Source of the DNA: a bacterium
Lineage (GTDB): Bacteria > Vulcanimicrobiota > Xenobia > Xenobiales > JADMJV01
NCBI GenBank assembly: GCA_030149525.1
Contig: JASBRJ010000129.1
Span: forward strand, 1-52,722
Direction of reading: 5' to 3'
DNA length: 52,722 bases
Shown here: piece by piece, positions 1-52,722 of the stretch
How positions within the stretch are numbered: position 1 is the stretch's first letter
Layout: the number at the start of each line of letters is the position of its first letter
Position numbers and translations under genes: made by a program
The notes under the pieces: model-generated
The model's input: only the letters and a program-made list of their open reading frames with translations
The model's database searches: none
What the model was told of the DNA's origin: nothing

Positions 1-4
1 AAGC

Positions 5-40
5 AAAAAACCGAGATCGCGAGCCGGTCTCGGTTTTTTT
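5..40. terminator. Bidirectional intrinsic terminator
   Basis: A perfect 12-bp stem pairs AAAAAACCGAGA (5-16) with TCTCGGTTTTTT (28-39) around an 11-base loop, with A and T runs on the two flanks. It lies directly behind the last gene of the leftward hpd-aroF operon, so it most likely ends that transcript. Its symmetry means it could also stop transcription from the other side, outside the window. Confidence 0.9.
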
Positions 41-386
41 AGTCTCCCCTCAAGCTCCAGCCGCTTCGAGACGAGTAGGTGAGGCGGTAGTGAAGGAGTT
101 GAGTGGGTAGCTCCAGAGTCACTTCCGCCTCGTCGTCTCCCACTCTGGGCCGACGATATTTCATGTGCTCTTCATGGTCTGCCTGTTCCATCTCAATGAT
201 CCGAACATCACCTATGGAATTCAGGCTTTGGGGGATGCCCCAACAGCACAGATACCATTCATTGGGGCCGTCACCCTCGGTGCATCTTTGGAGAGGCAGC
301 CCGAATCGGTAGGCATCCAGCGCCAGCACTGCGGTCAAGACGTTCAGCTCGTCGACACTGAGAGCACGAATCCGGCGGCTTCTCAA
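39..386 (-). CDS. Hypothetical protein, 115 aa, last gene of the aroF operon
   Basis: I do not recognise this protein. It would start at a TTG (384-386), 4 bases after the aroF stop codon, and its stop overlaps the operon terminator. The frame is closed upstream by a TGA at 441-443 and holds no ATG before the TTG; no good ribosome binding site is visible, so coupled translation from aroF is assumed. The product is polar and acidic in its second half (GDDEAEVTLEL) and has no signal peptide or membrane segment. Its place between aroF and the terminator argues that it is real, but weak start signals and lack of a family leave some doubt. Confidence 0.5.
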   Translation of the reverse strand: MRSRRIRALSVDELNVLTAVLALDAYRFGLPLQRCTEGDGPNEWYLCCWGIPQSLNSIGDVRIIEMEQADHEEHMKYRRPRVGDDEAEVTLELPTQLLHYRLTYSSRSGWSLRGD

Positions 387-390
387 GCAA

Positions 391-1524
391 CTATGAAGGA
401 CGGTGGGAAAAGTAGTGCTGGGCGTTGCTGAGGTGGGGTAAAATCACCTTCTCGAAATCCATAACGGCTCTGATGGCGTGCTCTAGGGGGTCCATAGCCA
501 AGGCTTGCTTAGCGTCGCAGAGCTGCTCCGAGCGGAAAGATTCCTCATGGATGGTCTCCACCAGAAGAGCAGCGGGACGGTAAGGGAGAGCGGCCAGCAT
601 GTTAGGCACCACAAGTCTATCGTCGCCGGCAGCGTGGCTCGGGTCGTAGATGACAGGCAGCACAGTCTGCTCTCTGGCGTAGGTGATCACGTTGAGATCG
701 GGCGTGAATCGATTGTAACCGTTGCCACAGTACATGGTCTTCACACCGCGCTCACACATCATGATATTGAGGTTCTGACGATTGGCGATGTATTCGGCGG
801 CGTTGAACCACTCCACTGCATCGTTGCCGAACCCCCGCTTCAGGATCACCGGTTTGCCGGTGTCGCCCACGGTTTCGAGAAGCTTGAAGTCCTGGGCGTT
901 GCGAGTGCCGATCTGAAAGCAATCCAGATGCTCGGCCAATTCTTCCACCAGGGTGTGGTCCATGACTTCGGAGACATAGGGAATGCCGGTTTCTTCCCGG
1001 ACCTTATCTAAAAGTTTGATACCGTCGAGCCCCATACCCCGAAAATCGGTGGGGCGTGTTCGAGGCTTGAAGGCTCCGGCGCGCAGCATTACGCGGTGAC
1101 GGATATCGAGCTTGTCGGCCAGGGCTGCAATCTTGCGGCCGGCTTCAAAAACCTGCTCCTCTGTCTGAACGGAGTCGGGGCCGACGATGAAAACCGTTTC
1201 CTCCCCGCCGAAACGTCTGACCTTGCCGTCAGGACCGGGGATTTCAACGATTCTTGACTCACGCATCACAGAACGTTGACCTTCCGAGGCGACGCGTCTG
1301 GCAATATTCTTGTAAGAAGAGGAGATTCGCCAAACTCGACCCACGCCCGGAATCGTTTCAAGATATTCCATATGTTGAGCGAGCCCCTTCGGGTCGCCGA
1401 TGACGTGGAGGGTGTCGACGGGCCCTCGACCTTGAATGCGCTCCAGTGTGTTTCCGTATTTCTCTGCCAGTTCAGAAATTTTGCGAAGGCTGTCTTCTCT
1501 GTTACCTTCTAATTCAATTATCAC
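391..1524 (-). CDS. aroF: 3-deoxy-7-phosphoheptulonate (DAHP) synthase, type I-beta-like, divergent
   Basis: DAHP synthase condenses phosphoenolpyruvate and erythrose 4-phosphate in the first step of the shikimate pathway. The 377-aa product has an N-terminal ferredoxin-like (FL) domain (about 1-70), as in Thermotoga and Bacillus-type enzymes, then a TIM-barrel. Visible motifs are RAGAFKPRT (148-156), QIGTRNAQDF (204-213), KPVILKRG (224-231), CERG (257-260) and DPSHAAG (294-300). Expected metal ligands His297, Glu323 and Asp337 are in place, but the usual GPCS motif reads GPDS, so the ligand Cys is Asp117. The GTG start overlaps the upstream gene's stop as GTGA. KDO8P synthase is the main alternative, but the FL domain and KPRT motif favour DAHP synthase. 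Confidence 0.85.
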   Translation of the reverse strand: MIIELEGNREDSLRKISELAEKYGNTLERIQGRGPVDTLHVIGDPKGLAQHMEYLETIPGVGRVWRISSSYKNIARRVASEGQRSVMRESRIVEIPGPDGKVRRFGGEETVFIVGPDSVQTEEQVFEAGRKIAALADKLDIRHRVMLRAGAFKPRTRPTDFRGMGLDGIKLLDKVREETGIPYVSEVMDHTLVEELAEHLDCFQIGTRNAQDFKLLETVGDTGKPVILKRGFGNDAVEWFNAAEYIANRQNLNIMMCERGVKTMYCGNGYNRFTPDLNVITYAREQTVLPVIYDPSHAAGDDRLVVPNMLAALPYRPAALLVETIHEESFRSEQLCDAKQALAMDPLEHAIRAVMDFEKVILPHLSNAQHYFSHRPS

Positions 1525-2108
1525 GTATTTGGTTTCTTTCTTGCGTGAAGTGTGAGGAGCTGCTGCAGGGTGTGCTCGACATCTCCTCGTCGTTTGGTCA
1601 CATGATCGTGAATTCTAAAGAACACCGTACCCAGCTCTTCAAAAAGCTCCTGCTGCTCAACTAAAACGGCAGCCAAGGGCTGCACTCCAATACCTTCCAA
1701 AAGCTGCTCCTCGGAAAGATTGATTTGCTGCCGTAAAGCTTCAAGGTAGTGCTCGGCGCCGGATTTGGTTTTGTCTTTCGCGGCCCGAGCATGACCCTGA
1801 TGAGCGGCTGTTTCCACCTGGGTCGGATTGAGTTTTCTCATGTGGGCGAGGATCCGCAGTTGGATGGAAAACTGACGAAGGAAAAGAGCCTTCGGATCCT
1901 GGTCTTTTTGGTTTTGAGGATCCCAGAGTTCGAGTGCGGCCTCCACCACAAGGCAGAGCCGCTTAAGTTCGGCGTGAAACAGAATCTGGTCGTTGCCGGA
2001 CTGCTTCCTAAGCGCCTGCTCGACTTTGGTCCAAAGAGTGAGACCCCTGACCTTATCCTTGTCCACCCCACCTGAGGTTGGCTGTAGTGGGTGGTGAAAG
2101 TATTGCAC
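1521..2108 (-). CDS. Hypothetical protein, 195 aa, between thyA and aroF
   Basis: No family is recognised. The protein is largely predicted helical, rich in Leu, Gln, Glu and Lys (for example LEALRQQINLSEEQLLEGIG), with no signal peptide or membrane segment, so it is probably a cytosolic helical-bundle or coiled-coil protein. The GTG start at 2106-2108 is supported by an AGGAG that overlaps the thyA stop codon, with an 11-base spacer. Its 3' end overlaps the aroF start as GTGA, so it is co-translated with aroF. Operon position is the only clue to its role. Confidence 0.75.
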   Translation of the reverse strand: MQYFHHPLQPTSGGVDKDKVRGLTLWTKVEQALRKQSGNDQILFHAELKRLCLVVEAALELWDPQNQKDQDPKALFLRQFSIQLRILAHMRKLNPTQVETAAHQGHARAAKDKTKSGAEHYLEALRQQINLSEEQLLEGIGVQPLAAVLVEQQELFEELGTVFFRIHDHVTKRRGDVEHTLQQLLTLHARKKPNT

Positions 2109-2120
2109 GAAAGACTGCTC

Positions 2121-2915
2121 CTAAACCGATATGGGCGCGCGTAACGCCGGATGATGTTGATAGTTCTCCAACGTTACATCATTGGGTGAAAAGCCGTCAA
2201 TGTCCTTGATTGTTGGGTTAAGAACCAGTTGGCAAAGTGGGAGAGGAGTGCGTGAGAGTTGTTCGTCCACTTGCTCCACATGATTTGAGTAGATGTGGAC
2301 GTCTCCGAAGCTATGGACAAAATCCCCCACCTCGAGATCACAGACCTGAGCTACCATATGAGTCAGAAGCGCATAGGAGGCGATGTTAAAAGGAACTCCC
2401 AGAAAAAGATCCGCACTTCTTTGATACAGTCCGCACGATAATTTGCCGTCTAGAACGTAAAACTGGAAAAGGGTATGGCAGGGGGGGAGTGCCATCTCGT
2501 CCAGGTCGGAGACGTTCCAAGCCGAGACGATGTGGCGACGAGAGGTGGGATTCGTTTTGATGTTCTCAACCACCGTCTTAATCTGATCATGGGTTGAACC
2601 GTTACGACCCGGCCAGCTTCTCCATTGAACTCCGTAAACAGGTCCCAACTCTCCATTCTCGTCGGCCCAGGCATCCCAAATACCGCAATTGTTCTCTTTC
2701 AAGAACGCGATGTTGCTCTCGCCTCGGAGAAACCACAGAAGTTCCGTCACTACTGACTTGAAGAAGAGCTTTTTAGTGGTCACGGCGGGGAAGCCGTCTT
2801 GAAGATGAAAGCGGAGTTGAGCGCCAAACTGGCTGTAAGTTCCGGTCCCGGTTCGGTCTTCTTTGTAGGTACCGTTCTGTCGAACTTGCTTCAGCAGTTG
2901 CAGATAGTTGTTCAT
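2121..2915 (-). CDS. thyA: Thymidylate synthase
   Basis: Converts dUMP to dTMP using methylenetetrahydrofolate, in the cytosol. The start chosen (ATG 2913-2915, MNNYLQLLK) gives 264 aa, the same length as E. coli ThyA; an upstream in-frame start would add 21 unrelated residues inside ygfZ. The nucleophile Cys146 lies in PPCHTLFQ, and other signatures are DRTGTGT near the N terminus, [33 protein letters not shown] (one residue differs from the usual QRSCD) and DVHIYSNH. It follows ygfZ by 5 bases. A folate-binding YgfZ neighbour and a folate-using ThyA in one operon make sense together. Confidence 0.97.
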
Positions 2916-2920
2916 AGGAC

Positions 2921-3808
2921 CTATTCTTCTGTGCCGGTGAGCACTTCTCCCTGGCGTGGAACCACGGTCAAAGTCCACTCCCGGCCGTTCTCATCGGACC
3001 CGGTGAGCGGTTGACCCTCTTGCCCGTATTCTCTGCGAACCATGAGATAACCGATGCTTCCGCCGTCACCGGTGGGTATCGTGCTTTTGACCCGGGCGAC
3101 CTCTTTGCCGTCGATCTTCAAGAACCAACTCGACGGTATCTCTTGGGCGGACTCGAAGCCCCTCAGGTGCCTGTTCAATCGCCCGCGGTGCAGAACTCGA
3201 GCCACAATTTCCTGGCCGGGATAGCAACCTTTGGTTTCTGAAAAGTCTTCCTGTTGAGCGATCTCTACAAACAAGCTTTCGGAATCGTAGTCGACGCCAA
3301 ATTTGGGGCGCCCCATTTTGATTCTTCGCAGCTCGGACTCTCTGAGATCCCAGGGGTTCCCTTGAGTGAGCTTTTGCCGAAACGACTCAACCTGCTCTTC
3401 GGCTACGAAGCACCAGTAGCAGTCCTCTCCGTAGCGAGGGTCGGGATGGAGTTCGTAGCTGGCGGTCTCCAAGAAGTCGGGTCGCTCACCCTGAATGACG
3501 AAGAGTTCACCGGAAGGCTCTTCGGCCTTAACTTTCTCGCCGAAGTGATACCGGTCGATACAGCTCTTGAGAGCCTGAACCTGTTCGGCCGGGGTCAGCA
3601 GCAGCAGGCGATCCTCACGGGCTGAGACCCAGAATTCGGCTTCCACCCGCGCATTCACGGAGAGAAAAAAGTTGTGAACCAAGGGGCTTTCGCTCCCCGG
3701 TAGCTTGTTGGTGGTGAGTCTTCCGAGGAAGTCTTTTCGGTCGGAACCGGTGACAGTTACGAGAGCCCAGTCTTGGTCTGGGAACCAGTTGAAGTTTAAT
3801 TTAGACAC
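2921..3808 (-). CDS. ygfZ: YgfZ/CAF17-type folate-binding protein for Fe-S cluster assembly
   Basis: YgfZ proteins are paralogues of the glycine-cleavage T protein that bind folate and help assemble or repair certain Fe-S proteins. The diagnostic motif KGCYPGQE is at about 193-200, with the conserved Cys195, followed by IVARVLHRG. The 295-aa length is normal for the family, and the N-terminal part has the GcvT-like fold pattern ([14 protein letters not shown]). It sits 3 bases downstream of prs and 5 bases upstream of thyA. Fe-S enzymes elsewhere in this window include IspG, encoded divergently. Confidence 0.9.
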
Positions 3809-3811
3809 GGT

Positions 3812-4792
3812 TTAACCGAAAAGCTTACTCACCGAGAGGTTGAAGTAGTTGCGTCGGATCGTCTCGCCCAGAAGGGGAGCGACGGAGAGAACGGTGATCT
3901 TGCCACTGCGGGCGGTGGAACTCACGGGCACCGTGTCGGTGACAATGACTTCCTCGATAGGGGAGGCTTCGATCGCTTCCACCGCGTTGCCGGCAAAAAG
4001 GCCGTGGGTCGTGGCTGCGAAAACGCGCTTCGCTCCCTTTTCGATGAGCAGGTCCACGCCGCGGAGGAGAGTTCCTCCGGTGGAAATGATGTCGTCCACG
4101 ATGAGGGCCGTTTTCCCCTCGATGTCTCCCACAAAGTCCATAACATCTACAGCGTCGGGTCGGGGTCGTCGTTTGAAAATAATGGCGAGTCCCGCGCCCA
4201 GCCGCTCGGCAAAGATCCTGGCTCGTGTCACCCCGCCGGCGTCGGGGCTGACCACCACAAGATCTTCCTTGCGAATGTCTTTGTTTCGGAAATAATCGAC
4301 CACAATCGGCATCGCCATGAGGTTGTCGACCGGAATATCGAAGAAACCCTGAATGGCGGCGGCGTGTAAATCTACCGTAATCACCCGGTCGCAACCGGCG
4401 CTCGTCATGAGGTTGGCCACAAGCTTTGCTGTGATGGGCTCTCGTCCCGTGGTCTTCTTTTCCTGGCGCGCGTAGCCGTAGTAGGGCACCAGAGCGGTGA
4501 TGGTTTTGGCCGACGCTCGAGTAAGGGCGTCACACATAACCAGCAGTTCCATAAGGGTGTCGTTGACATTGCCACAGGTGGGTTGAACGATGAAGACTTC
4601 CTGACCTCGGACATTTTCCTCGATCTGGACTCGAAGCTCCCCATTGGTGAATCGCCCCACTAGAGCTTTCCCCAGAGGGACATCGAGATACTCAGCAATG
4701 GCGTGAGCCAGTTGGGGGTTGGAGTTGCCCGTGAAGAGAACGAGGTTCTCTCCCTCCAGGGTAGGTTGCTCCTGCTCTTGTAACACCAGCAT
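3812..4792 (-). CDS. prs: Ribose-phosphate pyrophosphokinase (PRPP synthetase)
   Basis: Transfers pyrophosphate from ATP to ribose 5-phosphate, making PRPP for purine, pyrimidine, His, Trp and NAD synthesis. Signatures are the ATP-binding loop RQEKKTTGREPITAKLVANL (normally RQDRK), DLHAAAIQGFF, the Mg/ribose-phosphate region SPDAGGVTRAR and the PRPP loop VDDIISTGGTL. The ATG at 4790-4792 is preferred: the AAAGG at the hpd stop is 11 bases upstream, while an in-frame GTG at 4801 lies only about 2 bases from it. Starting at the GTG would add three residues. It is co-transcribed with hpd and ygfZ. Confidence 0.95.
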   Translation of the reverse strand: MLVLQEQEQPTLEGENLVLFTGNSNPQLAHAIAEYLDVPLGKALVGRFTNGELRVQIEENVRGQEVFIVQPTCGNVNDTLMELLVMCDALTRASAKTITALVPYYGYARQEKKTTGREPITAKLVANLMTSAGCDRVITVDLHAAAIQGFFDIPVDNLMAMPIVVDYFRNKDIRKEDLVVVSPDAGGVTRARIFAERLGAGLAIIFKRRPRPDAVDVMDFVGDIEGKTALIVDDIISTGGTLLRGVDLLIEKGAKRVFAATTHGLFAGNAVEAIEASPIEEVIVTDTVPVSSTARSGKITVLSVAPLLGETIRRNYFNLSVSKLFG

Positions 4793-4806
4793 TTTTTTCA
4801 CGACCT

Positions 4807-5928
4807 TTACAGATTTCCGCGCCGAGCTTGTTCTCGTTCGATAGCTTCGAACAGGGCTTTGAAGTTGCCCAGGCCGAATCCGCGGCTTCCTCGTCTTTGG
4901 ATAACCTCGAAGAAGACGGTGGGTCGGTCCTGAATCGGTCTGGTGAAGATTTGAAGCAGATACCCTTCATCATCACGGTCCACCAGAATCCCCAGCCGCT
5001 GAAGATCTTCGATCTTCTCTTTGATGACGCCGACCCGCTCTGTGAGGTCTTCGTAATAGGTGTGCGGAATACTCAGAAATTCCAATCCGTTTTCTCTGAG
5101 CTTGTCGACGGTGGAGATGATATCGCCGGTGATGAGGGCGAGATGCTGAACGCCTGGTCCGTCATAGAAGTCCAGGTACTCTTCAATTTGCGACTTCTTC
5201 TTACTCTCGGCAGGCTCGTTGATGGGAAATTTGATTTTCCCGGTGCCGTTCTGCATCACTTTGGACATCAAGGCGGTGTAGTCGGTGGAGATGGCCTCGT
5301 CGTCGAAGTGAAGGAGTTGAGAGAAACCTAAGGTTTTGGCGTAGAAGTTGACCCAATGGTTCATCTTTCCGAGCTCGACGTTGCCCACCACATGATCGAT
5401 GCCTTTCAGGCCTACGTCGCCGTTCGGGGGCTGCTTGTCGCGCTCTTCGAAGCCCGGCATAAAATGACCCTTGTAGGCGCCGCGCTCGACGAAGGTGTGG
5501 ATGGTGTCGCCGTAGGTCTTGATGGAGGCGACTCGAACCACGCCGTGCTCATCCTTGAGTTCCTCCACCTCGGAAACCACCTCCGCGCCTCTCTGGCGGG
5601 TGGCTTCAAGGGCAGCGGCCGCGTCGTCGACCTCAAGCGCCAGAACTCGGACCCCGTCCCCGTGCTTGGCCACATGGTGGGCGATGAAGTTGTCGCTCTT
5701 GATGGCGGAAGTGAGCAAAACTCGGATCTTGCCCTGTTCTAAGAGGTAAGAGGCAGAGCCCCGGCAGCCTGTTTCAGGCCCGCGGTATCCACGCAGGGCG
5801 AATCCAAGAACCGAGCGGTAGAACTCCGCCGATTGCTTGGCATTTCCCACGTAGAACTCTACGTGGTCCATACCCTTAAGTGGTAGGAAGTCTTCAGTTT
5901 CCGTTTCTCTTGTGGCTTCAGCCTGCAT
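4807..5928 (-). CDS. hpd: 4-hydroxyphenylpyruvate dioxygenase
   Basis: An Fe(II) dioxygenase that turns 4-hydroxyphenylpyruvate into homogentisate, in tyrosine catabolism or quinone and tocopherol synthesis. The 373-aa protein has two vicinal-oxygen-chelate halves. The iron ligands are visible as His179 (GIDHVVGNV), His262 (GPGVQHLAL) and Glu341 (FFEVIQR). Further signatures are the KKKSQIEEYLDFYDGPGVQ stretch and GFGLGNFKALFEAIEREQ at the C terminus. The ATG at 5926-5928 has a GAGG 5 bases upstream. It is the first gene of a leftward operon that also holds aroF. No homogentisate-using gene is seen nearby. Confidence 0.96.
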   Translation of the reverse strand: MQAEATRETETEDFLPLKGMDHVEFYVGNAKQSAEFYRSVLGFALRGYRGPETGCRGSASYLLEQGKIRVLLTSAIKSDNFIAHHVAKHGDGVRVLALEVDDAAAALEATRQRGAEVVSEVEELKDEHGVVRVASIKTYGDTIHTFVERGAYKGHFMPGFEERDKQPPNGDVGLKGIDHVVGNVELGKMNHWVNFYAKTLGFSQLLHFDDEAISTDYTALMSKVMQNGTGKIKFPINEPAESKKKSQIEEYLDFYDGPGVQHLALITGDIISTVDKLRENGLEFLSIPHTYYEDLTERVGVIKEKIEDLQRLGILVDRDDEGYLLQIFTRPIQDRPTVFFEVIQRRGSRGFGLGNFKALFEAIEREQARRGNL

Positions 5929-6059
5929 ATTACCTCGCGCTTCTGGTTGTAAGGGGTTGGGAATGACTTTGCCTTCTGTTGGGGAACACCATCTCCTCCC
6001 CAGAATTGCGTCCTTTAGAAGGGTTATGGTGGGGGAAGTTTGGGAATGGAAACAGTGAC

Positions 6060-7304
6060 ATGATTATACGTTTGCGAAATACCATCGAATCCATGGTGGG
6101 CTCGGTCGGCGTGGGGGGCTCCAACCCTGTCCGAGTCCAAAGCATGACTAATACCGATACGGCCGACGTGGAGTCCACCGTCCAGCAGATCATCGAGCTT
6201 GCCGAAGCCGGCTCCGAGCTCGTTCGTTTTACGGTGAAAGATGATTCTAACGCTGAAGCCGTTCCCGAAATCAAAAAAAGAGTTAGAGCGGCAGGTTACA
6301 CCGTTCCTTTGATCGGGGACTTTCATTACAACGGTCACAAACTGTTGGTGAAGCATCCCGAATGTGCTCGGGCTCTGGATAAGTATCGCATTAACCCGGG
6401 TAACGTCGGGGTGGGCAAACAGCACGACGCGAACTTTCGGACCATGATCGAAGCCGCGGTGGAATTCGGGAAGCCGGTGCGAATTGGAGTGAACGGAGGC
6501 TCGCTTGATCAGGCGCTTCTCAAAGAACTGATCGACGAAGATCTGGCAGCTGGAAGTCCTAAGGGAGCCAAGATGGTATTTTTGGAGACCATGGTGGAAT
6601 CGGCACTTCGCTCGGCCAAACAGGCCCGTGAGTACGGTATGGCTGAGGACAAGATCATTCTCTCTACCAAAGTGAGCGAAGTTCAGGAAGTGATTCATGT
6701 CTATCGCGAGCTTTCCAAGCGATGCAACTATCCGCTCCATGTCGGCTTGACCGAAGCGGGCATGGGACTGAAGGGGACGGTGAGCTCCAGTTTGGCGTTG
6801 GGTATTCTCCTCAACGACGGTATCGGAGACACTATCCGGGTTTCTCTGACGCCCAAGCCCGGATCGTCTCGAACAGAAGAGGTGGAAATCTGTCGCGAGA
6901 TTTTGCAGAACATAGGTCTGCGCAACTTTACTCCGCGAGTCACCGCCTGCCCCGGCTGTGGACGCACCACCAGCACACTCTTTCAAGAGTTGGCTATCGA
7001 CGTGGAGAAACACCTCAAGGAGCGGATGAAATACTGGACGGAGTCCGGCTACGAAGGGGTGGAAACCATGAAAGTTGCCGTCATGGGTTGCGTGGTGAAC
7101 GGACCCGGAGAAGCCAAAGGGGCGAATATCGGCCTCTCTCTCCCCGGGACCGGTGAACAACCCAGCGCCCCCGTTTATGCCGACGGAGAGAAAGTGGCAA
7201 CCCTCAAGGGAGACGCCAAAACTATCGCCGCCGATTTCATTCGTATGGTGGATGACTACGTACAGTCTCACTATTCACCCAAGAAAGAGGCCACGACCAT
7301 TTGA
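6060..7304 (+). CDS. ispG: 4-hydroxy-3-methylbut-2-en-1-yl diphosphate synthase
   Basis: IspG (GcpE) carries out the penultimate step of the MEP isoprenoid pathway, using a [4Fe-4S] cluster. With the ATG at 6060 ([20 protein letters not shown]) it is 414 aa; cluster Cys are expected at 297 and 300 (ACPGCGRTT) and 344 ([10 protein letters not shown]). [17 protein letters not shown] and HYNGHKLL are typical. An in-frame TTG at 5979 would add 27 atypical residues. A short ATG frame of five codons at 6045 ends at TGA overlapping the true start (ATGA), which could couple translation. The gene is divergent from hpd across about 130 bases. Confidence 0.95.
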
Positions 7305-7654
7305 CGGGCTATCTCCTTCAGCACTCCCCCCAGGACAGAAACGGATTCGAGAGTTTCTTCGAGTCTTGTCTTGCCGGGCTCTCAGAAGATCCCCAGGCTT
7401 GGGTTTTTCTTCGGGGAGATGGAGTCTATCAGGGGCTTCGTGAACAGACCATGGAAGACCCTGGGTTCACGGTCCCGGTCAAAGGTGGTTGGAACGCCTT
7501 GTTGGCCCGCGGGGTGAAGGTGTATATCAATGAGCGGTGCGCCCGGTTGCGGGGCCTTGTGCCTTTTGAGCTTTTCCTTCCGGAGGCCAAGATGGTCCAG
7601 GTGGACACCCTCGCTCGACTTTCACTGCAATCCGGGAAGGTCGTTGTCTTTTAG
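7301..7654 (+). CDS. DsrE/DsrH-like small sulfur-relay family protein
   Basis: The 117-aa protein has the pattern of DsrE-fold proteins: a first strand (TGYLLQHSP), a [12 protein letters not shown] stretch like the family's L-x-GDGV motif, a late strand [16 protein letters not shown] with one Cys, and a C-terminal strand ending in VVVF. Such proteins often carry or sense sulfane sulfur. The TTG start at 7301 overlaps the ispG stop and has AGAGG about 10 bases upstream. It is co-transcribed with ispG. A link to sulfur or Fe-S supply for IspG would be inference; the DsrE assignment itself is moderate. Confidence 0.6.
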
Positions 7655-7656
7655 CT

Positions 7657-7998
7657 ATGACAGAGGTTGTCGTTCGCTGTATAGATCCTGTCCGTCGGGA
7701 CGCCCTGGCGGAAACGGCTCGTCTGGCGTTGGCTTTTATCAGTGTGGGAAGCGGGCCCGATTTTCAACACTTTGACAGCCGCAAGGGGTTGCGAGTGGAG
7801 TTGAGCGCCAGGGCTCTTGAGAACGGCTGTCACCTGGCCGAGTCGGCCCAGGAGCTTCTTGAGGCCGTTCAGGCGTTCGGAGTCCCCATCTATCGGCTGG
7901 AGAGCGAATCGGATGTCTCTGAAGCGTGGGCCGATTGGTGGCAAACTCTTCCTCTCAAAGAGGCCAGAGAGACTGATATTGACCTGGAGATCCGATAG
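7657..7998 (+). CDS. Hypothetical protein, 113 aa
   Basis: Not recognised. It is a soluble, acidic protein with alternating strand and helix pattern (TEVVVRCIDP; AETARLALAFISVG; ESAQELLEAVQAFGVPIYRL) and no signal peptide. It starts with ATG 2 bases after the DsrE-like gene and ends directly at the start of the phosphoesterase gene, so the three are co-translated. The size and pattern would allow a second small alpha/beta protein acting with the DsrE-like one, but no motif proves it. Confidence 0.7.
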   Translation: MTEVVVRCIDPVRRDALAETARLALAFISVGSGPDFQHFDSRKGLRVELSARALENGCHLAESAQELLEAVQAFGVPIYRLESESDVSEAWADWWQTLPLKEARETDIDLEIR

Positions 7999-8508
7999 AT
8001 GAAAAAGATTGCAGTTATGTCCGACACTCATTGGTCCTCGTGGGATCCACAGAGAGAGTCGACGGCTCAGTTGATATCCGCTTTAGAGGCGGGCTACGAC
8101 GAGATCTGGCACGGCGGGGATGTTGTCTGTGCCGAGGTCTTGGAGCAACTGGAGGCTTTTTGTCCCGTCGTGGTGGTCAAGGGAAATTGCGATGGAGGAG
8201 TCTCTCGCTCTCTTCCCCACGCCGTGGTAGAGACCATCGAAGAGGTTCGGGTCGCCATGATCCATGGGTGGGATGTTCCTTTGGGGCATACCCCGGCCCT
8301 GGTGGATCGATTTCCAAGCGACGTGGATATCATCATTCATGGACACACCCATCTGCGCCGTCGGGAAGAGTTTCAAGGCCAAAGGGATAGGCCGGTGACG
8401 ATTCTTAACCCCGGTAGCGTTTCTTCTCCTCGAGGCGGTGAGACAGCGGGAATGGCGGAACTTGTGGTCAATGGGAGAGAGTGGGACTACCGAATCATCC
8501 CTTTCTAA
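7999..8508 (+). CDS. YfcE/MJ0936-type metallophosphoesterase
   Basis: A calcineurin-like phosphodiesterase of about the family's usual length (169 aa). All metal motifs are visible in order: SDTH at 8-11, HGGDV near 38, GNCD near 62, the MIHGW block near 88 and IHGHTH near 112, followed by the conserved LNPGS. These proteins hydrolyse phosphodiesters in vitro, but their physiological substrate is usually unknown. The start ATG has GGAGA 8 bases upstream and abuts the previous stop codon. It is part of the ispG transcript. Confidence 0.9.
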   Translation: MKKIAVMSDTHWSSWDPQRESTAQLISALEAGYDEIWHGGDVVCAEVLEQLEAFCPVVVVKGNCDGGVSRSLPHAVVETIEEVRVAMIHGWDVPLGHTPALVDRFPSDVDIIIHGHTHLRRREEFQGQRDRPVTILNPGSVSSPRGGETAGMAELVVNGREWDYRIIPF

Positions 8509-8517
8509 GGACGCCCA

Positions 8518-9672
8518 TTGGCTAGGCTTCTCGCTTATCTCAATATTTTTTTCCATGGAGCGCTGTGTGGCATGCTTGCGGTTGTGGTCACCTCTTGCGC
8601 CCAAGCTCTGGGTATCGAGAATTCCGATGTGGTCTCCACTTTCGCCGTTTTTAGCCTGGCCAGTACGGCGATGATCCACATAAATACAAGCTTTCTGCTG
8701 CCACGTTATAGAGTCGGTCAGGTGTTGACGCTGGCCTCTCTCATTTTCTTGGTGAGCATCTTCCTTTTTATGACCTGCAGCGACAAGACTTCGCTCACCT
8801 GGGCTTTCTTGTCTCTGGGGCTTGGTCTAGGGATGGGATTTTCCACTGCCAACTATCTGCTGGTCTCTCGCTACGAGGGGAGGGAACGAAGCTCAAAGCT
8901 TGCTCTTATGACCTTCTTTTACTGCGTTGGGGCCACCCTCTCTCCGGCCATCGGTGGACAGATCCTCTCTCGTTCCTTGCCCTGGCAATACAGTCTTCTC
9001 TGGCCTATCGCGATTTTTTGGCTGGGGAACCTGGTCAGTTTCTGGTTGCCGGCGAAGCGTTACGAGAGCTCGGCTGCCAAGAGAGCTTATGGAGCTTGGC
9101 CTCGAGAGGTTTACCTGGTGGCGCTGTCTCTCTTTTTGTTCAGCCTGGCCGAAATCTCTTTCACCAGTTGGCTCAACGTTGACGGGGAAGAGGTCATGAA
9201 GCTCGGGGTGGAGGACGCGGCCTATTTGGCAAGTGTCTTCTGGTTCGTGGTTGGTGTGGGGCGTTACAGTGCCAGTCGAGTCCTGCTGCGGGTTCCGGAC
9301 AAGACGTTTGTTCTGTTCAGTTGCCTGATAGCCGTGCTGGGGTTCTTGCTCTATATCCGGGTCTCAAGCTATGGCTTGGCTTTGCTGGCGGTGTCGATCC
9401 TAGGCCTGGGACTGTCGGCGGTCAATCCGTCGCTCGTGAGCTTGGGAACGAGTTTTTCTCGCTCTCCGGGACTTCTCAGTTTTCTCCTCACTGCAGGCTC
9501 TTTGGGACCGGTGGTGGCGCCGCTGACCTCTCAGTGGATCTACGCTCGCTACGGCAGCTTCGGGAACGTGGCAAGCTGCCTTGTCTATCTAGGGGCCCTG
9601 GTTGGGTTGGTGGCGTTCTTAAAAACTCGCCACCTGGGAGAAGAAGTGACCCATGAAGCAAACGCCGGTTAG
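8518..9672 (+). CDS. Major facilitator superfamily transporter
   Basis: A 384-aa inner-membrane protein with about 11-12 hydrophobic segments, beginning with LLAYLNIFFHGALCGMLAVVV and including a GLGLGMGFSTANYLLVSRY segment typical of MFS helix 4. A cytosolic basic stretch after KRYESSAAKRAYG separates the two six-helix halves. It resembles sugar or efflux carriers of the TsgA/FucP type, but the substrate cannot be told. The TTG start at 8518 has AAGG about 8 bases upstream and follows the phosphoesterase gene by 9 bases. Its 3' end overlaps a small leftward gene. Confidence 0.85.
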   Translation: MARLLAYLNIFFHGALCGMLAVVVTSCAQALGIENSDVVSTFAVFSLASTAMIHINTSFLLPRYRVGQVLTLASLIFLVSIFLFMTCSDKTSLTWAFLSLGLGLGMGFSTANYLLVSRYEGRERSSKLALMTFFYCVGATLSPAIGGQILSRSLPWQYSLLWPIAIFWLGNLVSFWLPAKRYESSAAKRAYGAWPREVYLVALSLFLFSLAEISFTSWLNVDGEEVMKLGVEDAAYLASVFWFVVGVGRYSASRVLLRVPDKTFVLFSCLIAVLGFLLYIRVSSYGLALLAVSILGLGLSAVNPSLVSLGTSFSRSPGLLSFLLTAGSLGPVVAPLTSQWIYARYGSFGNVASCLVYLGALVGLVAFLKTRHLGEEVTHEANAG

Positions 9673-9873
9673 AACAAGAAAGTTGGTATAAAAGCGAGTG
9701 TCCGAGCCGGCGGGCGCTTCTCGAAGAGCGGCCATTTCGGCAAGCACGGTGTTCTGACGGCACTCCTTGACTCGTTGGGGCTGAGAAGGTTGAGGCATCT
9801 GAGACATCAGCGCTGCGCGGAGGCGAGAGTGTTGACAGTTCTGCACAAGTTCTTGGGTGTTTCTTCTCTTCAT
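9619..9873 (-). CDS. Small putative C-tail-anchored protein, 84 aa
   Basis: Unrecognised small protein downstream of dus. The ATG at 9871-9873 has GGTGGG 3 bases upstream. The first 55 residues are polar with many Gln, Arg and Ser (for example SQMPQPSQPQRVKE), and the last 22 are hydrophobic, FYTNFLVLTGVCFMGHFF, which could be a C-terminal membrane anchor. The last 54 bases overlap the 3' end of the convergent MFS gene on the other strand. The start signal and composition support a real gene, but there is no family support. Confidence 0.45.
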   Translation of the reverse strand: MKRRNTQELVQNCQHSRLRAALMSQMPQPSQPQRVKECRQNTVLAEMAALREAPAGSDTRFYTNFLVLTGVCFMGHFFSQVASF

Positions 9874-9963
9874 ATTCCCACCTTACAACGCTGAGTTGGA
9901 ACCGAGGTGTACCGGGGTGGTTGTTTTTTGGAGTTTTGTTAACAGTTTTGTAACATTGTCTCA

Positions 9964-9985
9964 AGGAGAATGACTTTTCTCTCCT
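9964..9985. other. Hairpin behind dus
   Basis: AGGAGA (9964-9969) pairs with TCTCCT (9980-9985) just after the dus stop codon. No T run follows in the leftward direction, so it is not a standard intrinsic terminator. It could protect the mRNA end or weaken read-through into the small gene that follows. The 9886-9963 stretch between it and that gene is A/T-rich on one side and holds no other feature I can support. Confidence 0.35.
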
Positions 9986-9991
9986 ATAGTA

Positions 9992-11122
9992 TTATTTGGC
10001 CCAGGTCTTTTCCTCGGCCTCAAGCAAAAACTGTTCCATTTGCTCGAAAGTCTCGGCCTTCACTAATCTCTCCCTCAACTCCATTTCCAGTTCTGTGCGT
10101 TCCGGCCGGTTGTGATCGGTGGGGGCTCCTAATCGATAGGGAAGGAGTTGGCCTCGAAGCTCTCTCACGACGACCTTTTCGGGCTTCTTGACGAGTGTGC
10201 GGGTGAGTTCGAATTGGCGGCGAGCGATTCTGGCAGGATGAAACCGGGCGTCAGGCAGAGGCTTACCGCAAAGCTCATGAGCCATTTTGGCTAAGATCCA
10301 GGGGCGGCGCAGGCATTCCCTTCCCAACATCAGCCCGTCGCACCCCGTTTCCTGGAGCACCATCCGAGCCGACTCAGTGTCCACAATATCCCCATTGGCA
10401 ATCACGGCCATGGAGCTGCCGACGGTCTCTTTCACTTTGGCGGTCACGGAGTGATCGCTTTGCCCCTTAAAGCCTTGCTTGGCGTAGCGCCCGTGAACGG
10501 TGATCAACTTGGCTCCGGCGTTTGCCGCAGCCTGGGCGAAAGAAACGGCGGTCGGTTTGCCCTGCTCAAACCCGATCCGAACCTTCACCGTGACAGGAAC
10601 GTCGACAGCTTCACACACCGCTCTAACAACCGCTTCAGCCTTGAGAAGATCGCTTAAGAGCGCTGCCCCGCAACCTTTCTTGGCCACCTTTGGCACCCAG
10701 CATCCCATATTGATGTCGACAATGGGGGCTCCAGCCTCTACCACCAGGCGCGCTGCGGTGGCCATTTCCTGAGGTACGGAGCCGAAGAGTTGAACAGCGA
10801 AAGGCCATTCGGCCGGACTCCAGTCGAAAAGGTCGCGAGTCTGCCGAGACTTAGGGTTGTGCTCCAAAACATGACTTGAGATGAGTTCTGAACAAACCAG
10901 CCCACAAGCTCCCAGCTCTCGAACCAGGGTTCGAAATCCTACATGAGTATGACCGGCCATGGGGGCGAGCAGAAGGGGAGGATCGATGGGTATCGAGCCC
11001 AGTTGAAACGGTTTGAGCCTAGGTTCAGAGGAAGACACTTGGCGGAAAACTTTCGCGACGGACGCAGCCAGGCCCCCCGGCTCGGCGGCGGGATTTGGCA
11101 AAGTTATTACCGAATCGCACAC
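9992..11122 (-). CDS. dusB: tRNA-dihydrouridine synthase
   Basis: FMN enzyme that reduces uridine to dihydrouridine in tRNA. Seen are LLLAPMAGHTHVGFRTL (FMN site), the catalytic Cys141 in DINMGCWVPKV (normally GCP), VKVRIGF, ITVHGRYAKQGFKGQSD, VIANGDI and GLMLGREC. The C-terminal tail carries the usual helical domain. The start is uncertain: the GTG at 11122 lies 2 bases from the divergent TPR gene and leaves a 35-residue leader before the conserved core; an in-frame TTG (residue 8) or GTG (residue 29) are alternatives. The DusB subgroup is my best guess from the VPKVxKKGCGAALL stretch. Confidence 0.9.
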   Translation of the reverse strand: MCDSVITLPNPAAEPGGLAASVAKVFRQVSSSEPRLKPFQLGSIPIDPPLLLAPMAGHTHVGFRTLVRELGACGLVCSELISSHVLEHNPKSRQTRDLFDWSPAEWPFAVQLFGSVPQEMATAARLVVEAGAPIVDINMGCWVPKVAKKGCGAALLSDLLKAEAVVRAVCEAVDVPVTVKVRIGFEQGKPTAVSFAQAAANAGAKLITVHGRYAKQGFKGQSDHSVTAKVKETVGSSMAVIANGDIVDTESARMVLQETGCDGLMLGRECLRRPWILAKMAHELCGKPLPDARFHPARIARRQFELTRTLVKKPEKVVVRELRGQLLPYRLGAPTDHNRPERTELEMELRERLVKAETFEQMEQFLLEAEEKTWAK

Positions 11123-11124
11123 CC

Positions 11125-13086
11125 ATGAGCAAGGAAAAGGCTTCCACCTCGGAACTGAGGCTTGAGGAGCTACAAGAGGGCACCTTGGCAGCTCCGAAGG
11201 ACTCCGAGTTATGCCTGACTCTGGGGGAGGCTTTTCTGCGTGTCAACAAAGTCGACGACGCAGCCGCCAGCTATCAGCGTGCCGTGGAACTCGATCCCCG
11301 CTCCGATCTCAAGGCCCTCTACTGGGAGTGGCTGGGGTTGGTGCGGGAAATGGAAGGTCGGTTGGAAGAGGCGCTGGAGGCCTATTTTCAATGGCTTGAC
11401 ACCGACCCGGTTGCTATCAGCCCTCTGGATCGACTGGGAACTTTGCTGGTGGTGTTGGGTCGTTGGACCGATTTGCGGCTGCTCGGGCCCCAGTTTGAGC
11501 GACGGATCGAGGTCTCGGGTCATCCTCGAGGAAGAGAATCCTTGGCGCTCTACACGTTTGTTTCCGAGCAGTTCGGTCAAACCGAGACCGACGATGCTAA
11601 AGAGGTAACCCTGGCCGCTCTTGAGGCCGATCCTGACTCTCCCTCAATGCGTTTTTTGCTGGGCTTGATCGCCTATCGGGAGGGCAGTCTCGAGTTGGCC
11701 CGAGGGGAATTCGAACGGGTTCTGCAGTTAGATTCGGAAGGACTCTGGCAAGAGCCGCGCTTCGCTCTTGAATGGAACGCCTCTAAGGCCAGAGTCATGG
11801 TGGCAAAGCTTGCTCGCCAACAAGGAGACGTGGAAACGGCGCTCCGATTGCTAACCGAGGCCGAAGACTTGGAGCGCAGCGACTCTGAAGGGCTCATTGA
11901 AGTGGCCGAGTTGCTGGTGGAGAACAATCACTACGATCAGCTCTTGAAATTGATGCGGCAAGTGCCTTCCGGACCGTCGAGGTTGAATCGATTGGAGGCG
12001 GAAAGCCTTCTGGGCAAAGGGCGGCTGTCTCAAGCAGAAGGGATCTATCAGACTGAGGCCAGCCTGTTTCTGCCGAATTCTAGCGAGCCCGAGTCTTGCC
12101 TTGAGCCGGCAAGCCTCTCCCAGCGCCTGTGGGAACTCCATAGCCGTTTCGGTCAGGGGGAGTCCATCGGTGAGGCCCTCGGTGAGTTACGACGGGAATT
12201 TCGCGAGAGCCTGGAGGAGCACCCGGTGGGGGCAAGCCTCACCCTTCTCAGCCGATTCTCCTCAGGTGTTCTGGACAGCGAAGCTCTTGAGCAACAGGTG
12301 ATGAAGTTGTGTGCCGACTTTCCTGAAGAGCTCATCGTGTGGGAGACGTCTCAGCGGATTCTTCAAAGCATCGGACGCCCTGCTCAAGCCCATCTGTCGG
12401 CTCTCATGGCCAGCAAGTTGCGCCACGGTTCTCAGCCCGGTCCCACCGGCGCCTACAATGCACGACAGGCCCCGGGGCCGAGAGTTTTGGTGGGCATCGT
12501 GACCGCCTACGGCCCACTGGTTGTGAAGATCGAAGCTGATGTGGGAAGACATAAGACCAATACCCTTTTCGGTTGGGGTCGGGACGTGCTTGTTTCGGGT
12601 TTGGATCTTGCCGGTGGTGTGCTGGAAAATCTTGCCGAAGAGCACTCCGCGTCGCGGGAAGCCCTACCGGAGTTTTCCTTTTTTCCCAAGAGCTTCAGAG
12701 TGATGGTAACGCCCGTCTCGGTGCCCATGGAGACATCGGCAGCCGGTCTGATGGAAGACGGAGAGTTGGCAAGCCTTCCCTTGGGATTCTTGGTGGCGCT
12801 TCTCTCGGTGGTCAAGGAGCCGGCCTGCCAGGACATTCTTGTCATGGGAAGGTTGGGTCTCAGGGGCCAGGTCGACGGTGTGCCGGATTTGGAAGAAACG
12901 CTTCTTGCCGTTCATCAGAGCGGAGCAACCTGGGATCAGTTGTTGCTGGCTGAAGCCGGGGCTTTTCGGCTGCTTCGAGCGCCCGCGTGGCTCTGGCACG
13001 GTCGGAAAGTGACTCTGGTTAAAGAAGCCTCCCAACTGGTCTTGCCGCCTCCCCGCACCCTCCATTACGGAAAGGAACTCGCGTGA
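11125..13086 (+). CDS. TPR protein with C-terminal degenerate Lon/RadA-type (S5-fold) domain
   Basis: A cytosolic protein of 653 aa from ATG 11125; an in-frame TTG at 11095 has less support. Residues 1 to about 430 are tetratricopeptide-like helical repeats (SYQRAVELDP is a clear TPR). About 450-615 resembles the C-terminal domain of Lon, RadA and ComM: VLVGIVTAYGP, VLVSGLDLAGGVLENLA, VMVTPVSVP, LGFLVALLSVVKEPACQD and MGRLGLRGQVDGVPDLEETLLAVHQSG. The Lon catalytic Ser (DGPSAG) is replaced by DGELAS and the catalytic Lys (GGLKEK) by DLEET, so it cannot be a Lon-type protease. It overlaps the Clp-like gene as GTGA, implying a functional pair. The fold assignment rests on pattern matching only. 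Confidence 0.8.
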   Translation: MSKEKASTSELRLEELQEGTLAAPKDSELCLTLGEAFLRVNKVDDAAASYQRAVELDPRSDLKALYWEWLGLVREMEGRLEEALEAYFQWLDTDPVAISPLDRLGTLLVVLGRWTDLRLLGPQFERRIEVSGHPRGRESLALYTFVSEQFGQTETDDAKEVTLAALEADPDSPSMRFLLGLIAYREGSLELARGEFERVLQLDSEGLWQEPRFALEWNASKARVMVAKLARQQGDVETALRLLTEAEDLERSDSEGLIEVAELLVENNHYDQLLKLMRQVPSGPSRLNRLEAESLLGKGRLSQAEGIYQTEASLFLPNSSEPESCLEPASLSQRLWELHSRFGQGESIGEALGELRREFRESLEEHPVGASLTLLSRFSSGVLDSEALEQQVMKLCADFPEELIVWETSQRILQSIGRPAQAHLSALMASKLRHGSQPGPTGAYNARQAPGPRVLVGIVTAYGPLVVKIEADVGRHKTNTLFGWGRDVLVSGLDLAGGVLENLAEEHSASREALPEFSFFPKSFRVMVTPVSVPMETSAAGLMEDGELASLPLGFLVALLSVVKEPACQDILVMGRLGLRGQVDGVPDLEETLLAVHQSGATWDQLLLAEAGAFRLLRAPAWLWHGRKVTLVKEASQLVLPPPRTLHYGKELA

Positions 13087-14513
13087 GAAGAACACCTGAG
13101 TTTGAGTCGACGCTTGAGCGAGCCAGAGAGGAATGCCGTCTGCTCGGTCACGGATTTGTGGGTTCGGAGCATCTTCTTCTAGGGCTTCTGGGCTTTCGTG
13201 AAGGTGCTGCGGCCAAGTTTTTGCGAGAGCGAAAGTTTAGCCTCTCCCGTTTGCGTCAGGAAGTGGTTGCCCAGGTGGGCAAGGGTGATGGAAACTTCAG
13301 TCGTGAAAATCCACCTCCTTCGCTGAGAGCCCTGGGCATCGTCCGACTGGCCGAAGAGAGTGCGCGATTGGAAGGTTCGGAGGCCGACAGCCTTACGTTG
13401 CTGTGGGCGCTTCTTCGCGATCGGGAATCGGATGCCAGCCAACTCTTGGTTCGCATGGGCGTGGATCTGGCCAGTTGGGCCGCCGCCGTGGAGGAGCGGA
13501 TCGGTGAGCGAACTCGACGAAGACCGAGAACTTTTTTTCGGAAAGGGGAGCGTCAACGTTCCTTACAAGCGGAAATGAGACGTTGGAAGGAGCGCATGCG
13601 AGGGGCGCGTGATCTGCTGAACGAGCAGATGGTAGGACAGTCGGCCGCCGTGGACAGAGTGGTCTCAACGCTGACTAGAGCCTGGGCGGGTCTTGCCGAA
13701 TCTCGACGCCCTTTGGCCTCTTTTCTATTTCTCGGTCCTCGAGGGGCCGGTAAGGCGACTCTGGCCCGGAGCCTGGCGCCCCTTCTTTACGGTGATGAAG
13801 AGCGTTTGCTGAGGATCGATATGGAAGAATTTGGCGGAGAGGAGGACGCGGACCGTCTGACCGGTTCCAACAATGAGCCTCTCGGTCTTCTCACCAGCCT
13901 CGCCCTGGAGTACCCCTACTCCATCTTTCTTTTGGAAAGCATCGAGCGTGCCCATCCCAGAGCCTTGGCCAAGGTGAACCAGATTCTCGGTCGCGGCTTC
14001 GCGGTGGACGGTCAGGGTCAACGCGTGTCTTTTCGAGATCATGTGATCGTGCTTTCCGTGAACATCGACTCTGAATATATGGAGCGGACGAACCCTCTCG
14101 GATTTCGCCTCTCCACTCGGGGAGTGAAAGATGTTGACGTTATGGAGAAAGAGTTGCTTCCTGAGATAGAGCGGAATCTTGGTCGCGAAGTGACGGAGAA
14201 GGTTGACGAAGTGATTGTCTTCTATCCCCTAGAAGATCCCGAGTTTCGACAACTTCTGGATCGCTGGTCTCGGGAGCTTGAAGATAAGCTTTGGCAACGG
14301 CGCTCCTTGAAAGTGGAAGTGACGGAGCAGATCACTCGAGCAATCCTCAGCGAATCCCACTCCACCCCCGACGCTCTGCGTCGCAGTTTTCTCCGTATCG
14401 TCGAGAATCGACTGGCGGCGGAAATGCTCAACGGGCGCCTCAAGGTAGGGGAGAGTTATCGGCTGGAAACCGGCGAGTCCGGTGAAGTGGTCATCAAAAA
14501 AAAGGAGAGCTAA
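13083..14513 (+). CDS. ClpC-like protein: Clp-N domain plus degenerate single D2-type AAA+ module
   Basis: 476 aa. Residues 1-140 hold two Clp N repeats (RAREECRLLGHGFVGSEHLLLGLL; AEESARLEGSEADSLTLLWALL). After a basic linker, 180-476 align with the second ATPase of ClpB/ClpC (VGQSAAVDRV, SFLFLGP, RIDMEEF, FRDHVIVLSVN). D1 and the middle domain are absent. Walker A is GPRGAGKA (Thr to Ala at 225), Walker B LLDE is LLES, the pore loop GYVG is deleted, the NRID arginine-finger region reads TEKVD and sensor 2 is altered. ATP hydrolysis and substrate threading are therefore unlikely. The GTG start overlaps the TPR/Lon-like stop. I infer an adaptor or regulatory scaffold rather than an unfoldase. 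Confidence 0.85.
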   Translation: MRRTPEFESTLERAREECRLLGHGFVGSEHLLLGLLGFREGAAAKFLRERKFSLSRLRQEVVAQVGKGDGNFSRENPPPSLRALGIVRLAEESARLEGSEADSLTLLWALLRDRESDASQLLVRMGVDLASWAAAVEERIGERTRRRPRTFFRKGERQRSLQAEMRRWKERMRGARDLLNEQMVGQSAAVDRVVSTLTRAWAGLAESRRPLASFLFLGPRGAGKATLARSLAPLLYGDEERLLRIDMEEFGGEEDADRLTGSNNEPLGLLTSLALEYPYSIFLLESIERAHPRALAKVNQILGRGFAVDGQGQRVSFRDHVIVLSVNIDSEYMERTNPLGFRLSTRGVKDVDVMEKELLPEIERNLGREVTEKVDEVIVFYPLEDPEFRQLLDRWSRELEDKLWQRRSLKVEVTEQITRAILSESHSTPDALRRSFLRIVENRLAAEMLNGRLKVGESYRLETGESGEVVIKKKES

Positions 14514-14791
14514 CTCTCCTTTTCCCGCTTGTCCTTGGAATCTACGGATGACTCTTTGGCGAGGATCATCCCGGCCAAATTGGGCACTCGAACCTTGCCC
14601 TGGTCGGCCAGACGACAGAAGATTCCGGCCGCCGAAAGTCCGATAGCGAGAGCGAAACCGATTTTTCCCATGCTCTCGAAGGTGTCTCCCACTTCACCCC
14701 ATGTCACCGGTCGGCTCCGGGGGGCAAGTTCCGACCCGGGGCGAGTGGCAAGAGATGGCTTCGTTTCTTCTGGCTGCTGATCGTCTGTCAC
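14510..14791 (-). CDS. Small single-pass membrane protein, 93 aa
   Basis: Not recognised. Residues 1-30 and 70-93 are polar, with a charged C-terminal tail (SKDKREKES). A hydrophobic stretch at about 44-58 (IGFALAIGLSAAGIF) could span the membrane once. Its GTG start overlaps the stop of the NHL-repeat gene as GTGA, so it is co-translated with that gene. Its stop overlaps the end of the convergent Clp-like gene by 4 bases. A partner of the secreted NHL protein is possible but unproven. Confidence 0.65.
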   Translation of the reverse strand: MTDDQQPEETKPSLATRPGSELAPRSRPVTWGEVGDTFESMGKIGFALAIGLSAAGIFCRLADQGKVRVPNLAGMILAKESSVDSKDKREKES

Positions 14792-15906
14792 TTTTTCTTC
14801 TTCTTTTTCCCTTTGCCGTCTTCTTCGTCTTCCTCGGGTTCCGGTGCCGGAGCGGGGCTATAGATGAAGATGGACGTGGGGTTTCTTAGAACTGATGTGG
14901 GGTCTTGGCTGTGGCCGAAAAACTCACCCAAAACCTTGCCGCTGCCATCTACCTCCAGTATGCGGTCGTTGCCGCTGTCCGCGATGAAGAAGCGTTTCCC
15001 TGTTTCATCCACGGCCATGCCCTGGGGTCGACTCAGTCGCCATTCGCGAATGCGACGAAACGGAAATTCTCGCAATCGCTGACCTTCCATGTCGCGCATT
15101 TCAACGAGTCTCTGGCCACTTCCGTCTACGAACAGCATCTCTCGCCCGGCCGTCACCAGCATGGAGGGAAGGAACTGTGAGCCCTGTAGACCCTCTCCAT
15201 CGAACACCTTCCAGCGCCGTCGTCCATTGTCCATCCAGGTCTTGAAAAGTTTGCCTCCCGGAGGGTCTTCTCCGGCACAAATATATAGGGCTCCGTCACC
15301 GTCGAGCCAGAGGCTGCCGGGTCGCGTCATTTGGCTGTGGGTCAGAACTTCTTTGAAATCCCGTCCGGTTTGCAGTTCATCGATCAAAACCACACGGTTG
15401 GCTTTGGTGTCGGCAATGTAGATGCCGTTCTTGTCTGCGGCCACCCCCATAGGCGAGGAAAAGCCTTCCATTTCGGCCCAGCCGCCGTCGGAGCTTTGAT
15501 CCATTCGCACCACTCGGTTGTTACCACTGTCGGCCACGTAGAGGCGACGTTGATAATCGACCCAAACCTGGGCCGGCCGAAGAAAGCGACCGAAGCCGTA
15601 ACCCGGGAGGCCTACGCTGGTGTAACCGTAACCCTTGATCCCCTGCATGATGACGACTCGACCGTTGTCGGTGTCGGAGATGAACATGACCGGTTCGCCG
15701 TTGGTGGGATCGACCTTCTCGGTGGCGGGGTCTTTAGCTTCTTCCTCGTTGGGCCCGAACAGCGCTTCGATGCTCTGTTCCGTGTTGGTAGGTTGGGCGA
15801 CCGGTTTCTTGGGTTTCCCCTCGGTGGCCTGTCCGAACGTGGTTCCGGTCGTCAGAGTGACCAGGAGAAGCAGCGTAAGTAACTTTGAAGGTGACACTGA
15901 TGGCAA
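14788..15906 (-). CDS. Secreted NHL-repeat beta-propeller protein
   Basis: A 372-aa exported protein. A signal peptide is visible (about 1-25, [20 protein letters not shown]), then a Pro/Glu-rich linker, then NHL repeats forming a six-bladed propeller: [45 protein letters not shown] and weaker copies. The C terminus is an acidic run followed by seven lysines (GKGKKKKKK). The TTG start at 15906 has AAGGAG 9 bases upstream, which supports it. NHL propellers usually bind proteins or sugars; no enzymatic motif is seen. It is divergent from pta over about 68 bases and coupled to the small membrane gene downstream. Confidence 0.85.
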
Positions 15907-15974
15907 ATTCCTATACTCCTTGGCGCGCGTTTTGCGGCAGGCATTTCAAAACCTCCCAACAAACAGCTTTGGCC

Positions 15975-16982
15975 ATGACATTGACATCGAACCCTACTGT
16001 TATTGAAAAGTTACGCGAACGGGCAGCCCGTAACCCGAAGACGATTTTTCTGCCGGAGTCTCAGGATGACCGAACTCTGGAGGCCGCTAGCATACTGCAC
16101 GGAAGAGGATTGGTCAAAGTGGGCCTGATAGGGGAGGAGAAAGGTATCTTGGACAGAGTTCGGACGCTAGGTCTGGCCTGGGGAGATATCATGATCGTCG
16201 ATCCTCGTTATGACAGAGATCGGGATCGCTACATTCAAGCTTTTTACCAAAGACGAAAACACAAAGGATTGACCTTGGACGAAGCTGCCAAGGCGTTACA
16301 AGATAACCTGTACTACGCCAATATGATGGTGGAGCAGAAGGTGGCGCACGGGACGGTGGCCGGAGCCACCAACACCACCGCTCACACGGTGAGATCGGCG
16401 CTTCACTGCCTGGGTCTCAAGCGAGGTCTTCGAACCGTGTCCTCCTTTTTTCTCATGGAGAAAGCGGGGAGTCCGTTCGGAGAGGGTGGGGCTATGCTTT
16501 TTTCCGACTGCGGTGTCGTTATCGATCCCACATCCGAACAACTGGTGGAGATCGCCCTGACCACGGCCGAGAGTTGCCGTCAATTTTTAAATACGGAGCC
16601 CCGAATAGCACTCCTGAGCTTCTCCACCAAAGGGAGCGCCAAGCACCCCAAGGTCGACAAGGTTACCAACGCCTTGGAAACTTTGAAAGCTCGGGCCCCC
16701 GGTTTGCGGGTCGACGGTGAACTTCAGCTCGACGCGGCTCTGGTTCCCGGCGTGGCCCGCAAGAAGGCGCCGGAGTCTCAAGTGGCGGGGAAGGCCAACG
16801 TCCTCATTTTTCCCGATCTTCAAGCAGGCAATATCGGCTACAAACTCGCTGAGCGACTCGGTGGCTATACCGCAATCGGTCCCATTCTGCAGGGATTGGC
16901 GTCGCCTTCTAACGATCTTTCCCGTGGTTGCAAGGCAGAAGACATCGTAGATGCTTGTGTGATGACGGCCTTGCAAGCCTGA
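15975..16982 (+). CDS. pta: Phosphate acetyltransferase (Pta/Ptb family)
   Basis: Interconverts acetyl-CoA and acetyl phosphate. The short single-domain form (335 aa from ATG 15975) shows [71 protein letters not shown] and the C-terminal [23 protein letters not shown] and GPILQGL signatures. The ATG at 15975 matches the usual N terminus, though no clear ribosome site precedes it; an in-frame ATG at 15900 has AAGGTG 6 bases upstream but would add 25 atypical residues and overlap the NHL gene. No ackA is seen nearby, so butyryl or other acyl substrates remain possible. Confidence 0.92.
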
Positions 16983-17014
16983 GACGGGCGCCGCGGGCGC
17001 TTTCGGAGCCGCAA

Positions 17015-17046
17015 AGAAAAAAGACCCTGCATCGGGTCTTCTTTTA
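17015..17046. terminator. Bidirectional intrinsic terminator between pta and the TPR gene
   Basis: AAGACCC (17021-17027) pairs with GGGTCTT (17034-17040), with an A run before and T-rich tract after. It serves pta rightward and the TPR gene, whose stop codon is at 17055, leftward. Confidence 0.85.
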
Positions 17047-17054
17047 TTTGAGGG

Positions 17055-19145
17055 CTATCTTTCCGGTTCGAACCAATCGTCGTCGTCTCCGGAGCCCAGC
17101 CAGCCTTCTCTGTCTTCCTCCACAGGGGCGGGTGGAGGGGCGACCGGACGGTCCGGGATGTCGGCGATGGAGCCGCCACCCATGGGAGCGTTTTCCATCA
17201 GTCCTTGACCTTCCAGCGTGGGAGCCGGAGTTTCGGGCGCCTGAGGGCCTACTTTTTCCCGCAATTCTTCAATTCTGTTGCGAATAGTGGGAGTTGCCAG
17301 ATTCAGAGGATCCAGAAGCACGAAGCGCTGGTACATTTCCAGAGCTCTCGCGTGATCTTTCTGTTTCTCGGCTACGATACCCAATCCGCGAACGGCAATC
17401 GAATCCATGAAATCGTACTTGAGAGCGTTGCTATAGGCCTCTTCTGCAGCCTTGATGTTGCCCAGGAGGGAGTGACAGTCTCCCAATAAGCTCCAAAGGC
17501 TCGACTCGGCAGGCGCACAGCCGGTTTGATGCTCGGCCGAGCTTCTCACTTCCTCGGCCAGGGCCAGAGCTTCCTCCCGGCGTTTCAGCATGACCAAGAT
17601 CTTGACTTTGCGGAAGACCTGATGAATGGAATCAGGATAAGTCTGGCAGATCTCTTCCATGGTTTGATAAGCCGACTCGATCTGATCGGTTCTCATTTGA
17701 GAGGTGGCCAGTGCAACCGCCAAGTTGGAGTGGACATCTTCCGTGGCGTAGGTGCATTCCAACCCTTTTTTGGCCGATTCGATAGCTTTGTGCCACTCTT
17801 CTCGGCGCACCCAGTACTCGGCCAGGCCTAAATGGGAGCGAGCATCCCGAGGTGACTGAACCACGGAACGCAGATAAAGCTCTTCAGCCGTTTCAAGCTC
17901 TTCCACCGCCTCATAGATAGGGGCGATCATGGCCAGGTTCGATTCCAGCTCTCGCTGGTAGATCTCAAGCGACTCACGATAACGACCGGTGCGGAAATAG
18001 AGATCGGCCAGAGCGCGCTCGATGGCTCTTCGGACCGAGCGTTTCTCGTTGGGGTCGTAGATAATTTCGCTGTAATAGTCGACGGCGTCTTGAGAGCGAC
18101 CCATTCTGACATATAGGCGACCCAGCTCCCAGAGAGCCTGAGAGTTCCGTGAGTCGGCTCGCAGCGCGCTTTTGAGAGTTTCGATAGCCTTCTCGAATTC
18201 GCCACCTTGAATCTGTTGACGAGCTAGAATCGTCCAAGCACGTGAGTCGCCGCGGTAGTCCTGGAGATGGGTTTGAAGTTCCGCAGTGAATTCCGCGTTC
18301 ATTCGACGCCAGTCCTCAACGAATCCCGAGGCTGCGTAAACTTTCAGAAGTTCCCATTTCCATTCCCGGATATTGCGATGATGGGGATTCGTGGAGATGG
18401 CTTGTTTGTAGAAGGTGCGGGCCGCTTCCAGGTCTCGCACTCGATAGCTCAAACGAGCGGCCGACTCCAACAGTCCACCACTCTTGGGCTGAAAACCCAG
18501 GGCTTTGGCCAGCAGCCTCAAGCCGATGCGCTGGAGTTCGCGGCGGCGACCGGGCTCAAACCCTTTGCCCAACATCTCATCGTAAAAGGTGCCGCCCAGA
18601 GGGTCGGTCTGATCCTTTCGAAGATCGACAAGCTTGGAGTAGGACTGCTCGGCGGTTTGAAAATCGCCCGCACGAACCGCAGTGCCGGCCAACCGTCTGA
18701 TGGAGTCCGGATCTTCCGAATCGAACTGAATAACCCAACGACGCCATTCCAGGGCGGCCTGATAGCGACCCTCTTCTTCCAGGGCTTCGGCCAACTTGAC
18801 ACCGAAGAATGGGTCTTTCATCTCCCTGGCTGCAAGTTGAAGACACGCTCTCATCTTTCCGCGCTCGCCCAGCTTGCGCAGCAGGCGATACTTCTTGATG
18901 TGGAGTTCTCGATCTTTAGGGTTTTCTGCTAGCTTTTCTTCGACATCCTCAAGCTGCTCCTCAAGGTCGTCGTCTCCGACGTCGCCGAAGCGGGGTTTAA
19001 GGGAATCCCCCTGGTGGCGGCGCAGCGCGGATTCTTTGGAGAACCCGTCTTTTCTGGTGAGACCTCTGGCGTCTGCACCACCCTTCTCTTTTCCTTTAGG
19101 AGGCATAGCCGGTTTTAAACCGGACTTTCCCATCTTATTCTTCAT
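17055..19145 (-). CDS. Large TPR-repeat protein, 696 aa
   Basis: A soluble protein made mostly of tetratricopeptide repeats (about 65-640), such as QALWELGRLYVRMGRSQDAVDYYSEI, DARSHLGLAEYWVRREEWHKAIESAKKGL and AEEAYSNALKYD. The first 55 residues are basic and Gly/Lys-rich, then an acidic patch (GDDDLEEQLEDVEEKL). The last 60 residues are Pro-rich and end with an acidic tail (GDDDDWFEP). No enzymatic domain, signal peptide or membrane segment is seen, so a cytosolic scaffold is likely. The ATG start lies downstream of a leader with a hairpin and a possible 15-codon reading frame. Partners cannot be named. Confidence 0.85.
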   Translation of the reverse strand: MKNKMGKSGLKPAMPPKGKEKGGADARGLTRKDGFSKESALRRHQGDSLKPRFGDVGDDDLEEQLEDVEEKLAENPKDRELHIKKYRLLRKLGERGKMRACLQLAAREMKDPFFGVKLAEALEEEGRYQAALEWRRWVIQFDSEDPDSIRRLAGTAVRAGDFQTAEQSYSKLVDLRKDQTDPLGGTFYDEMLGKGFEPGRRRELQRIGLRLLAKALGFQPKSGGLLESAARLSYRVRDLEAARTFYKQAISTNPHHRNIREWKWELLKVYAASGFVEDWRRMNAEFTAELQTHLQDYRGDSRAWTILARQQIQGGEFEKAIETLKSALRADSRNSQALWELGRLYVRMGRSQDAVDYYSEIIYDPNEKRSVRRAIERALADLYFRTGRYRESLEIYQRELESNLAMIAPIYEAVEELETAEELYLRSVVQSPRDARSHLGLAEYWVRREEWHKAIESAKKGLECTYATEDVHSNLAVALATSQMRTDQIESAYQTMEEICQTYPDSIHQVFRKVKILVMLKRREEALALAEEVRSSAEHQTGCAPAESSLWSLLGDCHSLLGNIKAAEEAYSNALKYDFMDSIAVRGLGIVAEKQKDHARALEMYQRFVLLDPLNLATPTIRNRIEELREKVGPQAPETPAPTLEGQGLMENAPMGGGSIADIPDRPVAPPPAPVEEDREGWLGSGDDDDWFEPER

Positions 19146-19165
19146 TCGAGGACTTTCTCTCCCTA

Positions 19166-19188
19166 CGGTCAGGGGCTTCTCCTGACCG
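19166..19188. promoter_or_regulatory. Perfect hairpin in the leader of the TPR gene
   Basis: CGGTCAGG (19166-19173) and CCTGACCG (19181-19188) form an 8-bp perfect inverted repeat with a 7-base loop, about 20 bases before the TPR start codon. There is no T run, so it is not an intrinsic terminator. It may be an operator or a translational control hairpin. Confidence 0.45.
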
Positions 19189-19211
19189 AAGCTGCGCCTA
19201 CAGAATACTGG

Positions 19212-19259
19212 CTAGAGTAAACTTCCCCAGCGCGGCTCGTCATCCTTCTGTTCCGTCAT
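19212..19259 (-). CDS. Possible 15-codon leader peptide upstream of the TPR gene
   Basis: An ATG at 19257-19259 opens a frame of 15 codons (MTEQKDDEPRWGSLL) ending with TAG at 19212-19214. A GAGGGG lies about 8 bases before the ATG, better than the site of the downstream gene. It sits between the likely promoter area and the hairpin at 19166-19188. Such a layout is typical of leader peptides, but a chance frame is not excluded. Confidence 0.3.
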   Translation of the reverse strand: MTEQKDDEPRWGSLL

Positions 19260-19338
19260 GATATATCCCCTCTATTCTTCGGCCGAAACGAAGGAAACTT
19301 CAACAGGTTTACCCATGGGGCAGGCCAGGTGAAGTGTA

Positions 19339-19366
19339 TTGCGAAACCCCGTTTGCTGAATAATAT
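19339..19366 (+). promoter_or_regulatory. Probable sigma70-type promoter of the PASTA operon
   Basis: TTGCGA (19339-19344) and TAATAT (19361-19366) are spaced by 16 bases, about 58 bases before the start codon of the first PASTA gene. The -10 lies in the palindrome GAATAATATTC. This is a motif-based call only. Confidence 0.5.
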
Positions 19367-19423
19367 TCTGGTTGAAAGTGCTTTCCTTTCATTCTTTTCC
19401 GGAAGGAGAGCCGAGGTTGTAAG

Positions 19424-20650
19424 TTGGCTCAGAAAAAAGCGAAGAAAAAGCAACAACACAAGTCCGATAAAAGCAGGAGCGGTGCGTGGTTGATCGTGTT
19501 TCTGGTCGCCCTTGTCGGGGTGGCAGGTTACCTCTATCTGAAGCCCAGTAAAATCGTCGTGCCGTCCCTGGTCGGAAAGACTCAACAGGAGGCCCAGGAA
19601 GCCCTGGCTCAACTGCGGCTTCGGTCCGAGATTCGATTGGAGACGCCTGCCGCTGAGGACACCCGACCGGGTGTAGTGCTCAAGCAGGCGCCGGCCGAAG
19701 GCGTAGAGCTTCCCGTGGGCTCGGTCGTCACGCTGTTCGTCTCGGACTCTCCGGACGGGATACCTCTTCCCGATGTGGTGGGCAAGACCCGCTCCCAAGC
19801 CGAGGATATCCTCAGGAGGCTCGGCTTCGAGGTCAGCTTTAAGGATGCCCAGTCCGACTCTGTTACAATCGGGCAGGTCATAGCTCAAGAACCTTCCGCT
19901 GAAGCGCGACTGGCCAAAGGTGGAACTGTTGTTTTGACCGTTTCGGCCGGCAAGGGTGAGCAGACCATTCCCAGCCTGACAGGCTTGACTCCCGAAGCCG
20001 CGGAGGAGCAGTTAAAAAAGTTGGGACTGGAGATGGCCGTTTTGCAGGTTGTGCAGTCGGGTTTTCGGAGCGGCGACCCTGTGCGGGTTCTCAGGCAAGA
20101 ACCGGAAGCGGGTCAGAAGATCAAGCCTGGATCACGGGTGACCGTGTTTCTTCCCATTCCAGCGCCATCCGTTCCCGACTCAGGTGCATCAAGTCATGCT
20201 TCCCACGCCCCGCGGTTGGAAGGTTTGACAGTGGCTCAGGCCAGGAAGGTTGCCGGTCAGAAAGGCGTTGAACTCGAGTTCGCCGAGTCGGCCGACGAGG
20301 CCGCCGTGATCACCTTCCAAGATCCCCCTCCCGGAGATCCCCTCTCCGCCGATTCCGCCGTCCTGGTTCGAACGGCGGTCTCTTCAGTCGTCCCGGGAGT
20401 GACGGGGCTCTCGGAGGCCGATGCTCGAGCACGTGTGGAAAAAGCTCAATTGGTGGTAGGAAGTGTCAAGAAGAGTTACGGACCGGTGAAAGGTGAGGTG
20501 CTCGGCCAGAGGCCCGCAGCGGGTATCGAAGTGACGGCCGGCAGCACTGTGGATCTGGTGGTGGGGGACCCCTCTGTGTCGCCCGACGCAGCTAAGAACA
20601 CCGCCCCCGCGCCGACCCCGGCTTTCACCCCGGCGCCCTGGGTGGACTAG
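19424..20650 (+). CDS. PASTA-repeat membrane protein without kinase domain, 408 aa
   Basis: A short basic cytosolic head (KKAKKKQQHKSDKSRS), one membrane segment (about 21-40, AWLIVFLVALVGVAGYLYL) and an extracytoplasmic part of about five PASTA domains. Four are clear (starting VVPSLVGKTQQEAQ, PLPDVVGKTRSQAE, TIPSLTGLTPEAAE and VVPGVTGLSEADAR) and one near 270 is degenerate; a Pro-rich tail follows. PASTA domains bind muropeptides or cell-wall precursors in PrkC-type kinases and penicillin-binding proteins. The kinase half is absent here. The TTG start has GAGG 7 bases upstream. It heads an operon with a second PASTA gene and rpe. Confidence 0.85.
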   Translation: MAQKKAKKKQQHKSDKSRSGAWLIVFLVALVGVAGYLYLKPSKIVVPSLVGKTQQEAQEALAQLRLRSEIRLETPAAEDTRPGVVLKQAPAEGVELPVGSVVTLFVSDSPDGIPLPDVVGKTRSQAEDILRRLGFEVSFKDAQSDSVTIGQVIAQEPSAEARLAKGGTVVLTVSAGKGEQTIPSLTGLTPEAAEEQLKKLGLEMAVLQVVQSGFRSGDPVRVLRQEPEAGQKIKPGSRVTVFLPIPAPSVPDSGASSHASHAPRLEGLTVAQARKVAGQKGVELEFAESADEAAVITFQDPPPGDPLSADSAVLVRTAVSSVVPGVTGLSEADARARVEKAQLVVGSVKKSYGPVKGEVLGQRPAAGIEVTAGSTVDLVVGDPSVSPDAAKNTAPAPTPAFTPAPWVD

Positions 20651-20710
20651 TCGATAGGCACAGTACCTTTCGAGAGAAAATAAAGACTGGAGAAATAAGA
20701 GGCGGTAGAT

Positions 20711-21313
20711 ATGAGTGACAGCAGCGAGCAAGATGTGGAGCTAAAACCATCGCCACTTACCGAGAGTGTTGCGGCGGGTGGGCAGAGTGTGGTGAAGAAG
20801 CTCTTCCCACTCTTATTGGCCTTGATTCTTCTCTCTGCTACGGGATGGTCCATCTCGGTCTTTGCGATGACCATCTATAATGACTATCTCAAGGTCCCGG
20901 AAGAGGTGAAGGTACCCAAGGTGGACGGCTTGGAAATTAAGGAAGCCTACGATCTGATCGAAAAGGCCGGCCTGAACCTCCAAGTGCATGAGTCTCGTTA
21001 CGACAAAACGACGCCTAAGCGGATAGTCCTGAGTCAGGATCCGGCCGGAGGCAAGATGGTACGAGCGGGACGAACTATACTGGTGGTCGTCTCTCTCGGT
21101 CCAGAGTTGATGCCCGTTCCCAAGGTCACCGGGGAATCCCTAAGGACAGCAAAAATCTCTCTTTCCAATAGCAAATTGCGCCTGGGTAAAGTCACCTTCG
21201 AGGAGGCGTCCTACGGTCAAGACGAGGAGGTTGTAAAGCAAAATCCCTCGGCCGGTAAAGATGTTCCCCGGGGAGAGCGCGTGCATCTGACCGTTCGTAG
21301 GGGGTGGCGCTGA
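20711..21313 (+). CDS. Second PASTA-repeat membrane protein, 200 aa
   Basis: A polar N terminus of about 28 residues, one long hydrophobic segment (about 31-53, LFPLLLALILLSATGWSISVFAM) and two PASTA domains beginning VKVPKVDGLEIKEAYDLIEKAGL and MPVPKVTGESLRTAKISLSNSKL. As in the gene before it, the enzyme part of a PrkC-type protein is missing. The ATG has AGAGG about 9 bases upstream. Its TGA overlaps the ATG of rpe by one base, so they are co-translated. The two PASTA proteins may form one envelope sensor complex, which is inference. Confidence 0.85.
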   Translation: MSDSSEQDVELKPSPLTESVAAGGQSVVKKLFPLLLALILLSATGWSISVFAMTIYNDYLKVPEEVKVPKVDGLEIKEAYDLIEKAGLNLQVHESRYDKTTPKRIVLSQDPAGGKMVRAGRTILVVVSLGPELMPVPKVTGESLRTAKISLSNSKLRLGKVTFEEASYGQDEEVVKQNPSAGKDVPRGERVHLTVRRGWR

Positions 21314-21981
21314 TGGCTCGCTCCAGCCTGGTCGTTGCCCCGTCGCTTCTGGCCTGCGATTTCAGTCAAGTGGGCGAGGAAGTTGAGCGTGCGGTAGCGG
21401 CCGGAGCCGATTGGCTTCACCTCGATCTCATGGACGGTCACTTTGTCCCCAACCTGAGTTTCGGCTTTCCCATTATCGCTTCGGTCTCCAAGCGTTTTCC
21501 CGGCTTGCTTCTGGACACCCATCTGATGGTGGATAATCCCCAGGATTATGTGGAGCGACTCGCTGAATTTCCCGTTCACCAGATCACGGTCCATTGGGAG
21601 GCCTGTACCCATCTTCATCGCGTGCTCGGCTCTATCAAGGAGAGGGGAATCAAGGCTGGAGTCGCGTTCAATCCACATTCCCCTATTGACGGTTTGCAGC
21701 ATGTGGCCGATCTTGTGGATTGTGTTTTGGTCATGACCGTGAATCCAGGTTTTGGTGGCCAATCGTTTCTCCACAGCCAGTTGCCCAAAGTGCGTCAAGC
21801 TCGAGCTTGGGCCGACGCCCAACCGCATCCGGTTAGAGTCGAGGTTGACGGTGGAGTGGATGATCTGACCGCCCCTCTTTGCTGTGAAGCCGGCGCCGAC
21901 ACCCTGGTGGCCGGCAGCTACTTATTCAAGGGCGGCGGAATGGATGACAGAATCACGAGGCTTCGACAGGGCGTTGAATAG
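21313..21981 (+). CDS. rpe: Ribulose-phosphate 3-epimerase
   Basis: Interconverts ribulose 5-phosphate and xylulose 5-phosphate in the pentose phosphate pathway. The TIM-barrel shows all signatures: VAPSLLACDFSQVGEEV, HLDLMDGHFVPNLSFG, DTHLMVDNP, HWEAC, VMTVNPGFGGQSF, VDGGVD and AGSYLFKG, with the metal-binding His and Asp residues kept. The ATG at 21313 overlaps the stop of the PASTA gene (TGATG); a GTG 9 bases earlier is less likely. Its place next to PASTA genes mirrors the prkC-rsgA-rpe order of Firmicutes. Confidence 0.96.
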   Translation: MARSSLVVAPSLLACDFSQVGEEVERAVAAGADWLHLDLMDGHFVPNLSFGFPIIASVSKRFPGLLLDTHLMVDNPQDYVERLAEFPVHQITVHWEACTHLHRVLGSIKERGIKAGVAFNPHSPIDGLQHVADLVDCVLVMTVNPGFGGQSFLHSQLPKVRQARAWADAQPHPVRVEVDGGVDDLTAPLCCEAGADTLVAGSYLFKGGGMDDRITRLRQGVE

Positions 21982-23245
21982 AAACCGTCAGAGGATAGAG
22001 AAACGATGCTTGGGGTGGAGGGGGCAGGTTTGCCTCCTTTGTCTGTTGTTGCTCGCCTTTGTAGGGGGTTGTGCCAGACCCGAAAAGCGGACAGTGAAGA
22101 TGAGTTTGTCCGCCGTGAATACCGACGACAAAATCCTTGTCCTCGAAGGGACGACCGATCTGCCGGCCGGAGCTCGGCTGAAAGCAGAGCTTGAAGACCG
22201 CGACGGAAAAGCGGTTTCACGCGACAGCGCTACCGTTCGTCGGGGCACCTTCTTTTTCGATTTCGACCTTTCTCCGTTGAGCGAATTTACCACCTATCAG
22301 GTGGTTGTGACATTCGATCCTCAGGGCTGCCCTTTGAGTGTCTTGACCGAGACCGGTTGGAAGGGGGAGGCTCTCGAAGGGCCCGGTGTGAGCAAGCTCT
22401 CGGATCGTCGAGTCTTTCGCAAAACGGTCCGTGTGCTTCTGTCCCAAGCGGCCTTGGGCAAAGATTGGGAAGGTCGAAACTTCGAAGAGATGGAGCCCAC
22501 CGAGCGGACGCGACTGGTGGAGGAGTTGGAGCGGTTTATCATAGAGAAGCCCAAGGATCGAGAAGCCTTGTTGGCTCTCGGTCGAGCTTACCTCGCGACG
22601 GAGGCGAACGAGTACGCTATGGGGAGTCGAGCGCATCAGCTTCTTCTCCGGGCTGCTCAGGCTCCCGAGAAATCGGCCACCGGCAGAGAGGCTCGTGAAC
22701 TTCTGGCCCAAATCGAGAAGGCCGATAACCAGACTCGGCAGGCGGTTAAGGCCAAGCGAGAAGAGCGGGGAGTGGGGCGCTACCGAAAAGACTTTAAAAT
22801 TCTCCCTGGTAAGAGTCTAGGAGGGTTTCGACTTGGGGCGCCTTACAGGGTGGTGTCTCGATATTTTGAGCTGGAGAAGCCGGCGGACTTTTCTCGTCCT
22901 GGAGTGGACCCTACAGTCAAGGTGAAAGACTTTCACGGAGTCTCCTTGACCTACGGTCAGTTGAATCAGAATCTCATCGCTGCCCGAACGACCAGCGAGA
23001 AGTTTCGGTTGCCGGAGGGTGTTGGGGTCGGCTCCTTGTTGCAAGAGGCTCAGCAGGCTTACGGTCAAACAGCTATTTACACTCCGGAGTTTACCCCTGC
23101 CGGTACTTCCGCAGAGGGGAAGGCGCTGTACACTGGTGTCGTCACAGCGCAGGGGATCGAGTTTGAGGTGACTCGTGAGGTTGATGTCGACTTTGGGATT
23201 CCCGTAGACAAGATTTCTGCCGTCTCGGTGTTTCTGGCCAGATAA
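21974..23245 (+). CDS. Putative lipoprotein of unknown function
   Basis: The N terminus has a basic region, a hydrophobic core (VCLLCLLLLAF) and a lipobox FVGGC, so it should be exported and lipidated. After this come a beta-rich domain (ILVLEGTTDLPAGARLKAEL), a short helical part with a TPR-like motif (REALLALGRAYLATEANEYA) and a C-terminal beta-rich domain containing KSLGGFRLGAPYRVVSRYF. No enzyme motif is seen. Two starts are possible: TTG 21974, overlapping the rpe stop, or TTG 22010, giving a shorter 20-residue signal. I chose the first because of coupling, with low certainty. It is followed by pilT. Confidence 0.75.
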   Translation: MNRNRQRIEKRCLGWRGQVCLLCLLLLAFVGGCARPEKRTVKMSLSAVNTDDKILVLEGTTDLPAGARLKAELEDRDGKAVSRDSATVRRGTFFFDFDLSPLSEFTTYQVVVTFDPQGCPLSVLTETGWKGEALEGPGVSKLSDRRVFRKTVRVLLSQAALGKDWEGRNFEEMEPTERTRLVEELERFIIEKPKDREALLALGRAYLATEANEYAMGSRAHQLLLRAAQAPEKSATGREARELLAQIEKADNQTRQAVKAKREERGVGRYRKDFKILPGKSLGGFRLGAPYRVVSRYFELEKPADFSRPGVDPTVKVKDFHGVSLTYGQLNQNLIAARTTSEKFRLPEGVGVGSLLQEAQQAYGQTAIYTPEFTPAGTSAEGKALYTGVVTAQGIEFEVTREVDVDFGIPVDKISAVSVFLAR

Positions 23246-23278
23246 TCTCTTTGGCTGGAAGCCGAGCGGGTGATTTAT

Positions 23279-23298
23279 CCCGGGGGAGATGCCCCGGG
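23279..23298. promoter_or_regulatory. GC-rich hairpin between the lipoprotein gene and pilT
   Basis: CCCGGGG (23279-23285) pairs with CCCCGGG (23292-23298) over a 6-base loop, about 55 bases before the pilT start. The stem is very strong but lacks a T run, so it may attenuate, stabilise mRNA or act as a Rho-type pause rather than terminate. Confidence 0.4.
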
Positions 23299-23352
23299 GG
23301 TACGTTTGTCTGTCTGGGAGGCGGTGGACCGGCACCGGAGAAGTCGTAGCTT

Positions 23353-24738
23353 ATGGAACTTTTCCCCGACGAACCCCACATACCGCTTTCTCGCCGACCC
23401 GGACAAGATCTCGAGACGCGACTGGAACGCCTGGAAAAGAAGATCGGCAACCTCGAGTCCGCCCTCCAGCGAGTCGTTCATAATCCCGCTCCCGGGCGCG
23501 TCTCAAGTACGGCGAGCGGTCCTGTGGAAGTCGATCTCTCGGAAAGTCTACGCCGCCCCGAGGGCATGAATTTTACCCTCGATGACTTGCTGCGCACCGT
23601 CATTAAGAATCGCGCCAGTGACCTTCATATCAAGCCGAACGCTCCGCCCACCGTGCGTTTGGAAGGGGATTTGGTTCCCATCGGGGACAAGCCGCTGACG
23701 CCTGAAGAGTGCAGATACCTCGTTTTGTCGGCGCTCCCCCCTCGCAAAAGGGAGCCGCTGGCCATGATGCAAGAAATAGACCATGCCCATGTCTCGTTCG
23801 GAGTGCGCTTTCGTATCAACGCTTTCCTGGAGCGGGGGCACTTCACGGCCGCTCTTCGTATGGTCAATAGCGATGTGCCCAGTTTTCAAGAGTTGGGCCT
23901 GCCGCCCGTTCTGGCAAGACTTGCCTCGCTGCAAGACGGGCTCGTTCTCATCACAGGGCCTGCCGGTTCCGGGAAAAGCACAACACTTGCGGCCGTGGTG
24001 GATTGGATCAATCACAATCGACGGACGCATGTGGTGACCATCGAAGATCCTATCGAATACCAGCACACCGACAAGACGGCGTTTATTACCCAGAGGGAAG
24101 TCGGCACCGACACGGCGTCCTTCGTTGAGGCTCTAAGGCAAGCTCTGCGGCAAGATCCCAACGTGATCATGCTAGGGGAGATGCGTGACGCTGAAACGAT
24201 CATGACGGCGGTCACAGCAGCCGAAACAGGTCACCTTGTCCTCTCCACCTTGCACACTCCCAACACGGTGCAGGCCATCGACCGGGTAGTCGACTCTTTT
24301 GACGGTCATTTTCAAAAGCAGGTCAGGATGCTTCTGTCCACTTGTCTGCGCGGGGTCGTCAGTCAAAAGCTTCTCAATCGGCAGGATGGTCGCGGAAGGG
24401 TCCCGGCCGTGGAGGTCCTGGTGAACACTCCCACCATCGCCTCTCACATCCTGGACGGTCAAACTCAAGAGATCTATCAGTATATGCAACGTGGTGCCTC
24501 GGATGGTATGCAGACTTTCACACAGTCGCTCATCGGACTATTGGATCGGGGCTTGATCAGCTATCAGGATGCTGCCCAGGTGGCAGACCGTAAGACGGAA
24601 CTGCGCTTGGCTCGAGAGCAAAGAGTCAAACGGAAGGCTCCGACGCCGCCCGGGCCTCAAGCCAGGCCTGCTGCCGCCAAGGTAGAGAAAGAGCCGAGTC
24701 CCGCCCCCGCCGGCGACAATATTTTGGATCTTCTATGA
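23353..24738 (+). CDS. pilT: PilT/PilU-type pilus retraction ATPase
   Basis: A cytosolic hexameric ATPase that drives type IV pilus retraction. Residues 73-430 match PilT: LLRTVIKNRASDLHI, Walker A GPAGSGKST (202-210), the Asp-box IEDPIEYQH, Walker B NVIMLGEMRD, the His-box LVLSTLHTPNTVQAIDR and the C-terminal LLNRQDGRGRVPAVEVL. The protein (461 aa) is longer than the usual 350-370 aa because of an N-terminal extension (about 1-70) with a short coiled coil (LETRLERLEKKIGNLESAL) and a Pro/Ala-rich tail. No other pilus genes are next to it. It may be PilU or a gliding-type PilT. Confidence 0.93.
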   Translation: MELFPDEPHIPLSRRPGQDLETRLERLEKKIGNLESALQRVVHNPAPGRVSSTASGPVEVDLSESLRRPEGMNFTLDDLLRTVIKNRASDLHIKPNAPPTVRLEGDLVPIGDKPLTPEECRYLVLSALPPRKREPLAMMQEIDHAHVSFGVRFRINAFLERGHFTAALRMVNSDVPSFQELGLPPVLARLASLQDGLVLITGPAGSGKSTTLAAVVDWINHNRRTHVVTIEDPIEYQHTDKTAFITQREVGTDTASFVEALRQALRQDPNVIMLGEMRDAETIMTAVTAAETGHLVLSTLHTPNTVQAIDRVVDSFDGHFQKQVRMLLSTCLRGVVSQKLLNRQDGRGRVPAVEVLVNTPTIASHILDGQTQEIYQYMQRGASDGMQTFTQSLIGLLDRGLISYQDAAQVADRKTELRLAREQRVKRKAPTPPGPQARPAAAKVEKEPSPAPAGDNILDLL

Positions 24739-25436
24739 AGGCTGATTCGGCCTTCTTTCAATGGCTGGCAGGCCACGAGGCGAACAGAGCAGTTGTTCCT
24801 TTCGAGCAGCTGATTCCAACCGGTGCCGAAGCCGAGGGGTGCGCCATAGTAGCCGTTGATTTAGTGAAGGGCTTTTGTGAGCAGGGTCCGCTGGCGAGTC
24901 CTGCGGTGGGTGAGTTGGTGAAACCGGTGAGAGACTTCTTGCTCTCGGCGCGAGAGCATGGGGTGGGGCCTATTTTCTTTCCCTGCGACGCTCACTCGCC
25001 CGACACCCCTGAGTTTGAAGCGTTTCCCCCTCACTGCCTGGCTGGGAGTGAAGAGTCTCAACTCGTCGACATGTTGGCCGAACTCTCATTGTCGCCACCC
25101 GGGCAGCGACTGGATAAGGGATCCGTTTCCAGTCTTTTGGGCACTGGATTGGCAGAGAAGCTAAAGCGAAGCGAGATTCACACCGTTATTTGCGTTGGAG
25201 ATTGTACCGATCTTTGCCTCTATCACTTAGCCGTGGGGCTGCGTTACTATGCCAACCAAGAAGGCCTTGAGTGGCGGGTCGTTGTTCCGGCCGAGCTGGT
25301 GGCAACCTACGACTTGCCGGTGGAGGCGGCTCTCCAGGTGGGGGCTCTGCCACATCCGGGGGAGTTACTTCACTCTATTTTCCTCTACCATTTGGAATTG
25401 AACGGCGTGCGGGTGGTGCGTCGAGTAGGTTTCTAG
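24735..25436 (+). CDS. Isochorismatase-fold cysteine hydrolase, nicotinamidase-like
   Basis: 233 aa with the catalytic triad of the superfamily: Asp42 (VAVDLVKGF), Lys128 (LDKGSVSS) and Cys161 (GDCTDLCLYHLA). A metal-site-like CDAHSPDTPEFEAFPPHC stretch at 84-101 and CLAGSEESQL are like nicotinamidase (PncA), which deamidates nicotinamide for NAD salvage. The match is not close enough to be sure of the substrate. The ATG overlaps the pilT stop as ATGA. A terminator follows directly. Confidence 0.8.
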   Translation: MKADSAFFQWLAGHEANRAVVPFEQLIPTGAEAEGCAIVAVDLVKGFCEQGPLASPAVGELVKPVRDFLLSAREHGVGPIFFPCDAHSPDTPEFEAFPPHCLAGSEESQLVDMLAELSLSPPGQRLDKGSVSSLLGTGLAEKLKRSEIHTVICVGDCTDLCLYHLAVGLRYYANQEGLEWRVVVPAELVATYDLPVEAALQVGALPHPGELLHSIFLYHLELNGVRVVRRVGF

Positions 25437-25461
25437 ACCCGGTTTGTACCCTGGTCTTTTT
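25435..25461 (+). terminator. Probable intrinsic terminator after the pilT operon
   Basis: AGACC (25435-25439) pairs with GGTCT (25453-25457), with an inner GG/CC pair, and is followed by five T residues. The first arm overlaps the stop codon of the hydrolase gene. Confidence 0.55.
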
Positions 25462-25520
25462 GCGGCAGGGGTCTGAGGAAAGTAGAAGAAAATTCACCGA
25501 CCTAAGAAAGTGAGTGTTGC

Positions 25521-26033
25521 ATGGGTGTCTTAACCAGAGATGAAATTTTTCGGGCCATTGAGGAGAAGCGAATCGAAATCGAACCGTATAATCCTGACCT
25601 GGTGGGCCCAGGATCCGTGGATCTTCATCTCGGCAACCAGTTTCGCACCTTCCAGAAGCTGCACCAGATCTATCACGTCACCGATGAATCGGACTTTCAG
25701 ACCATTACCAAGCTAGAAGAGGTAGACGACTATTTCGTTCTTATGCCCGGTGAGACTGTCCTTGGGGTAACGGTGGAGCGAATCAAGCTGGCTCCTTCTC
25801 TTTGTGGACGATTGGAGGGTCGGAGCCGCTTCGCCCGCTTGGGCCTCATGGTTCACATCACCGCGGGTTTTATGCAGCCTGGTATCAACAATCATCAGGT
25901 GCTTGAGATCAGCAATGTTTCGAGTATTCCACTCGCGCTTCATCCCGGCACAAGGATGTGCCAGTTTGTCTTCGAGACGTGCGAAGGTGAAGCGACTTAC
26001 TCCGGCCGCTTCGCCGATCAAGCAGTGCCGTAG
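25521..26033 (+). CDS. dcd: dCTP deaminase (or bifunctional dCTP deaminase/dUTPase)
   Basis: Deaminates dCTP to dUTP, feeding dUMP to thymidylate synthase; some relatives also hydrolyse dUTP. The 170-aa protein shows LVGPGSVDLHLGNQFR, the catalytic-site block LEGRSRFARLGLMVHITAG, and QVLEISN with the general-base Glu, followed by LHPGTRMCQFVFE. The motif VHITAGFMQPGINNHQ differs from E. coli Dcd (TAGWIDPGF), so the bifunctional type cannot be excluded. A purine-rich AAAGTGAG precedes the ATG. It converges with an HD phosphohydrolase 17 bases away. Confidence 0.92.
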   Translation: MGVLTRDEIFRAIEEKRIEIEPYNPDLVGPGSVDLHLGNQFRTFQKLHQIYHVTDESDFQTITKLEEVDDYFVLMPGETVLGVTVERIKLAPSLCGRLEGRSRFARLGLMVHITAGFMQPGINNHQVLEISNVSSIPLALHPGTRMCQFVFETCEGEATYSGRFADQAVP

Positions 26034-26050
26034 AAGTAGCAGGACCGGGT

Positions 26051-27349
26051 CTAGAGTAATTCTCGGGCATAGAAAATGTAGCCGCCGGTTACCATGGCGT
26101 CGTGAGAAAGGCCGAGGATAGCGGTCGAGTGAGTCGCTCTCGAGATCTCTTGCCAGCCTCCCGAGGGGCGAACGACGGTTCGAATGGGGCGGTCGGTGCC
26201 GGGTCGGTAAACGCCGTAAGAGACAGAACTCAAAGGGTCTACGTTGACGTAGTAGTGCCACATATCTCCGTATTTTTCCTTGGCACTGCGCTTAAGTTGG
26301 CCTGGTAGATTGGGTTGAGAGGAGAGTTCGGCTCCTTTGAAGAGTCTGCGAGAGAGAAATCTTGTGGCCAGATCTCTTAAGACCTGATCTTTTGAGCGTC
26401 GCCACATCTTGAGGGCGTGGAACAGATCGAAGTCGTCGAGTCCCAGGAAGTTCTCCAAGAATTCCTGACTGGGCTCCGCAGCATCCTTCTCATCGTTCTT
26501 GGCGAAGAGGAACCTGAGATTGGGCGGGAGCCAAAGAACGGTTTTGTCGTCCGTGAAAACTTCCCGGGCTCTCTTTAAAATGAGCCGCAGCATCAGTTCG
26601 GCGGCTCTTACTGCTCGGTGAAGATAAACTTGCCAGTACATGAAGTACCTGGAAAAGAGAAACTCTTCCACCGCCAGAACTCCTTTGGGATCGATCGCCA
26701 GGACCAGGCCGTCCCGGGTTTGGGCGAACAGATCGTCTTCGTGAAGAGCTGATCTCAGAGGAGAAAGGGTGGATAAGATTCGCTCGCTGTCGAAGAGTCC
26801 GTACTTCACACCGGTGTAAAGGGAGTCGCGCTGCAGATAGTCCATGCGATCAACATCGATCTGTCCCGACAGGAGTTCGCACAAGACCGGCTCCGGGTAG
26901 CGGTTGGTCAGCAGGTCGACCACTGTTTGGGGGTTGCAGTCGTGAGATCTGAGGACATCGCCTAGAGGGCCCGTAATAATCTGAAAGCCGAGACTCTCGT
27001 GATCCAAACCGCTAAACGTGTGTTCGAGGGCGTGGGAGAAAGGGCCGTGACCGACGTCGTGGAGAAGCGCCGCAGCCAGAGCCGCTTTCCGCACCTCCGG
27101 GGGCAGCTTCAAAAGGCCTTCGTTGTCCCATCGGTCCAGCACGCAGTGCATCAACCACATGGTGCCTAAAGCGTGCTGGAAGCGGCTATGCTCAGCGCCG
27201 TGGAAGACCATAAAGCAGCTCCCTAGTTGCCGAATTCTGCGGAGTCGTTGAAACTCGTAAGTGTCCACAAGGTCGAGGATGAGGGGGTCTGGAATAGTAA
27301 GATTTCCGTGAACCGGGTCGCGAAAAGTCTTGCCCGTAGGTGCAGTCAT
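26051..27349 (-). CDS. HD-domain phosphohydrolase, dNTPase/SAMHD1-like (YwfO type)
   Basis: 432 aa. The HD metal site is complete: His59 (HSRFQHALGT), His97-Asp98 (LLHDVGHGPFSH) and the Asp of QIDVDRMDYLQRDSLYTGV. This arrangement is found in the SAMHD1/YwfO family of deoxynucleoside triphosphate triphosphohydrolases. The N-terminal FRDPVHGNLTIPDPLILDLVDT is also typical. The long C-terminal region (280-432) is less conserved. No ribosome site is seen before the ATG. Whether it degrades dNTPs or has another substrate is open. It lies tail to tail with dcd. Confidence 0.88.
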   Translation of the reverse strand: MTAPTGKTFRDPVHGNLTIPDPLILDLVDTYEFQRLRRIRQLGSCFMVFHGAEHSRFQHALGTMWLMHCVLDRWDNEGLLKLPPEVRKAALAAALLHDVGHGPFSHALEHTFSGLDHESLGFQIITGPLGDVLRSHDCNPQTVVDLLTNRYPEPVLCELLSGQIDVDRMDYLQRDSLYTGVKYGLFDSERILSTLSPLRSALHEDDLFAQTRDGLVLAIDPKGVLAVEEFLFSRYFMYWQVYLHRAVRAAELMLRLILKRAREVFTDDKTVLWLPPNLRFLFAKNDEKDAAEPSQEFLENFLGLDDFDLFHALKMWRRSKDQVLRDLATRFLSRRLFKGAELSSQPNLPGQLKRSAKEKYGDMWHYYVNVDPLSSVSYGVYRPGTDRPIRTVVRPSGGWQEISRATHSTAILGLSHDAMVTGGYIFYARELL

Positions 27350-27416
27350 GGGCGATCGCTTCGAAAATGAAGATCGAGGCTCCCCCCTGTCTTTCCGGCG
27401 ACCAAAGAGAGGAAAT

Positions 27417-27443
27417 CAACAAGGGGAATCCTACCTTTTGTTG
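27417..27443. promoter_or_regulatory. Hairpin in the 27350-27535 intergenic region
   Basis: CAACAAGGGG (27417-27426) pairs with CCTTTTGTTG (27434-27443), with two G-T wobbles and a 7-base loop. The surrounding region between the divergent HD gene and the VIT-vWA gene must hold both promoters, but I see no convincing -35/-10 pair. A single GCGATCGC octamer is at 27352-27359. Confidence 0.35.
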
Positions 27444-27535
27444 GAAGCTTGCAGCATAAGCCTTCAGTCGTTATGTCGCTTGGCTGCTACGCTGCGAAGC
27501 CGGTGTGGTTCCAGGAAGGAAGTTTCCGCTAACGC

Positions 27536-30500
27536 GTGAGTGTAAAGATCGCCGAAAAGCTTGAGCGCGACCGCCCTTATAGAGAGCGTCGCATCTCACT
27601 CGGGCCGGGTGTGGTTTGGTTCTCCAATCCGGACCTTGGTACCGGTTTGTGCTTCCCGATCAAAAAGCTCGGATACCGGGCCCGATTGAGCGGGCCCACG
27701 GCGGCTGTAGAGGGTTTTCTCACCTTCGTCAATCCCACGGCGGAAAACAAGACAGCCTACTTCCTGTTTCCGCTGGATCGCGGGACAGCACCTGTGAAGA
27801 TCAGGGGCAAGGTCGGTCATCGGCAGTTTGAGACGGAGCTTGGACCTGCTCCCCAAGACGATTCAGAGGAGGAGGGTCGGCTCGAATTGCCGGCCGAGCT
27901 TTCCAAGCTCTTTCAGGAGGAGACGGAAAACATTCTGGCCATTCCTCTGGGGGAGGTTCCCGCCAACGGAGAGGTGAGTTTTCAGCTCCTACTGGCTCAA
28001 ATGGCCTACGATGTTGGGGACGCGGGAATGGGGTTCTCCTTCCGCCTACCTCTGCTCTGCTCCCGGGCCTTGACAACCCTCAACCCTTCCGACACCGGTC
28101 AGTATGAACTAGCTAAAGGCCTCGACCGTGGAGCCCAGGTAGCGATCTCTATTCAGATCGAGGCTTCCGACCTGCAGCCGGGTCGCATTGTGGCCTCCCA
28201 AACCTGCGCGGTGGCTCGCAATCCAAACGGCGACCTGGCTGTTGAGTTCGACCGTCGCAAACCTTTGGAGGCCAAAGACTTCGTTCTAGATTATCAACTG
28301 TGGGCCGGTCCCCGGCCCAAAGCTTGGCTCCGAAGTCAGGGGCGTCACTTCCTGCTTAACTTTTTCCCACCGGGCCAGCCCACACCCAGCGCTCCCCGGC
28401 GATTAGTGATTCTGGTCGACGGCTCGGAGGAGATGTCTCGCATCGGGGATAGGCGCTGTAAGGACTTTCTTTCCTACATACTTAAGAACTTGGCGCCGGA
28501 GGATCGATTCGCCCTGGTCACTTTCAGCCGGGAAGTCTCTGGATACAAAAACGGTGACTTCGTGGAGGCAGGGCTTGCTGCGGAAGCTCTGCAGTGGATG
28601 GATGAATACCAATTCGGTGGCGGAGCCGATCTCAACGAGCTTCTGCGACGGGTTATCACCCTGCCTCGCCAAGCCGACAGCGTCCTGAGCGTTGTGGTGG
28701 TTGCGGCGGGGAGGATCGGGAACGAGCCTCAGCTTTATAGGCTCTTGCAAGGATCAAGAGATATTCTCAGGCTTTTCCCCGTCCTTCTGGGGCCTAAAGC
28801 CGATCCTCATTTCGCCAGAGCAGCCGCCAGATTGACCGGAGGATTTGCCTTTCGTCCCCTCAACTTGGAAGCGGTTCCCAGGGCGGCACAGCGTGTTCTG
28901 GAGCACTCCCGGCAACCGGTCCTGGAGGGCGTGGGATTTCAAGACAAAGGCCTTCAGTATCAAGGGGAAAGTCTCACTCCCAAATACCCCAGTGGCCTCA
29001 ACTGGATGCGGCCTATCACGGTTATGGGGGCTCACTCCGGTCGGGGAGGTCTGGAAGCGAGCGGCACAGGCCCCGGAGGAGTAGGCTGGAGCGAGTTTTG
29101 CGAGTTAAAGCCTGTTTTTCATAAGGTGTTGGCCAACGTGTGGGCTCAGGTGAAAGCTTCTGAACTCGATGATGAAGCGCAGATGCTCGACCGTGCCGAG
29201 CGAACCATTCTTCAGAATGTCATACGCAATCTCTCCAGAGAGTTTCAGCTCTTTAATCGCTTTACGGCGGTTTTGATCAAGTCGAGCGACGGTTCCGTCG
29301 ATATGGCGCCTCCTATTGAAGCAGCCAGTTGGTATCGCAGAATCGAGAAAGAACTCCACAAGGGTAAGTCTGCCAACGAACTTCTGGAGGAGCAAAAACA
29401 TCTCAAAGACCTCAAGTCGGGTCTGTCCAAAAGGCGGGCGCCCGGCAAAGGGCTGAGAATGAAAGAGAACATCGGAAAACAAGGGACCGCTCCCTTGTTT
29501 GAGTCCAAGATTGGGCATCGCAACAAGCTCGCACCCAACATCAAAGAGGGCTTGTTCAATAAACCGGTTCTCAAGTCGCGCAAGGACGGTCTCACCGATC
29601 CCAGTACCGGAAGTAATAAACCTTTCTTTCCTTCTCGCGAAGCTTCGCCCATGAACGGTCCTGGAAGCGAGTATGGCAAATCGGCCAAGAAAAGAGCACC
29701 CGAGGTGGCGGCTCCTCGACCGGTCAAGCCTCCCGAGCCTGCTCCCTCGCTTGAGTCCGAGTCCATGGCTCCCCTGCCCGATCCTGTTTCACCGGCGCCC
29801 CGCACCACGGAATCTCCGGTTCCCGAGTTTGTCTCGACGGTCCCTGAGGCTCCATCCACTCCGGAAAGGGGTGAGAGAGACGGCGGGCCAGATCTTTCCG
29901 AGCGTCCCACCACTCGACTGGACGGTGGGCGGCGGGAGATTCCGGAGATCCCGGCGACTTCGGGTCCGGGCGACTCTCTCGATCCGACAGGCCCTGGCCA
30001 GCCTACCAAGCCGATATCGGTTCCAGAGTTCGCTCGCATCAGGCCTCAACTCTCTTCGGAAGATTCTTTGGGCGTCGAAGAAGAGGAGAGCAGAGAGGAT
30101 GATCCGTCTCATAGACCGGTCATGGGCTCAGGTCTACCGACCATCGGTATGCGACCTATGCTGAGTGAGCCTCCCTCCATTGAGCCGGGTCCTGCGGTGG
30201 AAATGGAAAGGACCTCGTCGCCTCAAGAAACTCCTGTGGAATCTGGAGTTCCGGTAGAGGAGCCTCCGGGTGCCTTAGACCCTACTCAGCCAACGAAGAA
30301 GCTGGCCGGATTTGCCAAGAACTTGGATGAGGCACGGTCGGCTACTCTTCCTACCGCTCGTGAACTGGCGGCTAAGGTCACCCCCGAGGCCATGCAAGGC
30401 AATCCCATCGATACGGCCAAGAGTGCTCTTCGCCAAGATCCCATGAGTCGGAAAACTCTCATGGCGGAAATGAAGATGCTCCATACAAGTCTAGGAGAAC

Positions 30501-30694
30501 TCAACGATGCCGCTCGTCTCACGGAGCTCACCGATGCTATTCTGTTTCGCCTGGCAGATATTGCCCCCAAGGCCAAGCTATTGGTTCAGGCTTACGACCG
30601 CGGATACAAGGCAAGAGAGGCGCTCCAAGCGAACACGGCCGACGGCAAGCAGAAGTTGAAGGTCTGGTTGTCTCAGTTCGCCAAACTGTTTTAG
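27536..30694 (+). CDS. Large cytosolic VIT-vWA domain protein, 1052 aa
   Basis: Residues about 40-280 look like a VIT (vault/inter-alpha-trypsin) beta domain (GFLTFVNPTAENKTAYFLFPLD, AIPLGEVPANGEVSFQLLL). A von Willebrand A domain follows at about 288-470 (RRLVILVDGSEEMS, LAPEDRFALVTFS). The metal site (MIDAS) is degenerate: DxSxS reads DGSEE, the Thr motif reads GGGAD and the Asp motif reads VVVAAG. A helical part (550-650), a long Pro/Ser/Glu-rich disordered region (650-940) and a C-terminal helical domain complete it. There is no signal peptide or membrane segment, unlike most VIT-vWA proteins. The GTG start has AGGAAGGAAG about 13 bases upstream. Function unknown; a scaffold is likely. 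Confidence 0.85.
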   Translation: MSVKIAEKLERDRPYRERRISLGPGVVWFSNPDLGTGLCFPIKKLGYRARLSGPTAAVEGFLTFVNPTAENKTAYFLFPLDRGTAPVKIRGKVGHRQFETELGPAPQDDSEEEGRLELPAELSKLFQEETENILAIPLGEVPANGEVSFQLLLAQMAYDVGDAGMGFSFRLPLLCSRALTTLNPSDTGQYELAKGLDRGAQVAISIQIEASDLQPGRIVASQTCAVARNPNGDLAVEFDRRKPLEAKDFVLDYQLWAGPRPKAWLRSQGRHFLLNFFPPGQPTPSAPRRLVILVDGSEEMSRIGDRRCKDFLSYILKNLAPEDRFALVTFSREVSGYKNGDFVEAGLAAEALQWMDEYQFGGGADLNELLRRVITLPRQADSVLSVVVVAAGRIGNEPQLYRLLQGSRDILRLFPVLLGPKADPHFARAAARLTGGFAFRPLNLEAVPRAAQRVLEHSRQPVLEGVGFQDKGLQYQGESLTPKYPSGLNWMRPITVMGAHSGRGGLEASGTGPGGVGWSEFCELKPVFHKVLANVWAQVKASELDDEAQMLDRAERTILQNVIRNLSREFQLFNRFTAVLIKSSDGSVDMAPPIEAASWYRRIEKELHKGKSANELLEEQKHLKDLKSGLSKRRAPGKGLRMKENIGKQGTAPLFESKIGHRNKLAPNIKEGLFNKPVLKSRKDGLTDPSTGSNKPFFPSREASPMNGPGSEYGKSAKKRAPEVAAPRPVKPPEPAPSLESESMAPLPDPVSPAPRTTESPVPEFVSTVPEAPSTPERGERDGGPDLSERPTTRLDGGRREIPEIPATSGPGDSLDPTGPGQPTKPISVPEFARIRPQLSSEDSLGVEEEESREDDPSHRPVMGSGLPTIGMRPMLSEPPSIEPGPAVEMERTSSPQETPVESGVPVEEPPGALDPTQPTKKLAGFAKNLDEARSATLPTARELAAKVTPEAMQGNPIDTAKSALRQDPMSRKTLMAEMKMLHTSLGELNDAARLTELTDAILFRLADIAPKAKLLVQAYDRGYKAREALQANTADGKQKLKVWLSQFAKLF

Positions 30695-30709
30695 AGTTGC
30701 AGCAGATCT

Positions 30710-31378
30710 ATGTCAGCGATGAAGAGAGAAAAGCAGTACGACATGTTCGATGTCGCCACAGGTGCTTGTACACTGCTCGACTACCTCTTTCAGCGTTACA
30801 GCGAAAACGATCTCTCCACCACTTTCTGGGTTGACCCCAAGGACGAAGTCGACGAGTTGCTGGCTCCGGCTCCCTTACCGGATGGCCGCCCCGGCTCTGA
30901 GCCCAAAGTGAGGCCGGTTCAGGGGCCCAGAGCACCCGAGCGAGTTGCCAGGCGCCCCTTCGGTCCCCCGTTGCCCCCAGAGGAGGAGGTAGAAGCGGCT
31001 TCCAGCCCGCCGCAGTCAGCCTCTGTCGAGCAGAGTGAGCCACCCGTCGCCCCGGATTCTGCTCCCTCTCAGCCTGCTCTGGACGGTCGGGACAGCCTGG
31101 TTCAGAGGGCACCCCAGGTGGAGTCTTCAGGATTTGAGACCTTTCGAAAAACGGCTCAAGCGGAGGTCTCTTCGCCCGACACATTTCAGGCCCGGGACCC
31201 TGAGGACACCGAGCCGAAACCCTCCACCAGTTCCCCTGAAGAGACATCCTCTCCGGCAGCACCCTCCATGGATGAATTGCTGGCCCAGTTTCATCGGGCT
31301 ACCCAGGACTACCATCAACGGAATCAACTGCTGGCGCAAATCGACGATGAGAGCACCCCAGAAGAAGGCTCAACCTGA
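30710..31378 (+). CDS. Hypothetical mostly disordered protein, 222 aa
   Basis: Not recognised. Residues 10-45 form a short folded-looking segment (YDMFDVATGACTLLDYLFQRYSENDL), 50-180 are rich in Pro, Ser and Glu and likely disordered, and the end is helical (MDELLAQFHRATQDYHQRNQLLAQI). It starts 15 bases after the VIT-vWA gene, whose linker has the same composition, so the two probably act together. Its 3' end overlaps the convergent SAHH-like gene by 9 bases. Confidence 0.65.
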   Translation: MSAMKREKQYDMFDVATGACTLLDYLFQRYSENDLSTTFWVDPKDEVDELLAPAPLPDGRPGSEPKVRPVQGPRAPERVARRPFGPPLPPEEEVEAASSPPQSASVEQSEPPVAPDSAPSQPALDGRDSLVQRAPQVESSGFETFRKTAQAEVSSPDTFQARDPEDTEPKPSTSSPEETSSPAAPSMDELLAQFHRATQDYHQRNQLLAQIDDESTPEEGST

Positions 31379-32461
31379 AAAGAAGGTGGGGGGGATAGAC
31401 TGGAGTGCGGGTCGACAGTTAGGCCCTTCTCTCAAAAGATATTCCAGGGCGTCTACCAGTTGAGCGGTGGTCAGGTCGAAAGCGTTCACGGTGTCTCCGA
31501 AGCCGGCGGCAAGGTTCAGAAGCCGTCCCTGGGCCAGAAGAAAGATCTCCTTGCCTTGTCCCAAGTCGAGTCTTTCCACATGAGGTAGAACGGATTCTCG
31601 ACTCGTTCTCAATCGAATCTCCTCACAGATCTCTTCCTCCGAGTGACCGGCGTTGATCAGGAAAGCCCGCTGGGGTAGGTGATTTAAGTCGTCCATGACG
31701 AGCACGTTCGAGGTGCCGGTGGCCGTCACCAGGAGGTCGCTGGAGCTCAAGAGTTGGTCTCGTTCAGGTGACCAGAAACCTTCAAAGCTTGCCAGGATTC
31801 GAGCCTGTGGATCGGGGTCGAAGATTCCTACTCTGGCCCCCAGGTTTCGGGCGGTCCGGGCAATCCCTCGACCCACCGGACCGAAACCCAGCACACCACA
31901 GGTTTTGCCGTGGAGAGAGAGACGGGTCACTTCGGTGAACGTCTGCCAAAGGCTGAATCCGACCATCTTCTCATTATGAATGTCTTGTTTGAGTCGAGCT
32001 TGATTCCAGTCCAAAATCGGAAACGGAGGAGACTCACCCCCGAGGATGCGAGTCAGGTGGGAGATCCCCGAAGTCGTGCCTTCAAGCGCTGCCCCAACGG
32101 GGAGATTTTCTTCCACGGCCCAGCCGATCAGCCGGCCCCCAAGATCGCAAAGGTAGGGCCGGCCTTTCTCAAGATGCTTCCGGCAGGCGATGGGATCCCA
32201 CTCTTTGAGGAGTGTGGCTGGAGTCTCTTTTCGAAGATGCACCCAGCCTTCGGGGTCGGTCGTGTCATGGTGGCAGGGAAACACCTGAAGTTGGACCTTA
32301 TGGGAAAGTGCTTCGATGAGAGGAACCATCTTGAGGTCGATGTGAAAGCGCACAGTCAGACAGCAGTCCGGCCGCGGCTTCAGTCGACGGAGAGCTTTCT
32401 CCGTGTAGGGGGTATGGAGTTTGAGCCAGCAGAGTTTCTGTTCCCAGGAGGCGGCGTTCAT
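31370..32461 (-). CDS. Divergent S-adenosylhomocysteine hydrolase-like protein
   Basis: The 363-aa protein has the outline of AhcY: EGTTSGISHL (127-136, compare EETTTGVHRL), the NAD-binding Rossmann motif VLGFGPVGRGIARTARNLGA (190-209) and LLNLAAGFGDTVNAFDLTTAQLV near the C terminus, like the RLVNLAxGxGHP block. It is 60-100 residues shorter than usual. By motif alignment the catalytic Glu is Gly128, Lys is kept (158), the catalytic Asp is His162 and Asn is kept (163). It may be a relative acting on another adenosyl or nucleoside compound, or an inactive NAD-binding protein. It is divergent from the GGDEF/EAL gene. Confidence 0.75.
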   Translation of the reverse strand: MNAASWEQKLCWLKLHTPYTEKALRRLKPRPDCCLTVRFHIDLKMVPLIEALSHKVQLQVFPCHHDTTDPEGWVHLRKETPATLLKEWDPIACRKHLEKGRPYLCDLGGRLIGWAVEENLPVGAALEGTTSGISHLTRILGGESPPFPILDWNQARLKQDIHNEKMVGFSLWQTFTEVTRLSLHGKTCGVLGFGPVGRGIARTARNLGARVGIFDPDPQARILASFEGFWSPERDQLLSSSDLLVTATGTSNVLVMDDLNHLPQRAFLINAGHSEEEICEEIRLRTSRESVLPHVERLDLGQGKEIFLLAQGRLLNLAAGFGDTVNAFDLTTAQLVDALEYLLREGPNCRPALQSIPPTFFSG

Positions 32462-32557
32462 GCTTTAAGATTGGAGAGTTGAGCGCTGACCGCCTGCTTC
32501 CCAGTAACGGCTTTCAGGGAGCAGGTTTGGGGTTGACTGTGGGTGAAAGGAGGCCCT

Positions 32558-35500
32558 ATGGCGGGAGATACTCAGACCTGTAACCACGAAGAGATGGTCA
32601 AAGTGCTGGAACAGATGCCCGACGGCATCATGGTTTTGGATAGTCAGTCTGCGGTCTTGTATGCTAACAAGACCGGTGCCCGTCTGGTTAAGATGAAGCC
32701 GAAAACCGTCGTAGGCTCGCCTTTCGAGCATGCCGTAGAAGACGGTCCGATGCGGGATTTCGACGTCGAGATGACGGTGAAAGAGATCACCTGGGGGGGC
32801 GAGCCGGCCAGGCTTCTCCATCTCAAGAGTCTCAAGAATTCCGGAGCTTTCCATCTGGAATGGAAGCTTGAGTCGGCGCTGGAAAGAGCCCGTGAGGCCG
32901 AGGACGCGCTGGCCGAGCTTCGCCGGGAAGTAGAGGCGGCGGAACCCTCTACGGCCGAGGCTGCGCCCTCCTCTTCGGAACAAGTCACGCGCTTGGAAGA
33001 GCGGATCGCAGAGCTAGAACATCTTCTAGAACTCGCTGAAGAGCGAGCCGATAAACTGCTGGATGACATCCATCTCGACGATCATCAACAGGCCACGGCT
33101 CTCCAGGATGCTCTGTCTCAGGCGCGCGATGCCGAAGAGCAGATGCGGCGACTTGAAGAAGATCTGGCGGACACTCGGGAGAGAGTCCGAGTGGCCGAGG
33201 AGCAGGCTGAAGTTGCCGAAGAGCGTGCCTACAGCCTGGAAGCCGAGGTCGAGCAACTCTTGGCCGATGCCGAGGAGCGAGCCCAGGTCGAGCAAGATGA
33301 TTCGGAGTCGCAGGACAGTGCAAGAGTTGAAGAGCTTGAAGGGCAGGTCGCTCATCTCCAGGAGCAGGTTTCCTCCCTGGCCGCACAGTTGGTGGAGCAA
33401 AAATCTCAGAACTCTTCCCTGAGAGAGGAACTCGAAAGAACTGCGACTGAAGCCCGGGGTAGTCTGTCCGAGGAAGAGTCGGAAACCCTCAAATCTCGAA
33501 TCGTCGAGCTTGAGGAGCAGCTGGAGAATGCTGCGGAGGCCGAAGAGCTCCAGCAGGCCCGGCAACAAGAATTAGCCGATCGTGACAAGCGTATTTCTGA
33601 ATTGGAAGCTCAACTGTCCGAGGCTCAGTCAGCTAAGGCCGAGCTTGACGCTGCAAAAATGCAGACGACCGAGATGGTCGAGCAGCTTCAGTCCCAAAAC
33701 GAGGAGCTGACCGGGAGATTCACCGAGCTGGAAGAGCTTCTCCAGCAGCAGACTGAGGAGCTTGAAGCAAGGGATAGACAACTGGCCGAAAAGGACGAGG
33801 CGCTTGCGGCCAAGGAGGCTGAGCTCGACTCCAAAGACCAAGAATTGGAAGAGCACGTCGAGCGGGCCAGGACCGCTCTTGAAGAATCGGAAGAGCTGGC
33901 CGAACATGTGCGAATCGAGCAGGAGCAGTACGAGGCCGACAGGAGAGAGCTTGAGCGACAGATAGAGGAACTCACCGCTGATCTTGAGGCCGCCGAGGGC
34001 GAGAGAGACTCTCTCTTGACCGAGCTTGAAGAGGCCGCTCGAGCAACGGAAGAACGTTCTACCGAGGCTGAGCACCTGGCTGAGAGAGTGGCCGGTCTGG
34101 AAGAGATGACGAGTGAAGTAGAGTCTCTGAAGAAGACGATTCGTCGTCTGGAGACCCAGTTGGAAGACGCTGAGGAGCTAGCCGAAAAGGGAGAGAAGGT
34201 CGAGAAGCTCGAGCGCAAATTGGAAGGGGCGTTGCGAAGAGCCGAGGAGGCAGAAGAGCGCCTGGACGAAGAGCGTCGCCTTCTGGCCGAGCACAAAAAG
34301 CGGGTAGAAGAACTGTCGGCCCAGGTTAAGCAGGTCCCCAATCTGGTAGAAGCCGGAGCCGACGAGACCGAGCGTCTGGCTTTCCAGGATGCTCAGACCG
34401 GCTTGCCCAACCGAAATATCATTCAGCGCTATCTCGATTTTATGCTGAAGCGTTCGGCGGGCAATCAGCAACTCACCGCTATGCTTCGCATCGATTGCGA
34501 CAATTTTAAAACCATCAGCGATACTTTCGGAGTAGAGACAGGCGACCAGTTGATCAGGGTGGTAGGGGAGAGGCTCAGTTCCGTCATCGACGGCTCCAAT
34601 GTGCTGGGTCGTTACGGGGAAGATGAGTTTATCATTCTCCTCTCCGAGATGTCCGATCAGGATGCGGCTTCTCACAATATCGCCACTGTCATCAAGAAGA
34701 TTTATCAAAGATTCCGTCAGCCGGTTGCCATCGGCGAGCAGTCGATTACGCTGGGAGTTTCTTTGGGAGTTTCGGTTTACCCCGTCGACGCTCGTAACGG
34801 CGAACAGATGTTTGAGCATTCGGGTGTGGCTCTGAAAAGAGCCAAGGAGAACGGTAGGGGACAGGCTCAATACTTCACCGCGGAACTTCAAACCGCTCAT
34901 GTGGCGAGAAATGAGCTCGATAAAGAACTCAAACACGGCCTAGAGAATGGGGAGTTGGAAGTCCTCTATCAACCGATTTTCGATCTGGTCAACGGTCAGA
35001 TCGTGGGCGTTGAGTCGCTGGTTCGATGGAAACATCCGGTGAGAGGGGTTCTTTCCCCGAGCGATTTTCTGGCCGTTGCCGAGGATTCCGGCATTATGGT
35101 GCTCATCGGCAACTGGGCCACACGCACCGCCTTGGAGCACGCTGTTCAGTGGCACCAGAGAGGTCTCGGCATCTTTGTTTCCATCAACCTATCCCGAAGA
35201 CAGTTGTTACAGGCCGACCTGCTGCCCACTCTCCAGTCGGTCCTCACCGAAGTGCGCTGTTCACCGGATCGTTTGCTCTTAGAGATTCCCGAGCGGCTGT
35301 CCGGTCCCGACTATCCGAAGGTGCGTGAAGCTCTTCTGGAGCTGCAAAAGCTTGGAGTACGGATGGCTGTCGACAATTTTGGAACAGGCTCCACCTCTTT
35401 GCAAGATCTCCGTCGTGGACCGTTTCAGGTCATCAAAGTGGATCGGGAATTCATTCGGAGTGTTCATCAGAACGACGAAAACAAGAGCATCGTGATGTCG

Positions 35501-35668
35501 GCTCTCACCATGGGTCACCATCTTGGTCGGCTTTCCGTCGCCGTGGGTGTCGAAACGGACCAGGAGAAGGCGTGGCTTGTTAAGACCGGATGCAGGTTTG
35601 CTCAGGGCAACTTCCTTTCCGAACCGCTGACGGCGGCTCAAATTTCCGAATTGTGTAAAAGGACGTAA
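32558..35668 (+). CDS. PAS-coiled-coil-GGDEF-EAL protein with degenerate catalytic motifs
   Basis: 1036 aa from ATG 32558, which has AAAGGAGG 4 bases upstream; the in-frame GTG 15 bases earlier lacks that. A PAS-like domain (about 10-95, LEQMPDGIMVLDSQSAVLYAN) leads to some 490 residues of Glu-rich coiled coil (100-590), then GGDEF (605-770) and EAL (785-1036). GGDEF reads RYGEDEF and no RxxD inhibitory site is seen. EAL reads ESL, DDFGTG is DNFGTG, and AEGVET is AVGVET; the Lys of KVDREF and the Gln of QGNF are kept. It has no membrane segment. Likely a cytosolic c-di-GMP receptor or scaffold, with weak or no enzyme activity. Confidence 0.9.
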   Translation: MAGDTQTCNHEEMVKVLEQMPDGIMVLDSQSAVLYANKTGARLVKMKPKTVVGSPFEHAVEDGPMRDFDVEMTVKEITWGGEPARLLHLKSLKNSGAFHLEWKLESALERAREAEDALAELRREVEAAEPSTAEAAPSSSEQVTRLEERIAELEHLLELAEERADKLLDDIHLDDHQQATALQDALSQARDAEEQMRRLEEDLADTRERVRVAEEQAEVAEERAYSLEAEVEQLLADAEERAQVEQDDSESQDSARVEELEGQVAHLQEQVSSLAAQLVEQKSQNSSLREELERTATEARGSLSEEESETLKSRIVELEEQLENAAEAEELQQARQQELADRDKRISELEAQLSEAQSAKAELDAAKMQTTEMVEQLQSQNEELTGRFTELEELLQQQTEELEARDRQLAEKDEALAAKEAELDSKDQELEEHVERARTALEESEELAEHVRIEQEQYEADRRELERQIEELTADLEAAEGERDSLLTELEEAARATEERSTEAEHLAERVAGLEEMTSEVESLKKTIRRLETQLEDAEELAEKGEKVEKLERKLEGALRRAEEAEERLDEERRLLAEHKKRVEELSAQVKQVPNLVEAGADETERLAFQDAQTGLPNRNIIQRYLDFMLKRSAGNQQLTAMLRIDCDNFKTISDTFGVETGDQLIRVVGERLSSVIDGSNVLGRYGEDEFIILLSEMSDQDAASHNIATVIKKIYQRFRQPVAIGEQSITLGVSLGVSVYPVDARNGEQMFEHSGVALKRAKENGRGQAQYFTAELQTAHVARNELDKELKHGLENGELEVLYQPIFDLVNGQIVGVESLVRWKHPVRGVLSPSDFLAVAEDSGIMVLIGNWATRTALEHAVQWHQRGLGIFVSINLSRRQLLQADLLPTLQSVLTEVRCSPDRLLLEIPERLSGPDYPKVREALLELQKLGVRMAVDNFGTGSTSLQDLRRGPFQVIKVDREFIRSVHQNDENKSIVMSALTMGHHLGRLSVAVGVETDQEKAWLVKTGCRFAQGNFLSEPLTAAQISELCKRT

Positions 35669-36853
35669 ATGAAATTTAAAAGAGTTTTTGCTATTGTTCT
35701 CGACGGTTGCGGCGCCGGGGTTGCTCCCGATGCCGCTCAGTTTGGAGACGACCCCGCACACCCGGGTAATACTCTCGTTCATGTGGCCAGAGCCTGCGGC
35801 GGTCTCAAGGTGCCGCACCTGAGGCGGCTGGGTTTGGGAAATCTGCTGCCGCTCGAAGGTGGAGAGCCGGTGAATCAACCGGCGGGCAGCTTCGGGCGCT
35901 TACAGGAAGCCAGCCAAGGCGGCAAGGACACAGTGACCGGGCATTGGGAGATGATGGGGATAGTCGTTCCGACACGTTTTCCCACTTACCCCAACGGATT
36001 TCCCAGGGAGGTTCTCGATCCGTTCGAGCGGGCTATCGGGCGCGAGGTCCTCGGCAATAAAGCCAGTTCAGGGACGGTTATCATCGAGGAGCTCGGCCGC
36101 CAACATGTAGAAACCGGCAAGCCTATCGTCTACACCAGTGCAGACTCAGTGTTTCAGATCGCGTGTCACGAAGATGTGATACCCATTGAGGAGCTTTACG
36201 ACATTTGTCACAAGGCGCGAGAAGTGCTTCAAGGCGAACATTCGGTTCAACGAGTGATCGCCCGGCCGTTCGAAGGTTCCGACGGGAATTTTCGAAGGAC
36301 GGAAAGGCGTAAGGATTTCCCTCTCTCTCCGCCGGAGAATGTTTTGGATCTTCTCGCTGCGGCTGATATTTTTACCGCCGGGATCGGTGTCATTCCGGAA
36401 GTCTTCGGGGGTCGCGGATTTTCCTACGCTCAACGTACCCAGACAAACGCCGAGCACTACGAGGCGACCCTGGAGCTTATGAAAAAGTATGACAGCGGAT
36501 TCTTTTTCATCAACTTCGAGGATTTTGATATGCTCTACGGTCATCGTCTGGATCCTGAAGGATTCGGACAGGCGCTGGAGGTTTTCGACGGTTATCTCGG
36601 CGATATCCTCAATGAGCTGCGGGCCGATGATCTTCTCATGCTCACCGCAGACCACGGCAACGATCCCACCATTCCGAGTACCGATCATACGAGGGAATAC
36701 GCTCCTCTCATTCTGACAAGCCCAGGGATCGACAAAGGAGTTGCTCTTGGCGACCGACCGACCTATGCCGATCTGGGTCAATCGGTGCTGGACGCTTTGA
36801 ATGTGCCGAACGGTTCGCTTCCGGGGACGTCTTTGCTCGGCTTTCTGAATTGA
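35669..36853 (+). CDS. deoB: Phosphopentomutase
   Basis: Interconverts ribose or deoxyribose 1- and 5-phosphates in nucleoside salvage. The 394-aa, alkaline-phosphatase-fold enzyme shows the metal motifs LDGCGAGVAPDA (N terminus), GKDTVTGHWEMMG (phosphorylated Thr), YTSADSVFQIACHE, the FEDFDMLYGHRLD stretch and TADHGNDPT with DHTREY. The ATG comes directly after the TAA of the GGDEF/EAL gene. It fits with prs and thyA elsewhere in the window as nucleotide metabolism. Confidence 0.96.
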   Translation: MKFKRVFAIVLDGCGAGVAPDAAQFGDDPAHPGNTLVHVARACGGLKVPHLRRLGLGNLLPLEGGEPVNQPAGSFGRLQEASQGGKDTVTGHWEMMGIVVPTRFPTYPNGFPREVLDPFERAIGREVLGNKASSGTVIIEELGRQHVETGKPIVYTSADSVFQIACHEDVIPIEELYDICHKAREVLQGEHSVQRVIARPFEGSDGNFRRTERRKDFPLSPPENVLDLLAAADIFTAGIGVIPEVFGGRGFSYAQRTQTNAEHYEATLELMKKYDSGFFFINFEDFDMLYGHRLDPEGFGQALEVFDGYLGDILNELRADDLLMLTADHGNDPTIPSTDHTREYAPLILTSPGIDKGVALGDRPTYADLGQSVLDALNVPNGSLPGTSLLGFLN

Positions 36854-36866
36854 TCCGTTTCTCGAG

Positions 36867-37952
36867 ATGCCCGTGAAGTCTCCGCCTTGCATCACTGCTG
36901 ACTGGACCCTAGAACAGCTCAAGACCCACTATCCCGGGGTTGAACTGACCCTGTTCGCTCATTTCGGAATCGGTTCACGGGAGCGCTCGGGCTTCAGTGG
37001 TTCCGAGAGATTGGAAGACTTGCTTCGCCGACATCTGGTTTTCGATGCGGCACTAGCTTGTTCGCGGCTGAACCAATTGGCTCGAGAAGACTGGGATAAC
37101 GCCCTGTCGCCCCGCCAGTTGGCCGAGGCCAAAAGCCGGTCACCCATAGAGATTGTCGATGCCCGTTCTCTGGAAGATTACGAGCGAGGTCATCTGTCGG
37201 GGGCCAGGTTGCTTTCGGCTGAAACCGTAGAGCTTCTTAAGGGTCAAAAATCGTCCTCTCTTGTGGTTTGCGTCTGTGGAGATGGGAGTCAGTCTCCGTC
37301 CGCCTCTCGCGTCCTCAGAAAGCAGGGTCTGCGGGCTCGCCATTTGCGAGGGGGGCTCGTGGCCTGGAGTCGGGAGATCGACGGAGGCTTCCCAGTGCTT
37401 TATCCTCTTACCGAAAGTGCGGGGCAGTGGTCGCTTCTTGCCGACGGCGACACCTTGAGATATCGACGGCCGCGAGCTCTTGACGGGACGGAGTTTCGCA
37501 TCCTGCACCGCCGGCATCTGGAAAGCTTTGAACTGGGGAGAAGCCTGCTTCGGGTTTTGCCCCAGGTCCGAATGGTCATCAATAGTCCTCGGTCTTTCGC
37601 CATCCGAGGGCTTCCCAAGAATCTTTTGACCGCCGTGGAAGCGCTGTGTTCGGCTCATATCGACTCTCTAGAATGGAACGACTGGGGTGAGTCCGGCGAT
37701 GAGGTTGCTGAAAAACGAGAGTTAGAAAGGGTTCTGGCGGTGGAAGCGCCGGAGATTCTCTCCTCTCACAAAGGCACAGTTCATGTTCATAGCTACAATG
37801 ACAGGACGCTGACTCTGGAACTAGGAGGGGGCTGTGCCGGTTGCGCCTCCGCTCAGATCACAACTCAAAGAGAGCTAGCGGCGGCGCTTTACAGAGCCGT
37901 GCCTCTTTTGGATCGCATTCAGAACTTGGACGAATCCTCTTCGCTTAGCTGA
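36867..37952 (+). CDS. Rhodanese fused to Nfu/NifU-type scaffold domain
   Basis: A 361-aa, four-part protein. Residues 10-60 resemble the DUF1858/ScdA N-terminal domain (LFAHFGIGSRER). Residues 80-180 are a rhodanese domain (IVDARSLEDYERGHLSGA) with active-site Cys137 in VCVCGDGSQS. Residues 205-265 look like the Nfu N-terminal domain (FELGRSLLRVLPQVRMVI). The C terminus (285-345) is a NifU domain with CxxC at 323 and 326 (GGGCAGCASAQIT). Sulfurtransferase plus Fe-S carrier in one chain suggests direct sulfur or cluster delivery, which is inference. It follows deoB by 13 bases and overlaps the convergent aspC by 8 bases. Confidence 0.85.
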   Translation: MPVKSPPCITADWTLEQLKTHYPGVELTLFAHFGIGSRERSGFSGSERLEDLLRRHLVFDAALACSRLNQLAREDWDNALSPRQLAEAKSRSPIEIVDARSLEDYERGHLSGARLLSAETVELLKGQKSSSLVVCVCGDGSQSPSASRVLRKQGLRARHLRGGLVAWSREIDGGFPVLYPLTESAGQWSLLADGDTLRYRRPRALDGTEFRILHRRHLESFELGRSLLRVLPQVRMVINSPRSFAIRGLPKNLLTAVEALCSAHIDSLEWNDWGESGDEVAEKRELERVLAVEAPEILSSHKGTVHVHSYNDRTLTLELGGGCAGCASAQITTQRELAAALYRAVPLLDRIQNLDESSSLS

Positions 37953-39141
37953 GAGACAGCAAGAATTCTCTCAATCGACCCACACCCTGTTTGATGGAAT
38001 CGTTGTCGGTGGCAAAGGAGAGACGAACATGTTCAGGCGCTTCGAAGCCTTCACCGGGGACGACGGCCACTCCGGCATTCTCCAAAAGACTGGTAGCAAG
38101 CTCTTCTGCGGTGTTGAGCACTTTGCCCTGGGAGTCTTTTTTGCCAAAGTAGGCACTGATATCGGGGAAAGCGTAGAAAGCTCCCGTGGGGCGAGGGCAT
38201 TTGACTTCAGGAATATCGGAGAGCAACTGGTGCATAAGGGTTCCCCGTTCCTCGAAAGACTTTCGCATTCGCTCCACATCCTCGTCGTGGTTCTTCAGGG
38301 CAGCGGGGATAGCGGCCAGAACGAAGCTGCAAATGTTTGAGGTCATCTGACCTTGAAGGGAGCCCATGGCCTTGATCACATCCACGGGACCGATAGTGAA
38401 GCCCACTCGCCACCCTGTCATGGAAAACGCTTTTGAGAGGCCGTTGACCACGATCGACTGCTTGCGAACGTTCTCGGGGAAGGAGAGCAGGCTCTTGGTC
38501 TCTTGCCCATGATAGAGGAGTCGGTCATAAATTTCGTCGGAGATGACGAACAGGCCGGCCTCGACCGCAATATTCACAAGTTCGGTCAGTTCATCGGGCG
38601 AATAGGTGGTCCCGGTAGGGTTGCCCGGGCTGTTCAGGAGCAGGGCCCGGCTTTTCGGCCCGATTGCGTCTTTGAGTTGCTGGGGCGTAATCTTAAATTC
38701 GTTCTCCACTTTGCCACGAATGGTCTTTGTGGTCCCGCCTGCGAGTTTCACTTGTTCGGGATAGCTCACCCAGTAGGGAGCCGGCAGCAGAAGTTCGTCG
38801 CCGGGGTCGAAAAGGGATTGAAAAATAAGGTAGAGCGAGTGCTTGCCTCCGCAAGAGATGAGCACATTGTCGGCGCTGAGCGGATGACCGTAACGAGCGG
38901 AGTAGTCCTCTGCCACAGCCTGTCGAGCGTCGGGTGATCCCGGAGCCGGCTCATATTTCGTCTTTCCGGCTTTCAGGGCGGCGATGGCGGCGTCCTTGAT
39001 GCCCTCCGGAGTGTCGAAGTCCGGTTCCCCCGCACCGAAGCCGATGACGTCTCGTCCTTCTCTTTTCAACTGCTTAAACAGGGCCGTCACGGCAAGGGTC
39101 GGGGAGGGTTGTAGATTTTTGGCACGATTTGACAGATTCAT
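37945..39141 (-). CDS. aspC: Aspartate aminotransferase, class I PLP-dependent
   Basis: 398 aa, cytosolic, fold type I. The N-terminal NLSNRAKNLQPSPTLAVTA and VIGFGAGEPDFDTPEGIKDAA are typical of the Thermus/Bacillus-type AspC. The PLP lysine is in VNGLSKAFSMTGWRVGF; LNSPGNPTG and ISDEIYDRLLYHG are also present, and PEHVRLSFA near the end carries the substrate-binding Arg. It transfers amino groups between aspartate or aromatic amino acids and 2-oxoglutarate. Broad substrate use could link it to hpd (tyrosine). No good ribosome site precedes the ATG. Confidence 0.93.
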   Translation of the reverse strand: MNLSNRAKNLQPSPTLAVTALFKQLKREGRDVIGFGAGEPDFDTPEGIKDAAIAALKAGKTKYEPAPGSPDARQAVAEDYSARYGHPLSADNVLISCGGKHSLYLIFQSLFDPGDELLLPAPYWVSYPEQVKLAGGTTKTIRGKVENEFKITPQQLKDAIGPKSRALLLNSPGNPTGTTYSPDELTELVNIAVEAGLFVISDEIYDRLLYHGQETKSLLSFPENVRKQSIVVNGLSKAFSMTGWRVGFTIGPVDVIKAMGSLQGQMTSNICSFVLAAIPAALKNHDEDVERMRKSFEERGTLMHQLLSDIPEVKCPRPTGAFYAFPDISAYFGKKDSQGKVLNTAEELATSLLENAGVAVVPGEGFEAPEHVRLSFATDNDSIKQGVGRLREFLLSLS

Positions 39142-39234
39142 TGCTGGGGCGTTCTGAGCGTTGACAACCTTTCCTCTCTCCCTACCTCTGCAAAGCAGGA
39201 CGTGGTTGAAACTTGAATAATAATCAAAAAAAGA

Positions 39235-39438
39235 GTGTGGGGTGCAGGTGTGCTTATAGAAGAAATCGACCGTTTGTTAGATGCCATCGACCGGGAGCTT
39301 GATCTCCTGAGCAAGGTGGCTCTGGATATGACCGCCGATCTTGATACCAGAGGAACTCAGGATATGGCTCGATGGCTCGGTAAGTGGGATCCTTTTAACG
39401 GACTCGAGACCGAAGACAGCAAGTCCGTCCAGCCGTAA
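39235..39438 (+). CDS. Small hypothetical coiled-coil protein, 67 aa or less
   Basis: Unrecognised small acidic helical protein (LIEEIDRLLDAIDRELDLLSKVALDM). The GTG at 39235 would give 67 aa and an internal GTG at 39250 gives 62 aa, which seems the better N terminus (VLIEEID). A TAATAAT at 39217-39223 could be part of a promoter. It stands alone between the divergent aspC gene and a terminator that begins right after its stop. Its size and isolation make the call moderate. Confidence 0.5.
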   Translation: MWGAGVLIEEIDRLLDAIDRELDLLSKVALDMTADLDTRGTQDMARWLGKWDPFNGLETEDSKSVQP

Positions 39439-39442
39439 CTGT

Positions 39443-39475
39443 AAAAAAATAGCCCGCGTGGTGCGGGCTACTTTC
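39443..39475. terminator. Bidirectional intrinsic terminator
   Basis: TAGCCCGC (39450-39457) pairs with GCGGGCTA (39463-39470). The A run at 39443-39449 gives seven T residues after the stem on the leftward transcript of the secreted protein gene; rightward, only CTTT follows. It separates the two convergent genes. Confidence 0.9.
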
Positions 39476-39500
39476 GCGGGACAGGATCCGATGATTCCGA

Positions 39501-39941
39501 CTACTGCCAGTTGGGCGAATCGCCTTCGAAGCGAGATTTCTGGTTCCCTCGGGCGTTGTATTCAATAAAGAAACGAGGTTTCTCGATTTTTTCGGCCAGG
39601 ACGTCCCATTTGAAAGTTACGACTTTTTTCTCGCCTGCCCCGAGTTCGCCGATTTTCTTCTTCAGGGTCTCAACTTTGCGTCGACGATCGTTGTAGAGTT
39701 CGACTTCGATTTCGATTCCGTCCACGGTCACTCCCACCAAATTCTTCAGCCAGATGGTCATGGTACCCTTAGAAGAGCCCAGGCCACCTCCACCGTTGCT
39801 CTGGTAGCGAGCTTTGAGAACTTTGATCGGATGATCGACGTCGGAGTCGGCTGCGGCGGGTGTAGCCAAGCTCACTGCCACCAGTGAAGCCAATACCAGG
39901 CCAATCACGCCGTTCCAAAAGTTTCTATTGAGTAGTTGCAT
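39501..39941 (-). CDS. Secreted protein with FxLYD-like beta domain, 146 aa
   Basis: A signal peptide with a hydrophobic core (GVIGLVLASLVAVSLA) and an AAA cleavage region (TPAAADS) covers about 1-32. The mature part is a small beta sandwich whose pattern (TMTIWLKNLVGVTVDGIEIEVELYND...KKIGELGAGEKKVVTFKWD) resembles FxLYD domains, which are found in cell-surface proteins of many bacteria. No lipobox or anchor is seen. It is encoded alone downstream of sfsA and ends at a terminator. Confidence 0.75.
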   Translation of the reverse strand: MQLLNRNFWNGVIGLVLASLVAVSLATPAAADSDVDHPIKVLKARYQSNGGGGLGSSKGTMTIWLKNLVGVTVDGIEIEVELYNDRRRKVETLKKKIGELGAGEKKVVTFKWDVLAEKIEKPRFFIEYNARGNQKSRFEGDSPNWQ

Positions 39942-40026
39942 CTCTTACCTCTTTCCCCAGTTGGGCCGGTTGCCCAATTAGAACCCACGGCTCCTCTTTG
40001 GGTTGCGCCGATTCCGCACTATAAAC

Positions 40027-40809
40027 CTAAAAACCCGCTTCTGTAAAGGCGAAGGCGTGGTTGTGGACCGGCAAAAATCGGTCAAAGAAAAGGGCCTCCG
40101 GGGTGGCCGTCAGTCGGCAAGCCTCCATTATCACACCGGCTGCCCGGGCTTCCCGAAAAGCTTCGGCATAAGCCGGGTCCACCTCCTCGGCCGGGCGCAC
40201 GGCCTCAACATCAGAGCGTCCAACCATATAGAGCAGGGCTGTCTTGACACCGTCTTTTTTCAATCGCGTCAACTCTTCCAGGTGGCGTTTGCCCCTCGCT
40301 GTGACGGCATCGGGGAAAGCTGCCCAACGCCTGCCCTCATCGTCGTCAGCGGCACGCAAGCTCACCTGTTTGACCTCAACGTAGGTGGGGCCGTGTGGTC
40401 CGGTAAGGGCAAAATCAAACCGGGTTCGGACACCGTCGCCCGGCTCAAGAGAAACCTCCGTAGCCAGACTCATCTCGGCCTCGGCCCCCAATTTTTCTCT
40501 CAACGGTCGATGATGAAGAAGCAACTCCCGGGCCACCTTATTGGCGAGCTGCGTGTTGACCACGACCAGGGAGTCTTTCATTTGAGCCAGTTCCCAGCGA
40601 AAGTCGAGTTTGCGCTTGCTGTTCTCAAGGTTTCGGAAATCCGTCAGGTAGCACACTTCAGGGGAGGGGAGTATGGAGGACATTCGGCCGGGATTCGGAC
40701 AATGGGCCGTGATGCGTTCTCCTGAGGGGAGTTCGAAATCGGCTAAGAATCTCTTGTAGCGGCGCAAAAATTTGGCAGGGGTTAGATTCTCGAAGCTGTG
40801 AACTTTCAC
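40027..40809 (-). CDS. sfsA: SfsA family DNA-binding/sugar fermentation stimulation protein
   Basis: SfsA proteins bind DNA and have a nuclease-like fold; their role is poorly known. The motifs FLRRYKRFLADFELPSGERITAHCPNPGRM, KRKLDFRWEL, VNTQLANKVARELL, TRFDFAL, YVEVKQVSL and FPDAVTARGKRHLEEL are all present. The GTG at 40809 overlaps the cinA-like stop as GTGA and gives 260 aa; an in-frame ATG at 40839 would add 10 residues inside cinA. Co-translation with the cinA-like gene is therefore likely. Confidence 0.9.
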   Translation of the reverse strand: MKVHSFENLTPAKFLRRYKRFLADFELPSGERITAHCPNPGRMSSILPSPEVCYLTDFRNLENSKRKLDFRWELAQMKDSLVVVNTQLANKVARELLLHHRPLREKLGAEAEMSLATEVSLEPGDGVRTRFDFALTGPHGPTYVEVKQVSLRAADDDEGRRWAAFPDAVTARGKRHLEELTRLKKDGVKTALLYMVGRSDVEAVRPAEEVDPAYAEAFREARAAGVIMEACRLTATPEALFFDRFLPVHNHAFAFTEAGF

Positions 40810-41579
40810 CCCGGTTGGCCTGCCACATTCTCTTGCCACTCAATATTTCGCCCGCCTAGAACCTTTCGAAGAGCCTCCGCCGCGGTTTCCAGGGCGCCGG
40901 TGTTCCGGCTCTCCATAACCAGTTCCAGATGCCAAACACCTGACTTCTCAGTGGGATAGGAGCCGAGACTGACCTCTTGGTGCTCCTCGGCCAGCGCCCC
41001 CAGCACGGCGGCTAGTTCCGTTTCCATGGCAATCATCTTGAAACAGTGTCGATGAGCAGCCGCTACCGGTGGCCAGAGAGATTTGAGCTCTTCAAACTTC
41101 TTGCGAAAAAGGCTCGGAATCCCCGGCAGAGGATAAATGTTATCCACTACCATTTGCGGGTAGAGAGAGTCCGGCCCGTAGTGCAACATAGAGCCCTCCG
41201 GGATCATGGCAAGACGCTGTTGGGCCGGTGTGAGAACTTCGGCCTTGTAATACTTTTTTACCAACCTTTCCAACATCGGCGAAAGAACGAGCTTGCGACC
41301 GGTCGCCCGGGCGATGGCTTCCAGAGTGATATCGTCGTGGGTCGGTCCCACGCCACCGGAAGTGAACACATGCTCATGCCGACCGGCGAGTCGCTTGATG
41401 GTCTCGACGATATCTTCCTGAACATCGCCCACAATACTAACTTCTCTGAGTTTCCAGCCTAAACCGAACAGTTGCTCGGCTAAGAAGGGCGTGTTTTTAT
41501 CTCGAATCTTACCCGAGAGAATCTCGTTGCCGATAATAAGTAGAGCGGCCTGGGGTTGGGTTTGACATTCTTCTACCAT
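40806..41579 (-). CDS. CinA-like MoCF/MPT-binding domain protein, without amidase domain
   Basis: 257 aa containing only the N-terminal molybdopterin-binding-like domain of CinA: LLIIGNEILSGKIRDKNT, LREVSIVGDVQEDIVETI and FTSGGVGPTHDDITLEAIARA. The C-terminal NMN-deamidase domain of full CinA is missing, as in short archaeal and bacterial forms. These domains can act as ADP-ribose pyrophosphatases or FAD-synthase-related enzymes; the substrate here is unknown. It abuts ggt, whose stop codon is next to its neighbour's end, and overlaps sfsA. Confidence 0.85.
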   Translation of the reverse strand: MVEECQTQPQAALLIIGNEILSGKIRDKNTPFLAEQLFGLGWKLREVSIVGDVQEDIVETIKRLAGRHEHVFTSGGVGPTHDDITLEAIARATGRKLVLSPMLERLVKKYYKAEVLTPAQQRLAMIPEGSMLHYGPDSLYPQMVVDNIYPLPGIPSLFRKKFEELKSLWPPVAAAHRHCFKMIAMETELAAVLGALAEEHQEVSLGSYPTEKSGVWHLELVMESRNTGALETAAEALRKVLGGRNIEWQENVAGQPG

Positions 41580-43289
41580 CTAATAGCCCTCTGCGTAAGC
41601 GGGACGTCTTGGATCCAATCCTGCTTCTAGATATCCTTCCTCGTCTTTTACGATGCCCAGAACATGAGCTACCGCATAGATCGGGACTCCTTGATGCCCC
41701 ATCTTTTTCAGGTTTTCGAGAGTGTCGGCAGAGACACCCAGTTCATAGAAAAAATTGTCGGGATACCACTGATGATGGATGCGTGGCATGGACACGGAAG
41801 TTTGGGCGTTGAGGCCGTATCCCAGGAGGTTCAGGGTGGCTTGAAAGACACCGTTAATGATGCGGGAACCGCCCGGGGCGCCGAGCGCCGCGTAGAACTC
41901 TCCGTCTCGAGTCACAAGCGTCGGGGTCATAGAACTCAGAGGACGCTTTCCTGCCTCCACATCGTTGGCCGCCGAGCCGAGCAGTCCGTAAGCGTTGGGT
42001 TGACCGGGCTTGGCGTTAAAGTCGTCCATCTCATTGTTGAGCATCACGCCGGTGCCGGGAACTACAAACCCGCAACCGTAGGAAAAGTTGAGAGTGTACG
42101 TTAGGCTTACGGCCATCCCGGAGGAGTCCACGACGTTGAAGTGTGTTGTCTCCGTTGATTCCTGCCCGTTTTCTTTGAAAAGTTCAGGGGCCAGGCTTTG
42201 ACTGTCCCCGGCTCGGTCATCCTGGATAAGTTTTTTCCGTTGTTCCAGATACGGGTCGGAGAGAAGTCGTTCGGTATCAACGGCGTGGAAGTCGGGGTCT
42301 CCTAAAAAACGAGCTCTATCGCAGTAGGCCAGCCGCATGGCTTCTATGAGATAGTGGAGGTCCCGAGCACTATTGTGGCCTGCAGCCTTGAGAGGCCTTG
42401 CTTCCATCAGCTTGAGCATCTGCACCAGGTGGATACCGCCTGAAGAGGGCGGGGGCATAGACCAGACGGTGTAACCCCGGAAGTCTCCTTTGATGGGCTC
42501 TCGCCACTTTGCCTGGTAGTTTCTCAGATCGTCTGTAGTGATCACCCCTCCCGCCTCTTGGACCCCTTTGGCGATGAGTTCAGCGGTTTTGCCTCGATAG
42601 AAATCGTTCGGCCCTTCTTGAGCCAGCCGGTTCAATGTTTGGGCCAGATCTTTTTGGACCAGACGCTCACCCACTCGGGGCACTTCTCCATGGGGGTAGA
42701 AGATTTTGGCTGTGGACGGGAAATCGCCCATGAAACTTTTTTTAGAACGTAGGCCGTCTTCCAGCCAGGGGGTGACGGGGAAGCCTTCCGAGGCGAGTCG
42801 CTGCGCCGGTTCAACGACCTTCTTCCAGGGGAGTACTCCAAATTTGCGATGCATGGCGTAGAGGCCCGCCACTGTCCCTGGAACACCGGAGGCGGTCGGC
42901 CCTCGTTGAGAGGACACCCTATCTTGAAGATAATAATCGCGGTGGAGAGCCGCCGGCGCGGTTTCGCGGAAGTCCAGGGCATGAACCCCTCCGTCTCGGT
43001 CAAGGATCAGGCTAAATCCGCCCCCGCCGAGGTTGCCTGCTCGAGGAAGAGTAACGGCCAGGGCGAGGCCCACGGCCGTCGCGCTGTCGACGGCGTTGCC
43101 TCCGTCGCGAAGGATCTGAGCGCCTACTCTGGTGGCGAGGGGCTCTCCCGCCGTGACCATGGCATGATCGAAGCGCTGAGAAACATGCTGATCTTTCTCA
43201 AGGAGAGCGCCTGTTTGAGCCAGGGCGAGCTGGGCCACAAGCAAGGCTAGACAAAGGATTCGAGCTATTTGGACCGGGAATGGAATCAT
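41580..43289 (-). CDS. ggt: Gamma-glutamyltransferase precursor
   Basis: Exported N-terminal-nucleophile hydrolase that cleaves glutathione and other gamma-glutamyl peptides. The ATG at 43287-43289 is chosen because it begins a signal peptide (MIPFPVQIARILCLALLVAQLALAQ); the open frame runs 162 bases further upstream without family features. Signatures include GGNAVDSATAVGLALAV, NLGGGGFSLI, DFRETAPAAL, MPPPSSGGIHL and the self-cleavage/nucleophile Thr in STETTHFNVVD, with SSMTPTLV and GAPGGSRIINGVFQ late. About 570 aa, the normal length. It lies head-to-head with fumC. Confidence 0.94.
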   Translation of the reverse strand: MIPFPVQIARILCLALLVAQLALAQTGALLEKDQHVSQRFDHAMVTAGEPLATRVGAQILRDGGNAVDSATAVGLALAVTLPRAGNLGGGGFSLILDRDGGVHALDFRETAPAALHRDYYLQDRVSSQRGPTASGVPGTVAGLYAMHRKFGVLPWKKVVEPAQRLASEGFPVTPWLEDGLRSKKSFMGDFPSTAKIFYPHGEVPRVGERLVQKDLAQTLNRLAQEGPNDFYRGKTAELIAKGVQEAGGVITTDDLRNYQAKWREPIKGDFRGYTVWSMPPPSSGGIHLVQMLKLMEARPLKAAGHNSARDLHYLIEAMRLAYCDRARFLGDPDFHAVDTERLLSDPYLEQRKKLIQDDRAGDSQSLAPELFKENGQESTETTHFNVVDSSGMAVSLTYTLNFSYGCGFVVPGTGVMLNNEMDDFNAKPGQPNAYGLLGSAANDVEAGKRPLSSMTPTLVTRDGEFYAALGAPGGSRIINGVFQATLNLLGYGLNAQTSVSMPRIHHQWYPDNFFYELGVSADTLENLKKMGHQGVPIYAVAHVLGIVKDEEGYLEAGLDPRRPAYAEGY

Positions 43290-43397
43290 GAAAAAGCTTT
43301 TGTTCGTTGACGATATTTCACCTGTTCTCGTAAGCTGCCTCGAACAGCGAGGAGAGTTGGTTTGCCAAGCGAAAGCGCTGCGCGGAAAGGATACGTC

Positions 43398-44783
<1,386 letters not shown>

Positions 44784-44802
44784 TTCGCTCTTGCCCTCGA
44801 AG

Positions 44803-44846
44803 GCCTCTCTGTTGGACTCGTTGTCCGGCCGGGAGGCTTTTCTTTT
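44803..44846 (+). terminator. Intrinsic terminator after fumC
   Basis: GCCTCTC (44803-44809) pairs with GGGAGGC (44831-44837) with one wobble, enclosing a smaller GGAC/GTCC stem, and is followed by the T-rich tract TTTTCTTTTT to 44846. It lies 19 bases after the fumC stop. Confidence 0.85.
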
Positions 44847-44900
44847 TGTCACATGTGGAATCGCTGTAGGAGGCCTGTCTGTGTTGGCGAAGGTCGAGCA

Positions 44901-47900
44901 ATGAGCCACCGGTCCAGCGCAGAACACGACGAAGACATTCGTCCCGAGACCGAGTCTGACGAAGCGATTCTCACCGATCTGATCCTATGGGGGAGACTCC
45001 TCACATGGCTTGTGGAGGTCTTAGACCCTTTTTATCAGATTGCCGACCTGCTTCAGACCGATCACCCCCTTCGTGACTCCGACAAGCCGCTTGGCTCCTT
45101 CGTGCGTCATTTCGGGAAAGGGGCGACGGGCTCGGAGTTTTTGAATTGGTGGGCAGGAAGGGAAGATTCTCTACCGCTTATTCAAGAACTGGAAGCCGCA
45201 AGGGCACTCCTGCCGCTCGGGCTCGCCCACCGATGGCGTGCCAACGAGCTACAGAGTGGAGCACGTTCGGCCTTCGCGGCATTGGACCGAGACTGGACCA
45301 TAGAGAAAGACCGGCTGGTCCTCACAGGTACGGACAAGTGCGCCGTTTTCTCCAAGCCGTTGGAGGATGACCTGTGGCGTCATGTGTTGCACAGTCTGCC
45401 CTCCGAATCGAGGAGAGGACAGCCCGACCAGGGGGTACGATTAGATGATGCTATTGAGCGAGTTCGCTCCTATTTCGCTCCGTTGGAGTCTCCATTATTC
45501 GGGATGGATCGAGAGCTTTTGGCTCACCATGTCCGGGAAACCATTCCAAGAGAAGGCCCTGTAGGCGATATGACACCCATCGTTCCACTTTTTGGGAAAG
45601 GACAGCTTCGTAAAGCGTTCTCCTCCAGCGCCCATTTGCCGGCGCACCTTCGAGTGATACTGCATCGTCTGGTACGAGCCCAGGAGAACCAGGATCTGGT
45701 CACCGCTCTTCTCTCTACTTTGGAGGCTGTGGATTTCTCCATTCGGTTTGCGACCGGACTGGCTCAGGGCACTGTTGCGGTCCTCACCGAAAGTGATTTC
45801 GCAGGCGATTTCAACCCCACCACTCAACAGCTTCTTGAAGATCTCGACGGCGCCATTCAAATCTTGCCGCAGTATTGGGAACGACCCGCTGCTCAAGCTG
45901 CACTGAATCTGGTCTATCAGGGCAGGGAACTCAATCCTTTCCTGAGCTGGGCGGGCTTTAACGGTGAACCGAGACTGCTCGATTGGATGATGGAGGCCGA
46001 GGAGGCCATCCGGCAGGACAATCCTCCTCGAGCCGCTGTTCTTCTGTCTGAGATGATGGAGTTTTTCAACAGTTGGATCGCCGAATTGACACTTCTGTGT
46101 TCCTCCTGGGACCTGGTCACGCATGTCAGACAGGACGGATATCTTCAAATAAGTATGGGGCGAGGAGAGGTTTGGCTGAGTTGCAAGCCGCTTATCGATC
46201 CGACTCGCTATTCCGTCTGGTTGGACAGATCCGAGTTGACACTGGTGAACACCGGTGGCGAACTTAACGGCATTCGCGACGCTCAAGAGCCGGTAGCTTC
46301 CTTGGATGAGAGAATCGCCGTAACAGAGGATGATCCACCGTTTTTGGCCGAGCAGCTACAAGCCCTCGTTCGGGCTCATGAGCAGGGAGAGATACTGCCT
46401 CTCGGGCGTGCCTTGTTTTTTGGCTTGGAGTATCTCGTCCGCCTCCATTCGAGTCTCGCCGGGGGGTTCTTGCGTCACTTTTTTGACGAAGCATCGTTGC
46501 TGGACCCTGTTCTAAAAGAAGGTGGTTCATTGGAACATACCATCTACTTCCTGTCTTACAGTCAACGTATTATCGGCTCCTCGGAGAGTGCCGAAGCGAT
46601 CATGTTGAATCGGGTCTTTTTCGATAGCGATGGGGAGCCTCGAGAGTTTTCCCGCTGGCTCGGCGTGGATGGAGGGGTTCCCGGTCCTCTGCAGGGCCTT
46701 CTCGGTTGGAGTCTCAGCCTCATGCGTCCGGATGCTATCACTCGACTGGATGAAGTTCGTGGACAGGTGGAGCGTTTGAGTGGCCTGTTTGCCGACTTTC
46801 TTGAGGAAAGCCGCAAGCTGTGGCAAAGAGCTTCTCTGAAAACCGATGCCACTGAAGAAGCATCGGAAGCCATTGTTCTCACTTTCCCCAGCGGACTTCA
46901 TCTTCGCGGGATTCCCGATGTGATGGTGGGGCCCCGAATGGAGCGGGGTAGGAGAAGCGTCATTGTCAGTCAGTCCAGTGATCCTCTGGAAGAGTTCTCC
47001 GACTGGGAGGGGGAAGACTTTCAATCGACTCCTGAGAAATCCAGGGAAGAATCGATCGAAGAACCCTCCTGGCCAAGCTTTTTCGACGACTCGGAAGACG
47101 AAGCTGTGACCTGGACCGACGAGCTGAAGTCCAGAATAGAACATCTCTGCGCCAATCGGGCATTCTCCGGGCCTCAAGATCGCCCCAATCGATTGGCTGC
47201 GGAGATTTCGGAGATCATCCTGAGTCAGTCCTCCGATTCGGCCGCGGTCATGTTTTGCCAGGGAGGACCAGGTTCGGGGAAGACTTTTCTCTGTCGAACT
47301 CTTACCAGTGCCGTGCACTCTCCGTTGCCTGAAGATTATCCGGTTCTCTTCCTTCGACTGGATCGCTTCCCTCAGACAAGGTTGTCCACAGTGGTCGAAA
47401 GGCTCAACGACCATATCGCCGGTGAACAGAGTCTGGCAAGATTCGAGTGGACTTCGGTCCCTCTGGAGAGCTTGAAGTCCTTGGGCAGTGAAGTGGCCCG
47501 CTTGGCCGACGATCTCTCGGCCCTAGGAGTGACTTCGGAGCCGTTGGCCAACAGACTCTCAAGCTATCTTCGTCAATTGAAAAAGCTGAACAACGACAGA
47601 AATTTTCTTCTCATCCTGGATGGATTTTCCGATGTGCCCGCCTCCATCATACCCACGGCACTGCCTCCGGGAGTGAACCTTCTTATTACCGGAACGCACT
47701 TCCCCGATATTGAGGAGTTCGACAATCCGTATGTGGAATTTCGAAGCTGGGAGTTGTCTTACAGTGTGGAGGATGCTCTCCACAATCAACTGGCCGGGCT
47801 CGGTCTCACCGAGGCGGAAACGCTTCGGGCAAGAGAGCGTTATAACGGGAGTCTTTTCCTGGCCCGTGCTTTCCATGATATGCGGGAGTTCGAGCCCTCC

Positions 47901-50900
47901 TATCCTGCCGGTCAGGAAGTTGTGGGCGACTTATTGGCCCTGGCAAGGACCAAGTACGGCATCGACTTTCCGCAGTTCTTGAGGCTTCTGGTCATTCTCG
48001 GTCTCTACGATCGACCGGTGCCGCTGGGCACCCTCCAACGACGGATTCCCAACGGTGAGCTCGTCCTTGATGCGCTCACCAATTTTCCCAGTCTCTTCGC
48101 TTACTGGAGTGAGCCGAAAGCCTCCCTGGGTCTGGGTCATCGCAACGTCCTCAACTATTACGACGAGTTCCAAGCGGTGCTTCCTGAGATCGCTTGCGAA
48201 CTTGCCGAGAGCTTTCTGGAAAACCCTCGAAGAGGCGATCTGCTGCCGGCACTCCGCTGGTTTGAGGTGTCCGACAACCATACGCTCATCGATCGTTTTT
48301 TTGCCCAGGAGTCGGCGGCCCAATTATGGCGAGACGAACTGTCCCGTCTTATTGATCAGGGTCTGTTTTTTCAACGGGTCGCTCTCTTCGATGCAGCCGC
48401 CGGACCCCTGGGTAAAGCGGTTCTTGCCGGTGCCGGTCACTTGCGAGAGGAGCTTGCCTGGATTCATAATGCCCGCGGCCTTTCGCTTCTGGAACTCGGG
48501 CTCACGGAGGAGGCCGTCTTCGACTTTGAGGAGGCTATAGAGCTCTTCTCGGAGCAGTTTGAGTCGGGAGATTTGGCCGTTCTTCAGGCCATGGCTTCGG
48601 CTCACAGCCGCATGTCGGAAGCGGCTTTGAAAAAGGGAGACCTGGAGCTTGCCCTGAGGAGTTCGACCAAGGCGTCCGAGCTCTTGAGAGAGCATGTCCT
48701 GTCGGCGGAGAATCAAAGTTTACAGTTGGCCGAGCTTCGAGCCCGCGTTCTGCTGCAATCGGCTAAGGCCCATTTTGCCCTGGAACTCTATGAGGACGCT
48801 CTGGAACATCTTGCTCGCGCACTTCCGGACCTGACCAGGATGGAAGCGGAGCGCGCCACTCCTATTCGAGGAGAATGCTTCGCTGTGGCTGCTCAAACCA
48901 TGGCCGCTCAAGGACAAGAAGAGGCGGCCCTTGAGCAGATCGATCTGGCCGTTCAGCATCTCTTGACTCGGGCAACTGCCGAGGAGGGGCTTCAAGCTCT
49001 TATCCTTCGAGGTCGACTCCGCCAGAAGGTTGGGCAGGCCGCTCTCTCTTATCGGGATTATCAGCGGGCTCTTTCTATCCTTCGTTACCAAGTTGCCAAC
49101 GGTCGTTTGGATCTGGAACCCCTTCTGGCTTACACGGTGGCCCAGGCGAGTCTTGTGTCGGCGGCCGAGAGAAGCTCTTCTCAGGCGGAATTAGGAGAGT
49201 ATATCGAGTGGGCACGTCGACGGATTCGATTCGAAGGGCGAACCGATCTGCGAGGATTACTCGCTTTCCTTCTGCTCACTCGGGGAGCCGGATGGAAAGA
49301 GCAGGGGCTATTCACCGAGTCTGCCGCCGATTTGCGAGGGGCCACGGAGCAGTATGAACTTTTGAGCCGTGAGATAGACTCGGAGAGCGATCAACCGGTC
49401 TGGGCGGCTTTGCGTCAGAGTTTTCGCAATCTGACCGCGCTCTATCTCAGTCTGGATGAGCCACACTTGGCACTGATTTGCGGCCGTCGCGCCCTGGAGC
49501 TTGGCCGACGAGCCGACTTCGAATCCAGTGACGAGAGCCTGGAACTCCCCCTCACTTCGATGATAGAAACGCCCACCCTCAATGAAGAAGAGGCCGAGCT
49601 TTCCGAAGTGCGTCTCTATCAGTTAGGGAAGCTCTATTTTCATCTGGGAGAGGCCGCTCGTCGTGTTGGTCTCAAGGAAGACGGAGCAACCTATTTTGAG
49701 CGAGCAGCGCGAGCGTTCGCCCAGTCGGTGAGTAGCTTCGAAGAGATCCCCGACCGGCTAGCGGCCGAATACGCCCTGGTTCTCAAGTTTGCCGCCCAGG
49801 CAGCCTTCGACGACGGAAACGGTTATGCGTTGGAGCAGTGGGTCGACGAACTGGCCTCGCTTCCCGACGGTCATCTCACCCAGTTCGATCAGTACCGTTT
49901 CTGGCGTTGGTCGGGCCACACGTTGCAGAATCGTGGCTCCTTCGAAGAGGCTCACTCCCATTTCGAAAGAGCTCACAAAGCCCTCGAGGAAGTCGAGGAG
50001 CATCCTCGATCAAGTTCTTTGCAAGCCGAGATCTTGCTTGACCTGGGCCGAGTCCTGTCTCTTCAGGCGCGACACGACGACGCGCTTCTTCGTCTTGACC
50101 AGGCCTCTCAAAAAGCGCACGACGCCCTCTTTGTGGAAGGGGAGGAGAATCGCGATCTTCTCGTTTTGTGCGCACTCCATTCTGCCGTAGCCCATCTTCG
50201 CTCCGGTCGACTGAGCACCGCTCTTGAACAGCTTCGGATCCTGGTTTCCCTCAGGCCGGGCGAGGATCTCCATGAAGTGGAGGTTCTCGCTTTGGAGTGG
50301 ATTCGTGCCTGGCAACAGGTTGATCCGCCCTCGGCTATCGAGATCATGAAAACCCTGGGTCAACTCTCGGAGCTAGGAGATTGGTTACTCCAGACCTCGC
50401 TCGGCGAATGGTATCGGGAGTTAACCTTGCTTCTCATCAACGACCAGGAGTTCTCTAGCTTAATCCTCAGCAGCGCGCGGGTGGATAGAATTCTTGAGAC
50501 TTATCTGATCCTCAACTTTAGCCGGGTGGAGCAAGACACTCGTCCCGAGGCGCACCCTGAGATAGAGAAGCTCCTTGCGGCCAAGTTTCGTGCTTTTGAT
50601 TCGGAGAATCGCGACTTAGAAGCCGAACTTCTCATGGGGCACCTTTTGCCTCTGAGGATCGACGAGGAAGCCGGCAAGGTTCTCTTGCGTCGATCGGAGA
50701 TGGCTCTTATGAGAGGCGACAGGGGATTGGCCATCATCGATCTTCTCAGGGCCATCGAAGCTGGAAGCGAGTGTCATCTCAGAGCTCACTTGAGATTGGC
50801 AGAATTCTTGCAATCCAGAAATCTTCACGCGGCAGCCGTTCATCATTTTCGTCTGGCCCTTCAGGCAGCCGACCGGCATACGCCCGAGTTGAGCATTTTG

Positions 50901-51458
50901 TGTGCCCGTTTTTGCCGTCTTATGACCAATCTCACCACAGCCGGAGTTCGACTAGACTTGGATTTCTTCCGGGAGCACTTCTCCGTGCTGAAGAGTCTGG
51001 ATGAGAGCAAGATCAAGCCGGCTCTCGATGTTTCGTGGCTTCGTCCGGCCCGGGAGCAGCAGGAGTGGCCTCAATTCCTAGCTATGACTTTAGACCTTCT
51101 CCTGGGCTGGCAGGAGACCGGCCACGACAAGGGCGATGACTGGGAATTTTTGGAGGAGGTTCTGGACCGGACCGTCTTGTGCCAGGGGCGTCTGCCGCTG
51201 AGTTTGCTGGAGTCGTTCGGAGAGTTGCTGACGGGGGCCCTGTCGACCTACGATGTGCAGAACAGAGATCATGCAGCTGTTCTGTGGGAGCGCTTTATCA
51301 ACTTTCTACCGGGGCTGGGCAAACGTAACGCGTTGGAGCTTTTGCAAAGGCTTTTTGACTTTGCCCTCAGAACTGAGTCCGCCTCACAGAACGGCCATAC
51401 CGAAGAGTTTCTGCGTAGGATCGAAGAAGAAAAACGAATCCTCGTTCAGCCACGCTGA
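44901..51458 (+). CDS. Giant STAND-type P-loop NTPase with TPR-like repeats, 2185 aa
   Basis: The ATG at 44901 is chosen; AAGG lies 8 bases upstream, and an upstream ATG at 44853 would add 16 residues. Residues 1-740 are an alpha-rich region with no recognised effector domain. About 750-1130 form a STAND-like NTPase: Walker [10 protein letters not shown] (788-796), Walker B NFLLILDG with Asp907, a sensor-like LLITGTHF, then helical parts like the winged-helix/arm of STAND ATPases. About 1190 to the end are helical TPR-like repeats ([26 protein letters not shown]). STAND-TPR proteins include transcription regulators and Avs antiphage sensors; which type this is cannot be told. No transmembrane segment is seen. 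Confidence 0.88.
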
Positions 51459-51498
51459 TATCTCGCATCTCTTCGAGTCGCCAACCGAGGAGATTCGC

Positions 51499-52722
51499 AT
51501 GAGCAATCGTTATGAACCGAGTGTCATAGAGCCCAAGTGGCAAAAGTATTGGGACCAAAACAACAGTTTTAGGACACCTGGACCGGGAGATTCCGACTTC
51601 GACGGGTCCAAGCCGAAATATTATATCCTAGATATGTTTCCTTACCCCAGCGGGGCCGGGCTCCATGTAGGACACCCCGAGGGCTATACTGCTACCGACA
51701 TTTTAGCCCGTTGGAAGCGCATGAACGGCTACAATGTCTTGCACCCCATGGGATGGGACGCCTTCGGACTACCGGCCGAGCAGTACGCCGTGGCCACCGG
51801 GACCCACCCATCTGTCACCACCAAGAAAAACATCGAGACTTTCAAAGCCCAGATCAAAGCTCTCGGCTTTTCCTACGATTGGGATCGAGAGGTGAGTACG
51901 GCCGACCCCAACTACTACCGCTGGACTCAATGGATCTTTCGTTTGTTATTCGACACCTGGTATGACCACGAGCAAAAGAAGGGACGCCCCATCTCAGAAC
52001 TTCCGATCCCGTCCGGGTTGGAAGGTAAGGAGAAGGAAGATTACGTCAATTCGAAGAGGCTCGCATTCCTGGACGAAATCGCCGTCTGGTGGTGTCCCGA
52101 ACTGGGAACGGTGCTGGCTAACGAAGAGGTTCAAGACGGCCTCAGCGAGCGGGGAGGCTATCCCTGTCATCGCGAGCCCATGCGCCAGTGGATGCTTCGC
52201 ATAACGGAATATGCCGATCGTCTGTTGGAGGATCTGGAGACTGTGGATTGGCCCGAAGAGACCAAGAAGCAGCAACAAGAGTGGATCGGCAAAAGCTTGG
52301 GGGCAGAAGTCTGGTTTCGAGTGAACGGCGCCCGGCTCGATGAGGAATGGCTGAACCAGGACCGGTTCCGTAGAAAGGATGGTGAAGTTGAGTTCTCCGT
52401 CTTCACTACTCGTCCCGATACCCTTTTCGGGGCCACTTATATGGTGCTTTCTCCAGAGCACCCGTTAGTCGACGGGGTGACCACCGAGGCCAATCGGGAA
52501 GATGTTGAGGCCTATCGCCGTAGGGCGGCCAGTCGCTCCGAGCGTGAGCGGACTGCCTCGAAGGAAAAAACAGGCGTTTTTACCGGAGGCTACGCCCTCA
52601 ATCCGGTCAACGGGGAGTCGCTGCCGATCTATGTGGCCGACTACGTGCTGGATAGCTATGGAACCGGTGCCATTATGGCTGTTCCCGCCCACGACGAGCG
52701 AGACTTTGATTTCGCCGTGGAA
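51499..52722 (+). CDS. leuS: Leucyl-tRNA synthetase, 5' part (truncated by window end)
   Basis: The frame opens with ATG 51499 ([18 protein letters not shown]), with GAGGAGA about 6 bases upstream, and runs without a stop to the window end (408 codons). Class I signatures are visible: [20 protein letters not shown] (HIGH-type motif HVGH), [16 protein letters not shown], and further on the editing-domain region [22 protein letters not shown] and [20 protein letters not shown]. The enzyme charges tRNA-Leu; the full protein should be about 800-860 aa, so the KMSKS loop lies outside the window. It begins 40 bases after the STAND gene. Confidence 0.97.

Follow-up and report, generated by a model that had tools for sequence, protein, structure and literature searches.

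What can remain of a protease and its unfoldase when both appear to have lost their catalytic residues in the same operon, and what would such a pair of proteins do? This question was raised by an initial annotation of a 52,722-nucleotide stretch of DNA (the window), which belongs to a draft genome of 8.27 Mb and had been described as carrying two GTGA-overlapping genes, one for a TPR protein ending in a Lon-type domain and the other for a ClpC-like protein. Both open reading frames were found at that place, with an overlap of 4 bases, and an AAAGGA ribosome-binding-like stretch lies directly 5' of the GTG start codon of the second gene. Their products are called P1 and P2 here, and the region is organised as follows:

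11125..13086, + strand: P1, ATG start, 653 aa, a TPR protein with an apparently dead Lon-type P-domain at its C-terminus (ORF, Pfam, orthologues in 10 genomes)
13069..13086, + strand: joint of P1 and P2, comprising the AAAGGA stretch and the 4-base GTGA overlap (sequence)
13083..14513, + strand: P2, GTG start, 476 aa, a ClpC-derived pseudo-unfoldase without D1 (Pfam, PDB profile, model, Foldseek)
14788..15906, - strand: secreted-looking NHL-repeat protein, a conserved neighbour (synteny; Pfam NHL, E 6e-15)

The P1 protein is divided into two halves of different character:

11125..12408, + strand: TPR region, residues 1-428 (Pfam TPR_16, E 9e-22; helical-repeat model)
12409..13083, + strand: C-terminal relative of the Lon P-domain, residues 429-653 (family profile, alignment with the Lon of relatives, shuffles)

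Residues 11-240 were modelled by AlphaFold as helical repeats, with pLDDT values mostly about 85-95. The C-terminal domain of the window protein is strongly diverged, and P1 alone gave weak Pfam matches there (Lon_C, E 0.037; ChlI, E 0.014). A profile of nine C-terminal domains of the family, when compared to the PDB, matched Lon with an E value of 7e-16, BrxL with 2e-8 and RadA with 0.29. Lon_C was matched by 8 of the 9 family members (best value 5e-7), the one from genome G006 exceeding the Pfam cut-off, and the window domain scored about 17 bits against a Lon profile built from relatives, the best of 2000 shuffled sequences reaching 8 bits. The resemblance to Lon (S16) spans the whole P-domain, from the N-terminal PGxGxLxxTG through the C-terminal LPxxxxxxLxxLP. 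Judged by its sequence, the C-terminal domain of P1 belongs to the Lon P-domain family, in agreement with what had been proposed. The initial annotation had also considered a descent from RadA or ComM, which found no support, given the RadA value above and the likeness to Lon across the entire P-domain. Scored directly, the window domain obtained 3.4 bits against a RadA profile made of a single sequence and 16.7 against the Lon profile, whereas ComM was compared through Pfam ChlI only.

The alignment with the Lon proteins of relatives revealed that the catalytic lysine has been lost in every P1 copy, the window reading glutamate instead (DLEET), as first reported. The companion claim, that the serine had been replaced at DGELAS, stood in part: no aligned P1 member has a serine in the catalytic column, but in the window the position is ambiguous, since either TSAAG or DGELAS could fall there. 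P1 differs from Lon in the lack of the Ser-Lys dyad, in the absence of the Lon AAA+ domain from the chain and in its fusion to TPRs. Structure prediction gave an uneven outcome: P2 was modelled confidently (see below), whereas the C-terminal domain of P1 was not resolved (pLDDT below 50 for residues 440-569) and Foldseek, queried with the P1 model, returned TPRs and no Lon-fold match, so that the assignment of the domain to the S5/Lon fold rests on sequence homology.

The features of P2 are the following:

13122..13505, + strand: two Clp_N repeats, about residues 14-141 (Pfam PF02861, two stretches; helices in the model)
13587..14474, + strand: degenerate D2 AAA+ domain, residues 169-464 (Pfam, PDB profile, motif alignment, tree)
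13734..13757, + strand: Walker A GPRGAGKA, Lys kept and Thr lost (motif alignment)
13929..13940, + strand: Walker B remnant LLES, DE lost (motif alignment)
14097..14108, + strand: LGFR at the position of ClpC's ClpP-docking loop, residues 339-342 ([VL]G[FL]R in 10/10 orthologues)
14196..14207, + strand: EKVD replacing the arginine-finger motif NRID (motif alignment)

Pfam matched P2 to Clp_N (two stretches, E 2.8e-16) and AAA_2 (E 3.7e-19), a PDB profile identified ClpC as its closest solved relatives (E 6e-93), and its model (pLDDT 82) was matched by Foldseek to ClpC and ClpB. With about half the length of ClpC, P2 shares with it the two Clp_N repeats, the large and small AAA+ domains of D2, the P-loop lysine and the tripeptide of the ClpP loop, but lacks D1, the M-domain, the pore loop, the Walker B glutamate, the arginine finger and sensor 2. 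This architecture, with Clp_N joined directly to a ClpC-type D2, was found in 10 of 10 orthologues, and the window motifs (GPRGAGKA, LLES, no GYVG, EKVD for NRID) read just as they had been quoted.

The degree of loss varied among motifs. The GYVG pore loop, the Walker B glutamate, the arginine finger and the sensor 2 arginine were gone in all ten P2 orthologues; the Walker A threonine was replaced in nine, G006 retaining it, and the sensor 1 asparagine in eight, being kept only in the window and in G007. On the other hand, the Walker A lysine was invariant, and six orthologues still have an acidic pair (ED) at Walker B. Of the 87 D2 columns invariant in ClpC, 14 were kept in all seven P2 genera or lineages sampled, with a mean retention of 40%. 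Three residues, W201, A212 and D329, are invariant only within P2, and at the level of sequence they mark it as a separate family. As the losses recur across ten genomes, they cannot be put down to sequencing errors. The central idea of the initial annotation, that the domains of both halves can still be recognised while their catalytic residues are gone, was thereby extended to the orthologues: the Lon lysine and, in P2, the pore loop, Walker B glutamate, arginine finger and sensor 2 were missing throughout, and no homologue with intact sites was seen. The window genome (G000) also carries a run of three ClpC-like AAA+ genes at locus L155 (contig C330, 18000-29000); their Walker motifs are intact, but the GYVG pore loop is missing. 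Clusters of a similar kind are present in G001-G005, and G006 has related genes.

How constant is the association between the two genes? Among 149 genomes of the phylum (cut-off E 1e-75), full-length P2 was detected in 10, all from one order, and was absent from the other 139. P1 orthologues occurred in those same ten genomes and in no others of the 58 relatives and class genomes searched, so the co-occurrence implied by the first description was confirmed without exception in this set. All genomes compared are draft assemblies, and P1 and P2 were adjacent in 10 of 10, separated by -4 to 48 bases except for 250 in G013, where a contig end splits the P1 gene and its C-terminal part adjoins P2. 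Neither gene was found in G001-G005, five genomes from the same family as the window, or in the three genomes (G015-G017) of the sister family. In a GTDB-wide scan, no full-length protein appeared outside the carrier group among the matches listed, those of UBA6111 and of a goat-rumen MAG belonging to the same group. The P2 sequences formed one clade, set off by a long stem (support 100/100) and broadly in line with the families, a pattern that suggests vertical inheritance within the order, followed by loss from one genus. The carrier order probably corresponds to Eremiobacterota, UBP9/Xenobia lineage; genomes of 8 Mb have been reported for Ca. Eudoremicrobiaceae, a family of the UBP9 order (PMC9259500).

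The NHL-repeat gene, which several relatives carry upstream of P1 in the same orientation, is a conserved neighbour of the pair, as are a Pta-like gene and another TPR gene. None of the neighbouring genes (NHL, Pta, TPR and Dus) suggested a link to proteolysis, and no BREX gene was seen among those examined. A defence system was considered and discarded: PADLOC returned only generic AAA+ matches and a weak BrxL match. The AAA+ match of P2 to DolB of Dodola (39 bits) was much weaker than that to ClpC, and the partner of P2 is a TPR/Lon-type protein, with the weak BrxL match as its sole PADLOC hit, and not a DolA-type gene. In G007-G009 a conserved lipoprotein-like gene, which had no match in Pfam, lies directly 3' of P2 (L066 499-2562, L067 9129-11084 and L069 5930-7948; outside the window). 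Elsewhere in the window there are a PASTA-only protein (19424-20650), with no kinase domain seen in its ORF and a G006 relative (L061 13124-15238) that has PASTA plus an N-terminal Ser/Thr kinase; a 1052-aa protein with VIT and von Willebrand A domains (27536-30694); and an ORF of 2201 aa with an AAA_16-type region and TPRs (44853-51458).

One element that had been overlooked in the first description bears on the partner of the pair. At the column of the ClpP loop, all ten P2 orthologues display the tripeptide-containing motif [VL]G[FL]R, which the ClpB-type D2 domains encoded in these genomes do not have, and its glycine (G340) is among the 14 ClpC-invariant columns retained throughout P2. 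Docking of Clp ATPases on ClpP is known to proceed through IGF-type loops (PMC9035409). In the P2 model, residues 336-349 form an unstructured loop (pLDDT below 50), and ClpP is encoded in 17 of the 17 class genomes searched, including that of the window. Conservation of the docking tripeptide suggests that ClpP, rather than Lon, is the likely partner, although a motif of four residues is to be taken as a lead and not as proof that P2 docks ClpP.

The initial annotation had suggested an adaptor, an anti-protease or a sequestering complex, all of which are possible. We tentatively favour, while regarding it as short of probable, a reading in which P1 and P2 form a non-motor cap or adaptor that, as one complex, regulates the Clp protease without unfolding. 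Gene adjacency and co-occurrence suggest that the two proteins would be made together and act jointly. P2 is a ClpC derivative deprived of D1 and of the pore loop, and presumably of the ATPase chemistry; its Clp_N repeats might hold adaptors or substrates, its P-loop lysine may still hold nucleotide, and its [VL]G[FL]R would fit the hydrophobic pockets on ClpP. P1 would contribute its TPRs as a receptor, together with an inactive Lon P-domain that might form rings. Sitting on ClpP, the pair could deliver or gate substrates, or compete with ClpC and ClpX for the ClpP face. A narrower version, an ATP-independent ClpP cap in which a pseudo-ClpC ring would be docked by its LGFR loops and joined to the TPR/pseudo-Lon receptor in the manner of Bpa/PafE, seems rather doubtful. 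A tight cap normally requires an ATP-bound hexamer, and the disappearance of the arginine finger speaks against one here. The docking argument, in turn, may be weakened by the shortness of the motif and by the presence of similar GF/GL motifs at the same position in other ClpC-like paralogues of these genomes. As to Bpa/PafE, which forms a ring without ATPase activity and brings substrates to a chambered protease (PMC10415612), the parallel is one of analogy only, its target being the 20S proteasome and not ClpP.

These proposals have to be weighed against others. Lost catalytic residues and a strongly diverged C-terminal domain could simply denote duplicates decaying without function, but this is scarcely credible: in four close orthologues within one genus, dN/dS was about 0.04-0.18 for both genes outside the variable P2 tail, frames are open in ten genomes and the pair has been kept together through three families. 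By region, the values were 0.04-0.08 for the AAA+ domain of P2, 0.10-0.12 for Clp_N, 0.28-1.0 for the variable C-terminal tail and 0.06-0.13 for the two halves of P1, the Pta control giving 0.04-0.07. Purifying selection on both genes indicated that the pair is maintained and not decaying. What is maintained might be a decoy or anti-adaptor, in which the Clp_N repeats of P2 would bind adaptors or substrates and keep them from the genuine ClpC, with P1 as the receptor partner and ClpP left untouched. Retention of Clp_N after loss of the motor would fit this idea, as would the canonical ClpC encoded in the same genome; yet it explains neither the survival of the ClpP-loop tripeptide in 10 of 10 orthologues nor an AAA+ domain more constrained than Clp_N, and we consider it unlikely.

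Two further possibilities appeared improbable to a similar extent. Torsins possess a single D2-type AAA+ domain without arginine finger and with an altered Walker A, a likeness to P2 that raises the option of a switch, P2 binding ATP and a partner supplying the catalytic parts in trans to yield a slow, regulated ATPase. The invariant Walker A lysine and the acidic pair ED of six orthologues would agree with it, but the sensor 2 arginine and the Walker B glutamate are lost in every copy and the sensor 1 asparagine in most, and torsins have lost fewer catalytic features than P2. Torsins are eukaryotic ER proteins without Clp_N that are activated by LAP1/LULL1; they offer an AAA+ precedent for an activator with a strictly conserved arginine (PMC4358337, PMC4999309), but no AAA+-like activator domain was detected in P1 by Pfam. 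Alternatively, the folds may serve a role outside proteolysis, reused as a ring or a platform for assembly. BrxL provides the precedent: its C-terminal domain is of the Lon type, is devoid of protease residues and joins rings (PMC10164562). The match of the P1 profile to BrxL and the P2-specific invariants W201, A212 and D329, which suggest a new surface, point in this direction; against it, the profile matches Lon much better than BrxL (E 7e-16 vs 2e-8), and the ClpP tripeptide is left unexplained. The chain of BrxL includes an AAA+ domain and no TPR, whereas P1 has TPRs and no AAA+.

Pseudoenzymes are common. In a limited search of the open-access literature we found no described pair of unfoldase and protease domains that are jointly devoid of catalysis and linked, nor pseudo-AAA proteins with a ClpP loop. 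Under the regulatory reading favoured above, the pair may direct or prevent the breakdown of proteins instead of performing it. Should P2 dock ClpP, it would be a regulatory protein that employs the docking key of the unfoldase but not its motor; docking would be separated from unfolding, and ClpP would have an inhibitor or activator of natural origin. Through the pair, a group of uncultured bacteria with large genomes also becomes accessible to testing.
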